Assembly (NCBI RefSeq): GCF_003991565.1
Contig: NZ_CP032819.1
Span: 3,224,001 to 3,288,000 of the forward strand
DNA: 64,000 bases
Direction: 5' to 3'
Origin: Butyricimonas faecalis
GTDB taxonomy: Bacteria; Bacteroidota; Bacteroidia; Bacteroidales; Marinifilaceae
This document shows, in pieces, positions 1-64,000 of this stretch (position 1 is the stretch's first letter; every line of letters starts with the position of its first letter). The notes under the pieces are model-generated. The model did not search any database. It worked only from the letters and a program-made list of their open reading frames with translations, and was not told where the DNA came from. Made by a program: the position numbers and the translations under genes.

Positions 1-1207
1 CAATGATTGGAATACTACCACCGGAACGAACCGGAACCGGTTGCTTGCCGTACACTTCCTCGTATGCCTTCTCGGCAGCCTTGTAAGCCGGCAGATCAAT
101 CGGACACACGTAAGAAGGTCCGCCATGCAGGTAATCCACTTTTACCTTCACGCAATCCGGAGCAATCGACTCGAAATACTCCTTGAACAATTTTGCAATC
201 TTCTCATGTTTCTGGTTCGGAACCAAACGGCAACTGATCTTAGCGTAAGCCTTAGAAGGCAACACTGTCTTGGCCCCTTCTCCCGTGTAACCACCCCAGA
301 TACCACACACGTCGAACGTTGGACGAATACCTGTACGTTCGTTGGTCGTGAATCCTTCTTCGCCCTTCACTTCCTTGATGTCTAGAGATTTTTTGTAATT
401 CTCCAAATCAAAAGGAGCCTTCGCCATCTTGGCACGCTCTTCAGCACTTACTTCCAGCACGTCATCATAGAATCCGGGGATCGTGATATGCCCTTTCTCG
501 TCCTGCATATCGGCAATCATCTTACACAACACGTTGATCGGGTTTGCTACAGCACCTCCGAATATTCCGGAATGTAAATCGGCATTCGGACCGGTAACTT
601 CAACCTGCCAGTAAGCCAAACCTCTCAATCCCGTAGTGATTGAAGGAATATCACGGCCAATCATACTGGTATCTGAAACCAGAATCACATCCGCTTTCAA
701 CATGTCCTTATGATCCCGGCAGAACTTCGGAAGGCTCGGAGAACCGATTTCCTCTTCTCCCTCGATCATGAACTTCACGTTACAGTTCAATTTTCCGGAT
801 TTCATTAAATATTCAAACGCTTTGGCGTGCATGAAAGCCTGACCTTTATCATCATCAGCCCCGCGAGCCCAAATCTTACCATCCTTAATAACCGGCTCGA
901 AAGGTTTCGTGTTCCATAATTCGATCGGGTCAACCGGCATCACGTCCATGTGCCCGTACACCAACACCGTAGGAAGAGCCGGATCAATGATCTTTTCCCC
1001 GTAAGCAACTGGATTTCCTTCCGTTTCATACACTTCTGCCCGGTCCGCTCCGGCGGCTAACATGATTTTCGTCCATTGCTCGGCACAACGATACATGTCT
1101 GGCTTATGCTCAGACAATGACGAGATTGAAGGGATACGAATCAACTCGAATAACTCGTTCAAGAAACGTTCCTTGTTCTCTTCCACGTACTTTTTGATTT
1201 CTTCCAT
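1..1207 (-). CDS. M20 family dipeptidase (partial, C-terminus beyond window start)
   Basis: Zinc-dependent exopeptidase of the M20 family, expected to cleave dipeptides or remove terminal residues in the cytoplasm. Read from an ATG at 1207 leftwards, 402 residues are visible and the C-terminus lies outside the window. Metal-site motifs are in the expected order: VYGHMD (His and catalytic Asp), RGADDDKG (bridging Asp), EGEEEIGS (catalytic Glu plus ligand Glu) and SDTSM (Asp). A Gly-rich lid/dimerisation segment (LHSGIFGG) follows. No signal peptide is seen. It is divergent from prs with its own promoter. The family call is secure; the exact substrate cannot be read from sequence. Confidence 0.93.
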   Translation of the reverse strand, partial: MEEIKKYVEENKERFLNELFELIRIPSISSLSEHKPDMYRCAEQWTKIMLAAGADRAEVYETEGNPVAYGEKIIDPALPTVLVYGHMDVMPVDPIELWNTKPFEPVIKDGKIWARGADDDKGQAFMHAKAFEYLMKSGKLNCNVKFMIEGEEEIGSPSLPKFCRDHKDMLKADVILVSDTSMIGRDIPSITTGLRGLAYWQVEVTGPNADLHSGIFGGAVANPINVLCKMIADMQDEKGHITIPGFYDDVLEVSAEERAKMAKAPFDLENYKKSLDIKEVKGEEGFTTNERTGIRPTFDVCGIWGGYTGEGAKTVLPSKAYAKISCRLVPNQKHEKIAKLFKEYFESIAPDCVKVKVDYLHGGPSYVCPIDLPAYKAAEKAYEEVYGKQPVPVRSGGSIPII

Positions 1208-1300
1208 TTATTTGAAAATATATTGATTAATAAAATTAACATACTCCACATGGTAACAAGTACAAGTCCTGTAATTGTTCCAACAACATCTTTATTGGAA

Positions 1301-1332
1301 CAAATATAATATTTTCAGATGAAGGAATCAAA
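1301..1332 (-). promoter_or_regulatory. Bacteroidota-type promoter for the M20 dipeptidase
   Basis: On the minus strand a TTTG (-33) at 1329-1332 is followed after 20 nt by TATATTTG (-7, consensus TAnnTTTG) at 1301-1308. This implies transcription from about 1295 and a leader of roughly 90 nt before the ATG at 1207. Confidence 0.6.
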
Positions 1333-1351
1333 CAACTGTTCCACAAATTCC

Positions 1352-1382
1352 TTTGGCGGAACAAAATAATTTCATACTTTTG
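1352..1382 (+). promoter_or_regulatory. Bacteroidota-type promoter for prs
   Basis: TTTG at 1352-1355, 19 nt spacer, TACTTTTG at 1375-1382, a full match to TTTG-n19-TAnnTTTG. Transcription would start near 1389, which argues for the ATG at 1411 over the upstream GTG at 1387. Divergent from the promoter at 1301-1332. Confidence 0.65.
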
Positions 1383-1410
1383 CCTGGTGTTTTCAACTAA
1401 TGAATTAGAT

Positions 1411-2349
1411 ATGTCAAATCTTCCCGAAATTAAAGTTTTCGCCGGTGAGAATAGCCAATATATCGCAGAAAGTATTGCTAGTTCTCTTGGGCTGGAACTC
1501 GGTAAAAAAACGTTTACGAGATTTAGTGACGGAGAATTCGTCACGTCATTCGACGAAACGGTGAGAGGTGAGCATGTATTTATCGTGCAATCCACCTTCC
1601 CGCCCAGTGATAACCTCATGGAATTACTCTTGATGATCGATGCCGCCAAAAGAGCATCCGCTTACAAGGTAATCGCCGTAATCCCCTATTTCGGGTTTGC
1701 ACGTCAAGACCGGAAAGATAAACCGCGTGTCGCTATCGGGGCAAAACTAGTGGCTAATATGCTACAAGCTGCCGGCGTTGACCGGATTATCACGATGGAT
1801 TTGCATGCCGACCAGATTCAAGGATTTTTCGATGTTCCCGTGGATCACTTGTACGGTTCAACCGTCTTGATCCCTTATATCAAATCTTTAGGATTACGTG
1901 ATTTCGCCATTGCCTCTCCGGATATCGGTGGAGCCAAAAGAGCAAACTCCTGGGCAAAATACTTCGATTCCGGGTTGATTATCTGCCACAAGACCCGCAT
2001 CCGGGCAAACGAAGTGGCCGACATGAAAGTGATCGGGGATGTTGAGGGCAAAAACATCATCGTGGTCGATGACATGATCGACACGGCCGGAACAATCTGC
2101 AAAGCGGCCGATATGCTTATCGACAATGGAGCAGCCAGCGTACGTGCCGTGGCCACTCACGCCGTTCTTTCCGGTAAAGCATACGAAAATATCGAGAAAT
2201 CAAAACTGACGGAAGTAATCTTCACCGATTCCATCCCTCAGAAACAACCTTGCTCAAAAATAAAAGTATTACCGATCGCTCCCATGTTTGCCGACACGAT
2301 CCGCAACATCTACGAGCACAAATCGATCAGTGATCACTTCCTCATGTAA
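1411..2349 (+). CDS. prs: Ribose-phosphate pyrophosphokinase (PRPP synthetase)
   Basis: Makes 5-phosphoribosyl 1-pyrophosphate from ribose 5-phosphate and ATP, the entry metabolite for purine, pyrimidine, NAD, His and Trp synthesis. The 312-residue product has the normal family length. Visible motifs: YFGFARQDRK (ATP-binding flexible segment), TMDLHADQIQGFFDVPVDH (metal/regulatory region) and VVDDMIDTAGTICKAA (ribose-phosphate binding loop of the phosphoribosyltransferase fold). An in-frame GTG at 1387 lies before the predicted transcription start, so the ATG at 1411 is preferred. The gene is a single unit with its own promoter and terminator. Confidence 0.97.
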   Translation: MSNLPEIKVFAGENSQYIAESIASSLGLELGKKTFTRFSDGEFVTSFDETVRGEHVFIVQSTFPPSDNLMELLLMIDAAKRASAYKVIAVIPYFGFARQDRKDKPRVAIGAKLVANMLQAAGVDRIITMDLHADQIQGFFDVPVDHLYGSTVLIPYIKSLGLRDFAIASPDIGGAKRANSWAKYFDSGLIICHKTRIRANEVADMKVIGDVEGKNIIVVDDMIDTAGTICKAADMLIDNGAASVRAVATHAVLSGKAYENIEKSKLTEVIFTDSIPQKQPCSKIKVLPIAPMFADTIRNIYEHKSISDHFLM

Positions 2350-2369
2350 ATTCATGTTTCGTGATATAG

Positions 2370-2400
2370 AAAATGGCACCCGAAAACGGGTGCCATTTTT
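2370..2400 (+). terminator. Rho-independent terminator of prs
   Basis: A perfect 13-bp inverted repeat (arms containing ATGGCACCCG and CGGGTGCCAT) with an AAAA loop ends in a T run, 20 nt after the prs stop codon. Confidence 0.9.
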
Positions 2401-2425
2401 AGATTAAATATACCTAATTTTAGGG

Positions 2426-2457
2426 ATTGTCCCCATTTTTCATGTACTATATTTTTG
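2426..2457 (+). promoter_or_regulatory. Candidate promoter of SusC/SusD operon 1
   Basis: TATTTTTG at 2450-2457 fits TAnnTTTG, with ATTG (one mismatch to TTTG) 20 nt upstream at 2426-2429. It would give a 5' leader of about 65 nt before the ATG at 2527. Confidence 0.45.
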
Positions 2458-2526
2458 TCGACCGTTAATGGATAAAATTTATTATTCGGGAAGATTAAGG
2501 AAATAAGTAACAAATAATCCAATCAA

Positions 2527-5500
2527 ATGATGAAAAAACAAAGGATTCAACAACTATACAAAAAAGGGAAGGTGTTGATTTTATTGATGTTTTGTGGATT
2601 CTGTTGTTCTTCTTTTTCGATTTATGCGCAGGATTCAACACGCATAAATTCGAAACAAGAGCTTCGAATCCATGGAAAGGTAACAGATAAATGGAAAAAT
2701 CCTTTGCCGGGGGTAACCGTGCGGGTAAAGGATGCCTTGCTTGGGGTCGCAACGGACAAAGATGGGAAGTATGTTATTGTCGTGCCGGGAAAAATAATGA
2801 AGCCCGTGTTATTATTTTCCTTTGTCGGGATGACCTCTAAAGAGGTGCCTTATTTGGGAAATAGTGAAATAAACGTAACCTTGGAGGAGGAACAAGCGAA
2901 AATAAATGAGGTGGTGGTGACGGGTATGTTTAATCGCCGGGTGGAAAGTTTTACAGGTTCGGCTACCACCTTTAAGCAAGAAGATATTTTGCGGGTGGGG
3001 AATCAAAATTTGATCAAGAGTTTGAAAAATCTGGATCCTGCATTCCAGATTATAGAAAATCTGGAATATGGTAGTGACCCGAATCGTATGCCTACAGTGC
3101 AATTGCGAGGACAGACTTCATTCCCCAATTTGCAGGGAGAGTATGAGAATAATCCGAATCAACCTTTATTTATTCTGGATGGTTTTGAGACAACCTTGGA
3201 GAAAGTGTATGATCTTGATATGAACCGGGTGGCTAGCGTTACGTTGTTGAAAGATGCGGCTGCGAAAGCAATTTACGGTTCGAAAGCCGGGAATGGAGTG
3301 GTCGTAATTGAGACGATTCGTCCAAAATCAGGAGAATTGCGGGTGTATTATTCCGGTGATTTCGGGATAGAAGCACCGGATTTAACCGGTTATGATTTGA
3401 TGAATGCCGAGGAGAAGTTGGCGTATGAGGTACAGATTGGCATGTACGGGCCTTCGAGAGGATTGATCACGGCTTATGATTCATACAAGAAAGTGTATGA
3501 TGATGTTGTGCGAGGGGTGGACACTTACTGGCTTTCAAAACCTCTTCGTACGGGATTCAGTAATAAGCATTCCGTGACATTAGAGGGTGGGGATGAGCGA
3601 ATGCGTTACCAGTTTGGCCTGTATTACAATAATGTGGCAGGTGTGATGAAAGAATCAGATCGTAGTACATTGAATGTCAACACGACACTTTCGTATTCAT
3701 ATAGAAATCTTCTTTTCCGGAATACGATAGAGTTTTCTCGAAATTGGTCGAAGAATTCACCTTACGGAAGTTTTTCAGAATATACATCATTGAATCCCTA
3801 TTGGGCTCCATATGACGAGGACGGGAATTTGATCAAAGAGTTCACGGTTCACAAGGGGCAAAGTGATGAGAGTATTTACGAATATCATTATTATAATCCG
3901 CTTTATAATGCTACGTTGAATACGAAAGACGAGTCCGGTTATACGGAAGTACAGGATAATTTTTCGGCAGATTGGCGTATTGACGAGGCTTTGCGTGTGA
4001 TCGGGAGTTTTGGATATTCCCGCAGGGAAGGAAGTGCGGATGTTTTCTATCCGGCCAGTCACACGAAATTTATCTATTATGACAAGAACGGGATGAGCGA
4101 CCGGAAAGGGCAGTATTCGAAGAGAGATGAGGCTTCGGAGCGAGTGTCTTTGCAAGCGGGAGTGAATTTCAATAAAACTTTTGGAGAACATCTGCTTTTT
4201 GCCAACGTGACTTGGAATGTGTCGACCTCGCGAGCCATGTCAACAACGGTGGTAGCGGAAGGATTCGGTAACGATTACATGGATGATATTTCTTTTGGGA
4301 CAAATTACGAGAAAAATGGTAAACCGCGGGGGAGTAATAGTAAATTGCGGGAGATTGGTATTATCGGTGCTCTCAACTATTCATATGCCGATCGTTATCT
4401 TTTTGATGCCTCGCTTCGAAGAAGTGCCTCTTCTGCCTATGGAAAAGATAGTCGTTGGGGTACATTTTGGTCTCTGGGTGTGGGGTGGAACCTTCACCAC
4501 GAGCGTTTTCTGGAGGCAAATGAATGGATTCGTACTCTAAAGTTGCGGGCTTCGTTGGGATACACGGGAAATCAAAACTTGGACCCTTCGCAATCTAGGG
4601 CTCGCTACAAGTATTATGACTATACGTATAGTGATAAAATCGGTGCGCAATTGGTGGCTATTCCCAATGATAAGTTACAGTGGCAGAAGAATAAGGATTA
4701 CAATTTCGGGTTAGATTTATCCCTCAAGCGTTTCTTGATTCTTCGGGCGGATTACTATATTCAACGTACAGAGAATTTGCTTTCGAATATTTCAATACCT
4801 CCCTCGACGGGTTTTCGCAATTACATGGAAAACTTGGGTGTTATCGAGAATCGCGGGTACGAGATCTCTTTGCAGGTCACTCCTTGGCGCGATGAGAAGC
4901 GGGGTGCATATATTTCCTTGTCGGCCACCGGATTACATAATGATAACAAGATCAAAAAGATATATGATATTTTCAAGAATAGCAATGAGGAGCAGAATAA
5001 CAATTATAAATATTTTGACGGGGGAGACGAAGATATCAGTTCTCCGGAGGTGATCAAGAAGTATATTAATCGTTTCACGAAACCGGCTACTCTATATTAT
5101 GAAGGGTGTTCTATGACAGCCATTTGGGGAATGCGTTCTTTGGGTATTGATCCGGCATCGGGGAGGGAAATGTATTTAACGAAAGATGGAAAGAGCAATT
5201 ACACTTGGAGTGCGGCTGATCAGGTTGTGATTGGTGATTCTTCTCCTAAATTGAGTGGGTCCTTGGGGTTGAACGCCGGGTATAAGGGGTTTAGTTTGTC
5301 CGTGTCGTGCAGCTATAAGTTGGGAGGCGACCTTTATAACCAGTCACTGATCTCTCGTGTGGAAAACGTGACCGGGTTGGAAAATCTCGACCGTCGGATA
5401 CATAAGGCTTGGCAAAAGATCGGCGATGTGGCTCCTTACCGGGTAACGGTGTTCGATTCCCGGAATTCCAGTTACACGAAGCCTACCTCCCGTTTTATTC

Positions 5501-5706
5501 AAAAGAACAACGAGCTTTATATTTCTTCTATGAATATGGGATATGAGTTCTCGAAAGAATCATGGATCCGGCGGATTGCTTTGGATCGGTTGAAGGTTTC
5601 ATTCTACATGAATGAATTGCTGCGTGTGTCGAGTGTTGATATTGAACGAGGGACATCTTATCCATTCGCCCGGAATTTTTCGTTTGAGTTACAAGCAACT
5701 TTTTAA
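2527..5706 (+). CDS. SusC/RagA family TonB-linked outer membrane protein, operon 1
   Basis: Outer-membrane TonB-dependent transporter that forms a lidded pair with the SusD protein encoded next. It has 1059 residues. A signal peptide (about 1-35, ending SIYA) is followed by a carboxypeptidase-D-regulatory-like beta-sandwich (about 45-125: IHGKVTDKWKNPLPGVTV), a TonB-box-like stretch (NEVVVTGMF), the plug domain with the SusC signature (LRGQTSF, PLFILDGFE, LLKDAAAKAIYGSKAGNGVVVI) and the beta barrel ending in a C-terminal aromatic (ATF). There is no N-terminal STN domain, unlike the SusC at 39100, so direct FecR/sigma signalling is not expected. The cargo cannot be told from sequence. Confidence 0.95.
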   Translation: MMKKQRIQQLYKKGKVLILLMFCGFCCSSFSIYAQDSTRINSKQELRIHGKVTDKWKNPLPGVTVRVKDALLGVATDKDGKYVIVVPGKIMKPVLLFSFVGMTSKEVPYLGNSEINVTLEEEQAKINEVVVTGMFNRRVESFTGSATTFKQEDILRVGNQNLIKSLKNLDPAFQIIENLEYGSDPNRMPTVQLRGQTSFPNLQGEYENNPNQPLFILDGFETTLEKVYDLDMNRVASVTLLKDAAAKAIYGSKAGNGVVVIETIRPKSGELRVYYSGDFGIEAPDLTGYDLMNAEEKLAYEVQIGMYGPSRGLITAYDSYKKVYDDVVRGVDTYWLSKPLRTGFSNKHSVTLEGGDERMRYQFGLYYNNVAGVMKESDRSTLNVNTTLSYSYRNLLFRNTIEFSRNWSKNSPYGSFSEYTSLNPYWAPYDEDGNLIKEFTVHKGQSDESIYEYHYYNPLYNATLNTKDESGYTEVQDNFSADWRIDEALRVIGSFGYSRREGSADVFYPASHTKFIYYDKNGMSDRKGQYSKRDEASERVSLQAGVNFNKTFGEHLLFANVTWNVSTSRAMSTTVVAEGFGNDYMDDISFGTNYEKNGKPRGSNSKLREIGIIGALNYSYADRYLFDASLRRSASSAYGKDSRWGTFWSLGVGWNLHHERFLEANEWIRTLKLRASLGYTGNQNLDPSQSRARYKYYDYTYSDKIGAQLVAIPNDKLQWQKNKDYNFGLDLSLKRFLILRADYYIQRTENLLSNISIPPSTGFRNYMENLGVIENRGYEISLQVTPWRDEKRGAYISLSATGLHNDNKIKKIYDIFKNSNEEQNNNYKYFDGGDEDISSPEVIKKYINRFTKPATLYYEGCSMTAIWGMRSLGIDPASGREMYLTKDGKSNYTWSAADQVVIGDSSPKLSGSLGLNAGYKGFSLSVSCSYKLGGDLYNQSLISRVENVTGLENLDRRIHKAWQKIGDVAPYRVTVFDSRNSSYTKPTSRFIQKNNELYISSMNMGYEFSKESWIRRIALDRLKVSFYMNELLRVSSVDIERGTSYPFARNFSFELQATF

Positions 5707-5724
5707 ATCATAAACAACAAGAGC

Positions 5725-7236
5725 ATGAAAAGATTGAGTATCATAATGACGACGGTGTCCGTGTTCCTGTGCATGGCATGTGAAAACTGGTTGGACGTGA
5801 ATGCTTCTTCTGAATTGGATCGTTCTGAATTGTTCAAGAGTGAGAACGGTTACGGGGAGGCATTGATCGGTGTATATGCCAAGTTGTGCGATAAATCGTT
5901 GTATGGGCGGGAACTTACTTTCGATATGGCAGATGTATTGGCGGGCTATTATAAATTAACATTAACTACCGGCAATGGCTATTGGTACCGGTATAGTTAT
6001 GCCGATCCATCGAATACGAATGCAGTGAATTGGCATGAGAATTATACGGAAGATATTTGGAGTAACATGTACGCGCAGATTGCGAATTTGAATTCTCTGT
6101 TGGAGACGATAGATGCGAACAAACACGTGTTCTCGGACGACAATTATAATCTTATAAAAGGTGAGGCCTTGGGACTGCGAGGGTTTCTCCATTTTGAGTT
6201 GTTACGCTTGTTTGCGGCGGCTTATCCACTTGGCAAAGACAAGGTGTCGATTCCTTACGTGACACATTTGACGCATTCTGTAACACCGTTATTTACGCAA
6301 GAAGATGCGATTTCGGCTATGTTGTCCGATTTAACCAACGCCAAGACTCTGATGGCCAATGATCCGATCCGTTTGGGAACGACTCCGGCCTCTTGTTTGG
6401 CTTCTTTGCCTTCCGGTGAATTTTTAGCAGACGATAAGATCCCGACTTGGCACAATCGTCGTTTCCGGTTTAATTATTACGCGGCTGTGGCTACGATGGC
6501 ACGGGTTTTCTTGTGGAAGGGCGACCGGGAAAACGCGTTACTTTGTGCGCAGGAGGTAATTCGTGATCAAGAGACAAAATTTCCCTGGGTACTAAAGGAG
6601 AATTTGATACATGTTGGGGATGTGAATACGGCAAATAATTTTCGAAATCAAGATCGGGCTTTTGCAACGGAACATATTTTTGCGTTGAACATTACGGATT
6701 TAAAAGATTGTATGGATGGATATATTCAGGGAGGACTTGAAGATTTTTCTACGGTTGATACTAGATTGGGAGCTTCAAGCGAGGACCGATCTGCAGTATA
6801 CGAGGAGAATACGGCTGATGTGCGCTACCAGTATTGGTTCGAGCCCTACATGAATTATTTCCTGATTGCGAAATTTTACCAAAATGCGATCGTTGCCCGC
6901 TATTTTCAGGAGCGATTACCCTTGATCCGTTTGTCGGAGATGTACTACATTGCAGCAGAGTGTGCGGTTTCAACTTCGGATGGAGTGGATTATCTGGAAA
7001 AGGTGCGGATGAACCGCGGGTTGGTAAGCTTTCCATTGAATCGGTCGATGTCGCGAGAGGAACTTTTACAGGAGATTCGGAAAGAGTATCGGAAAGAGTT
7101 TTGGGGAGAGGGACAATTGTGGTTTTACTATAAGCGTAATTCGATCACCGATTTTTCGGAATACATGACGAATACCGATTTCTTTACTTTTAAGATTCCC
7201 GATGTAGAGGAATCAACGGCAGGACGGGAAAAATGA
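5725..7236 (+). CDS. SusD/RagB family nutrient-binding lipoprotein, operon 1
   Basis: Surface lipoprotein that closes over the SusC barrel and captures substrate. It has 503 residues, starting 18 nt after the SusC stop. The lipobox is in MTTVSVFLCMACENWLD (Cys about residue 19), followed by an acidic/Ser-rich stretch that fits a surface-export signal. The TPR-like helical SusD fold is indicated by LKGEALGLRGFLHFELLRLF-type sequence around residue 150, by LIRLSEMYYIAAE near 410 and by the C-terminal RKEYRKEFWGEGQLWFYYKR motif typical of RagB/SusD. Part of a four-gene operon. Confidence 0.94.
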   Translation: MKRLSIIMTTVSVFLCMACENWLDVNASSELDRSELFKSENGYGEALIGVYAKLCDKSLYGRELTFDMADVLAGYYKLTLTTGNGYWYRYSYADPSNTNAVNWHENYTEDIWSNMYAQIANLNSLLETIDANKHVFSDDNYNLIKGEALGLRGFLHFELLRLFAAAYPLGKDKVSIPYVTHLTHSVTPLFTQEDAISAMLSDLTNAKTLMANDPIRLGTTPASCLASLPSGEFLADDKIPTWHNRRFRFNYYAAVATMARVFLWKGDRENALLCAQEVIRDQETKFPWVLKENLIHVGDVNTANNFRNQDRAFATEHIFALNITDLKDCMDGYIQGGLEDFSTVDTRLGASSEDRSAVYEENTADVRYQYWFEPYMNYFLIAKFYQNAIVARYFQERLPLIRLSEMYYIAAECAVSTSDGVDYLEKVRMNRGLVSFPLNRSMSREELLQEIRKEYRKEFWGEGQLWFYYKRNSITDFSEYMTNTDFFTFKIPDVEESTAGREK

Positions 7237-7252
7237 TAAAAAATAGAAGACG

Positions 7253-7933
7253 ATGAGAAATATATGGATCATAATTGCAATGCTCTTCGTGGCAGGAGCG
7301 TGCTCGAAGAGTGAGATTGAGACGTGGAGTGCTAAGCCGCGAGCAAGCTTTTACATGAGGAACGATACCGTTTCTTTTTCTTTCACGACGCAACCGGAAG
7401 GAACGACTGAAGGGGTTGTGAAGTTAGGTATTACGATAGCCGGGCGCTTGGCTGATGTTGATCGTCATATAGCTATCAAAGGATTGGGGGGAAGTCCTTC
7501 GAATCCGGGTTCGCGATATGAGATTGTGTCGGCAATTATTCCCGCGGGGAAGAAGAGGGGAGATGCTTTGATAAAAGTGTACAAAACAGATAATCTCGAC
7601 ATAGCGAATGATACGCTGAGTTTCGAGGTGGTAGCTTCTGAGGAATTCGAGGTCGGCGAGGAGGATCACTTGCGCAATGCCGTGATCGTGTCAAACTTGT
7701 GGACACAACCCTCTTGGTGGGATAACTATCACCTTGGAGAGTATTCCGTTAAGAAGTTGGAGATTATTTATCAGGTATTAGGCTCCACGAAGGTATTTGA
7801 GAACGTGAAGAGTTGGTATGATGATGATGTGCGAATCGCTATTTATAAATTGAATCGCTATTGCAAGGATAACAACGTGAAATATAATCCTGAAGACGAG
7901 AGTGTTATTCAATTTGAATCAGGAAGTAAATAA
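7253..7933 (+). CDS. DUF4843 domain lipoprotein, operon 1
   Basis: 226-residue lipoprotein (lipobox VAGACSK, Cys about 17) of the DUF4843 type, which regularly follows SusD genes in Bacteroidota. The features I recognise are the early SFYMRNDTVSFSFTTQPEG segment and the beta-rich region with VKLGITIAGRLADVDR, resembling a Calx-beta/immunoglobulin-like fold. It begins 17 nt after SusD and ends 12 nt before the next gene, so it is co-transcribed. A role as an accessory surface protein of the uptake complex is inferred; no catalytic residues are apparent. Confidence 0.78.
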   Translation: MRNIWIIIAMLFVAGACSKSEIETWSAKPRASFYMRNDTVSFSFTTQPEGTTEGVVKLGITIAGRLADVDRHIAIKGLGGSPSNPGSRYEIVSAIIPAGKKRGDALIKVYKTDNLDIANDTLSFEVVASEEFEVGEEDHLRNAVIVSNLWTQPSWWDNYHLGEYSVKKLEIIYQVLGSTKVFENVKSWYDDDVRIAIYKLNRYCKDNNVKYNPEDESVIQFESGSK

Positions 7934-7944
7934 ATAGGTTAGTT

Positions 7945-9555
7945 ATGAGTAGATTATATATTATATTTTTAACATTGTTTCTCCTTTACGGTTGTTATGA
8001 CGACAAGGGGAATTACGACTACAAGACCTTGGATAGTCTTTCTATTACGCTACCAAGTAAAACCTACTCTTGTCTTTTCGGAGAAAAATTGCAGATATCC
8101 CCGACAATCGAGACAACAATTCCCGAAACCGATTTGATTTACGAGTGGGAGTTTTACGGGAAGGATGGTGATAATTATTGGAGTCGTTATTTTCCCGTGT
8201 ATAGGGGGAAAGAATTGGATTATACCTGTCTCTATAACGACACGTTGTTGCCGGGAGAGGGTACCTATTCACTACGTCTGAACGTGACACAAAATAGTAC
8301 GGGACGCCACTTTTATTCGGAAACAATAAGCGTGAAACTTGACTTTCAATTAAGTCATATCGGGGCGATGATACTCCATGGTGATGGTATCTCGTCGGAT
8401 ATCGGGATTGTCGTGGCGGATGAATTTCAAATTGTTAAACCGGAATCTTCTGCCGCTCCGGAAGTTTACCCACATTTTTATTCGAATGCCAATGCTGGTG
8501 AAAAAATCGATGGGCGTGGACAATGGATCATTCAGAACTGCACGAAGAGTTCTTATAGATATCCTGAGAACATCTTCGTGATCGCTGTCACGGATAAAGA
8601 GGCTGTTCTGGCCCATAGCAAAAGCCTTTTGAATAACGGGAGTTGGAATGATTTGTTTAATGGCGGTTTAAATCAAGGGAAACCGGAGAATGTGGTGATC
8701 AACAGCATGTCGTTTATGGCCTTCGATGGCGGGGACGTGTTTAAAAAAACGTCGACAGAAGTGTTGTTCGCCGTGCCTTTGTATGCAGCTGCTGATCATG
8801 AATATGATTTTGATCCTCGTATTTTGCCTTTTTCTCATCACACGTACAGGGATATCCTTCGGGCCCTGTTATTTGACCGGGCAAAACGTGGTTTCGTCGC
8901 TGTCATTGGAAGTGCCGGGTTAAATAGTTTTAATAAGTTTCTAGCCTTGGATGCTACCGTTGGAGCAGGGAGTGTAAATGCTCCATTCAATCCCGGAGAC
9001 ATGAAAGCAGATCTGGTTCACATGGATCTCGGAGGATTGGGAGACCACGTACTTGCCGTGATGAAGAATGATGACGGCGAGTATTTCATGGTAGAGATGG
9101 ATGTTTCGGTGAAGACTGCTCCGGAGACACCTAAATTCAAATATGACCTGATGCATGTAGAAGATGTAAAGAATAATCGTGTGATTGATTGGGCATTTGG
9201 GAGTACTTTTATGAACATGTGTTATTTTGCAACACCGGAAGGAGTGTATCGATTCACGGTAGATAACGGCAAAACTATTCAGCCCGAACCCTTGATGACG
9301 GCAAATAATGCCAAAGTCCAGTTTGATGGTAATATTACCATGATGAAAATATTGAAACCGGATATTTTCTCTGGGAACAATAATGATGTGTACTATAAGT
9401 CTAACGTGGAGATGGTGGTCGGCACGTATGGAGGAACTTCCGGTTCAGGAATTCTTTATAGTATAGAGTTGGATCCTTTGTCCGGGAGAGTGTTGTCGGT
9501 TCAGGAATATACAGGGTTTGACGAAATATACGATGTAAATATAAAAGGTTATTGA
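7945..9555 (+). CDS. PKD-like family lipoprotein, operon 1
   Basis: 536-residue lipoprotein (lipobox LLYGCYDD, Cys about 17). The N-terminal region (SITLPSKTYSCLFGEKLQISPTI, then LIYEWEFYG) matches the PKD-like family proteins that close many SusC/SusD/DUF4843 operons; the C-terminal two thirds look beta-propeller-like (repeated short strands such as VLFAVPLYAA, HVLAVMKNDDGEYFMVEMD). Probable surface protein helping to bind or present the substrate. It is the last gene of operon 1 and faces the convergent gene at 9636 across about 80 bp. The function is unknown beyond this context. Confidence 0.75.
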   Translation: MSRLYIIFLTLFLLYGCYDDKGNYDYKTLDSLSITLPSKTYSCLFGEKLQISPTIETTIPETDLIYEWEFYGKDGDNYWSRYFPVYRGKELDYTCLYNDTLLPGEGTYSLRLNVTQNSTGRHFYSETISVKLDFQLSHIGAMILHGDGISSDIGIVVADEFQIVKPESSAAPEVYPHFYSNANAGEKIDGRGQWIIQNCTKSSYRYPENIFVIAVTDKEAVLAHSKSLLNNGSWNDLFNGGLNQGKPENVVINSMSFMAFDGGDVFKKTSTEVLFAVPLYAAADHEYDFDPRILPFSHHTYRDILRALLFDRAKRGFVAVIGSAGLNSFNKFLALDATVGAGSVNAPFNPGDMKADLVHMDLGGLGDHVLAVMKNDDGEYFMVEMDVSVKTAPETPKFKYDLMHVEDVKNNRVIDWAFGSTFMNMCYFATPEGVYRFTVDNGKTIQPEPLMTANNAKVQFDGNITMMKILKPDIFSGNNNDVYYKSNVEMVVGTYGGTSGSGILYSIELDPLSGRVLSVQEYTGFDEIYDVNIKGY

Positions 9556-9635
9556 TAACAAATTTAAATTATTGTCATTTTTCGGTACTCCCCTCATTTT
9601 ACGTTTGTAAGGTGGGGGAGCTTGTAAAAGGATCA

Positions 9636-11147
9636 TTAGTATTGTCTGGAATCCATGGATTGGAATACGTGGAAGCGAGTTTTACGTCCACCGCCTTCGA
9701 TGGAGAATTGTTCCGTGTGTTGAGAACCGTTTCGGGCATTCAAGCGAAGCGTGAGATTATTTGTTCCGTTGGATAATGGCAGGCGGGTGTAGGAGATGGA
9801 ATAAGGTAGTGTTTGCCAGTTGCGGGTATCTGCTTTTTCGGTAAGGCTGTTAGCAATGCCGACAGCAAAGCCTAGCCATTCGTTTTGCTTGCGGGCGGAA
9901 TACTCCAGTCCTTTTTTGGCAGCCACCCGGAGAAGGGAATTTGAAAATTCCCGTACCATTCGATCCCGTAAGGTTTTAAACGCGATTTCATTGATATTTT
10001 CGGCAAGTTCCAGCGGGTACGAGTGACTCCCTGTCACGAGAGTTCCCGTGGCGTAAAGCGGGGGACGTTCCATGTATTTAGGGAAGGCAACACGTAGGGT
10101 TTGCAGGTCGGCAATACTTTGCTTCTCGTTATCGCTGTATCTTGAGCCGAAAAAGAATGGGAACGAGAGTCCGAGAGCTTCATTGTGAAATACAACAGCT
10201 CCGTCTCCTCTTTTTTGCTTGACAAAGTTTACGCTCCATTCTGCTTTCACGGGGCCCATACCGTTCAGCCAGAAGAACACGAGTTGTCCGTTAGCAGGCG
10301 TTGGGGTATGTGTGTATGTCGTGTTGAACTCTTTCTCGTATTGTTTCAATTCTGCCATGAAACCGCAATTATAGGCGGTACGCATCAAATCCTGCTTTAG
10401 CTGTTCCGGGGCCTTCACGCCGAAGTTTTTGATGTAGTCGGACTGGTAGATCTCGTAAGCATTTCGGTAAGCGATGAAAGCATTGTTGTAATCCCCCGTG
10501 GCATCGTAGATCAGTCCCATTAATAAATGGGCGAAAGCATCTCGTTGATACCGGTTTTTGTTATCGGGATACTTGTCATTTAACCGGTTGAGTTTGATAT
10601 TGATTTTGCGGACTTCGACCAAGGCGCCTTCCATGTCATTCAAGTCGATATAATTCAAGGCTTTGTAGAAGTTAATCATGATAACTTCGAAATCTTCCGG
10701 TCGATAAGGGCGTGCTTCCGGGTTGGTAATCAAGGCTGCCGCTTCGGCTCCGACGTTACTGTGATACTCGTCGATCAGGTTTTCGGCTGTCTCGAAATAT
10801 TGATTACTGTGGGTGGGATTGCCAAGCATGAATTCCACGTATCCTTTGTTGAGATAATAGAGAATACGGTTTTTGCCCGTGGCTTGTTTTTTATCTTTGT
10901 CAAGCAGTTTATTGGCTTTCTCGAAATTTCCCATGTTGACGGCTGCTTGGAAATCAGCCGTTCGCTGGTACCAGGTGGCACATCCGGAGAAGAGAAAAAC
11001 GAGAAGAACAATTAAAAATTGAACGTTGAAAATGGAGAATGAATGATTTACCTTCTCCAATTCTCCTTCTTCGGGAAGGGGAGATGTGATGAGTGAGCAC
11101 TCTTTCCCTTTATTAAGGGGTGTTGGAGAAGGTAACGATATTTTCAT
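9636..11147 (-). CDS. COG3014-like lipoprotein with an unusually long signal n-region
   Basis: 503-residue predicted lipoprotein resembling the COG3014 family, which is often found beside LpoB-like genes. Lipobox LFSGC has its Cys at residue 56. The mature part begins with TPR-like helices (ADFQAAVNMGNFEKANKLL, IDLNDMEGALVEVRKIN, ATGDYNNAFIAYRNAYEIY) and continues into a beta-rich C-terminal domain. It lies 12 nt after the LpoB-like gene, so the two are probably co-transcribed. Odd feature: residues about 5-33 are encoded by an interspersed repeat (see 11050-11133), pushing the hydrophobic core far from the Met. An in-frame TTG at 11060 would give an ordinary 27-residue signal peptide and may be the real start. 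Confidence 0.72.
   Translation of the reverse strand: MKISLPSPTPLNKGKECSLITSPLPEEGELEKVNHSFSIFNVQFLIVLLVFLFSGCATWYQRTADFQAAVNMGNFEKANKLLDKDKKQATGKNRILYYLNKGYVEFMLGNPTHSNQYFETAENLIDEYHSNVGAEAAALITNPEARPYRPEDFEVIMINFYKALNYIDLNDMEGALVEVRKINIKLNRLNDKYPDNKNRYQRDAFAHLLMGLIYDATGDYNNAFIAYRNAYEIYQSDYIKNFGVKAPEQLKQDLMRTAYNCGFMAELKQYEKEFNTTYTHTPTPANGQLVFFWLNGMGPVKAEWSVNFVKQKRGDGAVVFHNEALGLSFPFFFGSRYSDNEKQSIADLQTLRVAFPKYMERPPLYATGTLVTGSHSYPLELAENINEIAFKTLRDRMVREFSNSLLRVAAKKGLEYSARKQNEWLGFAVGIANSLTEKADTRNWQTLPYSISYTRLPLSNGTNNLTLRLNARNGSQHTEQFSIEGGGRKTRFHVFQSMDSRQY
11050..11133. repeat. Interspersed inverted-repeat element inside a signal-peptide region
   Basis: Outer 11-bp inverted repeats (ACCTTCTCCAA at 11050-11060, TTGGAGAAGGT at 11123-11133) enclose smaller pyrimidine/purine-rich stems (CTCCTTCTTCGGGAAGGGGAG and CCCTTTATTAAGGG). 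The composition and layout resemble the element at 59924-59970. It lies wholly within the reading frame that starts at 11147 and is kept open. Confidence 0.6.
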
Positions 11148-11159
11148 CCGTTGGAATGA

Positions 11160-11756
11160 TTACAGTATTCGGTCACTGATTTGTTTTTTGATCTTCTTGT
11201 CTCCCATCCAGACAACCTCGTTGGTCTCGATATTCGTGAGTTGCAGGTCGATCTGGTAAGTTACGACTTTTTGTTTCTTGTATGCATCGACAATGCTATT
11301 GATTGTTCCTTGCAAGATAAAATCGGCACCCAGTTCTTTCCCCCACTTTTTGGTGGTTTCCGGTGACGCGTAATCTTGTTGTTCGGCTCTTTCTTTTCGA
11401 AGTTCATTCCGTTTTTCTCCGGCAACGACCAAACGGATGTTACCATCCCGGATAATTGCTTTCTCGATGTCTTTGATAAAAGTCTCAGAGTTGATGTGTT
11501 CATGACTTTTGTTTTCCACCAGTCCGACTACCACCACCGGGCGTTTGTCGTTTGCTTTCGTGTATCTGGGAAGCCAGGCAGAGGTAAGCACGTCTCCGAT
11601 CATTTCCTCGGAAACAAGCCGCGAGTCACTATCATTCCAGCGTCCGCTAAGGTCGATGGTTTCATTCGGGTCTACCCGTGTGATTTTTCGATTAGCACAT
11701 CCGTTAATCAAAGCAATGGTCAACACAACAAGTGTTCCGATAAATATTCTTCTCAT
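11160..11756 (-). CDS. LpoB-like penicillin-binding-protein activator lipoprotein
   Basis: 198-residue lipoprotein (lipobox LINGCANRK) of the LpoB family, whose E. coli member is an outer-membrane lipoprotein that stimulates the peptidoglycan synthase PBP1b. The family core is visible: PVVVVGLVENKSHEHINSETFIKDIEKAII, then KKWGKELGADFILQGTINSI and YQIDLQLTNIETNEVVW. The ATG at 11756 is chosen over an upstream in-frame TTG at 11783, because it gives a compact signal peptide. Paired with the COG3014-like gene. Whether it acts on a PBP here is inferred from the family. Confidence 0.82.
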   Translation of the reverse strand: MRRIFIGTLVVLTIALINGCANRKITRVDPNETIDLSGRWNDSDSRLVSEEMIGDVLTSAWLPRYTKANDKRPVVVVGLVENKSHEHINSETFIKDIEKAIIRDGNIRLVVAGEKRNELRKERAEQQDYASPETTKKWGKELGADFILQGTINSIVDAYKKQKVVTYQIDLQLTNIETNEVVWMGDKKIKKQISDRIL

Positions 11757-11835
11757 ATTCCGTTGTTTTAAGTTTTTATTCAATTTCCACGATCACATTG
11801 TGTGCTCTTGTAAAAGTTTATAACAATAATTTTAC

Positions 11836-11843
11836 CAAATATA
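11836..11843 (-). promoter_or_regulatory. -7 element upstream of the LpoB-like gene
   Basis: The minus strand reads TATATTTG, an exact TAnnTTTG match about 80 nt before the start codon; no good TTTG is seen at the -33 position. Confidence 0.4.
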
Positions 11844-11866
11844 CGTATTACTCGGTTTTGTGGATG

Positions 11867-12733
11867 TTAATTAGATTTAAAATTGATGAGACGCCCGATC
11901 ATTATGCCAGAATGTGATGTGATTCGTTGTAGGTAGTCGGGAAGTGTTTCCGTCGTAATGGACACTTTTTTATCGGATACCGAGGCATGAAGCAGGTATA
12001 CTTGTCCCTCATTTTCAATGGCAATGCCCACGTGAGCCGTGTCGAGCCCTTTTTTCTTCGTGGTGATCAGTATAATGTCCCCGGTTTTGATTTGTCCCGC
12101 GAAAGGAAGCACTTTTTCTTTCGGGATATAGTAATACGCTCTGCCGTTAATTGCCTTTTCGATATCAATTATTTTTGTTACGAGGGTGGAATCCTGTATT
12201 AGGGCCGGGTATTTTTTCCAGTTTTGAGAGATAAATGATACTTTATTGGGAAAAGGAATACCCCCTTTTTCTTTCGTGATATCTTCCAATATATTTCGGC
12301 AGGTCATCTCGTATAACCAGTCGGAAGAGTAGTGTAGACGTGACGTGTAATCGACTATTTCCCCGTTCCGGTATCGAATTTCCTGCAAATTCTTTTGGAA
12401 TTGAGGAATACTTTCTTCTTCGTACTTATCTAGTCGTGCCAGGGCAATGACGTTGTCGACGAAAGTCACGCAATCAAATTCTTGTAGATCGACAACCAGT
12501 TCCTCTTGGGGATTGATGTCCAAAGTTCCTCCTGCGTAAGGCGTTTCGAGAAAATAGCGTCCGATGGCGACTACTTTTTCGTTGAGCGGAAGTTTGTTGA
12601 TTTCCTTTTGATTGGCGTATTCGAAAAAATGTTTTAACAAAGTTTGATCTTTCTGATGCACGGAATCAACGGGAGAGCAAGCAAAAGCTCCGAATGAAAA
12701 GGTGATCAGGAATAGAAAGACTAAATTCTTCAT
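11867..12733 (-). CDS. DUF1460 (NlpC/P60-like amidase) secreted protein
   Basis: 288-residue exported protein of the DUF1460 family, which has a papain-like cysteine-peptidase fold and includes cell-wall amidases acting on muropeptides. The likely catalytic Cys is in LQEFDCVTFVDNVIALARL (about residue 101), and the His is in LDTAHVGIAIENEG near the C-terminus. A signal peptide (MKNLVFLFLITFSFGAFACS) is followed by ~30 helical residues. The ATG at 12733 is taken because the longer frame from 12787 would put charged residues before the signal. It lies 77 bp from pheS on the same strand. The peptidoglycan role is from the family. Confidence 0.85.
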   Translation of the reverse strand: MKNLVFLFLITFSFGAFACSPVDSVHQKDQTLLKHFFEYANQKEINKLPLNEKVVAIGRYFLETPYAGGTLDINPQEELVVDLQEFDCVTFVDNVIALARLDKYEEESIPQFQKNLQEIRYRNGEIVDYTSRLHYSSDWLYEMTCRNILEDITKEKGGIPFPNKVSFISQNWKKYPALIQDSTLVTKIIDIEKAINGRAYYYIPKEKVLPFAGQIKTGDIILITTKKKGLDTAHVGIAIENEGQVYLLHASVSDKKVSITTETLPDYLQRITSHSGIMIGRLINFKSN

Positions 12734-12810
12734 AGCAACCGGTGTTTGCGAATAAAAAATGAGGAGTCGTGTTACCGACATCCTCATCTCTCTTGTGTTG
12801 TGTTTATATA

Positions 12811-13833
12811 TTATTTGCCTGCGGCCGAAAATTGTTCAAGGAAACGGATGTCGTTCTCGAAAAAGAGGCGTATATCCTTAATGCCGTATTTTAGCATGGT
12901 GATACGTTCGATACCCATACCGAGTGCAAACCCGGTATATTTTTCCTTGTCTATACCATTTAGTTCCAAAACATTGGGGTCAACCATTCCACACCCGAGA
13001 ATTTCCAACCATCCGGTTCCCTTACACACGTTGCAACCTTTTCCATGACATAGGGTACAGGAAACGTCCATCTCTGCCGATGGCTCCGTGAAAGGGAAGT
13101 ATGACGGACGGAGACGAATTTGCGTGTCCGGTCCGAAAAGTTCTTTCGCGAAATAGGTAAGTGTTTGCTTTAAATCGGCGAATGAAACATTCTCATCGAT
13201 GTAAAGAGCCTCAATCTGATGGAAAATACAATGTGCCCGGGCCGAAATTGCTTCGTTACGGAACACTCTTCCGGGAGTAACCAAGCGAATCGGGGGACGG
13301 TGAGCTTCCATATCTCGCACTTGCACGGATGAAGTATGCGTGTGTAGCACGATGTCCGGATTCTTGCTGATAAAGAACGTATCCTGCATGTCACGAGCCG
13401 GGTGTTCTTCCGGGAAGTTCAACGCGGAAAAGTTATGCCAGTCATCCTCGATTTCCGGTCCTTCGGAAATGGTGAATCCAAGTTTATTGAAGATTGCCAG
13501 AATTTCATTTTTCACGATAGCTAACGGGTGACGGGTTCCCAATTTTAAGGGATCTCCCGGCATCGTCAAGTCTATGCCGCTTACATCTTCTTCCGCGTTA
13601 GAAAGTAACTCTTTCAACTCGTTGATTTTTGCCAAAGCCGTGTTCTTCAATTCATTTAATTCTTGTCCCATGGCTTTTTTCTGATCCGCGGGTACGGTTT
13701 TAAAATCATCAAAGAGAGCAGCGATAGTTCCTTTTTTGCTTAAATGCTTGATTCTGAACTGTTCTACTTCTTCTAGGCTCTTTGCCTGGAAGCCGGCTAT
13801 TTCAGCACTGAGTTGTTTTATCTTGTCTAACAT
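12811..13833 (-). CDS. pheS: Phenylalanine--tRNA ligase alpha subunit
   Basis: Catalytic subunit of PheRS, which charges tRNA-Phe as an alpha2beta2 enzyme. The 340-residue product has an N-terminal coiled coil (1-85), class II motif 2 (FRNEAISARAHCIFHQIEALYID), a Cys cluster CTLCHGKGCNVCKGTGW as found in many bacterial PheS proteins, and motif 3 (GFALGMGIERITMLKYGIKDIR). pheT is not in the window, so the two subunits are unlinked here, as in many Bacteroidota. A -7 element lies at 13862-13869. Confidence 0.97.
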   Translation of the reverse strand: MLDKIKQLSAEIAGFQAKSLEEVEQFRIKHLSKKGTIAALFDDFKTVPADQKKAMGQELNELKNTALAKINELKELLSNAEEDVSGIDLTMPGDPLKLGTRHPLAIVKNEILAIFNKLGFTISEGPEIEDDWHNFSALNFPEEHPARDMQDTFFISKNPDIVLHTHTSSVQVRDMEAHRPPIRLVTPGRVFRNEAISARAHCIFHQIEALYIDENVSFADLKQTLTYFAKELFGPDTQIRLRPSYFPFTEPSAEMDVSCTLCHGKGCNVCKGTGWLEILGCGMVDPNVLELNGIDKEKYTGFALGMGIERITMLKYGIKDIRLFFENDIRFLEQFSAAGK

Positions 13834-13861
13834 CTTCTCAAAATTTGAAATCTTTGGTGGA

Positions 13862-13869
13862 CAAAGTTA
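13862..13869 (-). promoter_or_regulatory. -7 element upstream of pheS
   Basis: The minus strand reads TAACTTTG, fitting TAnnTTTG, about 29 nt before the pheS ATG. No clear -33 TTTG is seen. Confidence 0.4.
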
Positions 13870-13922
13870 ATAAAAAGTCTTGTAATCTTCCATTTTAATG
13901 GACAAGATTTTCCCCGGAGTGG

Positions 13923-14345
13923 TTATACTTTCCGGTTTTTTAGTTTCTTGTATAGGTAATCAACAAATTTGTCTTTCTGTTTTTTCGCCGTGGGGTATAA
14001 CAGACAGCCGACCACGCCCCCGAGGACATCGGCAAACAGGTCCCACCAATCTCCACCCCGGTTGAAGTATTTGAATTGCAGGACTTCGATAAGTCCCCCG
14101 TATATAAAACTGAAGCTGATGGTGATCATGTAAATCTTCCGTAAAGATAGTTGGGTTTGGTAACGGAGTTCGCTACACAGGAAAATTGACATGATGAAAA
14201 ACATCCCGAAATGCACAACTTTATCAAGATGAGGGATATTCAGTTTCGGGTCAGGAATCGAATCTGATGGAATGGCGCATAAGAAAAAGATTACTCCTGC
14301 CCAGATAATATTTCTCCCTAGTAAGGAGTATTTGCGTGGTATCAT
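13923..14345 (-). CDS. VanZ-like membrane protein
   Basis: 140-residue integral membrane protein of the VanZ-like family: four hydrophobic segments, with the conserved FLCAIPSDSIP, HLDKVVHFGMFF and YGGLIEVLQ stretches (Asp-Lys-His and Glu typical of the family) and GGDWWDLFADVLGGVVG. Basic C-terminus (QKDKFVDYLYKKLKNRK). Starts one base before the stop of the cyclophilin gene upstream, so likely translated in the same message. VanZ itself affects teicoplanin resistance; the role in Gram-negative anaerobes is unknown. Confidence 0.85.
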   Translation of the reverse strand: MIPRKYSLLGRNIIWAGVIFFLCAIPSDSIPDPKLNIPHLDKVVHFGMFFIMSIFLCSELRYQTQLSLRKIYMITISFSFIYGGLIEVLQFKYFNRGGDWWDLFADVLGGVVGCLLYPTAKKQKDKFVDYLYKKLKNRKV

Positions 14346-14346
14346 G

Positions 14347-15174
14347 TTACTCTATTATTTTTACACTGATTATTCTTACGTCTTTGAACGGACGATCCTG
14401 TCTATCCGTGGGTAGAGCGGCAATTTTATCCAGAACATCGAAGCCTTCGATGAGTTCTCCGAAAACCGTGTACTCTTTATCCAAGTGGTGAACTCCGCCT
14501 AACGTGGTGTATGCCTTTCTTTTTTCATCATCCATGTAGAGTTTGTCCGTGTTGTTTTCCCATTCGAAATTGATGTCCGATTTGATCTTTTCCGCAATAG
14601 CCCGGAATTCAGGTACTTTCTTTTGCGCCCTCAAGGTGTCAAGAATAGCTTTTTTTTCCGGTGTATAATACTTTTTCTGGATGGCTTTTTTAATGGGGAC
14701 GTTTATTGATTTCTCGATTTTGTCCAGTTCTTCCGGCGTGTATTTTTTACCGACCACGAAATAGAATTGTGCAATATCCGATTCTTTGAAGACATTTACC
14801 CGGTCCGGTTGGCGAGGAGCGGCTAGGGCTCCTTTCTTGTGATAATGGTGAGGCTTGATCTCCGCGTCGATCGTGACGCCTTTACCGTAGCCGATGGCTT
14901 GTCCGGCAATGGCATTTCGACTGTCTGAAGAACCTCCTTGTATCACGAAATTTTTAACAACACGATAAAATAATGTCCCGTTATAATGGCCGGATTTTGC
15001 CAGCCGGATGAAATTATCCCGGTGCAAGGGGGTATCGTTGTATAGTTTTGCTTTTAAGTTTCCCATGTTGGTTTCGATTAAAACAACATGCTCTTTCTCC
15101 TGACTTCTTGACATCAAGGGAAGTAGGGCGAACGTTAGGGATAAAAGTGAGAGCGTTAAAAGTTTATGATACAT
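14347..15174 (-). CDS. Exported peptidyl-prolyl cis-trans isomerase, cyclophilin type
   Basis: 275-residue cyclophilin with a signal peptide (MYHKLLTLSLLSLTFALLPL), expected in the periplasm as a prolyl isomerase helping protein folding. Typical motifs: HRDNFIRLAKSGHYNGTLFY, RVVKNFVIQGGSSDS, and near the C-terminus TVFGELIEGFDVLDKIAALPTD. The cyclophilin core is split by a charged helical insertion (about residues 125-205), common in Bacteroidota homologues. The ATG at 15174 is chosen because the longer frame (to 15372) overlaps the upstream permease gene and lacks a signal. Confidence 0.92.
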   Translation of the reverse strand: MYHKLLTLSLLSLTFALLPLMSRSQEKEHVVLIETNMGNLKAKLYNDTPLHRDNFIRLAKSGHYNGTLFYRVVKNFVIQGGSSDSRNAIAGQAIGYGKGVTIDAEIKPHHYHKKGALAAPRQPDRVNVFKESDIAQFYFVVGKKYTPEELDKIEKSINVPIKKAIQKKYYTPEKKAILDTLRAQKKVPEFRAIAEKIKSDINFEWENNTDKLYMDDEKRKAYTTLGGVHHLDKEYTVFGELIEGFDVLDKIAALPTDRQDRPFKDVRIISVKIIE

Positions 15175-15188
15175 GGTGTGATTCTTAT

Positions 15189-16397
15189 TTATGATTTGAC
15201 GATTTTGTTTACGAGATATTTTACCGGGAAACGCGAGGCCAGATAACCGATGGTGATCACCGTGACCATGATAATCAGAATATCCGATGCGATGACTTTT
15301 ACCGGGTACGCGCTGACAATGTAGCTCCCGTTGCCGAGTGTAATAAACCCGTAATATTCTTGTAACAAGCATAATATAGTACCTAGAACCAGTCCGATCA
15401 AAGCCCCGAGTCCGGTAATCAAGTTACCTTCCAACGTGAAAATCGAGGTTATTTTTTCTTTGCTCATCCCGAGAGCCTGGTAAATCCCGATATCTTCTTT
15501 TTTGTCAATGATGAGCATTGATACAGAACCGATAATATTGAAGGATGCGATTAACAGGATGAATAGCAGGATTAGGAAGACTGCCAGTTTCTCCGATTTC
15601 ATCATGGCATAAAAGGATCGGTTCAAGTCATATTTATCCTCCACTTTGTACGTCGGTTGTAATTGCACGGATAGCTCTTTTTTTAATGACTCCGTTTGGT
15701 CCGGGTCTTTTAGCTTTATCTCTATTTTAGAGATTTGTCCCGGAACTCCGAATAGCTCCCTTGCTGTTTCTATTCCGGTGATCACGTATTTACCGTCAAT
15801 ATCCTGTTGTGCCGAGAATATTCCGAGAGGATATATTTGTTGGCTGTTTAGTGCAGAACTTGATGCGGAGGAAGCTTTTCGATCCGGGTAGTAGAACGTG
15901 ACGGGGGAGAGGCTGCCCAATCTGATTTTTAAAGCTGCGGCAATACCGTAGCCCATGACTACGGCTGGTTTACCGTCTTTTTCGAGAGAGTAAATACCAC
16001 CAACAATGGAAGGGCGTATATTTACGTGTTCGGCATAAGTCGAATCGACTCCTTTTACAACTACCGGAACTAGCTTGTCCCCGAATTTCACGAGAGAATT
16101 TTCTTCCACGACGGGATCGCAGGAAGAGATTTCCGGCATACGAGTTAGTCGATGAATTAGAATCGTGTCGGTCGTAATGAATTTCCCTTTTGCCGGGGCA
16201 ATCGTAAGGTCCGGGGTGAAACAGTCGGTAGCTTCCGTGAGGAGCGTGTCGATTCCGTTGAACACGGAGAGTACGACAATAAGAGCCGTAGTGCCAATTG
16301 CGACACCGACCATGCTGATGATGGAAATGATGTTTATGGCATTCTGTTTCTTTTTTGAAAACAGGTATCTCCGTGCAATGAATATCGACAGATTCAT
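15189..16397 (-). CDS. FtsX/LolE-like ABC transporter permease
   Basis: 402-residue permease of the LolC/LolE (MacB-FtsX) type, which works with an ATPase to move lipoproteins or other substrates out of the inner membrane. One N-terminal transmembrane helix (about 20-45), a large periplasmic domain (50-260), then three helices (about 265-290, 320-345, 365-385), with the FtsX signature region ending LVNKIVKS. The ATPase partner is not adjacent. Thirteen bases separate it from rbfA upstream; the rbfA-permease pair is familiar in Bacteroidota. Confidence 0.88.
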   Translation of the reverse strand: MNLSIFIARRYLFSKKKQNAINIISIISMVGVAIGTTALIVVLSVFNGIDTLLTEATDCFTPDLTIAPAKGKFITTDTILIHRLTRMPEISSCDPVVEENSLVKFGDKLVPVVVKGVDSTYAEHVNIRPSIVGGIYSLEKDGKPAVVMGYGIAAALKIRLGSLSPVTFYYPDRKASSASSSALNSQQIYPLGIFSAQQDIDGKYVITGIETARELFGVPGQISKIEIKLKDPDQTESLKKELSVQLQPTYKVEDKYDLNRSFYAMMKSEKLAVFLILLFILLIASFNIIGSVSMLIIDKKEDIGIYQALGMSKEKITSIFTLEGNLITGLGALIGLVLGTILCLLQEYYGFITLGNGSYIVSAYPVKVIASDILIIMVTVITIGYLASRFPVKYLVNKIVKS

Positions 16398-16409
16398 CGT
16401 GGACGCGGG

Positions 16410-16748
16410 TTATTGTTTCAACAGAGAATCGATTTTATCGATGTAATCGAGGCTATCGTCCACGAAAAATTTGAGCTCCGGGATGATTCGTGTTTGTTTG
16501 CCAATCTTCTTTCCAAGGATAAAACGAATGCTTTTGTTTTTTTCCGTCAAGCTCTCCAGAACCTTTTCCGTCAAGCTCGATGGGAATATACTAAGGTAAA
16601 CTCTGGCATACGACATATCCGGGCTAACTCGCACTGCTGTAACGGATAACATGGCGCCTGCGGTGAATTCTTTACACTCTTTCTGAAACATTTCGCTTAG
16701 GTCCCGTTGGATTAAGCGACCAACTTTATTTTGTCTAATTGAGTCCAT
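16410..16748 (-). CDS. rbfA: Ribosome-binding factor A
   Basis: 112-residue RbfA, a KH-like-fold factor that matures the 5' end of 16S rRNA in the 30S subunit and is needed in the cold. Recognised by MDSIRQNKVGRLIQRDLSEMF, LSVTAVRVSPDMSYARVYLSIF and the C-terminal RIIPELKFFVDDSLDYIDKIDSLL. The ATG at 16748 gives the usual family length; the longer frame to 16871 would run into the divergent tRNA gene. First gene of the minus-strand run down to VanZ. Confidence 0.96.
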   Translation of the reverse strand: MDSIRQNKVGRLIQRDLSEMFQKECKEFTAGAMLSVTAVRVSPDMSYARVYLSIFPSSLTEKVLESLTEKNKSIRFILGKKIGKQTRIIPELKFFVDDSLDYIDKIDSLLKQ

Positions 16749-16816
16749 ATCTGAAGAAAAATATTTTATGCGATAAAATTTTTTACAAATATAGTGATTA
16801 TAATTGATACTTTTAT

Positions 16817-16824
16817 TATCTTTG
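16817..16824 (+). promoter_or_regulatory. -7 promoter element of tRNA-Pro
   Basis: TATCTTTG matches TAnnTTTG exactly and ends 17 nt before the mature tRNA 5' end. No convincing -33 TTTG. Confidence 0.55.
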
Positions 16825-16841
16825 CCCTCGCAAAACAGGAA

Positions 16842-16914
16842 CGAGATGTAGCGCAGTTGGTAGCGCGCCACGTTCGGGACGTGGAGGCCGCTGGTTCAAG
16901 TCCAGTCATCTCGA
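16842..16914 (+). tRNA. tRNA-Pro (anticodon CGG)
   Basis: A 73-nt cloverleaf: acceptor arms CGAGATG (16842-16848) and CATCTCG (16907-16913) with discriminator A, D-arm GCGC...GCGC, anticodon stem CCACG/CGTGG with loop TTCGGGA giving anticodon CGG, and a T-arm with GGTTCAAGTCC. The CCA end is not encoded. Followed at once by a terminator. Confidence 0.95.
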
Positions 16915-16922
16915 CAAAAAAT

Positions 16923-16954
16923 AGACGCTCTGATCATCAGAGCGTCTTTTTTTA
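16923..16954 (+). terminator. Terminator of tRNA-Pro
   Basis: An 11-bp perfect stem (AGACGCTCTGA / TCAGAGCGTCT) with a 3-nt loop and a run of seven T's, 8 nt after the tRNA. Confidence 0.92.
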
Positions 16955-17009
16955 TTAACTCGCATAACACTTTCTGAGTGCTCCACCTATTTTTGCACGT
17001 GAGCCCTTT

Positions 17010-17555
17010 TTACATCTGAATTGATTGAAAAATACTTATTGCAAACATGAATTTTAGATGTTTAATTTTTTGATCGTTACCGATGATATTCCATTTTAAT
17101 GATTTTTTAAATTTTGTTTCCATTTCAAAGAATCTATCAGCAGAAAATTTAGATAACACGGGATTCTTCTTGGCAAATGAAAATTCCATTTCGATAATAT
17201 TCCCGCTTTTATCTAGAACAACCCAAATCCCAAATGTTCCTCTTACCGTTTTTAGTTGATCTAGTTCTTGTGGTGTGAAAGAGTTTTTAAATATCTTCAT
17301 GAGATATTCAAAATTAAATTTTGGTTCACTATTTACCCCGTACTCTTCTGGGACCTGTTTACCATCATCAAAATACATACTAGGAATGGTATCCTTGTTT
17401 TGAATATTTCTCATTTTAATTGCGCTTAATATGAATACCCGTTCATAACTAGCGTTTTTACCTCTAAGAGTATCCTTGGGAAATGATCGTGCGTTTAAGT
17501 TTAAGACAATTGCTGTCAATATTAATGTTAATAATGTTACTTTCATGATATTCAT
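17010..17555 (-). CDS. Secreted protein of unknown function (paralogue of the gene at 20577)
   Basis: 181-residue exported protein with signal peptide (MNIMKVTLLTLILTAIVLNLNA; cleavage after LNA likely). I do not recognise the family. It is a close paralogue of the product at 20577: both carry RSFPKDTLRGKNASY, FILSAIKMRNIQNKDT, YFDDGKQV, KKNPVLSKFSADRFFE and end in IKHLKFM/LAIS. The central strand pattern VVLDKSGNIIEMEFSF recalls the VDxxGxVxxVEFS stretch of the secreted proteins at 52541 and 53555, and loosely the TonB C-terminal fold; distant kinship is an inference. No enzyme motif is visible. Confidence 0.7.
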   Translation of the reverse strand: MNIMKVTLLTLILTAIVLNLNARSFPKDTLRGKNASYERVFILSAIKMRNIQNKDTIPSMYFDDGKQVPEEYGVNSEPKFNFEYLMKIFKNSFTPQELDQLKTVRGTFGIWVVLDKSGNIIEMEFSFAKKNPVLSKFSADRFFEMETKFKKSLKWNIIGNDQKIKHLKFMFAISIFQSIQM

Positions 17556-17740
17556 TTTTTCATTTAATTTTTATGTTAGATTTTTAACGGTCTAGCACAA
17601 CAATTTGAGAAATAAGCATTTAGCTGATTATTTGAGAAATAGCGATAACGAATTGGCAACCGTACGATTTTCAATCGTTATGCTGTCAAATAACTCAATG
17701 TAAATTTAATTAATTTATAAGATATACCAAAGTGTACGTT

Positions 17741-17775
17741 AAAAAAAGACGGGCAGCACAAAGGCAACCCGTCTT
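17741..17775 (-). terminator. Terminator of the leucine-rich repeat gene
   Basis: On the minus strand AAGACGGG pairs with CCCGTCTT around a 14-nt loop and is followed by seven T's, about 30 nt after the stop at 17805. Confidence 0.88.
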
Positions 17776-17804
17776 AAAGTTCTTCCGATAGGATTCGTGA
17801 TTAT

Positions 17805-20012
17805 TTACTCAATATTCTCGAAATAATCGTTCCAAGAACTACTCTTATAAGTATCTATATATGCGGTCGGCACCGTCAGACGAGACATCTGATTAGTGGG
17901 GAATGCTCCATCATTCAGTGTCGGCGGAGTAGTCGCCCGACATTCCACGAAGCGCAAGTTGTTACAACTACTAAATGCCCATGATTTTATTTCCGTTAAA
18001 GACGCGGGCAACGTAATGGATGTGAACGGGCATCCACTGAACGCATAGTTCCCAATCGTTTCCAAATCATATGGGAATGCAACTTCTTTCAAGTTCTCGC
18101 ATGTGTAGAAAGCCCAGTCCGGTATGTCTTTGATTTGCGTTCTGCTCATATTTATCTGCTTTAATGCGGTGTTATAAAAGCAATTCTTTCCTATTTCTGT
18201 CAAACCGTCAGGTAGAATGTTTTGCCCGTAATCGGGAAAGGTGCAGTAGGTTAACGACGTACAGCAATAAAAAACACCTTCTTTCATTGCCGTTATGCCA
18301 TCATGCAGATAGACCTCCCTTAATCCATGACAAGAAGCGAACAAGTCTTTCGACAGTACGGTAACCCCTTTGGGAATGGTAATGTGGTCCAAGGAGGGGC
18401 AGGATGAGAATGCTCCTTCTCCAATAGACGTAATGCCATCGTGCAGATATATCCGCTCCAGGTTCTCACAGAGAGTGAAACACCAGTTAGGAATTTCCTT
18501 TACCGTTGCCGGAATACGGATTTCTACAATGTCGCTATTGTAGAACGTACTTTGGTACAAGGAGGTCAAGCCGTCAGGAATAGTGAAAGATGTCAAAGGT
18601 GTACCCTCCAATATCCAACCTCCAAGCGTTGTAACTGTAGAGGGAACATTCAATTTGTTCAAGGCCTTACACATGGCGAAGGCACAATTGTGGATAGTCT
18701 TCAGTCCTTCCGGCAGGATTACCTCTCTCAGCGTTGTGTTGTCGCTGAGCCCCATGCTGCTGTAAAAAGCCAAAGCCCTATACGGCAATTCTGTCAACGT
18801 GGTAGCCGAAAGGTCGAGCACTTCCAAAGTCGAAGCCATATTATTCCGGATATACGCAAAATCGTCTTCAGCCATATCACCTTTCCATGCCAAACGTTTA
18901 ACGGTATTGTCCGTTATATCCGATTGGCTTTCCGCAACCGTACCATCGAAATACTTAATCAACCGGGAAGCGGTAACTTCCGTTCCGTTTGCAGCCACGA
19001 GAGCCACGCGCAACAAATAAGTGTCGGCAAGGCGAGTATTCTCCGTTCCCTTTATCGTAACTTTTGCGCTCCCTTCTACCAGTACGCCGTCTGTTCCGAA
19101 TGTGGGTTTCGTTACGGTAACATTCCACCGGCTTTCGGAGCTTCGTGCCTGCACGTCTGCTCCGTTTGTTGCGGTTACGGTCGCTATGATGGAACGATAA
19201 TCGCTTTCTTTGAGAGTGGCGGGGAGAACAAGTGTCAATTCATTATCGGAGGGCGAAGCGTAGAACACTTCGTCGCTCTCGAAAGCGATGGAGAAAGCGG
19301 CATATCTCGGCAGTTTGATTTTGGTTACACCGTCGGCAAGCGTCAATTCTACGTAAGCTTCGTTCGAGTTGTCGATACTGCTGAACATGGAATCCCCTTT
19401 ATCACCTTGTGCTCCGGTGTCGCCTTTCTCTCCGGTGGCCTTTACCCCTGTTGAAACCCAAGTTGTGCCGTTATCGGTCGAGATTTCCCATTCGTTTGTA
19501 TCTGTGTTGATGCGAACTTGCGGAGTGATAGCGTCCTCACCTTTGTCCCCCTTGTCGCCTTTCTCTCCGGTTACGGGTATTTTGTTTCCATTGTCAAGCA
19601 GCCACTCGCCATTCAGCGTCCAGTAGCATTTCCCGTCTGTGTCCTGCTTTACGCTGATAACGGGCGTTGTTCCGTTATCGCCCTTTTCTCCGTGCTTGAT
19701 GGTTATATTACCGCTTTTGAGGAATGAAATGACGTAGCCCGTTCCATCATCAAGAGGTGTCACTGCTGTAACATAATCCTTGTCTTCAAGGGCTTCGACA
19801 AGGCTTTTCAATGATTGGATGTCCGTGTTGACGGATTTTTGCCATTCCTCAAGGGTTTTTACCCGATTTTTAAGGTTCTCAATGTCGCCTCTGAGTTCTG
19901 AATTGTCGTAATCATCCCAACAAGAGGACAACCCGAACATGCAAGCACACATAATAGAGCACGCAATCCATGCCTTACGGATGGTTCCCGTCTCGATAAA
20001 TTTCTTTTTCAT
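17805..20012 (-). CDS. BspA-type leucine-rich repeat lipoprotein with coiled-coil and collagen-like segments
   Basis: 735-residue surface lipoprotein (lipobox LSSC, Cys about 31). Domain order: a coiled coil (about 38-75, ENLKNRVKTLEEWQ), a DUF4988-type module with collagen-like Gly-X-Y stretches (GEKGDKGDKGED near 150, GEKGDTGAQGDKGDS near 195), a beta-rich middle, and about twelve LRR_5/BspA repeats (about 390-720) of the form LxxIxLPxxLTEIGxxAFxxC. The end (PTAYIDTYKSSSWNDYFENI) is the normal cap of BspA repeats. In oral Bacteroidota BspA proteins bind host matrix and other bacteria; here an adhesion role is inferred. It has its own terminator and a long, structured upstream region. Confidence 0.88.
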   Translation of the reverse strand: MKKKFIETGTIRKAWIACSIMCACMFGLSSCWDDYDNSELRGDIENLKNRVKTLEEWQKSVNTDIQSLKSLVEALEDKDYVTAVTPLDDGTGYVISFLKSGNITIKHGEKGDNGTTPVISVKQDTDGKCYWTLNGEWLLDNGNKIPVTGEKGDKGDKGEDAITPQVRINTDTNEWEISTDNGTTWVSTGVKATGEKGDTGAQGDKGDSMFSSIDNSNEAYVELTLADGVTKIKLPRYAAFSIAFESDEVFYASPSDNELTLVLPATLKESDYRSIIATVTATNGADVQARSSESRWNVTVTKPTFGTDGVLVEGSAKVTIKGTENTRLADTYLLRVALVAANGTEVTASRLIKYFDGTVAESQSDITDNTVKRLAWKGDMAEDDFAYIRNNMASTLEVLDLSATTLTELPYRALAFYSSMGLSDNTTLREVILPEGLKTIHNCAFAMCKALNKLNVPSTVTTLGGWILEGTPLTSFTIPDGLTSLYQSTFYNSDIVEIRIPATVKEIPNWCFTLCENLERIYLHDGITSIGEGAFSSCPSLDHITIPKGVTVLSKDLFASCHGLREVYLHDGITAMKEGVFYCCTSLTYCTFPDYGQNILPDGLTEIGKNCFYNTALKQINMSRTQIKDIPDWAFYTCENLKEVAFPYDLETIGNYAFSGCPFTSITLPASLTEIKSWAFSSCNNLRFVECRATTPPTLNDGAFPTNQMSRLTVPTAYIDTYKSSSWNDYFENIE

Positions 20013-20576
20013 ACTGATGAAAAGTGTCTTTCCAGTTCCTCAAAGACCTTTAAAAACACCGAAAGCGTGGAACTGCAATGCCACGTCTTAGTTTGAAGGT
20101 CGTAGGAAACCCGTATACAGATGTAGTAATAGCAGTCCACGCTATAGCGTAAGAACCACCATGCAAATCCTTGTATATACTCTTCTGAAAATTTCCTACG
20201 TTTTCAAACTACAAGATAGGCATAACGCTTCTTTTTTAATCTAATATGTCCTTTGAGAGGACCTTTCCTCTTCATTTGCAAAATTAGCTAAAAAAATTGA
20301 AAAGGCTCTGAACTTTTCCGTTTTTTCCATCTGCTGATAAAATATTCGGTACATTCTATAGCTGAAATCTGCTTTCTTGTCATCAGTCTTGTCGGTGGTG
20401 AACCTTCGCTTGTATTCCTTCCGATAGAGTTCGCCCTCTGTAGGCTTGACGATATGCAAAACCGATGATTTGGAAATTCAACGCTTTCATGACGGCATGG
20501 TTGATTCTCTGCGTTTCGCACTGCCTTTCGTCACGTAGAATTTTGCCCAAATTTATTTTCTCGCTATCTGTTTATT
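20013..20576. other. Intergenic region with inverted repeats and a possible decayed ORF
   Basis: 564 bp between the LRR gene and the gene at 20577. It holds a small hairpin CGTGG...CCACG (20066-20085), the long-range inverted repeat at 20089-20211, and minus-strand reading frames of 72 and 77 codons overlapping in different phases (20241-20521). The latter (e.g. PTEGELYRKEYKRRF) match nothing I know and look like the remains of a gene with a frameshift. No confident gene is called. Confidence 0.4.
20089..20211. repeat. Imperfect inverted repeat upstream of the LRR gene
   Basis: The left arm 20089-20109 reads TAGTTTGAAGGTCGTAGGAAA. The reverse complement of the right arm 20192-20211 reads TAGTTTGAAAACGTAGGAAA. 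The arms are separated by 82 bp and lie 77-200 bp before the LRR start codon. Confidence 0.6.
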
Positions 20577-21113
20577 TTACATTCGAGCTGATTCCGAAAT
20601 ACTTATGGCTAACAAAAATTTTAGATGTTTTATTTTCTTATCATTATTATCAATATCCCATTTTAATAATTTTTTAAATTTTGTTTCCAGTTCGAAGAAT
20701 CTATCGGCAGAAAATTGAGATAACACGGGATTTTTCTTCGAGAATGTGAATTCTATTTCAATTATATTTCCATTTTTATCAAGAACAACCAATAATCCCA
20801 ATATTCCTCTTTCTGTTTTTAGTTGATCTTGCTCCTGTGGAGTCAGAAAGTCTTTAAACACCTCCATAGGATATTTAGAATTGAATTTTGGTTCACTTGT
20901 CGGCCAGTATTCTTCTGACACTTGTTTACCATCATCAAAATACACAAAACTAGAGGTGTCCTTGTTTTGGATGTTTCTCATTTTAATCGCGCTTAATATG
21001 AATTCCCGATGATAACTAGCGTTCTTCCCTCTAAGAGTATCCTTGGGGAACGACCGTGCACTTGAACTTAGTGCAATAATTGTCAATATTAATGTTAATA
21101 ATGTTGTTTTCAT
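20577..21113 (-). CDS. Secreted protein of unknown function (paralogue of the gene at 17010)
   Basis: 178-residue exported protein with signal peptide MKTTLLTLILTIIALSSSA. The ATG at 21113 is chosen because it aligns with the start of the paralogue at 17010; the longer frame to 21233 overlaps the upstream gene. Shares long blocks with that paralogue (SFPKDTLRGKNASY, KKNPVLSQFSADRFFELETKFKKLLKW). Likely the third gene of a minus-strand operon with the DUF1573 gene and the gene at 21190. Function unknown. Confidence 0.68.
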   Translation of the reverse strand: MKTTLLTLILTIIALSSSARSFPKDTLRGKNASYHREFILSAIKMRNIQNKDTSSFVYFDDGKQVSEEYWPTSEPKFNSKYPMEVFKDFLTPQEQDQLKTERGILGLLVVLDKNGNIIEIEFTFSKKNPVLSQFSADRFFELETKFKKLLKWDIDNNDKKIKHLKFLLAISISESARM

Positions 21114-21189
21114 GTTATGCGGATTCAACTCGGCAATGCAACTTTTCATTTTGGACGAATCAAATTGTAATTTTTCCCATGGTCTCCTT

Positions 21190-21627
21190 TTAATCTTCCC
21201 TTGAACATTTTTCCCGCGATGGTAATAAAACATGTCCGGTGGGTACTAATTTTAGAATGAATCTACCATGGATATGTGGGTTATCTCCTCGTAATAGTGA
21301 GTTCTCGTGTTTCCAGCATCCTGTTAAGTAGTCATACACGTCATCAGATATTTTCAGTTCTTTTGCCGTGAAATCCCATGATAGCGAATCCTTGTATCGT
21401 AAATGACGTGTCATGCGTTGGTGTGCTTTCATGTAAGCCGTTTCTTGTTGGTCGATCACTCCTGGTTTATTTAAATCTCCTTCACAAGTTATAAATGCAG
21501 AATCTGCATATAATTGCTCGTAATATGTCCTTTGGCGTGCTGATGGCGTGCAATTTATTACAAGCCCGACACACAAGTAAGCTATAAATCTCCTTTTGAG
21601 GAGAAAACATGTATAATTTCTTTTCAT
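21190..21627 (-). CDS. Small exported protein of unknown function
   Basis: 145-residue product; its ATG directly abuts the TAG of the DUF1573 gene, so the two are translationally linked. The N-terminus is basic then hydrophobic (RRFIAYLCVGLVINCTPSARQ) and could be a lipoprotein signal with Cys at about 26, though the lipobox is not classical. The rest is charged (ETAYMKAHQRMTRHLRYKDS, KELKISDDVYDYLTGCW). I do not recognise the family. Confidence 0.6.
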   Translation of the reverse strand: MKRNYTCFLLKRRFIAYLCVGLVINCTPSARQRTYYEQLYADSAFITCEGDLNKPGVIDQQETAYMKAHQRMTRHLRYKDSLSWDFTAKELKISDDVYDYLTGCWKHENSLLRGDNPHIHGRFILKLVPTGHVLLPSREKCSRED

Positions 21628-22446
21628 CTACTTTTCTTTAACATGACATTTGATAAACACGGTTTTTAAGGGAGTTGTAGGGTCGTTTGTTACTAGGCGG
21701 ATTTCTTGCCAGAACGAACCGGCTAATCCCTCTGGGGTAAATTTAGCGTGTAACGTGGAGGATTTCCCTGGTGCAATTATAGTATCATTGAGTTCAGTCA
21801 TTACACATGAACATGTTACTTCTACTTTTCTCACGATTAAATTCGAATACCCATCATTTCGAATTTCCACGTCAAATGCAACAGGAACCTGCTTACCTTG
21901 ATCAAACTGGAACGTGATGGAATCTTGGTTTAATATTCCGCGTGGAGCTTTATCCGGTAATACGTTTTCAAAATTATCTACTACGATACCGCTAACTTTT
22001 ATTCCGGTCATCAGAATCTCGCCGTCACATTTGAGATATTCGGCATAAAGAAATTCTCCATATGGATTATCATGTTGTGGTGAGAATGTCACTAATAAAG
22101 AATCCACGTGTCCTCCCGGTAGGATGAACGTTTGTGTTGCTGGCACATGCTTTTTACCTTTGTGGTATGTTACCTTTAAACCGGTATTTTCCTCTGGATT
22201 TTCCATAATGGATAGGGAAACCGGTTTTTGAGTCGGGTTAAAAATGCGTATCCATTTTTCTTGAACTTCGTTCATTTGTACTACTCCTAATTCCAACCAT
22301 TCCTCGCTTAATAACAAACGTCCGATCGGGACTGTACATGTTGCCCTGTAATCTGCTTTTTCCTCGCATCCGGAAAAAAGCATGTACAACAACACTATGC
22401 CTATCATGATCATTTTTTTATGAGAGGGAAATGCTCGTTCGTTCAT
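21628..22446 (-). CDS. DUF1573 domain lipoprotein
   Basis: 272-residue lipoprotein (lipobox MLFSGCEEK) with two Ig/ASH-like beta domains. The second carries the DUF1573 core: VEIRNDGYSNLIVRKVEVTCSCVMTE, IIAPGKSSTLHAKFTP, and LVTNDPTTPLKTVFIKCHV. Such proteins are common, mostly uncharacterised exported proteins of Bacteroidota. An in-frame TTG at 22470 with AGGAG upstream is an alternative start; the ATG at 22446 is preferred. Heads a three-gene operon (DUF1573, 21190, 20577). Confidence 0.78.
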   Translation of the reverse strand: MNERAFPSHKKMIMIGIVLLYMLFSGCEEKADYRATCTVPIGRLLLSEEWLELGVVQMNEVQEKWIRIFNPTQKPVSLSIMENPEENTGLKVTYHKGKKHVPATQTFILPGGHVDSLLVTFSPQHDNPYGEFLYAEYLKCDGEILMTGIKVSGIVVDNFENVLPDKAPRGILNQDSITFQFDQGKQVPVAFDVEIRNDGYSNLIVRKVEVTCSCVMTELNDTIIAPGKSSTLHAKFTPEGLAGSFWQEIRLVTNDPTTPLKTVFIKCHVKEK

Positions 22447-22484
22447 AAATACATCATTTAGGTTAGACAATAACTCCTGAATTA

Positions 22485-22492
22485 CAAATCTA
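22485..22492 (-). promoter_or_regulatory. -7 element upstream of the DUF1573 operon
   Basis: The minus strand reads TAGATTTG, an exact TAnnTTTG match about 40 nt before the ATG at 22446. A start near 22478 also leaves the TTG at 22470 possible. Confidence 0.4.
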
Positions 22493-22589
22493 AATAAAAT
22501 GTTTTAATTGAAAAAAAGAATTGCAAATCATTATCACTAGCAGATCACTTCCGGTTACAAGATTTTTAGTATGCTTATAAATCCTTGAT

Positions 22590-22650
22590 AAAACGCTATT
22601 CCGTATAGCGTTTTAATAGGGTTTTAATAGCGTTCTAATAGCGTTTTACA
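22590..22650. repeat. Hairpin merged with an 11-bp tandem repeat
   Basis: A perfect 10-bp stem (AAAACGCTAT / ATAGCGTTTT, 5-nt loop) at 22590-22614 runs into three 11-bp units, CGTTTTAATAG, GGTTTTAATAG and CGTTCTAATAG (22609-22641), and a partial fourth. It lies in the 482-bp gap between divergent genes (22447-22928). The remainder of this gap, apart from -7 elements, shows nothing I can name. Confidence 0.65.
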
Positions 22651-22928
22651 CGGTAGTGATCCGGATGTAATCATGTGTTTATTTTCATTTCGTGCATTAA
22701 ATCGGACTTAATGCCGGATGATTTCACACGGAAACCTTTTCTACTTCTTTCCGAATTCTAGTGTGGTTTACTTGTTTTCATGCTCCAACTCTTCCATCAC
22801 CTCGTGTCAAGCCGGTTCGAGGCGGGTTCCCGGGCTCAAAACGCTGAAGGAGGGAGGGGGTTAATTTGCTGTAAATTCGTATATAAATTCCTTATTTTTT
22901 TTCGTACCTTGCGTTGTAATTTTGTGAT

Positions 22929-24392
22929 ATGATAGATATTCAAGTTAAGTTGCATGATCGCTACTCCTTGGAATGTAAGGTCGGTTATTATGTCGATCGG
23001 GACAAGGGAGAGAACGAGTTCAGAATGAACACGTGGTTTTTCGTACCTCATAGTTTGGATATTAATGCCTCGACTTATCCCAAGGATGCTTTTTACCGGG
23101 ATCTGAAATCCAACGTGCGTTTGATTACCCCGATCTACACCTTGGAGGAGATCGCGCGGGGAGAATGGACGCCTTTTGTTTTCCTGGAGGATGCGTTCCT
23201 GCATTTGGTGGCGGATGGGACGAGGGAGGCGTTGGGCTTTTACGAATACCAGATTAAGATGTTTACTTCCATCTTTAAAAGCGCCCTTCGGGGGATGGCG
23301 GGAGAGACGATTCATCACGAGGTGGAAAGTGGTGAACGGGGAGAGATGGTCGATCGGTATGTTGAATACGTGCGATTGATCGTGAAACGATACCGGGATT
23401 TGAAGGCTATTGTTGACAAGCCGGGGATTCCCCGGGAGGCGTTGAATTATTTCTCTTTCGGGGATGAGTATCTTTCTAACCTGGTGGAGTTTCATACGTT
23501 CAAATTGCTGGACGGATTGAAGACAACTGATTCGAGGTGTTATGACCGGGAGGTGAAATCATTGTTGTCGTTGGTACGTTCGGAGATTGATTATAAGAAA
23601 CAGAACGGTTATCTCGTGGCCGACCCGAAGAGTAAGGACCGGAATCGGACGGTGATCTATCGGCGGGGAATGCTGAAAAAATACGCGGAGAGCGATTTGT
23701 TCTTGAAGGCATCGAAAAAGAGAGACGGGGTGCTAGTGGAGCAGATATATTATAGTATCGCGGCAGGGCTTTCGATGATATTTGCCACGGTGGTAGCTTT
23801 TTCATTTCAGAAGAAGTACGGGAATTTCACGATGCCGTTGTTCGTGGCTTTGGTGGTGAGCTATATGCTGAAGGACCGGATCAAGGAGTTGATGCGTTTT
23901 TATTTTGCTCACCGGTTGGGGAAGAATTATTTTGACCGGAAGACAACGATCAGTATGAACGAGAGAGTGGTCGGGTGGATCAAGGACGGGGTGGACTTTA
24001 TCTCGGAAAGGAAAGTCCCGGAGGAGGTTATCGAGCGAAGGGCCCGGCCGGATCTGTTGGAGGCGGATAATCGGAATGGCGGGGAGAAAATTATTCTTTA
24101 CCGGAAATGGGTACAGCTCAACCCGGAGGCGCTCGACGAATATAGTCAGTACGATATTGCCGGGGTGAACGAGATCTTGCGTTTTAACGTGGGGAGTTTC
24201 GTGCAGAAGATGGACGAGCGGGACTACGAGCTGTATGTGCCGAAGGGCGAGTCGGATTACGGTCCGATCAGGGGAGATAAGATATATTATCTTAATTTCC
24301 TGATACAATTGCAACACGGGGAACAGGTCGAGTACAAGCGTTACCGTTTGGTGATCGATCGGGACGGCATTCAGGAGATCCAGAGGATGTGA
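22929..24392 (+). CDS. Conserved membrane protein of unknown function
   Basis: 487-residue protein I do not recognise. No signal peptide. An N-terminal soluble half (1-255) is rich in charged helices (VDRYVEYVRLIVKRYRDLKAIV). Two adjacent transmembrane segments follow at about 262-310 (IYYSIAAGLSMIFATVVAF, FTMPLFVALVVSYML), then a soluble C-terminal half with beta strands (YYLNFLIQLQHGEQVEYKRYRLV). Both halves should face the cytoplasm. Oddly, a TAATTTTG -7-like box at 22917-22924 ends only 4 nt before the ATG, so the message could be nearly leaderless or the promoter is another one (TACCTTGC at 22905). Confidence 0.8.
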   Translation: MIDIQVKLHDRYSLECKVGYYVDRDKGENEFRMNTWFFVPHSLDINASTYPKDAFYRDLKSNVRLITPIYTLEEIARGEWTPFVFLEDAFLHLVADGTREALGFYEYQIKMFTSIFKSALRGMAGETIHHEVESGERGEMVDRYVEYVRLIVKRYRDLKAIVDKPGIPREALNYFSFGDEYLSNLVEFHTFKLLDGLKTTDSRCYDREVKSLLSLVRSEIDYKKQNGYLVADPKSKDRNRTVIYRRGMLKKYAESDLFLKASKKRDGVLVEQIYYSIAAGLSMIFATVVAFSFQKKYGNFTMPLFVALVVSYMLKDRIKELMRFYFAHRLGKNYFDRKTTISMNERVVGWIKDGVDFISERKVPEEVIERRARPDLLEADNRNGGEKIILYRKWVQLNPEALDEYSQYDIAGVNEILRFNVGSFVQKMDERDYELYVPKGESDYGPIRGDKIYYLNFLIQLQHGEQVEYKRYRLVIDRDGIQEIQRM

Positions 24393-24503
24393 GGTTATTT
24401 AACGGGATTGTAATTCTGCCTGGCGTATCCCGAGAGCGTGAAATCCAATGGCTAAAATCGTGAAATCCTAGGCGATAAAGTATATAATATTGAAAATATG
24501 TTG

Positions 24504-24511
24504 TAGCTTTG
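24504..24511 (+). promoter_or_regulatory. -7 element of speA
   Basis: TAGCTTTG fits TAnnTTTG, 36 nt before the ATG. A -33 TTTG is not evident. Confidence 0.45.
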
Positions 24512-24547
24512 CGGGACAATCAATCTTAATGAGCTTATAGAATAGAA

Positions 24548-26440
24548 ATGAGAAAATGGAGTATTGACGATTCAGCAGAACTGTACAATATTAACGGTTG
24601 GGGGCTGAACTATTTTTCGATTAACGAGAAGGGACACGTTACTGTAACACCGAAAGTCGGGGGACCGAGAATTGACATCAAGGAATTGATGGAGGAACTC
24701 CAGGTGCGGGATGTATCGGCTCCCGTGTTGTTAAGGTTCCCGGACATCCTTGATAACCGGATCGAGAAAATCTCTAGTTGTTTTCAAACAGCGGCGACGG
24801 AATATGGTTACACGGGTAAAAATTTTATCATTTATCCGATTAAAGTGAACCAGATGCGCCCCGTGGTGGAAGAGATTGTCAGTCACGGGACCAAGTATAA
24901 TATTGGTCTTGAAGCAGGTTCTAAACCGGAATTGCACGCGGTGTTGTCGATTGATATTGACGACGACGCGATGATTATCTGTAACGGTTACAAGGACGAG
25001 AATTATATCGAGTTGGCTCTTTTGGCCCAGAAAATGGGACGAAATATATACTTGGTTGTCGAGAAGTTGGTTGAATTGAGAAATATCGCGAAGATCTCCA
25101 AACGCTTGAAAATTCGCCCGAATATAGGCATCCGTATTAAGTTGGCCAGTTCCGGGAGTGGGAAGTGGGAAGAGTCGGGAGGAGATGTCAGCAAGTTCGG
25201 GGTGAATTCGAGCGAGTTGCTGGAAGCCATGGATATTCTGGAGAAGAATAAGATGACGGATTGTTTGAAGTTGATCCATTTCCATATCGGTAGCCAGGTG
25301 ACCAATATACGTCGCATCAAGACGGCGTTGAAAGAGGCTTCCCAGTTCTACGTGCAATTGAAAAATTTAGGGTACAATATACGTTTCGTGGATATCGGCG
25401 GGGGATTAGGCGTGGATTATGACGGGACACGCTCGGCCACGAGTGGAAACAGCATGAACTACTCGATTCAAGAGTACGTGAATGATGCCGTGTCCGCGCT
25501 GGTGGATGCCTGCGAGAAGAATAACCTGGAGCAGCCGAATATTATCACCGAGTCGGGACGTTCTCTGACGGCACATCACTCCGTGTTGATTTTCGAGGCG
25601 CTTGCCAGTACAAGTCTGCCCGCTTTCGATGAAAACGAGGAGATCGACGAGAATGCTCACGAGCTGGTGAAGGAGTTGTATGATTTGTGGGAGAACCTGA
25701 ATCAGCCCCGGTTGATCGAGACTTGGCACGATGCCATGCAGATCCGGGAAGATGCTCTCGGTTTGTTTAACCTTGGTTTGATCGACTTGTTTACCCGTGC
25801 CCAGGTGGAGCGGTTGTTCTGGTCGGTGGCCAGAGACGTGTATGACATGGCCGTGGCCACGAAGCATGCCCCGGACGAGTTGAAGAAGATTTCCAAGATG
25901 TTGCCGGATAAATATTTCTGTAATTTCTCGTTATTCCAGTCTTTGCCTGATTCATGGGCGATCGACCAGATATTCCCGATCATACCGATTTCCCGTTTGA
26001 ACGAGCAGCCGACGAAATCGGCAACAATTCAGGATATTACCTGTGATTCTGACGGGAAGATCGATAATTTTATCTCGACGCGCAATTTCTCGTACCATCT
26101 TCCGGTACACGAGTTGAATGGCAAGGAGCCGTATTACCTGGGCGTGTTCCTCGTGGGTGCCTACCAGGAGATTCTTGGTGACTTGCACAACCTGTTCGGT
26201 GACACGAATGCCGTCCATATCAAGGTGAAAGGCGATGATTACGTGATCGATAAGGTGATCGAGGGAGAGACGGTGGCCGACGTGTTGGAGTACGTGCAGT
26301 TTATGCCGAAGAGGATGGCCCGCACGGTGGAAGTGTGGGTAACTTCTTCCGTGAAAAAGGGAATTATCTCGGCTGAAGAAGGACGTGAGTTCCTGTCCAA
26401 TTATCGTTCCGGACTGTACGGGTATACCTATTTGGAATAA
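24548..26440 (+). CDS. speA: Biosynthetic arginine decarboxylase
   Basis: PLP-dependent enzyme converting arginine to agmatine, the first step of the agmatine route to polyamines. At 630 residues it has the length of the SpeA family (alanine-racemase fold). The PLP lysine is in FIIYPIKVNQMRPVV (about residue 99). Other landmarks: IGLEAGSKPEL, LIHFHIGSQ, FVDIGGGLGVDYDG, ITESGRSLTAHHSVL and, near the C-terminus, LGVFLVGAYQEILGDLHNLFGD. Monocistronic, with a -7 box and a good terminator. Agmatinase is encoded at 30654, completing arginine to putrescine. Confidence 0.97.
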   Translation: MRKWSIDDSAELYNINGWGLNYFSINEKGHVTVTPKVGGPRIDIKELMEELQVRDVSAPVLLRFPDILDNRIEKISSCFQTAATEYGYTGKNFIIYPIKVNQMRPVVEEIVSHGTKYNIGLEAGSKPELHAVLSIDIDDDAMIICNGYKDENYIELALLAQKMGRNIYLVVEKLVELRNIAKISKRLKIRPNIGIRIKLASSGSGKWEESGGDVSKFGVNSSELLEAMDILEKNKMTDCLKLIHFHIGSQVTNIRRIKTALKEASQFYVQLKNLGYNIRFVDIGGGLGVDYDGTRSATSGNSMNYSIQEYVNDAVSALVDACEKNNLEQPNIITESGRSLTAHHSVLIFEALASTSLPAFDENEEIDENAHELVKELYDLWENLNQPRLIETWHDAMQIREDALGLFNLGLIDLFTRAQVERLFWSVARDVYDMAVATKHAPDELKKISKMLPDKYFCNFSLFQSLPDSWAIDQIFPIIPISRLNEQPTKSATIQDITCDSDGKIDNFISTRNFSYHLPVHELNGKEPYYLGVFLVGAYQEILGDLHNLFGDTNAVHIKVKGDDYVIDKVIEGETVADVLEYVQFMPKRMARTVEVWVTSSVKKGIISAEEGREFLSNYRSGLYGYTYLE

Positions 26441-26464
26441 TTCGATAGTTAATAATAAAATTGG

Positions 26465-26512
26465 AAGGTCGTGCCGAATGTGTTAAATGTCAATCGAGCA
26501 CGATCTTTTTTT
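26465..26512 (+). terminator. Terminator of speA
   Basis: AAGGTCGTGC pairs with GCACGATCTT (one G-U pair) around a 23-nt loop, followed by a run of T's, 24 nt after the stop. Confidence 0.85.
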
Positions 26513-26659
26513 GTAAACACGCTATCGTGTAAATGTTAATTCCGATTTTGTTTTATCAGACAATCAGTGTGTTGGTAAAAATTCGTATTTTAACACTATT
26601 AAAATGCATGCAAGTGTTTGCAGGTAAAGAAAGATTTGTTAGTTTGGCATCGCTGAAAG

Positions 26660-26738
26660 AAAAAAGCCTCGTGCTGTCACAGCAGGAGGCAACCAATAAC
26701 AAATTTATGAAAAAAAATTGAAGTCTTTTCTTGAAATC
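26660..26738 (-). ncRNA. Putative small structured RNA, copy A
   Basis: Read on the minus strand, a TACCTTTG -7 box (26744-26751, with TTTG 18 nt upstream at 26770-26773) is followed by about 80 nt ending in a strong hairpin (26666-26690) and a T run: an intrinsic terminator. The terminator stem is 5 bp, a G.G-type mismatch, 5 bp and a 3-nt loop. The middle part is nearly identical to copy B at 28037-28121, while the hairpin differs but keeps its pairing. The plus strand instead shows a hairpin, a tiny ORF (ATG AAA AAA AAT TGA, 26707-26721) and a second hairpin with T's, so a rightward leader is the alternative. Family not recognised. Confidence 0.45.
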
Positions 26739-26939
26739 CGGTACAAAGGTATCGGCTTTTCTTTATATACAAAAAAATGAGTAGTTAAATTTCTGTTATA
26801 TCGATTAATTTTCGATATACACTTTATATACGAGAACCGAGAGACAAAGGTTTGGATTGGCTCACGTGAAAAATTCTTTTTATGATGATAATCGACCGAA
26901 TTCTTAGGCTATAAAACAAAGGTAGTATGTTGGCAATGA

Positions 26940-27758
26940 TTATTTCAACAACTTTCTCTCTCCATTATCGCCGTTTTGCAGTACGCTCATCTGATGAATG
27001 GCTATCTGATTGAGTTTTAAAAGACGCTCTCCCTGCGGCATGCCCTGTTCGATGAACACAGCATTGAGGTTTTCCATGTTTGACAGACATATAAGTTCGT
27101 TGATGGCGGCATAATCCCGGATATTGCCTTTCAGGTCGGGATTGGCTTCACGCCATTGCTTTGCAGTCATGCCGAACATCGCCACATTCAACACGTCGGC
27201 TTCGTTGGCATAGATGATGCTTGCCTGCGCCCGAGTAACTTCTGCCGGGATAAGGTTTTGTTTTATGGCATCGGTATGTATGCGGTAGTTGATTTTCGAC
27301 AGTTCACGCTTTGCCGACCAGCCGAGCAGTCTTTGTTCTTCGTTCTTCAGCCGCTGAAACTCTTCTATAAGATACAACTTAAAAGGCACACTGATTGCAG
27401 AACCGAATTCAAACGCAATATCCTTATGAGCGTATGTTCCTCCATAACGTCCTTTTTTCACAACGATACCAATGGCATTGGTACTTTCTATCCATTCGGA
27501 TGCACTCAGTACGAAAGACGGCAGCCCCGCACTTTTCCTAAAGTGGTCGAATTCGACCACTTTAAAACCAGGATTATGAATAACCTCCCATGTGCCAAGA
27601 AATTCAATTGTATAGCGACCTCTTATCCAGTTCTTAATCACGTCTGCCGCTCTGCTGTCACCCTCTTTGGCAGAAGCCATGTCGGTAAGAGAGATATAAT
27701 CCTGCTCTTCAAGATTGAGAACTGTAATCGGTGTATTTTGAACGATAATTTTCGCCAT
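26940..27758 (-). CDS. KilA-N domain protein
   Basis: 272-residue protein with an N-terminal KilA-N DNA-binding domain (about 10-115): YISLTDMASAKEGDSRAADV, IKNWIRGRYTIEFLGTWE, then VVKKGRYGGTYAHKDIAFEFG, the hallmark of the fold. The C-terminal half (LIEEFQRLKNEEQRLLGW...) is helical and has an EADVLNVAMFGMTAKQWREANPDLKG stretch shared by chromosomal KilA-N proteins of Bacteroidota. KilA-N occurs in phage antirepressors and viral regulators; here the gene stands alone, between two copies of a structured RNA element. A weak -7 (TACCTTTA) lies at 27784-27791. Confidence 0.9.
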   Translation of the reverse strand: MAKIIVQNTPITVLNLEEQDYISLTDMASAKEGDSRAADVIKNWIRGRYTIEFLGTWEVIHNPGFKVVEFDHFRKSAGLPSFVLSASEWIESTNAIGIVVKKGRYGGTYAHKDIAFEFGSAISVPFKLYLIEEFQRLKNEEQRLLGWSAKRELSKINYRIHTDAIKQNLIPAEVTRAQASIIYANEADVLNVAMFGMTAKQWREANPDLKGNIRDYAAINELICLSNMENLNAVFIEQGMPQGERLLKLNQIAIHQMSVLQNGDNGERKLLK

Positions 27759-28036
27759 CGGGTCTATGCTTTGGTTTTCAGTCGTAAAGGTAGCTATAAT
27801 TCACGAGATGATCTTCTTTCCAATGAATAATTTACAACGGATGGAAAGCAAAAATACGATAACGGACATTGTTTTTTTCAGGAATTGTTATGCCTTTTAT
27901 CAGAAAGAGTTATTTGACAGCATAACACCGCAAATCGCTGAAATTCGCACGGTCGCCAAATCATTACCTCTGTTTCTCAAACGCTCTGCTAAAATTTATT
28001 CTTCAAATGGTTGTGTTAAGCCGTTGAAAATTTAAA
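27759..28036. other. Gap between KilA-N gene and RNA copy B
   Basis: About 280 bp. The plus strand has an open frame (27826-28035, 70 codons from ATG, e.g. RNCYAFYQKELFDSI) with no recognisable family and no promoter or RBS; it may be a gene remnant. The minus strand contains the likely KilA-N promoter region. Nothing else is evident. Confidence 0.3.
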
Positions 28037-28121
28037 ATAAAAATGGTCCGCGCTGTCTCAGCGGGGACCCAAAATACCAATAACAAATTTATGAAAAAAA
28101 ATCGAAGTCTCTTTTGAATTC
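28037..28121 (-). ncRNA. Putative small structured RNA, copy B
   Basis: Minus strand: TACCTTTG (28127-28134), then about 80 nt ending in a hairpin (28045-28069) built exactly like that of copy A (5 bp, mismatch, 5 bp, TCT loop) and a T-rich tail. Four base pairs differ from copy A with both partners changed. The plus strand has a tiny ORF (28091-28117, eight codons) and a perfect 7-bp hairpin (28121-28138) followed by five T's. It lies 287 bp upstream of the KilA-N start and points towards that gene, so it might be an attenuated leader. Confidence 0.45.
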
Positions 28122-28242
28122 CGATACAAAGGTATCGGTTTTTCATCGTAACCTTGTCACTTATCTATTAAGTTTCGGTTACACTATGATTACATTCAAA
28201 ATATATGCCTATATACGGCACATGAACGTAAAGGTTTCATAA

Positions 28243-29319
28243 TTAATCAAAATTAATTCTTAATTGCAAGGGACCGTGGGAGGTTAGTTCATCGAAAGGA
28301 TTTGATACAGAGAGTCCTAGAAGACGTATTCTAAATTGTGTAAGTTCTAAATCTTTGAGTAATTTTTTGGCCAGGGGAAGAATATCCTGTTTCGTTCGTA
28401 ACTCGTGTGGCATAGTGATACTGCGTGTCTTTTGGGTGAAATCGTGGAATCTGATTTTCAAGGTTAGTGTATGCCCTTTGAAATCAGACTTTTCCAGCCG
28501 GAGAATTAATTCCGTTGTCACGTGGTACAGTTCTATGATGACAGCGATATAGTTTGTCAAGTCGTTCTCGAAGGTACTTTCACAGCCTACGGATTTACGG
28601 ATTCTCTCGGGGGTAACTACCCTGAGATCGATGCCATTGGCAAAATCGTGATACAAGGTGCCGGCTTTCCCGAAGTTACGGATAAGGAAAGCCAGCGTGC
28701 ATTTCTTGAGGTCTGCCCCCGTGTGTATGCCTAGCGAGTGCATTTTGCGGGCTGTGATTTTACCGATACCCCAGAATGCCTCGATCGGGAGTTTGGAGAT
28801 AAAGGCGGGGGCCCGGTCAGGGTGGATGGTGTAAAGCCCATCGGGTTTCTTGTAATCAGATGCAATCTTAGCCAGGAATTTATTGTAAGAGACCCCGGCA
28901 GAGGCCACGAGTCCTAGTTTTTCTTTGATTTCATTCTTGATTTCTTTGGCGATATCTACGGCCAGCGGGATGTTTTTTTTGTTCTCGGTCACGTCCAGGA
29001 AGGCTTCGTCCAGTGCCAGGGGTTCGATGATGTCCGTGTATTCGTGGAATATTTCGTGAATTTGCATGGATATCGATTTGTAGTATTCCATGTGGGAACT
29101 GGCGAAAATGAGGTCGGGACAGAGTTGTTTGGCTTTCATGGACGACATGGCAGAGTGTATGCCATAACGGCGTGCCTCGTAGCTGGCGGCTGCCACGACC
29201 CCGCGTTTCTCCGGACGCCCCACGACAAGCGGTTTTCCCCTGTATTCCGGGTGATCCCGTTGTTCGATAGAGGCGTAGAACGCGTCCATGTCGATATGAA
29301 TGATCTTTCTGTTTTCCAT
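28243..29319 (-). CDS. dinB: DNA polymerase IV
   Basis: Y-family translesion polymerase, error-prone, made in SOS or stress responses. 358 residues, normal length. Motifs: IIHIDMDAFYASIEQRDHP (first catalytic Asp), PLALDEAFLDVTE (catalytic Asp-Glu), the helix-hairpin-helix-like WGIGKITARKMHSLGIHTGADL, and a little-finger domain near 240-340. The ATG at 29319 is chosen because the longer frame to 29628 adds a non-conserved leader that overlaps the next gene's terminator. The C-terminal end lacks an obvious beta-clamp motif in what I can read. Confidence 0.95.
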   Translation of the reverse strand: MENRKIIHIDMDAFYASIEQRDHPEYRGKPLVVGRPEKRGVVAAASYEARRYGIHSAMSSMKAKQLCPDLIFASSHMEYYKSISMQIHEIFHEYTDIIEPLALDEAFLDVTENKKNIPLAVDIAKEIKNEIKEKLGLVASAGVSYNKFLAKIASDYKKPDGLYTIHPDRAPAFISKLPIEAFWGIGKITARKMHSLGIHTGADLKKCTLAFLIRNFGKAGTLYHDFANGIDLRVVTPERIRKSVGCESTFENDLTNYIAVIIELYHVTTELILRLEKSDFKGHTLTLKIRFHDFTQKTRSITMPHELRTKQDILPLAKKLLKDLELTQFRIRLLGLSVSNPFDELTSHGPLQLRINFD

Positions 29320-29459
29320 CTCCCGTTTCAATGAGTAAATATACAACTTTCTCCTGAATTCTGATGGTGTATGTTGGGGGGATTCATGTAGAGAAGATGG
29401 GGAAATTCTCCTCAGCTTAAATGTGGAGATATTCCGCGGAGGGAGGGGTGGGGGAATAT

Positions 29460-29487
29460 AAAGAGGGAAGTGAAAGCTTCCCTCTTT
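29460..29487 (-). terminator. Terminator-like hairpin after the deoxyhypusine-synthase-like gene
   Basis: A perfect 11-bp stem (AAAGAGGGAAG / CTTCCCTCTTT) with a 6-nt loop sits 8 nt after the stop at 29495. The tail is only moderately T-rich. Confidence 0.65.
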
Positions 29488-29494
29488 ATAGTGA

Positions 29495-30517
29495 TTATTT
29501 TTGGAATAGTTTGTTCCAGTTCTTGTATTCTCTCTCTTTCCAAGGTCCGTTGTGGTAAACGTAGCTTGCGATAGCGGGAATAACGGTGGTTCCTTCGGCG
29601 TAAACCATTTGTTCGTAGGTAACGTCAACTTTACCCCAAGAGCAAGCCTCTTTCAGGGTTGAAGAGGAGCAAGCCCCGTCGCGAACGTCGGCCACGGTGA
29701 TCTGGATGGCGTATTTGTGCATTGGCACGTCGAATCCTAGGATTTCAGCACATACAACGGTGTCTTGCGCGAAGTTTTTCGGGGTTCCACCACCTACCAT
29801 GAACAATCCGGTCGTGCCTGCTTTGATCTTGATTTGGGTCAATTCGATGAAGTCTTTTACGGAGTCGATAGACACGTGTTTGTCGGGGTGTTCCCATTGG
29901 TGTTTACCGATACCGAAGCCCGCGCTACAATCGGAGAAGGCCGGGCAGAAGATGGGCACTCCGCATTCATAACAGGTTTGAATCAGGCTGTCTTTCTTCA
30001 CAGCGTGTCCTTCGTGTAACCATTTACCGATTTCCCAGATAAATTCACGTGAAGAATAAGGACGCGGTTCCAAGTTGTTGGCGATCTCGTAAGTCGTGTG
30101 GTCGCAAGCCTGTAATTCCTCTTCGTCGATGAACGTATCGTAAATACGGTCGATGTAAAGTTCTCTTAATTGCATGTCAGGCACGTCTTGGTGTCCCTTG
30201 TAGTGTTTGTAGCCAAGGGCTTCGAACAAGTCCATGTCGATGATGGACGCACCGGTAGAAACTACCACGTCAACCATTTTGTTACGAACCATGTCCACGT
30301 AAACCTGCATACATCCGGCAGCACTGGTACTTCCGGCAATGGTAAGAATATTAGTACACTCTTTCTCTCCAACCATCATCATCAGGATGTCGGTTGCTCT
30401 GGCCGTGTCGCGAGAGGTGAATGACATACCGCGCATCGCGTCGATCAGTTGGGTTGAGTCATACGACTTGATGTCGATGTGTTTGATAGTGTCTTTTAAT
30501 AAATCTTTCTTTTCCAT
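29495..30517 (-). CDS. Deoxyhypusine synthase-like protein (possible homospermidine-type synthase)
   Basis: 340-residue member of the deoxyhypusine synthase family, NAD-dependent enzymes that move an aminobutyl group from spermidine. Visible family features: KMVDVVVSTGASIIDMDLFEAL (matches the VDVLVTTAGG region of eukaryotic enzymes), an AGSTSAAGC nucleotide-binding stretch, and MVGGGTPKNFAQDT, where the Lys aligns with the catalytic Lys of the eukaryotic enzyme. Bacteria have no eIF5A, so the acceptor must differ; putrescine (giving homospermidine) or another amine is an inference supported by agmatinase next door and speA nearby. No signal peptide. Confidence 0.88.
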   Translation of the reverse strand: MEKKDLLKDTIKHIDIKSYDSTQLIDAMRGMSFTSRDTARATDILMMMVGEKECTNILTIAGSTSAAGCMQVYVDMVRNKMVDVVVSTGASIIDMDLFEALGYKHYKGHQDVPDMQLRELYIDRIYDTFIDEEELQACDHTTYEIANNLEPRPYSSREFIWEIGKWLHEGHAVKKDSLIQTCYECGVPIFCPAFSDCSAGFGIGKHQWEHPDKHVSIDSVKDFIELTQIKIKAGTTGLFMVGGGTPKNFAQDTVVCAEILGFDVPMHKYAIQITVADVRDGACSSSTLKEACSWGKVDVTYEQMVYAEGTTVIPAIASYVYHNGPWKEREYKNWNKLFQK

Positions 30518-30653
30518 TTTATTTATCTTAAAAATATAAGGTACAATTATGAGGACCTTATTGACTCAATTTCTCGGTTTTAGATTTCTTGATTTTGGAG
30601 ATTTTAGATTCCGGCCGCACAAGGCTAAGGCTTTAATCTTCAATCATAAATCG

Positions 30654-31526
30654 TCAATTATTTGATTGGTTTTGATACTTGATACTCAATATTTGATAGA
30701 TCAATTTGCTAGCCAAGAAATCAGATGATTTATTGATATCGTTGGGGCAAAGCTCTACCACGTCCAAGCCAACGATGTTGTGACGCTCGTTGATCAATTT
30801 GAGGAAGTTCAGTACTTCTCTGTAATAGAGTCCGTCAGGTTCCGGAGTTCCTGTTGCCGGAACAATAGCCGGGTCGAAAACGTCCAAATCGATCGTGATG
30901 TACACGTTGTCGTGTAATTTTTGCGATACCATGTACATCCAGTTGTTGCCTTCCTTGGCATCATGCAAATCGTGAGCGTAGAAAATGCGATCCGGCATGA
31001 TGTTTTCTTTTTCTTCGATGGCTGAACTTCTGATTCCTACCTGAGCCACGGTTGCCACTTCTTTGGCTCGTGCCATGACGCAAGCGTGGTTGTGGGTAGA
31101 TCCCTCGTATTCGCTACGCATGTCGGAGTGTGCATCCAGTTGTAAAACAGAGAATTTGTCATAGTGTTTGGCAAATGCTCGGAATGCACCGATGCTGACG
31201 GAATGTTCTCCTCCCAGAATAACCGGGAATTTCTTGTCGGTTAATATTTTGTCTACTTGTTTTTCAACTTCTTGAGACATGGCTTCCGGAGATGAGGCTT
31301 CTGTCACCGGTTCCAGGGTCGCGATACCGTGGGTATATACTTCGGAATCCGTTTCAATATCGTAGAGTTCCATGTTTGCCGATGCTTCCAGAATCGCATC
31401 CGGACCTTTATCTGCTCCCTTCAACCATGTGCTTGTTCCATCATAGGGTACAGGCAATACTACAATCTCGGCAGTTTCGTATGCCGTAAACTCGCTCTCG
31501 AGTCCTCCATAATTTTTGTTTTCCAT
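30654..31526 (-). CDS. speB: Agmatinase family protein
   Basis: Binuclear manganese ureohydrolase that converts agmatine to putrescine and urea. 290 residues. Metal-binding motifs are all present: GGEHSVSIGAF (His), QLDAHSDMRSEYEG (Asp-His-Asp) and TIDLDVFDPAIVPATGTPEPDG (Asp-Asp, and substrate Glu). With speA (24548) it completes arginine to putrescine. Arginase or another guanidino-hydrolase activity cannot be excluded from sequence alone. Located between the amidohydrolase gene and the deoxyhypusine-synthase-like gene on the same strand. Confidence 0.9.
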   Translation of the reverse strand: MENKNYGGLESEFTAYETAEIVVLPVPYDGTSTWLKGADKGPDAILEASANMELYDIETDSEVYTHGIATLEPVTEASSPEAMSQEVEKQVDKILTDKKFPVILGGEHSVSIGAFRAFAKHYDKFSVLQLDAHSDMRSEYEGSTHNHACVMARAKEVATVAQVGIRSSAIEEKENIMPDRIFYAHDLHDAKEGNNWMYMVSQKLHDNVYITIDLDVFDPAIVPATGTPEPDGLYYREVLNFLKLINERHNIVGLDVVELCPNDINKSSDFLASKLIYQILSIKYQNQSNN

Positions 31527-31578
31527 ATCTAATTGGGTCTATAGTATTTATAAACACCTTTCTTTATAAAAAGGTTTG

Positions 31579-31586
31579 CAAAACTA
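31579..31586 (-). promoter_or_regulatory. -7 element upstream of speB
   Basis: The minus strand reads TAGTTTTG (TAnnTTTG) 53 nt before the ATG. It suggests that speB has its own promoter and is not only read from the amidohydrolase. Confidence 0.4.
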
Positions 31587-31634
31587 GCGAATATAATTGA
31601 GAATTGAAAATTGAAATTTGAAAATGAAAACCGA

Positions 31635-32942
31635 TCATTTCCGGTTGTAAGTTTGGTGATTAACGATCTGTTTCATCGCTTCCATCGTGTCTGTTTTATT
31701 GATGTTCGTGATCTCCCGGTTGCGCATAATCCATTTCCCGTTCACCATGCTGAAACGGATGTTTTTACTGTTGGAAGCGTAAACGAGGGCTGAATATTCG
31801 TCATATACGGGAATCATGTTGCTGGCATCGGCATGGACGACGATCAGGTCGGCCCGTTTACCGACTTCCAGAGAACCCGTCAGGTGGTGAATGCCGAGGG
31901 CTTTTGCCCCGTTGATCGTGGCCATGCGTAATGCCGTGCGGGCATTGACGGCCTCCGGGTTGTAACGGGTGCCTTTAGGGAGGAGGGCGGCAAAGCGCAT
32001 CTCTTCCACCATGTCGAGGGTGTTGTTGCTTGCCGTGCCGTCAGTTCCAATGCCGACGTTGATGCCGGCTTTCAGGTAAGCGTCAGTGTCAGCGATTCCG
32101 CTGGCAAGTTTTAGATTGCTTTTCGGGCAATGGGCTACCGAGGTTCGGGTGCGGGCGTATAATTCGATCTCTTTCGGGGTCAGCCAAACGGAATGGGCGG
32201 CCACGACATTCTTGTCCAACAGCCCGATTGAGTAAAGGTATTCAGCCGGAGCCATACCGGTTTGAGCCGTGAGGTCTTCCACTTCTTTACGGGTTTCGGC
32301 CACGTGGATGTGGAGTGGAATATTGTATTTTTCGGAGAGGACTTTGGCTTTTTGAAGCGTCTCTTTGGAACAGGTATAGGGTGAATGGGCGCAGATGGCA
32401 GGGTGAATCAAGCTGTCACCGTACCATTGTTGGGCGAGCGATTCGCCGCGAGCAATTCCTTCATCCACCGAGTGGAAACTGGGTGTCGGGAAGTCAATCA
32501 GGGATTCTCCCACGACGGCTCGGATTCCCGCTTTTTTAGCTTCGGAGGCGATGATGTCTTCAAAGAAATACATGTCGTTGAAACACGTGGTCCCCGATTT
32601 GATCATTTCGATAAAAGCGAACCGGGAGGCAACGGCCACGTTCTCCGGGGTCACCATGCGTGCCTCTGCCGGGAAAATATGTTCGTTCAGCCACGTGTGG
32701 AGTGGAAGGTCATCGGCATACCCGCGTAGCATGGTCATCGGCACGTGGGTATGCGTGTTGATAAACCCGGGCATCACGATCATGCCTTCTGCATCAAAAT
32801 ATTCGGCATCGGGGATTTGAATTTTACCTTCACCGATCTCTTTGATTTGATTATCTTCTATCCGGATAGAACCGTTTTTGATCAACTCCATGCGTTCGTT
32901 CATGGTGATGATGCAAGCGTTAAATATAATTGTCGTTGCCAT
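31635..32942 (-). CDS. Amidohydrolase, MTA/SAH deaminase-like
   Basis: 435-residue TIM-barrel amidohydrolase of the TRZ/ATZ group, closest in layout to 5'-methylthioadenosine/S-adenosylhomocysteine deaminases. Metal and active-site motifs: FINTHTHVPMTMLRGYADDLPL, IPLHIHVAETRKEV (His, Glu), VVAAHSVWL (His), and VGIGTDGTASNN (Asp). A product of about 435 residues without signal peptide fits the cytosolic enzymes. The link to the neighbouring polyamine genes is attractive since MTA is a by-product of spermidine synthesis, but this is inference; guanine- or triazine-type deamination is possible. Confidence 0.85.
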   Translation of the reverse strand: MATTIIFNACIITMNERMELIKNGSIRIEDNQIKEIGEGKIQIPDAEYFDAEGMIVMPGFINTHTHVPMTMLRGYADDLPLHTWLNEHIFPAEARMVTPENVAVASRFAFIEMIKSGTTCFNDMYFFEDIIASEAKKAGIRAVVGESLIDFPTPSFHSVDEGIARGESLAQQWYGDSLIHPAICAHSPYTCSKETLQKAKVLSEKYNIPLHIHVAETRKEVEDLTAQTGMAPAEYLYSIGLLDKNVVAAHSVWLTPKEIELYARTRTSVAHCPKSNLKLASGIADTDAYLKAGINVGIGTDGTASNNTLDMVEEMRFAALLPKGTRYNPEAVNARTALRMATINGAKALGIHHLTGSLEVGKRADLIVVHADASNMIPVYDEYSALVYASNSKNIRFSMVNGKWIMRNREITNINKTDTMEAMKQIVNHQTYNRK

Positions 32943-32958
32943 ATTCTTGTTTTTGTGC

Positions 32959-32966
32959 CAAAGTTA
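32959..32966 (-). promoter_or_regulatory. -7 element upstream of the amidohydrolase
   Basis: The minus strand reads TAACTTTG, fitting TAnnTTTG, 17 nt before the ATG at 32942. Confidence 0.4.
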
Positions 32967-33098
32967 GTGATATTTCCGGTTTCAAGGGACGATTGACTGT
33001 TTTATCCCGATGGATATTTTCTAATAATAAAACGAATAAATCATTGGTTGTATGTAATTCTATAAATCACTTTGTTCCCAAACGAAGAGAGTAGTTTA

Positions 33099-33626
33099 TT
33101 ACTTCATCATATATTTCCGTAAAATAACAATCGCCTCCCGGCGTTTGTTGTAGACTGTTTGGAGGGCGAGGCCCAGCTTCGTGGCGATCTCTTCGGGTTT
33201 CCAACCTTCGAGGTACATGCGGATGACCGTGGCGTAATCGACGGGTAGGAATTTGAGCGATTCGTACAAGGTATGGTATAGTTCCACTTGCTCGATGTCG
33301 TCTGTAAATTCTTTTTCGACTTTACACTCCAATTCGAAGCGTTGTTGATATCCTTGATGCTTGATTTTGTTCTTGTAGGCATTTTTCAGGGCGATAAAGC
33401 AGAATGTTTTGATGTAAAGGATGGATGGGAATTGGACGGATTCCCGAAGCCATATATCGGTGAAAATGTCTTGGATAACGTCTTCTGCCGGAAGATTCAG
33501 AGGGTCGAAGAGACGGGTGGCATATAGGTATAATTCTCTATATATCATTCGATAAACGATACTGAATGCGTTCGGGTTACGGCGGTTAAAAGATTTCAAA
33601 AGGATCGTATCGTTCTGTTTTGACAT
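33099..33626 (-). CDS. ECF RNA polymerase sigma factor (FecI-like)
   Basis: 175-residue sigma-70 family factor of the Bacteroidota ECF type that partners with FecR anti-sigma proteins and SusC transporters. Region 2: AFSIVYRMIYRELYLYATRLF, PAEDVIQDIFTDIWLRE. Region 4 (about 120-170): FLPVDYATVIRMYLEGWKPEEIATKLGLALQTVYNKRREA, a clear helix-turn-helix. The nearest FecR gene is at 37928, on the other strand and 4.3 kb away, which is unusual since they are normally adjacent. That they form a pair is inferred. Confidence 0.92.
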   Translation of the reverse strand: MSKQNDTILLKSFNRRNPNAFSIVYRMIYRELYLYATRLFDPLNLPAEDVIQDIFTDIWLRESVQFPSILYIKTFCFIALKNAYKNKIKHQGYQQRFELECKVEKEFTDDIEQVELYHTLYESLKFLPVDYATVIRMYLEGWKPEEIATKLGLALQTVYNKRREAIVILRKYMMK

Positions 33627-33651
33627 ACATCCAATATCGGTTTGTTTTATG

Positions 33652-33659
33652 CAAATGTA
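33652..33659 (-). promoter_or_regulatory. -7 element upstream of the ECF sigma gene
   Basis: The minus strand reads TACATTTG (TAnnTTTG), 26 nt before the ATG. Confidence 0.4.
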
Positions 33660-33694
33660 AGTCTTTTTTTATAAAAAGCGGTATAAATGACAAA

Positions 33695-33730
33695 TTTTCT
33701 CCTGTCGCATCAACGTGCCACAGGAGAAAA
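33695..33730 (-). terminator. Hairpin after the beta-helix lipoprotein gene
   Basis: A perfect 11-bp stem (TTTTCTCCTGT / ACAGGAGAAAA) with a 14-nt loop lies 31 nt after the stop at 33761. The trailing T's come partly from the stem itself; it separates this gene from the sigma gene. Confidence 0.6.
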
Positions 33731-33760
33731 CTTTTACTATCTGTTATGTTCCATACGGTT

Positions 33761-35686
33761 TTACCGCCCGCCGGGTCTTCCCGGGCCACCGCCTCCCGGC
33801 ATGCCGCCTCCTCCCGGGCCACTGCTGCTACCGATGGTGGTCACGACACTGTTTGACGTGAAAGTTCCCACTTGTGAACCGCCCGACCATGTTCCGCCTC
33901 CGTACCATCCGTTCCATGCGTCTGTATTGTCGCTGAGTGAACCGCCAGAGGAAAGGGTATAAGAGGCTCCCGAAGCGATGTCGGGTGTGCTGAAGAAGAA
34001 TGCCGCACCGTTCATTGTACGGGGAAATTCGAATGTCAGGACCGGTGTTCCCGAACTGTTCAGTACGCAAATCTTCGTTCCCTTGGTTGCGGACACGCCG
34101 TTATAGACCACCGACCGTTGCGTGCTGGAGGTAGAAGGATTGGACTGCAAGGTTCCGCCCATGCTGATTACCGTTCCGCCGTTAATCTTGAAACTGTTAC
34201 TGTCGTCACAGTCTATGCCGCTCTCCGGTGCGGATGTTCCCACGCCGATGACCAGTCCCCCGGAAATGACTAGCGAACCGTTGGAGTCGATACCGTCGTT
34301 ATTGCTTGCGTAGGCATAAACCTTTCCGCCGGTGATGTTGATGGCCGAAGCGGCGTTAATGGCATCGTCATAGGCATACGAGTAGATCTCTCCACCACTG
34401 ATGGTAAGTGTCGCCTTGCTCTCCAGTCCTTCGGAACCATCGCTTGCTCCTGTCACGGAGATATTCAGTTTGCCACCGCTTATGGTAATGTTGCCGTCGG
34501 CTTTCACGCCCTTGGGCGAGGAGGTCAGGTTTGACGAGTAGGTGTACTTGCCGCCCGTGGTCGTCACGGTGGTCTCGCCGCCCGATACGCGGATCTCTCC
34601 ATCGGCATTGATTCCCTTGCCGCCCGTACCGGTACTTTTTAGGGTGTGTGTGCCCCCGGAAATGATGACACTACCATCTGTCTTGATGCAGGCAGACGAG
34701 GAGGTGTCTTTTTCGTCTTCATCGTAAGTGGCGTTACCGGAGGTATTTAGCAGGAGTTTTCCTCCGACAATTTCTGCATCGAGATCCGTCTTGATGCCTT
34801 TACCTGCCGTGGACGATACGTTGGCATAAATCAGACCTCCGGCGATGTACACGCCGATGCCGTCATCCTGGTCGCCCTTGACGTGGATGGCGTTCTTGGC
34901 GGCTCCCGTCACGGCGATTGTCACTCCGGGACGCGTGTAGAAGTAACCGTCGGTGACGATGCCGTGCTTGTAGTTGCCTTTTACCTCCAGCACGCCCGTA
35001 CCGCTGAAAATCAGGTTACCCTCGCTAAAGAAACACCCCTTGCGATCCTCGCTTGCCGAACTTCCCCCGTTGAGATAACGGGGCTCCTCCGAATAGGTCG
35101 CCGCGTCAGTCAGGCGGTTGGTCGTGCCTTCCGTCAGATGTACGAACGCACGCTTCTTGCATTGGTCATTGATGGCGGGACCCTTGCTCGAAGTCAGTTC
35201 CACGCCCGAAAGCGTGAGCTTAAACTTCTTCTCCCCGTAGATTTTCAACTGTCCGTCATCGCTCTTTCCGGAAACCACGATCTCCACGTTCTTCACCGAA
35301 TGGGTTAGCATGTCGATGGTGACATAGGCGCCATCCGTGTAGTATTCCACGGAGGTATCGGAAGTAGTCACCGTGGCCGAACTTCCTGAATAGGTGACCG
35401 TGACGGTCACGGCTTTGCTGCCCCCGAACCCGTTCGCTTCCCAATAAATATCTTCATTTGTGCCGACAATATCCATTGCCGCATCATCGGCTTTCTGCCC
35501 GTCCCATCCTGTTATGATGGGGTCGAAATCCGGAGCATCGCCGTCGTCGCTGCCATTACCGCCACCCGGTAATTCTTCGGGTGTCATCTCCTGTTCTTCG
35601 AATCCGTTGTCTCCCGTGCAGGACAGTATTCCCGTCCCGAGGGCAAGCGTGAGGACTACCGTCACAAGTACGCTCATTCTTTTCAT
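33761..35686 (-). CDS. Cthe_2159-like carbohydrate-binding beta-helix lipoprotein
   Basis: About 641 residues, lipoprotein (lipobox GILSCTGDN) with an acidic linker, then a Cthe_2159-type domain: a right-handed beta-helix with repeated GGKxxxxxSGGxITISGG rungs (e.g. ADGEIRVSGGETTVTTTGG, SKATLTISGGEIYSYAYDD, IDSNGSLVISGG). The founding protein of Clostridium thermocellum binds cellulose and polygalacturonate. It ends in a flexible Gly/Pro-rich tail (GPGGGGMPGGGGPGRPGG). ATGs at 35704, 35698 and 35686 are possible; the -7 box at 35722-35729 favours the last. Divergent from a two-component system that may control it. Confidence 0.85.
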   Translation of the reverse strand: MKRMSVLVTVVLTLALGTGILSCTGDNGFEEQEMTPEELPGGGNGSDDGDAPDFDPIITGWDGQKADDAAMDIVGTNEDIYWEANGFGGSKAVTVTVTYSGSSATVTTSDTSVEYYTDGAYVTIDMLTHSVKNVEIVVSGKSDDGQLKIYGEKKFKLTLSGVELTSSKGPAINDQCKKRAFVHLTEGTTNRLTDAATYSEEPRYLNGGSSASEDRKGCFFSEGNLIFSGTGVLEVKGNYKHGIVTDGYFYTRPGVTIAVTGAAKNAIHVKGDQDDGIGVYIAGGLIYANVSSTAGKGIKTDLDAEIVGGKLLLNTSGNATYDEDEKDTSSSACIKTDGSVIISGGTHTLKSTGTGGKGINADGEIRVSGGETTVTTTGGKYTYSSNLTSSPKGVKADGNITISGGKLNISVTGASDGSEGLESKATLTISGGEIYSYAYDDAINAASAINITGGKVYAYASNNDGIDSNGSLVISGGLVIGVGTSAPESGIDCDDSNSFKINGGTVISMGGTLQSNPSTSSTQRSVVYNGVSATKGTKICVLNSSGTPVLTFEFPRTMNGAAFFFSTPDIASGASYTLSSGGSLSDNTDAWNGWYGGGTWSGGSQVGTFTSNSVVTTIGSSSGPGGGGMPGGGGPGRPGGR

Positions 35687-35721
35687 ACAATATCTCATAA
35701 TCATATGTATTTAACTAGACA

Positions 35722-35729
35722 CAAAGATA
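35722..35729 (-). promoter_or_regulatory. -7 element of the beta-helix lipoprotein gene
   Basis: The minus strand reads TATCTTTG, an exact TAnnTTTG match 36 nt upstream of the ATG at 35686. Confidence 0.5.
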
Positions 35730-35827
35730 AAGAGCTTCGATATACACGATAAAATATTTTCTGCCAACGGGGCTTTATTGTCGACAAAACGCCACGGAAT
35801 GCTCTCCGTCTTATCCTGTCCCGTGCG

Positions 35828-35861
35828 TTTGGCAGAGAAAAACGGACGTTTGGTAGATTTG
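35828..35861 (+). promoter_or_regulatory. Promoter of the LytS/LytR-type two-component genes
   Basis: TTTG at 35828-35831 and TAGATTTG at 35854-35861 with a 22-nt spacer. Transcription near 35868 rules out the TTG at 35864 as a start and supports the ATG at 35927. Confidence 0.55.
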
Positions 35862-35926
35862 TTTTGGGTCTTCAGCAATTTCATTCTACCTTCGTATCAG
35901 AAAATTTAAATATAAATGTAAGGAGC

Positions 35927-37141
35927 ATGAAAGTTTTCAATACCCGTTCATACGTGTGGCTCATCTATGCCATTCTATGGGGAATGGTGTGGGCATATCC
36001 CGTGCTCACGACCCTGGTGATTGCCGTGAGAGGAGGAACGACCCTTTCTTGGAACAGCGTTCTTCACGGCTGGGCGGGCATACTTCCCTTCTTCCTGCTC
36101 TTTCTGCTCCATCGCTTGCCGGTACACTTCTTGTTCATGCGCCACCGTGTACGAGTTTATATACTTTCTGTAGTCGGGGGGCTCTGTCTCTTCGGCTTTT
36201 TCCGCTACTATTCGGGCGAGGAGAAGTCTCGTGTATTGCATATGCAGGAACCTTGTATGTTACCCCGTGAACAACCACTTGGACGAGAGCCCGTTCCGGG
36301 TAAGAACGACATGGCGTACGAGGAGGGCTTAGTAGGTGGAAGGCCGGAACTCTCCGGTCCGCGACCTCCCCGTTCTGTCGGATACGGACCGGTTCCCGAA
36401 GGACTGCCCAAGCCCCTGTTGTTGGATCTCGTGATTGCCGTACTGATGCTGGGGTTCGATTTGGCCATCGCTCTCCTTTTCCGTTATCAAAAAGAACAGG
36501 AGAAGGCTCATAGACTGGAAACCGAACACCTGCGGTACGAATTGGAACACCTTAAGGCGCAACTCAACCCGCATTTCTTCATGAATATGCTTAACAACAT
36601 ACACGGAATGGTGGAGTTGGATCCAGCCAAGGCGCAGGTGATGATCATGGAGTTGTCGAAACTCATGCGTTACGTGCTCTACGAAGGGGCGAAACCCCGC
36701 ACCACGCTATCCGAGGAGACGGGGTTCATTGCCAACTACGTGGAACTGATGCGGAAACGCTATCCGAGCCGGAAGGTACACATCAGCCTCGAACTGCCCG
36801 AGGAGAACCGGGAGCGTGTGCTTCTTCCACCCTTGCTGTTCATCAGCATTATCGAGAATGCTTTCAAGCACGGCATAAGCTACCAGAACCCCTCTTTCGT
36901 GGAGATACGCCTCTTCATGGAGGAGAAGATGCTCCACCTCCACTGCACGAACAGCATCCACAAGCATCCGCCAAAAGAAGGTTGTGCGGGAGGCGTGGGG
37001 CTTGTCAACCTCCGGCAGCGGTTGCAGTTGCTCTATGGCGATCGTTTCACGTTGGACATCACTGAAAAGGACGGAAAAACTTATCAAGTAAAACTGATTA
37101 TCCCTTGCGAATATGATACAGATACGATGTATGGCTGTTGA
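35927..37141 (+). CDS. LytS/YehU-type sensor histidine kinase
   Basis: 404-residue membrane kinase. Three transmembrane helices (about 8-30, 45-65, 75-95), a Pro/Gly-rich extracytoplasmic loop (about 100-160, GPRPPRSVGYGPVPEG), a fourth helix (LVIAVLMLGFDLAIALLF), a short coiled coil, then the His_kinase domain with LNPHFFMNMLNNIHGMVE (phospho-His about 216) and an HATPase with the N-box ENAFKHGISY and GGVGLVNLRQRLQLLYG. AGGAG lies just before the ATG at 35927. Its 3' end overlaps the response regulator by 29 nt. Signal unknown. Confidence 0.92.
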   Translation: MKVFNTRSYVWLIYAILWGMVWAYPVLTTLVIAVRGGTTLSWNSVLHGWAGILPFFLLFLLHRLPVHFLFMRHRVRVYILSVVGGLCLFGFFRYYSGEEKSRVLHMQEPCMLPREQPLGREPVPGKNDMAYEEGLVGGRPELSGPRPPRSVGYGPVPEGLPKPLLLDLVIAVLMLGFDLAIALLFRYQKEQEKAHRLETEHLRYELEHLKAQLNPHFFMNMLNNIHGMVELDPAKAQVMIMELSKLMRYVLYEGAKPRTTLSEETGFIANYVELMRKRYPSRKVHISLELPEENRERVLLPPLLFISIIENAFKHGISYQNPSFVEIRLFMEEKMLHLHCTNSIHKHPPKEGCAGGVGLVNLRQRLQLLYGDRFTLDITEKDGKTYQVKLIIPCEYDTDTMYGC

Positions 37142-37826
37142 TGACGAGCCGATAGCACTCGAAAAGTTGGAGAACTATATCCGTAGAATACCGTTTCTTG
37201 AACTCGTGGCTTTGTGCGAAAGTCCCGTGGAGGCGGTGCAAATTATGATGGAACAACGGGTGGATGCCCTATTCGTGGACATCAATATGCCCGACCTGAA
37301 CGGCATGGAGATGGTTTCCTCCCTGCCTGACCCTCCGATGGTGGTCTTTACCACCGCCTACGCGGAATACGCAGCGGAGAGCTACCGGATTCCTGCCGTG
37401 GACTACCTGCTGAAACCCTTTGATTTCACCGATTTCCAGCGTGCGGCAGGCAGATTGCTGAAACAGGCGAAGCTTTTCAACGACACGGCAACCGCGTCTG
37501 ACGAAGACTACTTGTTGGTCAAAGATGGATACAAGTATGTCAATATTTGCATAGCCGACATTCTCTACATACAAGGTATGAGGGATTACGTGAAGATATA
37601 CACCGAGGGAAAGAAGTCGGTCATCGTCAATACTTCAATGACCCAGATAAAAGAGAAACTCCCGGCCTGTTTCCTGCAGGTGCATCGCTCTTGGATTGTC
37701 AACATCAAAAAGGTAAAGGAGATAGAACGCATGCGCATTGTTATCGGAGAGGAGAGAATACCGGTAGGCGATAGTTACAGGCAGCAGTTTATGGAGTTTC
37801 TGCGACTGCATTCCTTAGACAAGTAG
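37113..37826 (+). CDS. LytTR-family response regulator
   Basis: 237-residue regulator: receiver domain (about 1-120) with acidic pocket MAVDDEP, phospho-acceptor Asp in ALFVDINMPDLNGMEMV, TTAYAEYA and the Lys in YLLKPFD; then a LytTR DNA-binding domain (about 135-235) with IADILYIQGMRDYVKIYT and CFLQVHRSWIVNIKKVKEIE. Translation begins inside the kinase gene (ATG 37113, or Met at 37131), typical for a cognate pair. Likely targets are the divergent beta-helix gene or operon 2. Confidence 0.94.
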   Translation: MIQIRCMAVDDEPIALEKLENYIRRIPFLELVALCESPVEAVQIMMEQRVDALFVDINMPDLNGMEMVSSLPDPPMVVFTTAYAEYAAESYRIPAVDYLLKPFDFTDFQRAAGRLLKQAKLFNDTATASDEDYLLVKDGYKYVNICIADILYIQGMRDYVKIYTEGKKSVIVNTSMTQIKEKLPACFLQVHRSWIVNIKKVKEIERMRIVIGEERIPVGDSYRQQFMEFLRLHSLDK

Positions 37827-37927
37827 ATCATAGGAGGTGCGTGTATATTTGTTATTTTTCAAAAAATAAATCACTTTTCTACGGTAGTTTTTCCTATTTC
37901 GGTTTATATATGTATAAAAGCATAGCA

Positions 37928-38959
37928 ATGAAAATGGAAAAAGATATAGAAAAGTTATTGGATGGGGTAAAGATTCCCTCGGATGAAGAAGTGGAGGCCG
38001 CGGGGATGCGCTTTGATCGTCGGATACGTCGCCTGAGAATGCGTCGTCGCGTGATACGGGTAACGGGTTCTGTGGCAGCAGTGTTGTGTTGCGGGTTCGT
38101 GTTTGCCTTCTTGTGGATGAATAGAGGGACAAAAGAAAATATCGGCGTGGCGGAAATGCCCCGTGTTCTCAAAGCGGATCATCAGATTGTTGTGCCTACA
38201 TTGATTTTGGCAGATGGCAATAAGTTGAACTTGAAAGAGAGGAAAGCGGATTCTACCGTGGGGAAATCGAATATCCGGATTACAGACAATCGGGTGATCT
38301 ACGATACCATGCCTGCCGTGCGGGAGATCGTGTACAACAGGTTGATCATCCCTACCGGGTTTACCTATAACATCACCCTTGCCGATGGGACGGAGGTGAC
38401 GCTGAATGCCGGGAGTAGCTTGAAATACCCGGAAACATTTGTCGGCAAACGTCGGGAAGTGGAATTGTCGGGTGAAGCCTATTTTAACGTGGCCCGTTCA
38501 GATGTTCCTTTCGAAATCAGTGTTGGCGGTTCGAAAATCCGGGTGTATGGCACCCGTTTCAACGTGAAAGAACGAGCACGAAAAGCCATTGAAACCGTAC
38601 TGGTCGAAGGGAAGATCGGTTTTAAATCCCCTGGTCACAAGGAAGTCCGGGTCAGTCCCGGGGAATTAGTCTCTTATGATATGACATCGGCAGACGTCAA
38701 GGTAAAGCCCGTGGATGTGCTGTATGCCACGGCGTGGCTGGACGGTGTGTTCCGCTATCGCGACAAGCCTTTGGACCTGGTGTTGGAGGATATTTCCACC
38801 TGGTACGGTGTCTCTTTTGAATCCCGGAAAGGGCTGGACAGAATAGAAGTTACGATGAATCTAAATAGAACGACACCGATAGACGAAGTGGTGTCGTTCC
38901 TTGAAAAAATAACAAAATGCAAATTCATAAAAGAAAGGGGGTATTACATCGTGAAGTAA
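37928..38959 (+). CDS. FecR-family anti-sigma factor
   Basis: 343-residue inner-membrane anti-sigma regulator. Cytoplasmic N-terminus (1-40), one transmembrane helix (VIRVTGSVAAVLCCGFVFAFLW), periplasmic FecR domain (TYNITLADGTEVTLNAGSSLKYP, VELSGEAYFNVARSDVPFEI, VYGTRFNVKE) and C-terminal DUF4974-type domain (TAWLDGVFRYRDKPLDLVLEDISTWYGVSFE). In such systems the STN domain of SusC touches FecR, which then releases the ECF sigma factor. The SusC gene downstream indeed has an STN domain. The ATG at 37928 is chosen; the longer frame from 37841 overlaps the regulator's leader. Confidence 0.92.
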   Translation: MKMEKDIEKLLDGVKIPSDEEVEAAGMRFDRRIRRLRMRRRVIRVTGSVAAVLCCGFVFAFLWMNRGTKENIGVAEMPRVLKADHQIVVPTLILADGNKLNLKERKADSTVGKSNIRITDNRVIYDTMPAVREIVYNRLIIPTGFTYNITLADGTEVTLNAGSSLKYPETFVGKRREVELSGEAYFNVARSDVPFEISVGGSKIRVYGTRFNVKERARKAIETVLVEGKIGFKSPGHKEVRVSPGELVSYDMTSADVKVKPVDVLYATAWLDGVFRYRDKPLDLVLEDISTWYGVSFESRKGLDRIEVTMNLNRTTPIDEVVSFLEKITKCKFIKERGYYIVK

Positions 38960-38975
38960 ACATCCTGAATCAAAA

Positions 38976-39004
38976 AAAATTATCCCGCCAGGCAGGATAA
39001 TTTT
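38976..39004 (+). terminator. Terminator between fecR and the SusC gene
   Basis: A perfect 10-bp stem (AAAATTATCC / GGATAATTTT) with a 9-nt loop, 16 nt after the fecR stop. It means that SusC operon 2 needs its own promoter, presumably read by the ECF sigma factor. Confidence 0.8.
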
Positions 39005-39099
39005 ACGCGCAATCGCTATCGAATAAAATTGAGCCTTTATCATAGCGACCATCAAACAGTAAACTAAATTTACTATTTAATAATTAGTACGACAAATTT

Positions 39100-42000
39100 A
39101 TGCAAAAAAATCACATCGGCGGTATTCATATCGCCAAAAAAGTTGCGTTGTGCATATTCTTGGTATCCGCGACGCTAAGTGCTTTGCCAGAGAGTACTTT
39201 CGGGGCCACATCCAGTGTGTTTCAGGTCATCTCGAAGAGAGTAACGATTTCGATGAAAAATGCCACGCTGGAAACAATCCTTGCCGAAATGAATCGGCAA
39301 GCGGGTCTTGATTACGGTTTCCAAAGTAACGGGTCGGTAGATAAAAACCGGAGATTCACCCTGGAAGTAACGAATGTTACGGTGGAAGAAGCCCTCACGA
39401 CATTGTTAAAAGACAGTCCTTATACTTATGTTCTGGAGAAAAATCGGGTTGTTATAATTATGCGGGAAAAGAAACCCGTGGAATTGGTCACCGTAACCGG
39501 ACGGGTGGTGGATGAAAAAGGAAATCCCATTCCCGGGGCAACAGTCCTTATCCAAGGAACTACCCAAGGGGTAGCCACGGATACGGATGGAAATTACACG
39601 ATCAGTATGCAGCCGACGGATGCCTTACGGGTCTCTTTTGTCGGTTATAAGACGGAAGTTATCGAATTGAAAGGGAAGAAGAAAATAAATATCCGTTTGA
39701 ATCCCACGGCTGAGAACATCGAGGAGGTAACCGTGGTGGCTTTCGGTGAGCAGAAGAAGGAGAGCGTGGTATCAGCGATTACTACCGTGGATGCAAGAAC
39801 ATTGAAATCCTCAAGTAGCGACTTGACCACTCAATTCGCCGGAAAGATTGCCGGAATGATTGGGTGGCAGACGGGAGGTCTTCCCGGTGCTTTGACGGAA
39901 GATGAAATGAACACGAAGTTCTATATCCGGGGTATTACCTCTTTCCAGACGAATGCTAACATTGACCCGCTTATTTTGATTGATGGGGTGGAATCTTCCA
40001 AATTGGATCTTTCCCGTATGGTACCGGAGGACATCGAGACGTTCAGCGTCATGAAAGACGCTTCGGCAACAGCCATGTACGGAGCCCGCGGGGCAAACGG
40101 GGTAATTCTTATAACGACTAAAAAAGGAGAAGAGGGTAATGTTTACACCTCTGTTCGTTACGAGGCGGTAATGAGCCGACCGACTAGGGAGATTGAGGTG
40201 GTTGATCCGATTACTTACATGAAAATGTATAACCGGGCATTGCTCGCTCGCGATCCGAGTGCAACACCTCAATACAGCGTGGAGCGCATTGATCGTACCG
40301 GTTCCGATCTTTATCCTTCTTGGTTATATCCTGCCAATGATTGGTACGATATCTTGTTTAAGGATTACTCGATCAACCACCGGGCGGGTTTGAATATTCG
40401 GGGTGGTTCGCGTGTGGTACAATACTATGCGTCCGTGAATTATACGCGGGATGAGGGTATGTTGAAAACCGACCGTTTGAACCAGTTCAAAGTGAACATT
40501 GAGAATAATTCCTTCTCTTTCCGTACCAACTTAAATATCGACTTGAGTGCCGGGATTCGTTTGAACATCAATACTTCCGCGAATTTTGATAAATACAGGG
40601 GCCCCAAGGCCGATGTTTCACAGGCATATTATATGGCTTTCAACGTGTCGCCGGTAGATTTTGCCGCTACTTATCCGGCTGACGATACCTATAATTGGCC
40701 GCACATTCGTTTCGGAGCCACCAATGCGGCACCGGATGCGAATCCTTACATGGAGATTCACAAGGGATATAACGATCGTCGCCGTTATTCTGCGGTAACG
40801 CGGGCGGAGTATATCCACAACCTGTCACCTATCCTCAAGGGATTGGAAATGCGGGCTTCCGTATCTTTGAATTATGTAGGATACTATTATAACGTCTATA
40901 ACACCAAACCCTATAAGTATAACATAAAAGATTATAACTTCGAGACCGGCAAGCACCAATTGTTAGCGATAAGTCCGGACGGATCATCCAGAACATTGGA
41001 TTTTGACGTTGGTGGAAGTAGTCAAACTTCGCAATTGAGTTACGAATTGAGGGGATTGCACGTGGCTGCCTGGGGTGAGCACCAGACCAGTTTGACGGTC
41101 GTGTTTAGCGGGCAAGAGACCACGGCATCGGACGTAAATAATTCGATTTTGAACGGTATACCCCAACGAAACTTGGGCTTGGCGATGCGCGGGACCTATG
41201 GGTTCAGGGATAAATATTTTTTAGAGGCAAGTTTCGGTTACAACGGTTCAGAGCGTTTTGCCAAGAAACATCGTTTCGGTTTTTTCCCTGCCGTGGGAGG
41301 TGCTTGGATTGCTTCGAAAGAACCTTTCCTTGCTAATAATACCGCTCATTGGCTTTCGTACTTGAAGTTCCGTCTTTCTTGGGGAGAAGTCGGGAATGAC
41401 GGGATTGTTAAAAATCCGCGTTTTGTCCATCTGCCCGTCGTGTCAACAGTAAGTGTGCCGCATCCGGGAACTGCAACAAGTGCTACGGTGGAGAGAGCTG
41501 TCATAGAATCTTACCCGAATGACAAGATCACGTGGGAGATTGCCGAGCAGGTAAATTTGGGCGTGGAGACAAAATTCTTCAATGGAATCGTGGAACTCAA
41601 TGCTGATATTTATCAGGAAATTCGTCACAATATCATTGACTATCGCTACACGATGCCCGAAACAACCGGGTTAGAGAAGCTGCAAATCGGTAACGTGGGT
41701 AAAACCCGTTCTCGGGGTTTGACCTTTCCGGTAAAATCCAACACGCTTTCAGTCCTGATTTTTGGATGATTTTGAATGGTACGTTTACTTACAACAAAGC
41801 GATTTATTTAGAGATTGAACAAGCAACCAACACGCCGGAATGGCAACGGAAAAAAGGCAAAGAGATCTCCCAACAAATCGGGTACATCGCCGAAGGGCTT
41901 TTCCGCGGGCAGGCGGAAATCGACAACTCGCCCAGCCAGGGAGGTACCGGAATGACGATGCCGGGAGATATCCGGTACCGCGACTTGAATGATGACGGAA

Positions 42001-42557
42001 AAATCGACGTGAATGATGCCGCGTATATCGGGTACCCGACCACACCCCGTGTCGTTTACGGTTTTAGCGGTTCATTCCAGTATAAAAACGTTGAGTTCAA
42101 TTTTGCCTTCCAAGGATCGGGGAAACGGGCATTTTTTATGGACCCGATGCAGATCGGTCCGTTTGTGAATAATCGGTCCATGCTGAAAGCCATTTATGAC
42201 GATCATTGGAGTGAGGACAATATGAAAGAACGTCCCTTCTGGCCGCGTCTCTCAACCCAAGCCATTAATATGCATAATCCGCAAGAGGGTGAATATTCTA
42301 ACGCCGGCAATCCCCGGTATTCGACCTATTTTATGCGGAAATGCAGCTTCTTGCGTTGCACCGCCATTGAAGTGGGGTATAACCTCCCGAAGAATGTGCT
42401 GGATAAATTGAAAATGAAAAACGTGAAATTTTATGCCCGCGTCAATAATCCCTTCCTGATTACTAATTTTAAAGTATGGGATGTAGAGTTAGGTAGTAGT
42501 GGATTCAATTACCCCATACAACGTACTTGGTCGGCGGGGTTGAATGTCAGTTTCTAA
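39100..42557 (+). pseudogene. SusC/RagA TonB-dependent transporter with STN domain, operon 2, frameshifted
   Basis: A SusC gene of about 1152 codons broken by a one-base deletion in GGGGTTT near 41714-41720. The first frame (39100-41769) gives the signal peptide, STN domain (about 45-115: ISMKNATLETILAEMNRQAG), a CarboxypepD-reg domain (VTGRVVDEKGNPIPGATV), the plug (PLILIDGVESS, VMKDASATAMYGARGANGVILI) and most of the barrel, then reads off (RGLTFPVKSN). The other frame continues correctly as GFDLSGKIQHAFSPDFWM and on to the barrel end (TWSAGLNVSF). Without the shift the two parts make one normal protein. Sequencing error, a real mutation or reversible slippage are all possible. Confidence 0.9.
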
Positions 42558-42572
42558 ATTTAAATACACGTA

Positions 42573-44498
42573 ATGATGAAAAAATATTTAGTATCTATAC
42601 TTTGCGGTCTTTTCCTGTTGCCCGGGTGTGATTACCTGAACATGGTGCCGGAGAAAGACATCGAAACCATCGAATCGGTTTTTGAGCAACGGACAAAAGT
42701 GGAAGGCTGGTGGATAGGGGTTTACGCAGATTTGATTTCTTTGCTCCAAAGCTCGGATAAAAACCTTGCTTTTTCTGCCTCCGACGAGTATACGCCCAGT
42801 CCTGTTTTATACACTTCCATCAATCTGCTCCCCGGCTTCCTCGTGGCAAACGGCCAGCAGATGTCACAAGATCCTTACGGGAATATATGGGCGAAAATGT
42901 ATCAGTTGATTCGAAGAGCCAATGTTTTTATTGATAATGTCGACAAAACGTACAACATGACTCAAGAGGATAAGACTTGGTGGAAGGCGGACATGAAGGC
43001 CTTGAAGGCATACATCTACTTTGAATTGCTTCGTACTTACGGTCCCATTTGCTTGATTCCGCAAAATATGCCCGTGGATTTGGAGATGGAGGATTATCAA
43101 TTGCCGCGGCAACCCGTGGACACCTGTTTTAAGGAGATCATTCGTCTGTTGGACGAGGCTGAACCTGATATACCGAGACATTCCCAACGTTCGGCAATCT
43201 ATGGATTCACGTTTACCAAAGAGGCTCTTTATGCCTTGAAGGCCAGAGTGCTGGTTTATGCCGCCTCTCCGCTTTTCAACGGAAATATATTTTATGCCGA
43301 TTTCAAGAATAAGAACGGGGAGTTGCTTTTTAATCCGACCTACGATCGGGAAAAATGGCGGATAGCGGCTGAAGCTGCCGACAAGGCGGCTGAAATTTGT
43401 GCGCAGGGAGACCGGGAGTTTCCGGCGAAAGGAAGCAGTAAGAAAACCACGCTTTTGAACCACATGGATGATATCGAGCAAAGCACCTATTCGATGTTTA
43501 GTAATAAGGAGTACCTCTTGGAGTGGAAAGGTGGAATGACAACGATATACATATATTTACTCCCGCGTTTGGTGGGTGATAATAACCATTTTGAAGCACT
43601 TGCGTTCGGTTGCCTTTCTCCTTCGATGAAGATGGTGGAGATGTATTACACGGAAAACGGGTTGCCGATAACTGCCGATGTTTATTGGAACTATGGCAAC
43701 CGCTATAAATTAGGCTCGGAGAGTGCCCTTGCCTACGAGAATGTCGTTCCGTTGAATACGGACGTGGTCAGACTTCACTTGCGTCGGGAACCCCGTTTCT
43801 ATGCTTCTATTGCAGGAGACCGGATGTATTGGCAGCGCGGAGTAAGCACGCAGAGTCTGGACAATAACCTACTCGTGCAAGCCCGCAAGGGAGAAGGGCC
43901 TTGGAGCTCGCAGCAGGATGTGATTGTCAGCAACGATTACCAGAACATTTGTGGCTATTGGGTGAAAAAATGGATTTATTCGTGGATTCCTACCAAGAAT
44001 TACTATCAAGGCATAACGAACGAGACCATGGCGGTTATTCGTTTGGCAGAGGTATATATGATGCAGGCGGAGGCTTGGAACGAATATTTGGATGCGCCGG
44101 ACGAAGAGCACGTGTACAAACCGTTGAATAAAGTACGTGTACGGGCAGGGATTCCGACGGTCGAGGATGCTTGGACGAATTACTCTTCAAATCCCGGAAA
44201 AATCAAGACAAAAGAGGGTATGCGGGAGATCATACGCCAAGAGTATAACATCGAGTTCGCTTTTGAAGGGCATCGTTATTGGAATGTTCGTCGTTGGATG
44301 ATCGCCCAAACGGAGATGAACGGGAAATCATACGGCTGGAATGTTCTCGGCTCAACGGCAACGACATTCTATAATGACGAAAACGGACCGATCGAGATCG
44401 GACGTAGTTTCAAATTCGTTGCCCCTCGGGATTATTTTACTCCATTCAAAGCGGAGGAAATTTTGATCTCCGGAATGAAACAAAATCCGGGATGGTAA
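42573..44498 (+). CDS. SusD/RagB family lipoprotein, operon 2
   Basis: 641-residue SusD-like lipoprotein (lipobox LLPGCDYLN, Cys about 19), starting 16 nt after SusC. SusD-fold landmarks: KAYIYFELLRTYGPICLIP near 150, FTKEALYALKARVLVYAASP (TPR-like) near 220, VIRLAEVYMMQAEAWNEYL near 490 and IIRQEYNIEFAFEGHRYWNVRRW close to the C-terminus. It is longer than the operon-1 SusD, so the cargo probably differs. Intact although its SusC partner is frameshifted. Confidence 0.95.
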   Translation: MMKKYLVSILCGLFLLPGCDYLNMVPEKDIETIESVFEQRTKVEGWWIGVYADLISLLQSSDKNLAFSASDEYTPSPVLYTSINLLPGFLVANGQQMSQDPYGNIWAKMYQLIRRANVFIDNVDKTYNMTQEDKTWWKADMKALKAYIYFELLRTYGPICLIPQNMPVDLEMEDYQLPRQPVDTCFKEIIRLLDEAEPDIPRHSQRSAIYGFTFTKEALYALKARVLVYAASPLFNGNIFYADFKNKNGELLFNPTYDREKWRIAAEAADKAAEICAQGDREFPAKGSSKKTTLLNHMDDIEQSTYSMFSNKEYLLEWKGGMTTIYIYLLPRLVGDNNHFEALAFGCLSPSMKMVEMYYTENGLPITADVYWNYGNRYKLGSESALAYENVVPLNTDVVRLHLRREPRFYASIAGDRMYWQRGVSTQSLDNNLLVQARKGEGPWSSQQDVIVSNDYQNICGYWVKKWIYSWIPTKNYYQGITNETMAVIRLAEVYMMQAEAWNEYLDAPDEEHVYKPLNKVRVRAGIPTVEDAWTNYSSNPGKIKTKEGMREIIRQEYNIEFAFEGHRYWNVRRWMIAQTEMNGKSYGWNVLGSTATTFYNDENGPIEIGRSFKFVAPRDYFTPFKAEEILISGMKQNPGW

Positions 44499-44579
44499 AG
44501 GAATTTACGATTTATGATTTACGATTTATGATTGTAGATTTTGGATGTACGATTGTAAGAATTTAATTCTAAAAATAAG

Positions 44580-45947
44580 ATGATGAAGAATTCGATATGG
44601 ATTTTATTATTGATACTCGGTTTTCTGGCTTGCAACGATGATGACGTTGTTTTTAATCCGGTGACCGAGGGGTTGGAAATCAAATTTGAACCCGTGGCAG
44701 GAGGTGCGATGATGCGTTATTCGCTGCCGAATGATAGGAATATTTTTGCCATGAATGTGCGCTACAAGAACTGGCAAGGAAATGATGTGTTGAAAGTTGG
44801 CGATTACGGGGGCGATTCGCTTCTATTGGATGGTTTTACGGGGACTATGGACGTGGTGGCCCAAGTCTCTTTTGTCAATCATCGCAATGAGGAATCCGCA
44901 AAACGGGAGTATAGCTTCTCAACCCTGCCCAGTGCGCCGTGGGTATTTTTTGAGGACTTGGAGGTGAGTTCTACTTGGAATGGCTTTCAGGTCATTTATC
45001 AAACTCCCAAGGTGACAACCGGTATGGCCCATGTTTTCTATTTGGGCGAAAATCCGTTGACACACCAACCGGATACGATTCCTTTAAAGAGTTTCCCGAT
45101 TCGTCAGGGAGGCGATACGCTCAAATTCGAGATGGAACGGAAAATGGATAATTACACGGTGGTTGTCCGCACGGAAGATTTTCAAGGTTTCCGGGTGAGA
45201 CAGGAGATTTATCCTGATATTGATGCCTTCTTGACGGAACAATGGCCGGTGACGGCAGATGACTTTAATACGAGCAAGCTTACGGTGGTTAAAAATGCGA
45301 AAGCGAAAACCGGGGTGGAGTATTTGTTTGACGGAGATCTGAAAGGAAAAGAGCGGATGGAATTCTTCCTGTCAGAAAGAAATCCGAATCTAGGATATAC
45401 CGGTCATGAAGTGTATGGAACTTTTCTGGCAGGACCCAATGCTTTTGAAAAACCGATGGTGCTTGACTTGGGAGAGCAGAAAACGCCGGCTTGGATTCGT
45501 TTGTACGCTCTTATCCCCACGCAGGCGAAGGACGCTCAGGGGGCAGCTGCTTTAGGAGATGTTTGGCTCGGATGGTACGACGATAAACTTCCTTGTAAAT
45601 TGTCGGTGTATGGCAATAGCACAACGGGCAATCCGGATGCCGACGGATGGGTGTACTTGGGCAATTTGAATCAAAACCCGAAAGCCGAAACGGAAAGTGA
45701 GAAGTGGAGTTTTCCTCATATAAATAAAAATGCCTCCGGTATAGGTCTTCCGAAGACTTTAGCGGAATTTGAGGATGCAGATCCGATATATGTGGACGTT
45801 TTGTTCCCCGTGGAGGATAACGAGTACCGTTACCTGAAGATCATCGTACATGAAACATTTAGATCAAAACTCAATTCTGCGGCAAAGCCGAATCCAGACA
45901 ATTATTTTACATTGCATGAGTTGGAGGTTTATATAAAAAAGAATTAA
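44580..45947 (+). CDS. DUF4959/DUF5000-like surface lipoprotein, operon 2
   Basis: 455-residue lipoprotein (LGFLACNDDD, Cys about 18). The N-terminal AGGAMMRYSLPNDRNIFAMNVRY stretch is typical of the DUF4959 module (fibronectin-like), followed by a DUF5126-like region; the C-terminal half (about 290-455) resembles the DUF5000/F5-8-type discoidin domain found in surface glycan-binding proteins of SusCD loci. The two modules suggest a ligand-binding surface accessory protein. The ligand is unknown. Four bases separate it from the next gene. The 80-bp spacer before it is a low-complexity ATTTACGATTTATGATT-type sequence. Confidence 0.72.
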   Translation: MMKNSIWILLLILGFLACNDDDVVFNPVTEGLEIKFEPVAGGAMMRYSLPNDRNIFAMNVRYKNWQGNDVLKVGDYGGDSLLLDGFTGTMDVVAQVSFVNHRNEESAKREYSFSTLPSAPWVFFEDLEVSSTWNGFQVIYQTPKVTTGMAHVFYLGENPLTHQPDTIPLKSFPIRQGGDTLKFEMERKMDNYTVVVRTEDFQGFRVRQEIYPDIDAFLTEQWPVTADDFNTSKLTVVKNAKAKTGVEYLFDGDLKGKERMEFFLSERNPNLGYTGHEVYGTFLAGPNAFEKPMVLDLGEQKTPAWIRLYALIPTQAKDAQGAAALGDVWLGWYDDKLPCKLSVYGNSTTGNPDADGWVYLGNLNQNPKAETESEKWSFPHINKNASGIGLPKTLAEFEDADPIYVDVLFPVEDNEYRYLKIIVHETFRSKLNSAAKPNPDNYFTLHELEVYIKKN

Positions 45948-45950
45948 GCT

Positions 45951-47519
45951 ATGAATATGAGAAAACATATAATTAATTTATTATTCGCGGTGGTAGCTTT
46001 CATGACGGGGTGTAGCGAGAGTTTGGAAGATACTTATAGCGATTTTGCCGGTGACGGGAAAATCCGTTACGTGGCGAAATGTTCCGATCTGGACATTACT
46101 GCGGGGTGGGAACGTTTGATTGTCACTTGGGTGAACGGTACGGATGCCACGATCGACAAGATAAAGGTGGCTTGGTTGTTCGAGGGGCAAAGAGATTCGG
46201 TGTATCTTCCCGGTACGGCAACCTCTTTCGAGTTGACGGATTTGGCGGATGGTACGTACCAGTTTTACGTGAGTGCCGTGGATAAATTCGGGAATGAGTC
46301 TTTGATAGAGGCTTATTCCGGTCGGCCTTACACGCGGGAGCACGAGTTGATGCGCTCGTTTTCGCAAGGAGTCCTCAAGTCCTATTTTTTGAAAGAGAAG
46401 ATGATATTTTTCTCCGACCAGTATAACGATAACATCGTGGAGATGAAGTTGCAATACAAGAACACGGCGGGAGAAACCAAGTACTATGAATTTAAGAATC
46501 CGGACAGTTACAATACGTTGGTCACGATCGATGATGTGAGCATGAACCCGGAGGATACAGTCTATGTACTTCGAACGGGAATTTTGGAAAACTCTCCGGA
46601 TCAGGTTGTCATTGACCCGACGGCGATTAGTCGGAAGAAAAATTTCAGTGCGGGATTCGTTCACGCCATCACGGCACGTTACGGCTATTCAACGGACACG
46701 CAAGAAAAAGAAGATGAGTTCTTGGAATTTATCGAAAATGCGGAGGAGTTGGAGTTTGATTATTCCGTTGAATCTTTGGAAGATATACTTTTTTGTACCA
46801 ATTTGAAAAGACTTGTGGTGGGCAAGAATCGCTATTTTACCGAACAGGCGACTAGGGATAACAGGAGTCAGATACTCAAGAATGATAAAAATAGTTATGC
46901 CGCTTTGTCAAAAGCAGCAGAAGATGATATATTGGGTTTGGAGGTGGAGTACTACGGAAATCAATCGGGCGTTGGAATGCATTATTTCGATAAAGTATAT
47001 TCATTTATGACGTATCGTAATTTTTCTGCAGCTCCTAATGATTTGGAGATTATACCCGCGTCAGCTTTCAAGGAATATGAGGATGGCAATAAGATTTATT
47101 GCGAGACGGAGGATATTTTTGCAGATTGGGATGTTTTGTTGGATAACAATAAAAATACTTTTTTACAAACGAGTACACAACCGTCGATGCGTACCTATGA
47201 AATGTACATGGAATTGGAGGAGAGAACCGCGATAAGTGGGATTAAGGTAACGCAAATTGTAATCCCTAGAAATGATAGAAGTGCTCCCTATTTCTTGCCG
47301 GACATGATGGTTGCTCAGACCTCTCTTGACGGGGTTGTTTGGGAAGATGTAACCTTTTTGCCCAGTAACGATCTGGGACGTGTGTCGGGAGAAGTAACCT
47401 TGTTGAAGATTGCCGAGGGCTCCCGAGAGGTGAAGCATATCAAAATAACCATACGGGACGGTTCCGATCCGAGTGGAAACTGGTCATGCCGCTTGGCAGG
47501 TATCGATCTCTATAAATAA
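45951..47519 (+). CDS. DUF4998 domain surface lipoprotein, operon 2
   Basis: 522-residue lipoprotein (lipobox FMTGCSES). The N-terminal DUF4998 module (about 25-130) is clear: LEDTYSDFAGDGKIRYVAK, GWERLIVTWVNGTDATIDKIKV, LADGTYQFYVSAVDKFGNESL. The middle region is of unknown fold; the C-terminal third (about 390-522) looks like an F5/8-type discoidin fold (TFLQTSTQPSMRTYEMYMELEE, VKHIKITIRDGSD). Such proteins regularly sit downstream of SusCD with DUF4959 proteins. Probable surface binding protein; ligand not deducible. Confidence 0.78.
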   Translation: MNMRKHIINLLFAVVAFMTGCSESLEDTYSDFAGDGKIRYVAKCSDLDITAGWERLIVTWVNGTDATIDKIKVAWLFEGQRDSVYLPGTATSFELTDLADGTYQFYVSAVDKFGNESLIEAYSGRPYTREHELMRSFSQGVLKSYFLKEKMIFFSDQYNDNIVEMKLQYKNTAGETKYYEFKNPDSYNTLVTIDDVSMNPEDTVYVLRTGILENSPDQVVIDPTAISRKKNFSAGFVHAITARYGYSTDTQEKEDEFLEFIENAEELEFDYSVESLEDILFCTNLKRLVVGKNRYFTEQATRDNRSQILKNDKNSYAALSKAAEDDILGLEVEYYGNQSGVGMHYFDKVYSFMTYRNFSAAPNDLEIIPASAFKEYEDGNKIYCETEDIFADWDVLLDNNKNTFLQTSTQPSMRTYEMYMELEERTAISGIKVTQIVIPRNDRSAPYFLPDMMVAQTSLDGVVWEDVTFLPSNDLGRVSGEVTLLKIAEGSREVKHIKITIRDGSDPSGNWSCRLAGIDLYK

Positions 47520-47527
47520 TTATGAAT

Positions 47528-47553
47528 TTAACGACCGCAAAAGCGGTCGTTAA
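47528..47553 (+). promoter_or_regulatory. Intergenic hairpin between the DUF4998 and TldD-like genes
   Basis: A perfect 11-bp inverted repeat (TTAACGACCGC / GCGGTCGTTAA) with an AAAA loop, 9 nt after one stop and 20 nt before the next start. There is no T run, so partial termination, mRNA end protection or processing is as likely as a full terminator. Confidence 0.6.
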
Positions 47554-47573
47554 TCAAACACAATAAAGAAACT

Positions 47574-50500
47574 ATGTTGAAAATAAGTCATTTAACCAGA
47601 CTCTTTTTTAGCGGGATACTGCTATTAAGTTTCTCCGGCGTATTCGGTCAGGAGCAAGAGGATAAACTTTTGCAACTGATGAAACAGGAATTGCAATACA
47701 GCATGGAGGAGTTGAAGAAACAGGAAAATATCCCCTATTACATGAACATGCGGGCGATGGACGATTATAACATGACGATTATAAGTTCGTTCGGGGCTGC
47801 GTCAACTGCCGAAGAAAGTCGCATGAGAACACTGGTGCCGCAAATCCGATTGGGAAGTCCGGAACTGGACAATTTCAAGTATAACGGACAGGGAGGTGCG
47901 GCCGGTCCTAATGCACAGGGAGCGCGGGGAGTTGTTTTACCTTTGGATGACGATACCCCGGATGCCATTCGGGAGGCGATTTGGAGGGAGACACTGCGGC
48001 GTTACGAGTATGCCCGTACCATGTACGACCAAACAAAGACCCGGGCCGCGGTAAGCGTGGAGGATGAAGATAAAGCTCCGTGTTTTTCGGCAGTGCCGGT
48101 GGAACATTATTACGAGGCCCCCGTGGTGGTCGGCAATCGGAATACGGAGATGCTGCGATCTTGGAAAAAACGGATGAACGAGGTTTCTGCCGTGTTCAAA
48201 AGTTGTCCTGAATTGCGTCAAGGATCAGCCAGTTTTAGTTATCAAGTATTACGTACCTATTTCGTGAATAGCGAGGGGAGCGTGGTCGTGCAGAATAAAG
48301 TGGCCGTTCGGGTGATGTTGTCTGCCTCGTTGAAGGCGGCAGACGGGATGGAGTTGACGTTGAACAAGGATTACTTCGCATATACGCCCGATGATTTGCC
48401 CGGAACAAACCGGATGACGGATGATGTGCAGGATATGATCAACCGTTTGTTGGCTTTACGCGAAGCCCCGGTGGCCGATCCCTACACGGGACCCGCTATG
48501 CTTTCGGGACCCGCTAGCGGCGTGTTCTTTCACGAGATTTTCGGACATCGCTTGGAAGGCCACCGTTTGAAATCGGGCGGTCAGACCTTCAAGAAAATGG
48601 TCGGGGAACAAGTGTTGCCCGCGGAGTTTCAAGTGTATTGCGATCCGTTGCAAAAGCGTTATGCCAATACGGATTTGTACGGTCATTACGTGTACGATGA
48701 CGAAGGTGTGAAAGCGCGTCGGGTGGATAACGTGGTGAACGGCGTGTTGAAAGAGTTCCTTATGAGCCGGGTGCCGTTGGACGGTTTTCCCGTGAGTAAC
48801 GGTCACGGACGTACCTCCGGGGGAGGAGACCCCGTTTCGCGGCAATCCAACCTGATCATCGAAACCGATCATCCCTACACGGAAGACGAATTGCGTGCCA
48901 TGCTGGTGAAAGAAGCCAAAAAGCAAGGAAAAGAGTACGGTTACTATTTCCGCACCGTGACCAGCGGTTTCACGTACACGGGCGAGGGAGGAAGCCTGAA
49001 CTCGTTCAACGTGACCCCTTTGGAGGTCTACCGGGTATTCGTGGACGGTCGGCCGGATCAACTGGTGCGGGGTGTGGATTTGATCGGGACCCCTCTGTCG
49101 ATGTTCTCGAACATCTCGGCTGCCGGCAACGATCCGAGCGTATTCACGGGTTCTTGCGGGGCCGAGTCGGGTTGGGTGCCCGTAACAGCAATATCCCCCA
49201 CGATATTCGTGAGCCAGATAGAGACTCAACGTCGGGAACAGGCCCGGGATATTCCCCCGGTTTTACCTTCACCGAAACCGGAAAATAGAGTCACCGAAAA
49301 TACGGATGAAGTGATTTTTGCTGCCCTGCGTTCCGAGTTGGACCGCAACCATGCCGCGCTGATTTTGCCGAATAGTCCCAAACCCTACTATATCTCGTAC
49401 ACGATATCCCGTTTCCGACATTTCTCGGTGGCCGGTTCGTTAGGAGGAATCCTGTTTTCAAATGTTTCCCCGTGGCAAATGAATGGGGGTACGCGAATGA
49501 TGCTGGGAAATTATCAGCGCAACAATGATGTGCAATACATGGAACAAATCGTTCCCGTTCAATTACCGGCGGAAGTAGACTATGACGTGATTCGTCGCGG
49601 GTTCTGGGAATCATCGGATATGATGTACAAGTACTCGCTGGGGATGATGGCGCAGAAGGCAAATTTCTTACAACAAAATCCGCAATCGCCCGAGATGGCT
49701 GCTTTGCCGGAAATGCAGCAGTTGCCCGCGGTGACCCGCGTACGGGAACGGGAAACGACATTCGAGATCGATCAGGCTGCCTTGGAGCGACTGGTTGCGG
49801 AAGTTTCGGCTGTATTCACGGAGTACAAAGATATTTATAACTCCAGCGTGGCAATCAGTGGGGCGGAAATAGACCTTTACCGGTTGACTTCGGAGGGAGT
49901 GCAATTGAAAGAACCCGGCGGGCAGGTAACCCTGTCGGTTGCCGCGGAAACTCGTGCTGATGACGGTTCAACCGTGGGCGATTCATTCACGCTTTCGTTA
50001 TTGAATCCGGCAGAAATCCCCTCTATCGAAAAAATGAAAGAGCGGGTGAGGGCCTTTGCCGAAGGCTTGATGCAATTAAAATCAGCTCCTCTAGTGGAAG
50101 AGTACTACAACGGACCGGTTATGTTTGAAGGAGGGGCTGTGGCAACGATTTTGTCCGGTAATCTTCTGTATCGCGGCGGATTGATTGCCAATCGTTCGCT
50201 TGGGCCGTCCCGCGGCGGATTGGAAGACCAGTTCGGAGGAAAGATTATAGATAATCGTTTGACGATTAAGAACTATACGACGATGAAAGAGTATAACGGT
50301 ACTCCGTTATACGGGTATTACGAGATGGACGGAGACGGTGTTACTCCGGTGGCAGAGATGACGCTGGTCGAGAAAGGCGTGTTCAAGAAGATGCTGAACG
50401 GACGAATCCCGACATTGAAGGCTCCGGAATCGACAGGCAGTGCCCGCTTTATGTTTTCACCGCAAAGCCCGACTGTCACGGTAGGCATCGGTACGATTCA

Positions 50501-50879
50501 TATACAGGTGGACAAAGGCGTTGCCCATGCGAAGATGAAAAAGATGCTCATAAAAGCGGCGAAGGATGCCGGGCAATCGTGTGCTTATATCGCGAGAGGG
50601 ATTGCCGGGTCGGCACCCGTGGTCTATCGTGTTGACCTCAAGGACGGAAAAGAAACCCGTGTCCGCACAGCCGGATTCCGTATGCCCGATTTAACGAAAT
50701 TACAGAAAATAACGGCAATATCTTCGAAAGAAGAGGTGATGAATACTCTTTCGAATTACTATCCCGCTTCAATGATCTATCCCGCCGGGATGATCGTGGA
50801 CGGATTGGTGATCGAGAAAACCACCCCGAAAACGGAGAAAGAACCGGCGTTGAAGGTCCCGAGACAACGGGAGATGTAA
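47574..50879 (+). CDS. Secreted double TldD/PmbA-type metallopeptidase
   Basis: 1101 residues, about twice the usual TldD length, with signal peptide (LFFSGILLLSFSGVFGQ). The first half (about 30-560) carries the zinc site HEIFGH at 320-325 in the context GPAMLSGPASGVFFHEIFGHR, plus the later GSCGAESGWVPV (Cys near 527) that completes the metal site in TldD. The second half (about 575-1085) repeats the fold, but the matching stretch is GPVMFEGGAVATILSGNLL: no HExxxH. TldD and TldE form heterodimers in which only TldD has the zinc motif, so this looks like a one-chain version exported to the periplasm. Peptidase activity is inferred. Confidence 0.88.
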   Translation: MLKISHLTRLFFSGILLLSFSGVFGQEQEDKLLQLMKQELQYSMEELKKQENIPYYMNMRAMDDYNMTIISSFGAASTAEESRMRTLVPQIRLGSPELDNFKYNGQGGAAGPNAQGARGVVLPLDDDTPDAIREAIWRETLRRYEYARTMYDQTKTRAAVSVEDEDKAPCFSAVPVEHYYEAPVVVGNRNTEMLRSWKKRMNEVSAVFKSCPELRQGSASFSYQVLRTYFVNSEGSVVVQNKVAVRVMLSASLKAADGMELTLNKDYFAYTPDDLPGTNRMTDDVQDMINRLLALREAPVADPYTGPAMLSGPASGVFFHEIFGHRLEGHRLKSGGQTFKKMVGEQVLPAEFQVYCDPLQKRYANTDLYGHYVYDDEGVKARRVDNVVNGVLKEFLMSRVPLDGFPVSNGHGRTSGGGDPVSRQSNLIIETDHPYTEDELRAMLVKEAKKQGKEYGYYFRTVTSGFTYTGEGGSLNSFNVTPLEVYRVFVDGRPDQLVRGVDLIGTPLSMFSNISAAGNDPSVFTGSCGAESGWVPVTAISPTIFVSQIETQRREQARDIPPVLPSPKPENRVTENTDEVIFAALRSELDRNHAALILPNSPKPYYISYTISRFRHFSVAGSLGGILFSNVSPWQMNGGTRMMLGNYQRNNDVQYMEQIVPVQLPAEVDYDVIRRGFWESSDMMYKYSLGMMAQKANFLQQNPQSPEMAALPEMQQLPAVTRVRERETTFEIDQAALERLVAEVSAVFTEYKDIYNSSVAISGAEIDLYRLTSEGVQLKEPGGQVTLSVAAETRADDGSTVGDSFTLSLLNPAEIPSIEKMKERVRAFAEGLMQLKSAPLVEEYYNGPVMFEGGAVATILSGNLLYRGGLIANRSLGPSRGGLEDQFGGKIIDNRLTIKNYTTMKEYNGTPLYGYYEMDGDGVTPVAEMTLVEKGVFKKMLNGRIPTLKAPESTGSARFMFSPQSPTVTVGIGTIHIQVDKGVAHAKMKKMLIKAAKDAGQSCAYIARGIAGSAPVVYRVDLKDGKETRVRTAGFRMPDLTKLQKITAISSKEEVMNTLSNYYPASMIYPAGMIVDGLVIEKTTPKTEKEPALKVPRQREM

Positions 50880-50921
50880 TTTAGAATTTAAAATTTAGAA
50901 TTTAGAATTAAAAATGATGAG

Positions 50922-52022
50922 ATGAAAAGGATTTTAATTACGATATGCACGTTGTTTGCTTGTGTCATGTTATCCGTGGCACAAGGAGATAGTTACAAAA
51001 TTACGGGTCAGGTGGGTAACTCCGTCAACGGGAAATTACTGTTGGTGGCTCTCACGGAGAAGGGTTTGATTGATATCGGAGAGGCCGAGGTCACGAATGG
51101 AGTTTTCGAGTTCACGGGCCGGATGTCGGAAACAACGTTGGCTTACTTGATGCCGGTTCAGAGAAATGCGGCATTGGCAACCATTATGTTGGAGAACGCG
51201 AACTACACGATTACCGCGGGAGCGAATGAATTGATCGTGGATGGCGGCGGGGAGTCTCAACGAATATTGAAAGAGTTCAACGATTTGGACAAATATCTGG
51301 CACAAAGCGGGCAGCAACTGCAAGCGCAAGCTAAGGCGAATCCCATGCAAATGCAGAAATTGCAAGAGAATTTCAAAAAGATAATGGCTCAAGTGGAGAC
51401 TGAAGAACTGGCTTTGCTGAACAAGTACAACGACACGTACGTGGCCGCTTATGTCGTTTATGCCAAATTGGCTCAAGCTTTTGACGAAACAAAGTTGGAG
51501 GAACGCTACAATATCCTGGGAGAAAAAGCGAAAGCTACTATTTATGGCAAACATATTGCTAAAGAGTTGGAAAAGATACAGAAATTAGCGATAGGAGCCA
51601 TTGCTCCCGACTTTGCGGCTCCGTTGTCCGATGGAGGCGTGCTTTCTTTGCATGAGACGAAAGCTAAAGTAAAAGTTGTCGACTTCTGGGCGTCATGGTG
51701 TCAACCTTGCCGTGCAGAGAATGTAAACCTGATAAAGATTTACAAGCGCTTCCGCCCGAAGGGATTGGAAATCATCAGCGTTTCACTCGATGACAACAAA
51801 CACGCTTGGTTGGCTGCCATCGGTCAGGACGGTTGCAATTGGAAGTGTGTGTCTGATTTGAAAGGACAAAAATCAGAAATCGCTGCTGAATACCAAGTAA
51901 AAGGTATTCCTTGCACCTTTATCCTCGACGAGGAAAACCGCATCGTGGCTAAAAATCTCCGGGGGAGAGAACTGGAGAAAAAGATTGAAGAATTGTTGAA
52001 AAAGAAGAAGGATAAGGAGTAG
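50922..52022 (+). CDS. TlpA-like thioredoxin-fold protein with DUF4369
   Basis: 366-residue exported protein: signal peptide (MKRILITICTLFACVMLSVA), an N-terminal DUF4369-type beta domain (YKITGQVGNSVNGKLLLVALTEKGL), a helical linker rich in Gln/Lys, and a C-terminal TlpA/ResA thioredoxin domain with VVDFWASWCQPCRAE (redox CxxC about 259-262) and KGIPCTFILDEENRI (cis-Pro loop). Bacteroidota have many such proteins next to SusCD loci; they keep periplasmic cysteines reduced. It ends with a Lys-rich tail. Last gene of operon 2. Confidence 0.9.
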   Translation: MKRILITICTLFACVMLSVAQGDSYKITGQVGNSVNGKLLLVALTEKGLIDIGEAEVTNGVFEFTGRMSETTLAYLMPVQRNAALATIMLENANYTITAGANELIVDGGGESQRILKEFNDLDKYLAQSGQQLQAQAKANPMQMQKLQENFKKIMAQVETEELALLNKYNDTYVAAYVVYAKLAQAFDETKLEERYNILGEKAKATIYGKHIAKELEKIQKLAIGAIAPDFAAPLSDGGVLSLHETKAKVKVVDFWASWCQPCRAENVNLIKIYKRFRPKGLEIISVSLDDNKHAWLAAIGQDGCNWKCVSDLKGQKSEIAAEYQVKGIPCTFILDEENRIVAKNLRGRELEKKIEELLKKKKDKE

Positions 52023-52189
52023 ATTAAACTCCTTCCCGGTTTTACGGCTCTCCACAGAGGTATTTCAGATTTAGTGATTTTAGATTTATGATTCTTGTAT
52101 TCATGGTCCTTTGTCATTTTAAAACCTAAATTCTAAATGGCCTTTGGGGAGAGCTAAATTACTTTAAAACAACTTCTAAAATCAAGATT

Positions 52190-52348
52190 ATGGACAGGAG
52201 GTTTAAACTAATTTTTGGAAGTGTCGCCTTTTTTGTGGGCGTTTTGTTGATTGTTTTCAGTCTATCGAATTTTATTTCAACATTACTGATGCTTATCGGT
52301 GTAATTTTTATCCTTAATGTATTGATTGAGAGAAAGATTGTTTTTTAA
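52190..52348 (+). CDS. 52-residue membrane protein of unknown function
   Basis: A short open frame: a positively charged start (MDRRFKLIFGS), two hydrophobic stretches (AFFVGVLLIVFSL and LLMLIGVIFILNVLI) and a charged tail (ERKIVF). It has the composition of a genuine two-helix inner-membrane miniprotein. It lies alone in the gap downstream of the TlpA gene. No family is recognised; the call rests on hydrophobicity pattern and open frame only. Confidence 0.5.
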   Translation: MDRRFKLIFGSVAFFVGVLLIVFSLSNFISTLLMLIGVIFILNVLIERKIVF

Positions 52349-52540
52349 TAACATCCATAATACTGACAGTGCTGACGATATTAGTATATATTAATATACA
52401 TGGTTTTAGGGGTATCGAACGTGTCGAACAGCGAGTAAACAAAATAGAGTGTATTGAAAATGAATAGTTAATAAACAAAATTCAATTTGCTCATGTAAAG
52501 TTATTGTCTATGGAATGATTAATCTTAAAAACATAAAGAC

Positions 52541-53191
52541 ATGAAAAAAATAATTTTGACATTATTCGTATGCTTATCCTGCATTATGGTAGCAAACGCA
52601 GAGTATCCACACGTTGTGGATACCTTACCCAAGAGAATAGTTAACGGTTTGGAAATAATTCCGGTAAAAAAAACTTATGAATGGGGAGGCGTTTTTTGGG
52701 ATTTTAGAGTCTCTGATTTTGAAAAGTGCTTTCAGCGCTTTAAAAATAAATGCCGAGGAGAAATAAATTACGCTCTGAACTCTAGTGAAGTGGACAAGGC
52801 TATTTATGATTGGCAGGATAAATTTTGGGAAATATATCCTCCGGAAATGAAAGCTTTAAAAGACTTTAATCTTAAACTTTTTATTGATAACGATGGACGT
52901 GTTTTTGCCGTGGAGTTTTCTATGCCTGATGAAGCGTTTCAGAAACTGGAAGGACTCCCGGAGAATATGTTGAAAAACTTTTACCAGAATTTAATAAAAC
53001 AGGAGTGTACAGTTTTCAAAGAATTGGATTTCCATGTTTTGAATTCTAATAAAGATTTCGATAGTCCGAAATATACAACCATCTGGTTGAAAAAGGATGT
53101 TTATGATATGTTCGGCACATTTAACCCGTTTAAAGAACAAATGATTAAGGAGAAGGAAGCAAGAATGAAAAGCCAAGAGGAAGAACAATAA
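52541..53191 (+). CDS. Secreted protein of unknown function, tandem copy 1
   Basis: 216-residue exported protein; signal peptide MKKIILTLFVCLSCIMVANA. A close paralogue of the next gene (53555): shared blocks include HVVDTLPKRIVNGLEIIPV, WEIYPPEMKAL, FAVEFSMPDE and a C-terminal MKSQEEEQ. Helical and beta mixture with no enzyme motif I recognise. The strand LKLFIDNDGRVFAVEFSM resembles the VVLDKSGNIIEMEFSF strand of the proteins at 17010 and 20577. Followed by its own terminator. Confidence 0.7.
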   Translation: MKKIILTLFVCLSCIMVANAEYPHVVDTLPKRIVNGLEIIPVKKTYEWGGVFWDFRVSDFEKCFQRFKNKCRGEINYALNSSEVDKAIYDWQDKFWEIYPPEMKALKDFNLKLFIDNDGRVFAVEFSMPDEAFQKLEGLPENMLKNFYQNLIKQECTVFKELDFHVLNSNKDFDSPKYTTIWLKKDVYDMFGTFNPFKEQMIKEKEARMKSQEEEQ

Positions 53192-53283
53192 TTTTTCCTT
53201 CTTGTAATACCCTTATTCCTTCATAATTACTGTGATGAGGAGTAATTATGATGAATAAGTGGGTGAAAGATACGTGTAAAATG

Positions 53284-53322
53284 AGGACCGTTTTAAGGCT
53301 TGTCAAAAAACGGTCCTTTTTT
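53284..53322 (+). terminator. Terminator after tandem copy 1
   Basis: AGGACCGTTTT pairs with AAAACGGTCCT, followed by T's. Nearly identical to the terminator at 54361. Confidence 0.9.
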
Positions 53323-53342
53323 AAACTTTTGATATAACGTTT

Positions 53343-53435
53343 ATGGGAAAGAATTTACTCTTATTTTTTGTCGTAAGTACGCTGGTCAGTTTATCGTCAT
53401 GTGTCTTGGTACATATTAATTCTGATTCATTATAA
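53343..53435 (+). pseudogene. Short lipoprotein-signal ORF, probably a gene remnant
   Basis: A 30-codon frame between the tandem copies encodes a perfect lipoprotein signal (FFVVSTLVSLSSC, lipobox LSSC) followed by only ten more residues. Most likely the decayed 5' end of a lipoprotein gene; a functional mini-lipoprotein is possible. The rest of the 53323-53554 gap shows nothing I can assign. Confidence 0.4.
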
Positions 53436-53554
53436 ATTAGAATTCGGGAAAACACTCAAAGTGCAAATTCTTCAAAATGAGTTTCCGATGTTGGGAACGT
53501 TGGCATTATGAAGGAGGTATGGTGAATTTATTATTAATCAATAATTTATAAATT

Positions 53555-54268
53555 ATGAAAAAGATAATTTTGACCTTGTCATTATGCTTATCTTGTATCA
53601 TGGTAGCAAACGCTAGATGGAATCCTCATGTAATAGACACTTTACCTAAGAGAGTCGTTAACGGTTTGGAAGTGATTCCGGTAAGAACAACCTATAATAA
53701 TTCGGGAGAGATATATTGGAAATTGAGAATCTCTGATTTTGAGAAATGTTTTCAGCAGTTCGAGAGTAAATACCCGGGAGGAATGAATTACAATCTGAAC
53801 TCCGATGAAGTGAACCAGGCTATTTATAATTGGCAGGATAAACTTTGGGAAATCTATCCTCCGGAGATGAAAGCTTTAGAAGGCGTTGATCTTAAACTAT
53901 TTGTTGATAAGGATGGACATGTTTTTGCCGTGGAGTTTTCTATGTCCGATGAAACGTTTCAGAAATTGGAAGGTCTTCCGAAGAATACGTTGAAAAACTT
54001 TTACCGGAATTTAATAAAACAGCAGTGTACTGCTTTTAAAGAAGTGGATTTCCATGTTTTGAATCCCGATTATGAATTTCATAGTTACGAACTTTTAAGT
54101 GTGTGGGGGTCGAACGGGAGTGGGAATGAATATATAACCCTCTTATTAAAAAAGTTTTGTTATGACGTGTTCGGTACGTTTAATCCGTCGAATTTACCGA
54201 AAGAAGAGTTTAGAAGATTACTTGAAAAGGAAGAAGCAAGAATGAAGAGCCAGGAGAAAGAACAATAA
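53555..54268 (+). CDS. Secreted protein of unknown function, tandem copy 2
   Basis: 237-residue exported protein with signal peptide MKKIILTLSLCLSCIMVANA, paralogous to the gene at 52541 over its full length but with an insertion near the C-terminus (about 180-200: LSVWGSNGSGNEY) and a longer tail (LPKEEFRRLLEKEEARMKSQ). Also followed by a matching terminator, so the duplicated unit is gene plus terminator. Function unknown. Confidence 0.7.
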   Translation: MKKIILTLSLCLSCIMVANARWNPHVIDTLPKRVVNGLEVIPVRTTYNNSGEIYWKLRISDFEKCFQQFESKYPGGMNYNLNSDEVNQAIYNWQDKLWEIYPPEMKALEGVDLKLFVDKDGHVFAVEFSMSDETFQKLEGLPKNTLKNFYRNLIKQQCTAFKEVDFHVLNPDYEFHSYELLSVWGSNGSGNEYITLLLKKFCYDVFGTFNPSNLPKEEFRRLLEKEEARMKSQEKEQ

Positions 54269-54360
54269 ATCTTCCTCCTTGTAATACCCTTATTCCTTCA
54301 TAATTACTATGATGAGAAGTAATGATGAAGAATAAGTAGACGAAAGATACGTGTAAAATG

Positions 54361-54399
54361 AGGACCGTTTTAAAGTTTGTCAAAAAACGGTCCTTTTTT
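54361..54399 (+). terminator. Terminator after tandem copy 2
   Basis: Same hairpin as at 53284 (AGGACCGTTTT / AAAACGGTCCT) with a T run; only the loop differs slightly. Confidence 0.9.
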
Positions 54400-54518
54400 A
54401 AACTTTTTGCCTGCTTGCAGGAGAATGTTTGGCCTTTTGTTTTCCAGTTTTGTTAGCAAATGTCAATAATCACTATAACCGCCGAGGCTGATTTTACGAG
54501 GTGTAAAATCAATAATCT

Positions 54519-54920
54519 ATGGAAAACAAAAAGACCGGTGCTTCGGCATGTTTAAACAAACCTCGTTACGGGGAGGGACATATTTTTATTTGGTGTGAAA
54601 ATTACTGCCGTCGAATTTTATATATTGATATTCTTTACGTGGAAGCGTCACGTAGTTACTGCGAGTTCCACTTGATAGACGGGAGCCGGGTGACTCTCTC
54701 TTGGCGGATGAGAATAGTGGAGCAAATTTTGCCGACTGACACGTTCATCCGGGTACACCAGAGTTTTATCCTGAATTGGCATTACGTCGATTCCTACGTG
54801 GGGAATAGCGCGAGGATCGGTGAACAATGGTTCCCGCTTGGGCGGGTTTATCGTTCCCGCCTGCTGGATGTATTGCATTTTCCGCAAATTTCTCGGCTAA
54901 ATAGTAAAATGAAATTATAA
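54519..54920 (+). CDS. Stand-alone LytTR DNA-binding protein
   Basis: 133-residue protein consisting mostly of a LytTR domain (about 28-120): RRILYIDILYVEASRSYCEFHL, LSWRMRIVEQILPTDTFIRVHQSFILNWHYVDSY and FPLGRVYRSRLLDVL. No receiver domain, so not a standard response regulator; it may respond to a ligand or act with another kinase. A small hairpin (GATTTTAC/GTAAAATC, 54490-54510) sits 8 nt before the ATG and might affect its translation. Neighbours suggest control of the secreted tandem proteins, but this is only a guess. Confidence 0.88.
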   Translation: MENKKTGASACLNKPRYGEGHIFIWCENYCRRILYIDILYVEASRSYCEFHLIDGSRVTLSWRMRIVEQILPTDTFIRVHQSFILNWHYVDSYVGNSARIGEQWFPLGRVYRSRLLDVLHFPQISRLNSKMKL

Positions 54921-55053
54921 TCATCCTAATTTAATTAATTATCAATCTGCCTGGTGAATTGGCCACGGCGGCTTTTCCCGGGTGGTTGGTATGTGGTATT
55001 GCGATAGTATAAATCAAATTGCCCATTCTCTCATATCATGTATCAAAAATGTG

Positions 55054-55061
55054 TATATTTG
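55054..55061 (+). promoter_or_regulatory. -7 element of the DUF4143 ATPase gene
   Basis: TATATTTG matches TAnnTTTG and lies 51 nt before the ATG at 55113. No good -33. Confidence 0.45.
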
Positions 55062-55112
55062 CACAAATCATGTTGGTAAAATGTGATTAATGGACAAAAA
55101 TGCGAAGATAAA

Positions 55113-56441
55113 ATGGAGATAAAAAGAGATATAATGACTGCTCTGCTTAAATGGAAGCAACGGTTGGAGCGCAAACCACTTATTATTCAAGGAGCGCGCC
55201 AGACAGGTAAGACGTGGATTATGCGAAAGTTCGGGGAAGAATATTTTGACCATGTCGCTTATTTTAACTTCGACGCGTCGGAGGAGTTATGTCGGGAGTT
55301 CGAAAATACGAAAAGTCCTGAACGGTTGATCGATATTCTCCGACTCTATACGGAATGTCCTATCGAACCGGGACGAACGTTGATTATTTTCGATGAGATT
55401 CAGCAGAGTAACAAGGCTCTTAACAGCTTGAAATATTTTTGCGAGGATGCTCCCGGATATCATATTCTTGCAGCGGGATCGCTATTAGGAGTGTCTCTCT
55501 CGCGGGGAGATTCGTTTCCTGTCGGTAAAGTAGAATTTTTACGAATGTATCCGGTTACGTTCCGGGAATTTTTGCGTGCTGATACGCCACAAATGTATGA
55601 ATATCTTGAAAACCTGACTGAGATCGCACCATTACCGGAAATTGTTATGGGGCGTGTTGGGGAGGCGTATCGTCGCTATCAAGTTTGTGGTGGAATGCCG
55701 GCTGCCGTTACTGCCATGCTTGAAAAAGGTGGTGTGCGGGAGATTGAGGAGATTCAAAAATCGATACTGACGGCCTACTCGCTGGACTTTGCTAAGCACG
55801 CTCCGGGCAAAGATATCCCGCGTATCGCCGCTATTTGGAATTCTATACCGTCCCAATTGGCAAAAGGAAATAGAAAGTTTGTCTACAAGCTAGTCAAAAC
55901 CGGGGCACGGGCACGGGAATATGAAGACGGGCTTTTGTGGTTGGAACATGCGGGAATGATCTATCGCATTTTTTGTTCTTCCAAACCCGGCTTACCATTG
56001 AGAGCATACGACGATCTTTCGGCATTCAAAATCTATTTGTGTGACGGGGGTTTACTTCGTGTTATGGCGCAGCTTCCGGCAGATTTGCTTTGGACGGAAA
56101 ATTCGCTTTATACCGAATTCAAAGGTGCAATGGCAGAAAATATGGTGCTACAATCCCTCGTGGCCCATTTTGACGTGATGCCGCGATACTGGACTTCCGA
56201 GGCTACAGCAGAGGTGGATTTCCTGTTACAGAACAATACCTCGTTACTTCCTGTAGAGGTAAAATCCGGCACTCGTCTGGGCGGTAAAAGTCTCGGAATA
56301 TACATCGATCGTTTCTCTGTTGAATTGGCATTGCGTTTTTCTATGAATAACCTAAGGCAAGATGGTGCAATTCTCAATATCCCGATTTTCCTTGCAGATT
56401 GGACAAAAGAATGGCTTAAGAAAATGCAGCAAGGATTATGA
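55113..56441 (+). CDS. AAA ATPase with DUF4143 domain
   Basis: 442-residue ATPase of the AAA_14/DUF4143 type. Walker A in IIQGARQTGKTWIMRKFG, Walker B in RTLIIFDEIQQ, sensor-like ILAAGSLLGVSLS; C-terminal DUF4143 part (about 230-390) with a restriction-endonuclease-like core (AEVDFLLQNNTSLLPVEVKSG: Asp, Glu, Lys). These proteins are widespread, often horizontally moved, and of unclear function. The ATG at 55113 is chosen; an in-frame GTG at 55083 is the alternative. Monocistronic. Confidence 0.92.
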   Translation: MEIKRDIMTALLKWKQRLERKPLIIQGARQTGKTWIMRKFGEEYFDHVAYFNFDASEELCREFENTKSPERLIDILRLYTECPIEPGRTLIIFDEIQQSNKALNSLKYFCEDAPGYHILAAGSLLGVSLSRGDSFPVGKVEFLRMYPVTFREFLRADTPQMYEYLENLTEIAPLPEIVMGRVGEAYRRYQVCGGMPAAVTAMLEKGGVREIEEIQKSILTAYSLDFAKHAPGKDIPRIAAIWNSIPSQLAKGNRKFVYKLVKTGARAREYEDGLLWLEHAGMIYRIFCSSKPGLPLRAYDDLSAFKIYLCDGGLLRVMAQLPADLLWTENSLYTEFKGAMAENMVLQSLVAHFDVMPRYWTSEATAEVDFLLQNNTSLLPVEVKSGTRLGGKSLGIYIDRFSVELALRFSMNNLRQDGAILNIPIFLADWTKEWLKKMQQGL

Positions 56442-56522
56442 AAGCATGGGAAAATTGTAATGTTATTATATAGACACCCGTACATCTTTCATTGCATACA
56501 GGGTGTTCTTAGGGATTAAACA

Positions 56523-56560
56523 CGTATCACTTTCGTATCAAAGACGTATCAAAGACGTTC
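56523..56560. repeat. 11-bp tandem repeat
   Basis: Units CGTATCACTTT (56523), CGTATCAAAGA (56534), CGTATCAAAGA (56545) and a partial CGTTC (56556) in exact 11-bp phase, in the 400-bp gap (56442-56840) between the ATPase and the DUF6266 gene. The rest of this gap has a -7 element and GT-rich sequence with no gene I can support. Confidence 0.6.
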
Positions 56561-56794
56561 AGGGGTGTCCTTGATTCGGGAGAGAGGGGCTGTTGTTGTC
56601 TGTTTGTTGAAGATGCTTTTCGGTGGTGCTTCGCTTTATTACACGAATAGTTTGGAGGGGCTTTTGTTTGAGAGGGGGACGTGTTTTATGAATGAGGGGG
56701 TATGGAATTTATGTCGAATATGTAGTGAAAAGTACCGTTTGTGAAAAGATTCGGTTGTTTGTGAATCAGAATTTTATATGGAGGATTCATACCC

Positions 56795-56802
56795 TACCTT
56801 TG
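56795..56802 (+). promoter_or_regulatory. -7 element of the DUF6266/lysis-like cassette
   Basis: TACCTTTG is an exact match; it lies inside the open frame that starts at 56778, so translation should begin at the ATG at 56841. No -33 TTTG at the usual distance. Confidence 0.5.
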
Positions 56803-56840
56803 TCTCAGAAAACAAAGAAAACCTAAAATACAAACGAGCG

Positions 56841-57464
56841 ATGGCAATAGTAGATGAAAATATTCGAGGAAGGATCGGGAATTCGGTTTTTTACCGGGTG
56901 GGGCCAGCAACACGGGTAAGGAGTGTGACGTCGAGCTACACGGATGCAAATACGACAAGGCAACAGGAAAGCCGTTCCCGTTTGAGGGTAGCGGTACGTT
57001 TCTACCAACGTTTGGTGGAGGTGGAGTTACAAAAGCCGTGGTTTCTGGTAGCCCAAGGAAGCGGGAAAAGCGGGTATAATCTCTTTATGAAATTGAATAT
57101 GATGGTTTTTAAACCGAACGGGCGGATTGGAGATTTTGCCCGGTTGCAATTGACAATCGGTAGGTTGCAAAAGGCGAATCATCTTGTGGCGTGTGTTGGT
57201 GAGCAGGACATGGTTTCTTTGACATGGGAGAGGGGGGAGAGTCTTCCTTCCGCGGGGGAGGGAGATGAGTTGGTGGTTGTCGTGCTTTATGCCGATCGTT
57301 CTTTTTCTCCGGAATATATTAAGACGGGTGGGGAGACACGAGGGACCGGGGGAGCAACTTTTCGTTTGCAGCGTAAACGAGGCACGACGGCTCATTTGTA
57401 TTGCTTCTTCCGGGAGAAAAACGGGAAAGCTTATTCCCCGAGTCAATACGTTGAGATTGTATGA
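56841..57464 (+). CDS. DUF6266 family protein, copy 1
   Basis: 207-residue protein of the DUF6266 type. The signature N-terminus is visible: MAIVDENIRGRIGNSVFYRVG, then RSVTSSYTDANTTRQQESRSRLRVAVRFYQRLVEV, then two beta-sandwich regions (LVACVGEQDMVSLTWERG, ELVVVVLYADRS, AHLYCFFREKNGKAYSPS). Related in layout to the product at 59004. No signal peptide. DUF6266 proteins are common in Bacteroidota, frequently near amidases, and uncharacterised. The upstream frame from 56778 is rejected because the promoter lies in it. Confidence 0.78.
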   Translation: MAIVDENIRGRIGNSVFYRVGPATRVRSVTSSYTDANTTRQQESRSRLRVAVRFYQRLVEVELQKPWFLVAQGSGKSGYNLFMKLNMMVFKPNGRIGDFARLQLTIGRLQKANHLVACVGEQDMVSLTWERGESLPSAGEGDELVVVVLYADRSFSPEYIKTGGETRGTGGATFRLQRKRGTTAHLYCFFREKNGKAYSPSQYVEIV

Positions 57465-57607
57465 TTTTAGATTAAAAAATTCAGGAATTAGGTGATTTAA
57501 ACTTTATGAATTGAATGAAGACGAGGCGTTTAGCTGTTCCTGGCGTGTCGTTTCGGGGGAGTCGTGTGCAAGGAGGAAAGGGAACGGATAACTTTAATAA
57601 TAAAAAT

Positions 57608-57907
57608 ATGGCAAAAAGAGAGACAAGTAAAGGAGAAGAAACGGCGAACGCGGTTGCGCAAGTGCTTGAGGAATTGAGGGAACTGAGGCAAGAGGTGCGC
57701 TTGGCTATAGAAACGGCGACCAATGCCCCGTACAAGGTGTTGAGCGCGGCGGAACTTCGTCAAACGATGGGTATTTCAGAGAACACGTTACGTCGTTACG
57801 AGAAATGGTTCGGGATCCCGGTGCGTAAAATCGGGAAGAAGAAGTTTTACTTGGAGGCGGAGGTGAAGAATTGTATCCTTACAGCTTTGCAGTTTTGGAA
57901 GGATTGA
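57608..57907 (+). CDS. Helix-turn-helix protein with N-terminal coiled coil
   Basis: 99-residue protein: a charged coiled-coil-like N-terminus (VAQVLEELRELRQEVRLAIE) and a MerR/excisionase-like helix-turn-helix (about 42-90: VLSAAELRQTMGISENTLRRYEKWFGIP, VRKIGKKKFYLEAEV). A DNA-binding regulator or phage-type excisionase-like protein by its fold; the target is unknown. The ATG at 57608 is chosen since the region before it is poorly coding. Its TGA overlaps a TTG that may start the next gene. Confidence 0.75.
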   Translation: MAKRETSKGEETANAVAQVLEELRELRQEVRLAIETATNAPYKVLSAAELRQTMGISENTLRRYEKWFGIPVRKIGKKKFYLEAEVKNCILTALQFWKD

Positions 57908-58269
57908 AGAACGTGGTCGGGGCGGTTGGCAAGGTGATTGACGGCCTGACACTCCCGGCGAGGGAGAAGCGACAACTGGAAGCGGATTTGTTGACATTGT
58001 TGGCCGAATACGAGAAGGAGATGGTGCGATCTCGCTCGGCGGCGGTGGTGGAAGAGGCCCGGGGAAACTGGCTGCAACGATCGTGGCGACCGTTGGTGAT
58101 GCTGGTGTTTGCTTTGATTGTCCTCGCGGGGACGTTTACGACACTCCCCATTCTTTCGGACACGTCTCGTTTCTGGGATTTACTGGAAATCGGTCTGGGA
58201 GGGTATGTTATCGGACGTGGCGGGGAGAAGATGGCCGCGGCGATTTTTAAACTAAAAGCTAAAAAGTAA
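57904..58269 (+). CDS. 3TM holin-like protein
   Basis: About 121 residues resembling the GTA-type 3TM holins: an amphipathic N-terminus (VVGAVGKVIDGLTLPAREKRQLEADL), the characteristic WLQRSWRPLVMLVFALIVLAG, and LLEIGLGGYVIGRGGEKMA. Such holins open the inner membrane to let an endolysin reach the wall. Start unsure: TTG at 57904 overlaps the TGA of the previous gene (TTGA, translational coupling), TTG at 57871 is the alternative; no ATG is available. The amidase gene follows 34 nt later, the normal holin-endolysin order. Confidence 0.78.
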   Translation: MKNVVGAVGKVIDGLTLPAREKRQLEADLLTLLAEYEKEMVRSRSAAVVEEARGNWLQRSWRPLVMLVFALIVLAGTFTTLPILSDTSRFWDLLEIGLGGYVIGRGGEKMAAAIFKLKAKK

Positions 58270-58303
58270 AAGTTAAAAACTTGGTTAACTAAATTTCTTA
58301 TTC

Positions 58304-58912
58304 ATGGTATGTTCAAAATTTAATTCTTCGTTTTCAATTGTGAACCATCGGTTGATGGGTGACGGGGTGGTTCATTTGGCGTGCGTGAAGAATACACGAA
58401 AGTTGGAGGGGCCGGATATGATCGTGCTACATTACACGGCCGGGACGAGTGCTGAAAGTTCATCTATTTTCTTGACCCGGCCGGACGTGTCGGCCTCGGC
58501 TCATCTGGTGATCGGGCGGAAAGGGGAGGTGTTTCAGCTGGTGCCTTTCCATATTGAGGCATGGCACGCCGGGAAAAGTTGGTATGCCGGACGTGGAGGA
58601 CTGAATCGTTACTCGATCGGGATTGAGTTGGATAATCTGGGGAAACTCCGTTTTTCGGGTGATCTATTTGTCGCGGAGTGTGGGCGTGTGGTGTTGCCTG
58701 ACGAGGTGTACACGGATTGTTCCGGTGATCATCCGACTTACTGGCACCGCTACACGGAGAGGCAAATCCGGGTGTTGCAGGAGATCTGTTCCTTGTTGGA
58801 AGAGACTTACCCGATCCGTGACGTGGTGGGACATTCAGTGATCACGCCAAGAAAAATTGATCCGGGTCCGGCGTTGGAGTTCGCGTTTAGCGAATTGCAA
58901 GTTAAAAACTAA
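58304..58912 (+). CDS. N-acetylmuramoyl-L-alanine amidase (Amidase_2)
   Basis: 202-residue zinc amidase of the amidase_2/PGRP fold, cleaving between MurNAc and the peptide. Zinc ligands and catalytic residues are seen: MIVLHYTAG (His), SASAHLVIGRKGEVFQLVP, EAWHAG, NRYSIGIELDN (Glu) and VVGHSVITPRKIDPGPALEF (His, Lys, Asp). No signal peptide, as expected for an endolysin that leaves through a holin. Flanked by a holin-like gene and a DUF6266 gene. Confidence 0.92.
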   Translation: MVCSKFNSSFSIVNHRLMGDGVVHLACVKNTRKLEGPDMIVLHYTAGTSAESSSIFLTRPDVSASAHLVIGRKGEVFQLVPFHIEAWHAGKSWYAGRGGLNRYSIGIELDNLGKLRFSGDLFVAECGRVVLPDEVYTDCSGDHPTYWHRYTERQIRVLQEICSLLEETYPIRDVVGHSVITPRKIDPGPALEFAFSELQVKN

Positions 58913-59003
58913 AAGTGAGAAACTAGAAAATATACCTTTTTGGGGCAGGGCCCGTCCCGGGTGTGTAAACTTCATGTTTAATTTTAATTCTTAATTTCAA
59001 ATT

Positions 59004-59633
59004 ATGGCAGAATTTAATTCGTATTTGTTAGGAAAAGTGAGAAAATCAGTGGGTAACATTACGTTGTGTTACACGAGGGGGAAGAACATCGTCAGGGCAA
59101 AGGTGTTTTCCCGGAAGGATAACCCGACGCCGGAGATTCTGGCTCAACGGGCGAAAATGAAAACTCTCGTGCAATTATCCCGACAGTTGCTGCCGGTGAT
59201 TCGGAAAGGTTTTGGCGGTATCGGTAAGGGATCGGCGGTGAATGCTTTTACCTCGCTTAACATGTCTCGCGTGTCGGTGGACGAGAATAACGTGGCAACG
59301 GTGGATTTCGAACGGTTGCTTTGTGCCTCCGGGATGTTGTACCCGCCGAAGGTGGAAGTGACGTACGCGGAAGAGGGTAAGCTTTATTCTTTCGTGCAAG
59401 AGATGCAGGTGGAGGAAAACGGTTACGCTTTCAGTGACGATTTGGTGTATGTCATGTTGTACGAAACGGTACTTGGACGTGCCCGCTTGGTGGCGTTGCG
59501 AACCCGTGGTGAGAATAGTAACACGAATTACGCGCTGCCGGAGGAGTGGAGTCACGAGAACGTGAAACTGTATTGTTTCGCCACGTTGAAGAACGGGAAA
59601 AGAGCCTCGGACAGTCGATTGGTGGAATGCTAG
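59004..59633 (+). CDS. DUF6266 family protein, copy 2
   Basis: 209-residue DUF6266-type protein: MAEFNSYLLGKVRKSVGNITLCYTRGKNIVRAKVFSRKDNPTPE, QRAKMKTLVQLSRQLLPVIRKGFGGIGKGSAVNAF, followed by beta-rich parts (LVYVMLYETVLGRARLVALRTRG, NVKLYCFATLKNGKRASDSRLVE). The N-terminal VGNxxxCYxxGxNxVR pattern and the run through the helix are like classical DUF6266 members. Similar layout but low identity to copy 1 at 56841, so an old pair. Preceded by a low-complexity AT spacer, followed by a GC-rich hairpin (59648-59680). Confidence 0.8.
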   Translation: MAEFNSYLLGKVRKSVGNITLCYTRGKNIVRAKVFSRKDNPTPEILAQRAKMKTLVQLSRQLLPVIRKGFGGIGKGSAVNAFTSLNMSRVSVDENNVATVDFERLLCASGMLYPPKVEVTYAEEGKLYSFVQEMQVEENGYAFSDDLVYVMLYETVLGRARLVALRTRGENSNTNYALPEEWSHENVKLYCFATLKNGKRASDSRLVEC

Positions 59634-59714
59634 ATGAATGACCCTTGCGCTTCCGGTATAGGATCCGTGCCGGAGGCGTGAGGGGTATTCTGAATTCTAA
59701 ACTTTAAATTTTAA

Positions 59715-59882
59715 ATGAGTAAAATGGGTAGTTATTTTATAATAGGAATGTTTTCGACATTGAGTTTTAATGCCGTGTTGTCGCAGATGGCGGATAACTT
59801 GCTGGCAGGAGTTTTGAGTATTATCGGGGGTGTGATCAGTTCCCTTGCCGTGGCTTGGGTGAAACGACGATGGGAGAGGTGA
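59715..59882 (+). CDS. 55-residue membrane protein of the lysis-like cassette
   Basis: A short frame beginning MSKMGSYFIIGMFSTLSF, with a hydrophobic, Gly-rich helix (LLAGVLSIIGGVISSLAVAW) and a basic end (VKRRWER). The charge pattern fits a small one- or two-helix inner-membrane protein, perhaps a second holin-like or pore-modulating peptide. In other Bacteroidota, amidase genes are also accompanied by tiny membrane proteins. It is at the end of the cassette, and its identity is not certain. Confidence 0.55.
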   Translation: MSKMGSYFIIGMFSTLSFNAVLSQMADNLLAGVLSIIGGVISSLAVAWVKRRWER

Positions 59883-59923
59883 TAGCCCAACGATGAGACT
59901 GTCTAACAAGTCTGTTTTTACGA

Positions 59924-59970
59924 CTACCTCCCCTAACCTTCCCTTACACAAGGGGAGTTGGAGGGGGTAG
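59924..59970. repeat. Interspersed GC-rich inverted-repeat element
   Basis: CTACCTCCCC at the left and GGGGGTAG at the right enclose a stem CCCTT...AAGGG with an ACAC loop. Pyrimidine-rich on one side and purine-rich on the other, like the element at 11050-11133; likely members of one repeat family. Confidence 0.55.
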
Positions 59971-60058
59971 TTTGTTCATATTGGATAATACTTTGTTTGA
60001 CAGTTTCATCGTTTCAAAATAACTTGTGGATATGGGGTGGGATGTTGTAAAAAATGCC

Positions 60059-60066
60059 TACCTTTG
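60059..60066 (+). promoter_or_regulatory. -7 element of the Rpn-type nuclease gene
   Basis: TACCTTTG, an exact match, 24 nt before the ATG at 60090; it lies inside the longer frame from 60054, which argues against that start. Confidence 0.5.
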
Positions 60067-60089
60067 AGATAGATAAATCATTTTTAATC

Positions 60090-60947
60090 ATGAAGAAAGA
60101 TAAATACATTCGGTTTGACTGGGCTGTAAAACGGTTATTGCGGGACAAGGCGAATTTCGACGTGCTGGAGGGGTTGTTGACCGTGTTGCTTGATCGGCAG
60201 ATTCACATCATCGATATTCTGGAAAGCGAGAGTAATCAACAGGATTACGATGACAAGTTTAACCGGGTGGATATTAAGGCTCGGGATAGCGAGAACGAGA
60301 TTATCATCGTGGAAGTGCAGGTTACCCGGGAATTATATTTTTTAGAACGAATTCTCTATGGCGTGGCCAAGGCGATCACGGAACACATGGCGTTAGGAGA
60401 ACTTTATTCGGAAGTGAAGAAAGTGTACTCGATCAGTATCCTTTATTTTGATATCGGGAAAGGGAATGATTACTTGTATCACGGGCAAAATACGTTCACG
60501 GGAGTGCACACGGGTGATCACCTGCAGGTGACGGTGAAAGAACGGGATGCTTTGGTTCAACGTTTGCCATCGGAAATTTTCCCGGAGTATTTCTTGATCC
60601 GGGTCAACGAGTTCGACAAGGTGGCAACAACCCCGCTTGAGGAGTGGCTGGATTACTTGAAGAACGATTATATTCGTCCCGATACCACCACCCCGGGGTT
60701 GAGAGAGGCCCGGGAGAAGTTGGTTTATTATAACATGACCCCAACGGAGCGTGCGGCTTATGATCGTCATGTGGATGCGATTATGATTCAAAATGATGTA
60801 TTGGGAACCGCAAAGCTAGAAGGGTTAATTGAGGGAGAAGAAAAAGGAGTTGTTAAAGTTGCTCGGAATATGAAAAAGTTGGGAATATCCTTGGATTCAA
60901 TTGTTTTAAGTACAGGACTAACAATCGAGGAGATAGAACGGTTGTAA
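60090..60947 (+). CDS. Rpn family / PD-(D/E)XK nuclease family putative transposase
   Basis: 285-residue member of the Rpn-like family of recombination-promoting nucleases. N-terminal MKKDKYIRFDWAVKRLLRDKANFDVLEGLL and the nuclease core around NRVDIKARDSENEIIIVEVQVTRELYFLERILYG (Asp, Glu-x-Gln of the PD-(D/E)XK site) are clear. The C-terminal part (GLIEGEEKGVVKVARNMKKLGISLDSIVLSTGLTIEEIERL) is the common helical tail. E. coli Rpn proteins are DNA endonucleases that raise recombination; the cellular role here is unknown. Directly followed by an antirepressor remnant. Confidence 0.9.
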   Translation: MKKDKYIRFDWAVKRLLRDKANFDVLEGLLTVLLDRQIHIIDILESESNQQDYDDKFNRVDIKARDSENEIIIVEVQVTRELYFLERILYGVAKAITEHMALGELYSEVKKVYSISILYFDIGKGNDYLYHGQNTFTGVHTGDHLQVTVKERDALVQRLPSEIFPEYFLIRVNEFDKVATTPLEEWLDYLKNDYIRPDTTTPGLREAREKLVYYNMTPTERAAYDRHVDAIMIQNDVLGTAKLEGLIEGEEKGVVKVARNMKKLGISLDSIVLSTGLTIEEIERL

Positions 60948-60949
60948 CA

Positions 60950-61185
60950 TCAATTTCCTGTATCTCCATAGTTGATGTGGCGGAGGTTCTGACGGAAAGT
61001 CCTAATCCTCGAAATTATTGGAGTGTGCTGAAAACTCGGTTAAAAAAGGAGGAAAGTGAGTTGACTACAAATTGTAGTCAACTGAAAATGCCCTCGTCAG
61101 ATGGCAAGTATTACAGACGGATTTGCCGATACCGAGCAATTCCAAGCGGTTCCCCCTCCTGTGCGACCTTAGTTTTTACAAATTA
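60950..61185 (+). pseudogene. Remnant of a BRO-type phage antirepressor
   Basis: Just after the nuclease stop, an open frame with no start reads SIVDVAEVLTESPNPRNYWSVLKTRLKKEESELTTNCSQLKMP, which fits the BRO N-terminal domain of phage antirepressors. After DGKYYR one base is missing: the continuation (TDGFADTEQFQAVP, normally TDVADTEQLFRLIQSIP) lies in another frame and stops soon. It is thus truncated and frameshifted. Confidence 0.75.
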
Positions 61186-62211
61186 ATCTAATGCTTTTTT
61201 GTGCAGCCATTGTGAAAGGTGGTTTGCGACTTCGATATTATTTAGGTCGGACATTGGAAAGTGTGTATTGCCATGCAAACCGACTTCGGGTAGATGAATG
61301 ACCGTTACATCACCACCCAAGTCATTGAGCATTTTTGCCCATTTGCGCATGAGATGCAAACGGCGGGTCCATTCGTAGAGTTCCGGTCTTTCATCGGTTT
61401 CGGGCAGATTATCACCGTAATAGATGATAATGGGGATTTTTGTGAATTTCATAAAATCGGACATAGGTACTTCTATTCCTTCTGTTTTTTTCGATAAGGT
61501 CAGTATCTTACCTTCTTCGGGGACCTGTCCTTCTGGAAATGGAATACCTCCGCCCGGTTCGTAGGAGACAATAGCCTTGATATGATCGGTTTTAAGTAAC
61601 GTGCGCCAGCCTACCGGACCGCCTTGCGAGTGGGTGACGAATATTGCAGGGCCGATTTTGTCGAACAATGCGGCATAAGCATCGGAATAAACCTCGAAGT
61701 CCACGGAACCGATATTGGGTGTCATTTGACGGAAATATTGATTAAGGGTTTCTTTGTTGCGACTGAATTGTACTCCCTCGAAATAGTCGGGATATATGCC
61801 TACACGGAAACAGTTAAACCATTCTTCTTCATCGAAAACCGGTGATATGGTGACGGCCTCAGTGCCACGTCCCGCGTTGCCGCGTCTGGGCTGGTCTGCC
61901 ACATAAGTGGAAAAACCACGTCGCAGGAAGATATTTTGAAATCCTTCTCGTCCGTCAGGCGTGGTTTCCCAAGTCTTGGAGAACTGACCGACGCCGTGTG
62001 CAAATACGAGAGGGTATTTGCGTGCATTGACAGGTTTCTGATAAAACACGTAGGCATGGTCTCCATGGTAATTTCGTCCCAGCGAATCGGTTAAGATCGT
62101 GCCGCCTACGGCAAAGCTGCCTTGTTCTTCGATATGCAAGATATTCCCATCGCGTGTATTGCAACTTGACAACAAGGCGATAACTACCAAATAAAAGATA
62201 AGCTTTTTCAT
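61183..62211 (-). CDS. Alpha/beta hydrolase lipoprotein
   Basis: 342-residue lipoprotein (lipobox ALLSSCNTRDG) with an alpha/beta-hydrolase domain: oxyanion-region LVFAHGVGQFSKTWE, nucleophile Ser in IFVTHSQGGPVGWR, and the probable catalytic His in VGLHGNTHFPMSDLNN near the C-terminus. Similar to putative secreted esterases that occur with aldo/keto reductases. Starts 7 nt after the reductase stop, so they are co-transcribed. The substrate is unknown. Confidence 0.88.
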   Translation of the reverse strand: MKKLIFYLVVIALLSSCNTRDGNILHIEEQGSFAVGGTILTDSLGRNYHGDHAYVFYQKPVNARKYPLVFAHGVGQFSKTWETTPDGREGFQNIFLRRGFSTYVADQPRRGNAGRGTEAVTISPVFDEEEWFNCFRVGIYPDYFEGVQFSRNKETLNQYFRQMTPNIGSVDFEVYSDAYAALFDKIGPAIFVTHSQGGPVGWRTLLKTDHIKAIVSYEPGGGIPFPEGQVPEEGKILTLSKKTEGIEVPMSDFMKFTKIPIIIYYGDNLPETDERPELYEWTRRLHLMRKWAKMLNDLGGDVTVIHLPEVGLHGNTHFPMSDLNNIEVANHLSQWLHKKALD

Positions 62212-62218
62212 GTATTAT

Positions 62219-63412
<1,194 letters not shown>

Positions 63413-63445
63413 GTTCGTCTGTTTTGTTATCTATTTTTATGTCTA

Positions 63446-63453
63446 CAAAAATA
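63446..63453 (-). promoter_or_regulatory. -7 element of the reductase-hydrolase operon
   Basis: The minus strand reads TATTTTTG, fitting TAnnTTTG, 34 nt before the ATG at 63412. No matching -33 TTTG, consistent with a promoter needing an activator. Confidence 0.45.
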
Positions 63454-63583
63454 TGGAACTGCTTTTATCAAGCTCGTATCAATTCCACGGATTAAAAGAC
63501 CAATTTTATCTTCCATGTAGGGTATCTGTGAAATTGGTAATAAGCGCTATGATTTTGATACATTTAGTATTATATTTATACCT

Positions 63584-63591
63584 TACTTTTG
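63584..63591 (+). promoter_or_regulatory. -7 element of the AraC-type regulator gene
   Basis: TACTTTTG, an exact TAnnTTTG match, 41 nt before the ATG at 63633. It is in a 220-bp divergent intergenic region. Confidence 0.5.
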
Positions 63592-63632
63592 CTAATAAAT
63601 AAGTAGTTTTACAATATCAATAGAAAGAAGCG

Positions 63633-64000
63633 ATGAGTGAAATAATGAAAATAGATACGGTCCAGCAATACAATGACTATTTTGGAATAGAAACTTGTCA
63701 TCCGTTGGTCAGTGTGATTGAGGGGAAGAAAGCAAAACCGTTACGGTTTTGCAAAAAACTATATAATATTTATGCCATATTGCTGAAAGATACGAATTGC
63801 GGCAATTTGAAATATGGTCAAAGTATCTATGATTATCAGAAAGGTACAATGCTTTTTCTTGCACCCGGCCAGGTAATGGGGTCGGAAGATGACGGGGTGT
63901 TGCATCAACCCGAAGGGTGGGTACTGGCTCTTCATCCTGAACTTTTAAGGGGTACACCATTGGCAAGTCTTATACGGGAATATTCTTATTTTTCATATAA
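63633..64000 (+). CDS. AraC-family transcriptional regulator (partial, runs past the window end)
   Basis: The first 122 codons show the N-terminal cupin-like effector domain of the AraC type: NDYFGIETCHPLVSVIEG, LYNIYAILLKDTNCGNLKYG, YQKGTMLFLAPGQVMG, GWVLALHPELLRGTPLAS. In Bacteroidota this N-terminal pattern is followed by a two-HTH AraC domain, which lies outside. Divergent from the aldo/keto reductase and hydrolase genes that it probably controls. Confidence 0.85.
   Translation, partial: MSEIMKIDTVQQYNDYFGIETCHPLVSVIEGKKAKPLRFCKKLYNIYAILLKDTNCGNLKYGQSIYDYQKGTMLFLAPGQVMGSEDDGVLHQPEGWVLALHPELLRGTPLASLIREYSYFSY

Follow-up and report, generated by a model that had tools for sequence, protein, structure and literature searches.

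The window, the whole stretch of 64,000 nucleotides of the Butyricimonas faecalis genome that was analysed, probably carries two tandem genes for small RNAs (sRNAs) of the FopS type, which would act in trans by base pairing. Their seed would most likely block ribosome binding on many susC mRNAs, and together they would serve as a common brake on a large number of outer-membrane glycan importers. The computed evidence consists of both units, a covarying terminator, a complementarity between seed and targets that is nearly exclusive to SusC starts, and a shared speA-sRNA-dinB locus.

Two units on the minus strand

Two copies of one unit had been noticed, in the same orientation, when the sequence alone was read, and on re-reading the window both their orientation and their places were borne out. 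The units lie on the minus strand at 26660-26751 and about 28039-28134 and have the same order, namely TACCTTTG, about 25 nt, the core ATTTTTTTTCATAAATTTGTTATTGG, a hairpin and a T run (Table 1). The central stretch reported as almost unchanged is a 26-nt core identical in both copies, and as 100 shuffles gave no match to it at up to 3 mismatches this identity is not expected by chance.

The motif TACCTTTG was read as a -7 box on what we take to be the consensus, TAnnTTTG. The predicted 5' ends of the RNAs were placed five bases after TTTG, following the matches of the Rfam model RF04319 (FopS). This Bacteroidota box directly precedes the predicted RNA in each of the window copies, and 11 of the 13 sequences in the alignment have it; of the two remaining homologues it is absent in L074 and degraded in L073. 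Box and seed taken together as a pattern occur at 4 places in this genome and at 3 in the control, which is too close for the pattern to be of evidential use.

Table 1. Features of the two sRNA genes and their surroundings, in window coordinates
Feature	Position	Strand	Remarks
sRNA gene A1 (copy 1), predicted transcript	26660..26739	-	5' end about 26739, by analogy with RF04319 matches
-7 promoter box of A1	26744..26751	-	TACCTTTG
A1 core	26693-26718	-	
A1 19-nt seed	26700..26718	-	ATTTTTTTTCATAAATTTG; within core
A1 terminator hairpin	26666..26690	-	GCCTC-C-TGCTG-TGA-CAGCA-C-GAGGC
A1 T run	26660-26665	-	
sRNA gene A2 (copy 2), predicted transcript	28039..28122	-	5' end about 28122
-7 promoter box of A2	28127..28134	-	TACCTTTG
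A2 core	28077-28102	-	
A2 19-nt seed	28084..28102	-	within core
A2 terminator hairpin	28045..28069	-	GGTCC-C-CGCTG-AGA-CAGCG-C-GGACC, then A and T run
KilA-N ORF, between the sRNA genes	26940..27758	-	272 aa; PF04383, 4.7e-17
Palindrome over A1 promoter box	26738..26755	.	the second hairpin of the sequence-only reading
Palindrome over A2 promoter box	28121..28138	.	
Predicted target, SusC-type start region	39093..39111	+	1 mismatch to seed; ORF from 39100

A second hairpin had also been described, differing between the copies by a change from G-U to A-U. The change exists, but the pair forms on the plus strand only, the minus strand having A.C in one copy and A-U in the other. This hairpin covers the minus-strand -7 box and the predicted transcription start and, given also the strand of its changed pair, it falls outside the minus-strand RNA as drawn. 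The palindrome is 87.9% paired across the 13-sequence alignment. Compensatory changes can be seen in L071 (CTGATAC/GTATCAG) and L073 (CCACTAC/GTAGTGG), and it is not kept in L072 and L074. The palindrome may be an operator or a plus-strand terminator.

The terminator hairpin

Refolding returned the hairpin as it had been drawn, with 5 bp, a mismatch (C.C), 5 bp and a 3-nt loop, and the estimate of about four pairs changed on both sides agrees with the four pairs that differ in this way between the copies. Folding and covariation identify the 3' end of each unit as a Rho-independent terminator hairpin. Its stem is paired in 100% of cells in the alignment of 13 distinct sequences from 8 genomes (window copies counted), in which 4 of the 10 stem pairs vary on both sides; rows identical to others were removed from this alignment, and G001 thus adds none. 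When genus g3 was added, 8 distinct hairpins were obtained, in which 98.8% of cells are paired and 5 of the 10 stem pairs vary on both sides. The covariation score of the 8-hairpin set, from which L108 was omitted (its diverged stem was misplaced by the script), was 0.586 against 0.175 in shuffles, none of 500 shuffles being as high. The number of further pair types showed no excess over shuffles in the 13-sequence and 8-hairpin sets alike.

The pair adjoining the mismatch occurs as U-A, A-U, C-G and G-C among the 8 hairpins, all of which have the C.C mismatch, and the GCUG/CAGC tip is present in all cells but one. The conserved terminator tip can be written as NGCUG-NGA-CAGCN beside the C.C mismatch. 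In the best fold the seed is unpaired or nearly so in copy 2 and partly paired in copy 1.

The seed matches SusC start codons

Start regions of SusC glycan-transporter genes are complementary to the core. With 2 mismatches allowed, the 19-nt seed has 62 places in the 4.98-Mb genome, against 1 for the reversed control, and all 62 were read. The ATG of an ORF of at least 60 aa is found at 53 of them, three are sRNAs (both window copies and G000:C1:1930278) and six are neither ORF start nor sRNA. The SusC architecture (Pfam Plug and CarbopepD_reg_2) was recognised in 52 of the 53 seed-site proteins, 42 of the 53 having STN as well. The odd ORF (L004) encodes 73 aa, matches STN below threshold (E 0.16) and leads into a TIGR04056 match.

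An independent SusC set was taken from TIGR04056, with 136 candidates of which 56 were scored, and the genome may hold more. A seed site lies just upstream of 28 of the 56 scored genes, 157-403 nt before the model start, whereas random placement gave 0.30 and at most 4 such genes in 2000 trials. Among the remaining 28 genes, 14 have at least 10 uninterrupted pairs across the ATG, against 3 of 46 window ORFs, the best in-frame ATG being chosen in both sets; the other 14 of the 56 show neither kind of complementarity. The best of the 3 window ORFs matches at 18 of 19 positions and should correspond to the SusC gene that the window itself contains, at 39100. This SusC-type gene apparently continues in a second frame (39100-41769, 889 aa; 41766-42557, 263 aa).

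Duplex energies calculated by RNAduplex on 800-nt regions (24 of the 53 site-bearing genes and 158 background pieces, two of which contain the sRNA genes themselves) separated the targets only modestly. The values for A1 were -25.4 for site-bearing SusC genes, -20.8 for background pieces and -23.2 for shuffled RNA, and for A2 they were -27.1, -23.5 and -23.9, respectively. With B2, an RNA of the second type described below, SusC was hardly separated from background. RNAduplex is too noisy over such long regions.

The same complementarity is seen in relatives. Six genomes of the genus have 57-83 seed sites each (reversed control 0-2), and 50 other family genomes have 1-42, with a median of 8 (control 0-5). 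Three genomes of genus g3 are also high, with 30, 31 and 42 sites. Moreover, among 30 loci fetched in a DNA search of 59 genomes there were 14 long ORFs with a seed-like start, one of them from this genome; all 14 are SusC-type by CarbopepD_reg_2 and STN, and 13 also have Plug.

Relationship to FopS

According to PMC11697453, B. thetaiotaomicron has 14 paralogous FopS sRNAs that are bound by RbpB and repress susC translation at the start codon. The sequence-only reading had left the family unrecognised, and it missed the resemblance to FopS, the fact that the core is antisense to SusC starts and the absence of the KilA-N gene from the related loci. In the Rfam search that it had proposed, the window copies had no RF04319 match at the gathering score (56 bits) or at E up to 10. 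The whole window gave nothing but a tRNA at gathering score, and the six rows obtained at E up to 10 in 26600-28200 belong to other families, far below their cut-offs. As a positive control, five Bacteroides loci matched RF04319 at 72-82 bits, the candidate FopS genes having been taken from named Bacteroides genomes (80 loci, none titled B. thetaiotaomicron). This genome has one RF04319 match at E 0.607, at an unlisted place, which is expected to lie outside the window copies. The model matches 47 of 56 family genomes at E up to 1; a single genome passes the cut-off, and foreign DNA is suspected there.

Among the sub-threshold matches that were listed, many belong to tandem arrays that carry UUUUUCAUAGAUUAGAUUUAGGUUAGU and a terminator and, for the most part, the promoter box. 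Arrays of 2-5 FopS-like units, all below the RF04319 cut-off, were seen in other genera of the family (L305-L311, L319-L324), and in genus g17 (L306, L309, L324) some units have a pair of UUUUUCAUA motifs separated by 43-45 nt, which may belong to a single transcript. Two RNAs of a similar, second type occur in the present genome (G000:C1:1930282 and 4053460), so that the copies found here are two of the window type and two of the second type. Arrays and second-type RNAs align with Bacteroides FopS over UUUUUCAUA..AUUUA-GGUUA. At up to 3 mismatches the 22-nt core of the arrays occurs 5-10 times per genome in four genomes from other genera, and it has no place in the present one; a T run follows at 25 of those 29 places, with a box before it as well at 19, and none of the 29 is at the start of an ORF over 70 aa in the four genomes.

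The pattern TTTTTCATA..GGTTAGT, matched by 89 of 295 genomes of the order, served for candidate finding only, because many of the loci read are ordinary gene starts. Five loci from other families of the order (L156, L161-L163, L178) look sRNA-like, with this pattern before a hairpin-like stretch and a T run, and some of them have a TTTG box upstream.

It is conceivable, if rather unlikely, that the window RNAs act as proposed and are unrelated to FopS by descent, the seed of an independent sRNA having converged on the same SusC start codons. The failure to match RF04319 agrees with this, and so does the nature of the shared core, which is the part constrained by the common target. A model of the FopS-like RNAs with the window copies left out (R2, without base pairs because the terminators fail to align) gives the window copies E values of 0.011 and 0.033, below another window place, and scores some SusC starts, as antisense strands, much like sRNAs. 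The best R2 match in the window, at 22442-22488 (+) with E 0.0031 and the sequence TTCATAAATACATCATTTAGGTTAG, is antisense of an ORF start region and can be either chance or another target-like site. Furthermore, within the extent of their loci the RNAs of genus g3 had neither speA nor dinB next to them. Against convergence, two of these g3 RNAs (L105, L106) have a FopS-like core, CATAAGTTTGTATTAGGTTAGTTAGTAG, in combination with the window-type terminator, C.C mismatch and same tip included, and L107 has this terminator with a variant core. In addition, the covariance model R1, built from the 13 distinct sequences, matches L106 (3e-7), L120 (2e-6), L109 and L108 at 3e-7 to 3e-4 in 39,770 bases, and its weaker matches (E about 0.01 to 3) fall on FopS-like units. 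Kinship is graded as no higher than probable, owing to the weak R2 scores and to a seed that is under the same target constraint; the window RNAs probably work like FopS and are related to it, as RNAs that are not members of RF04319.

Proposed mode of action

By analogy with FopS we infer transcription, its start point, repression and the role of an RRM protein. Each sRNA would have a TAnnTTTG promoter of its own, be read from the minus strand, begin some 20 nt ahead of the A/U-rich seed and end at the intrinsic terminator with the conserved tip. On many susC mRNAs the seed would then pair with the region of the start codon, CAAAnnTATGAAAAAAA, and pairing over CAAAnnTAUGAAAAAAA would most likely block ribosomes on them. 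An RRM protein of the RbpB kind may take part, and three RRM_1 matches above cut-off in the genome are possible partners.

If the pairing is real, repression is the likely sign of its effect. An improbable alternative is that the RNAs bind susC mRNAs and activate them, or mainly titrate the RRM protein. The sign of an effect cannot be read from sequence, and RbpB is described in PMC11697453 as counteracting FopS in B. thetaiotaomicron. Nevertheless, the start codon itself lies within the predicted pairing, and binding at that position normally stops initiation; the same source has FopS-10 blocking susC translation in vitro.

Strand and locus

It is very improbable that the plus strand is the functional one, as a mimic of susC starts that soaks up antisense RNAs. 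This strand reads hairpin, AACAAATTTATGAAAAAAAAT (a susC start look-alike) and second hairpin with T run, and its folding z-scores (-4.9 and -4.7) are stronger than those of the minus strand (-2.6 and -1.5). No TAnnTTTG box was seen by eye before the units on the plus strand, however, whereas the minus strand keeps one in most homologues, as given above, and in most related units box, seed and T run are all on one strand.

The minus-strand sRNA reading is in agreement with the genomic setting. The DNA search of 59 genomes detected close copies within the genus itself and also in G010, G018 and G028; the weaker matches, as far as read, were mostly gene starts. The making of a covariance model from the copies and the counting of its matches, which had been suggested as a check, showed that, with E up to 0.1, R1 has matches in 17 of 56 family genomes and in 16 of 393 genomes of the order, this genome being counted in both sets and the weak matches being read in part only. 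By tblastn, speA and dinB flank the sRNA in G001, G002, G003, G005, G010, G018 and G028, and in G004 two copies lie on two contigs, one beside speA and the other beside dinB. The speA-sRNA-dinB locus is thus common to three genera. In four relatives within the genus there are two copies, the distances between the cores being 216, 216, 235 and 466 nt, and KilA-N gave no match there; G010, G018 and G028, from two other genera, have one copy each at the speA-dinB place.

The KilA-N gene had no tblastn match in 9 related loci and, among the genomes examined, stands at the sRNA locus in this one only; it is regarded as a neighbour and is not thought to be part of the sRNA system. Paired copies in the genus, single ones in two other genera and the lack of the KilA-N gene from all 9 loci lead us to infer a tandem duplication within the genus, with the KilA-N gene probably arriving later. 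The locus has a polyamine neighbourhood (window 24548-31526), with speA and with deoxyhypusine-synthase-like and agmatinase-like ORFs named by eye. Searches of phage and plasmid collections returned short chance-level matches only (best E 3 and 0.2).

That the units are mobile-element ends around the KilA-N gene, or an attenuator leader, is hardly credible: direct repeats do flank that gene here, but in the four relatives the two copies are separated by 216-466 nt without a KilA-N match, the three genomes of other genera have a single copy at the same place, and copy 1 is followed by the end of the convergent speA gene. The attenuated leader, one of the two layouts first offered, is disfavoured by this speA 3' end and by copy 1 coming behind copy 2 in the four relatives. 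Attenuator, IS-end and plus-strand readings were set aside on synteny, the speA end and the minus-strand box. The other layout, a free-standing small RNA, has gained support from the promoter box, the predicted length of about 80 nt, the terminator, the compensatory changes in homologues and the locus common to three genera, and tandem genes that encode trans-acting small RNAs are the best reading of the units.

Possible significance

Gut Bacteroidota have dozens of SusC importers and need to choose which of them to make. One seed fitting most of these importers predicts a genome-wide post-transcriptional regulon from sequence alone, and control of the FopS type would then extend to RNAs missed by the Rfam model. 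A more tentative idea is that of a lineage-specific global switch, in which the sRNA pair of this genus and some fifty susC starts have been mutually tuned and the C.C tip is perhaps a protein-binding site. If this were true, a single 19-nt seed would reach most glycan importers at once, in contrast to the four sister genera examined, which carry several FopS-like units whose cores have no comparably long match to gene starts. The invariant C.C hairpin tip might then bind a protein, beyond its role as a terminator, and the covarying hairpin is a candidate for protein binding. The intermediates supplied here are relevant to the way in which seeds of this kind drift along with their targets.

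Comparison with known systems

Literature searches on FopS, GibS, RbpB and sRNAs of SusC, Odoribacter or Butyricimonas yielded, among the matches listed, no such RNA recognised outside Bacteroides.

The second-type RNAs and the arrays resemble the window RNAs in the UUUUUCAUA core, the terminator and, mostly, the TAnnTTTG box, the arrays being tandem as well. They differ in having UUUAGGUUAGU after the seed and other terminator stems. GibS of B. thetaiotaomicron is alike in that its R1 seed is common to FopS and binds start codons (PMC11697453), and different in a second seed and other targets (PMC11697453, PMC7366714); it is compared here on published description.

The closest system is FopS (RF04319). 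It has in common with the window RNAs a TAnnTTTG promoter, UUUUUCAUA in the 5' part, a terminator hairpin, paralogous copies and RRM_1 proteins encoded in the genome, as well as a seed complementary to susC start codons, a likeness that for the window RNAs consists of complementarity. The window seed is 19 nt long and predicted to begin about 20 nt from the 5' end, whereas that of FopS is at the 5' end. The window RNAs are without the AGGUUA block, and their stem has the invariant C.C mismatch and the NGCUG-NGA-CAGCN tip. Moreover, two copies at one locus and two second-type RNAs stand against the 12-15 FopS copies per Bacteroides genome mentioned in PMC11697453. Our verdict, from these sequence comparisons, is that of a putative FopS-like sRNA, divergent and lineage-specific, whose SusC seed is long.
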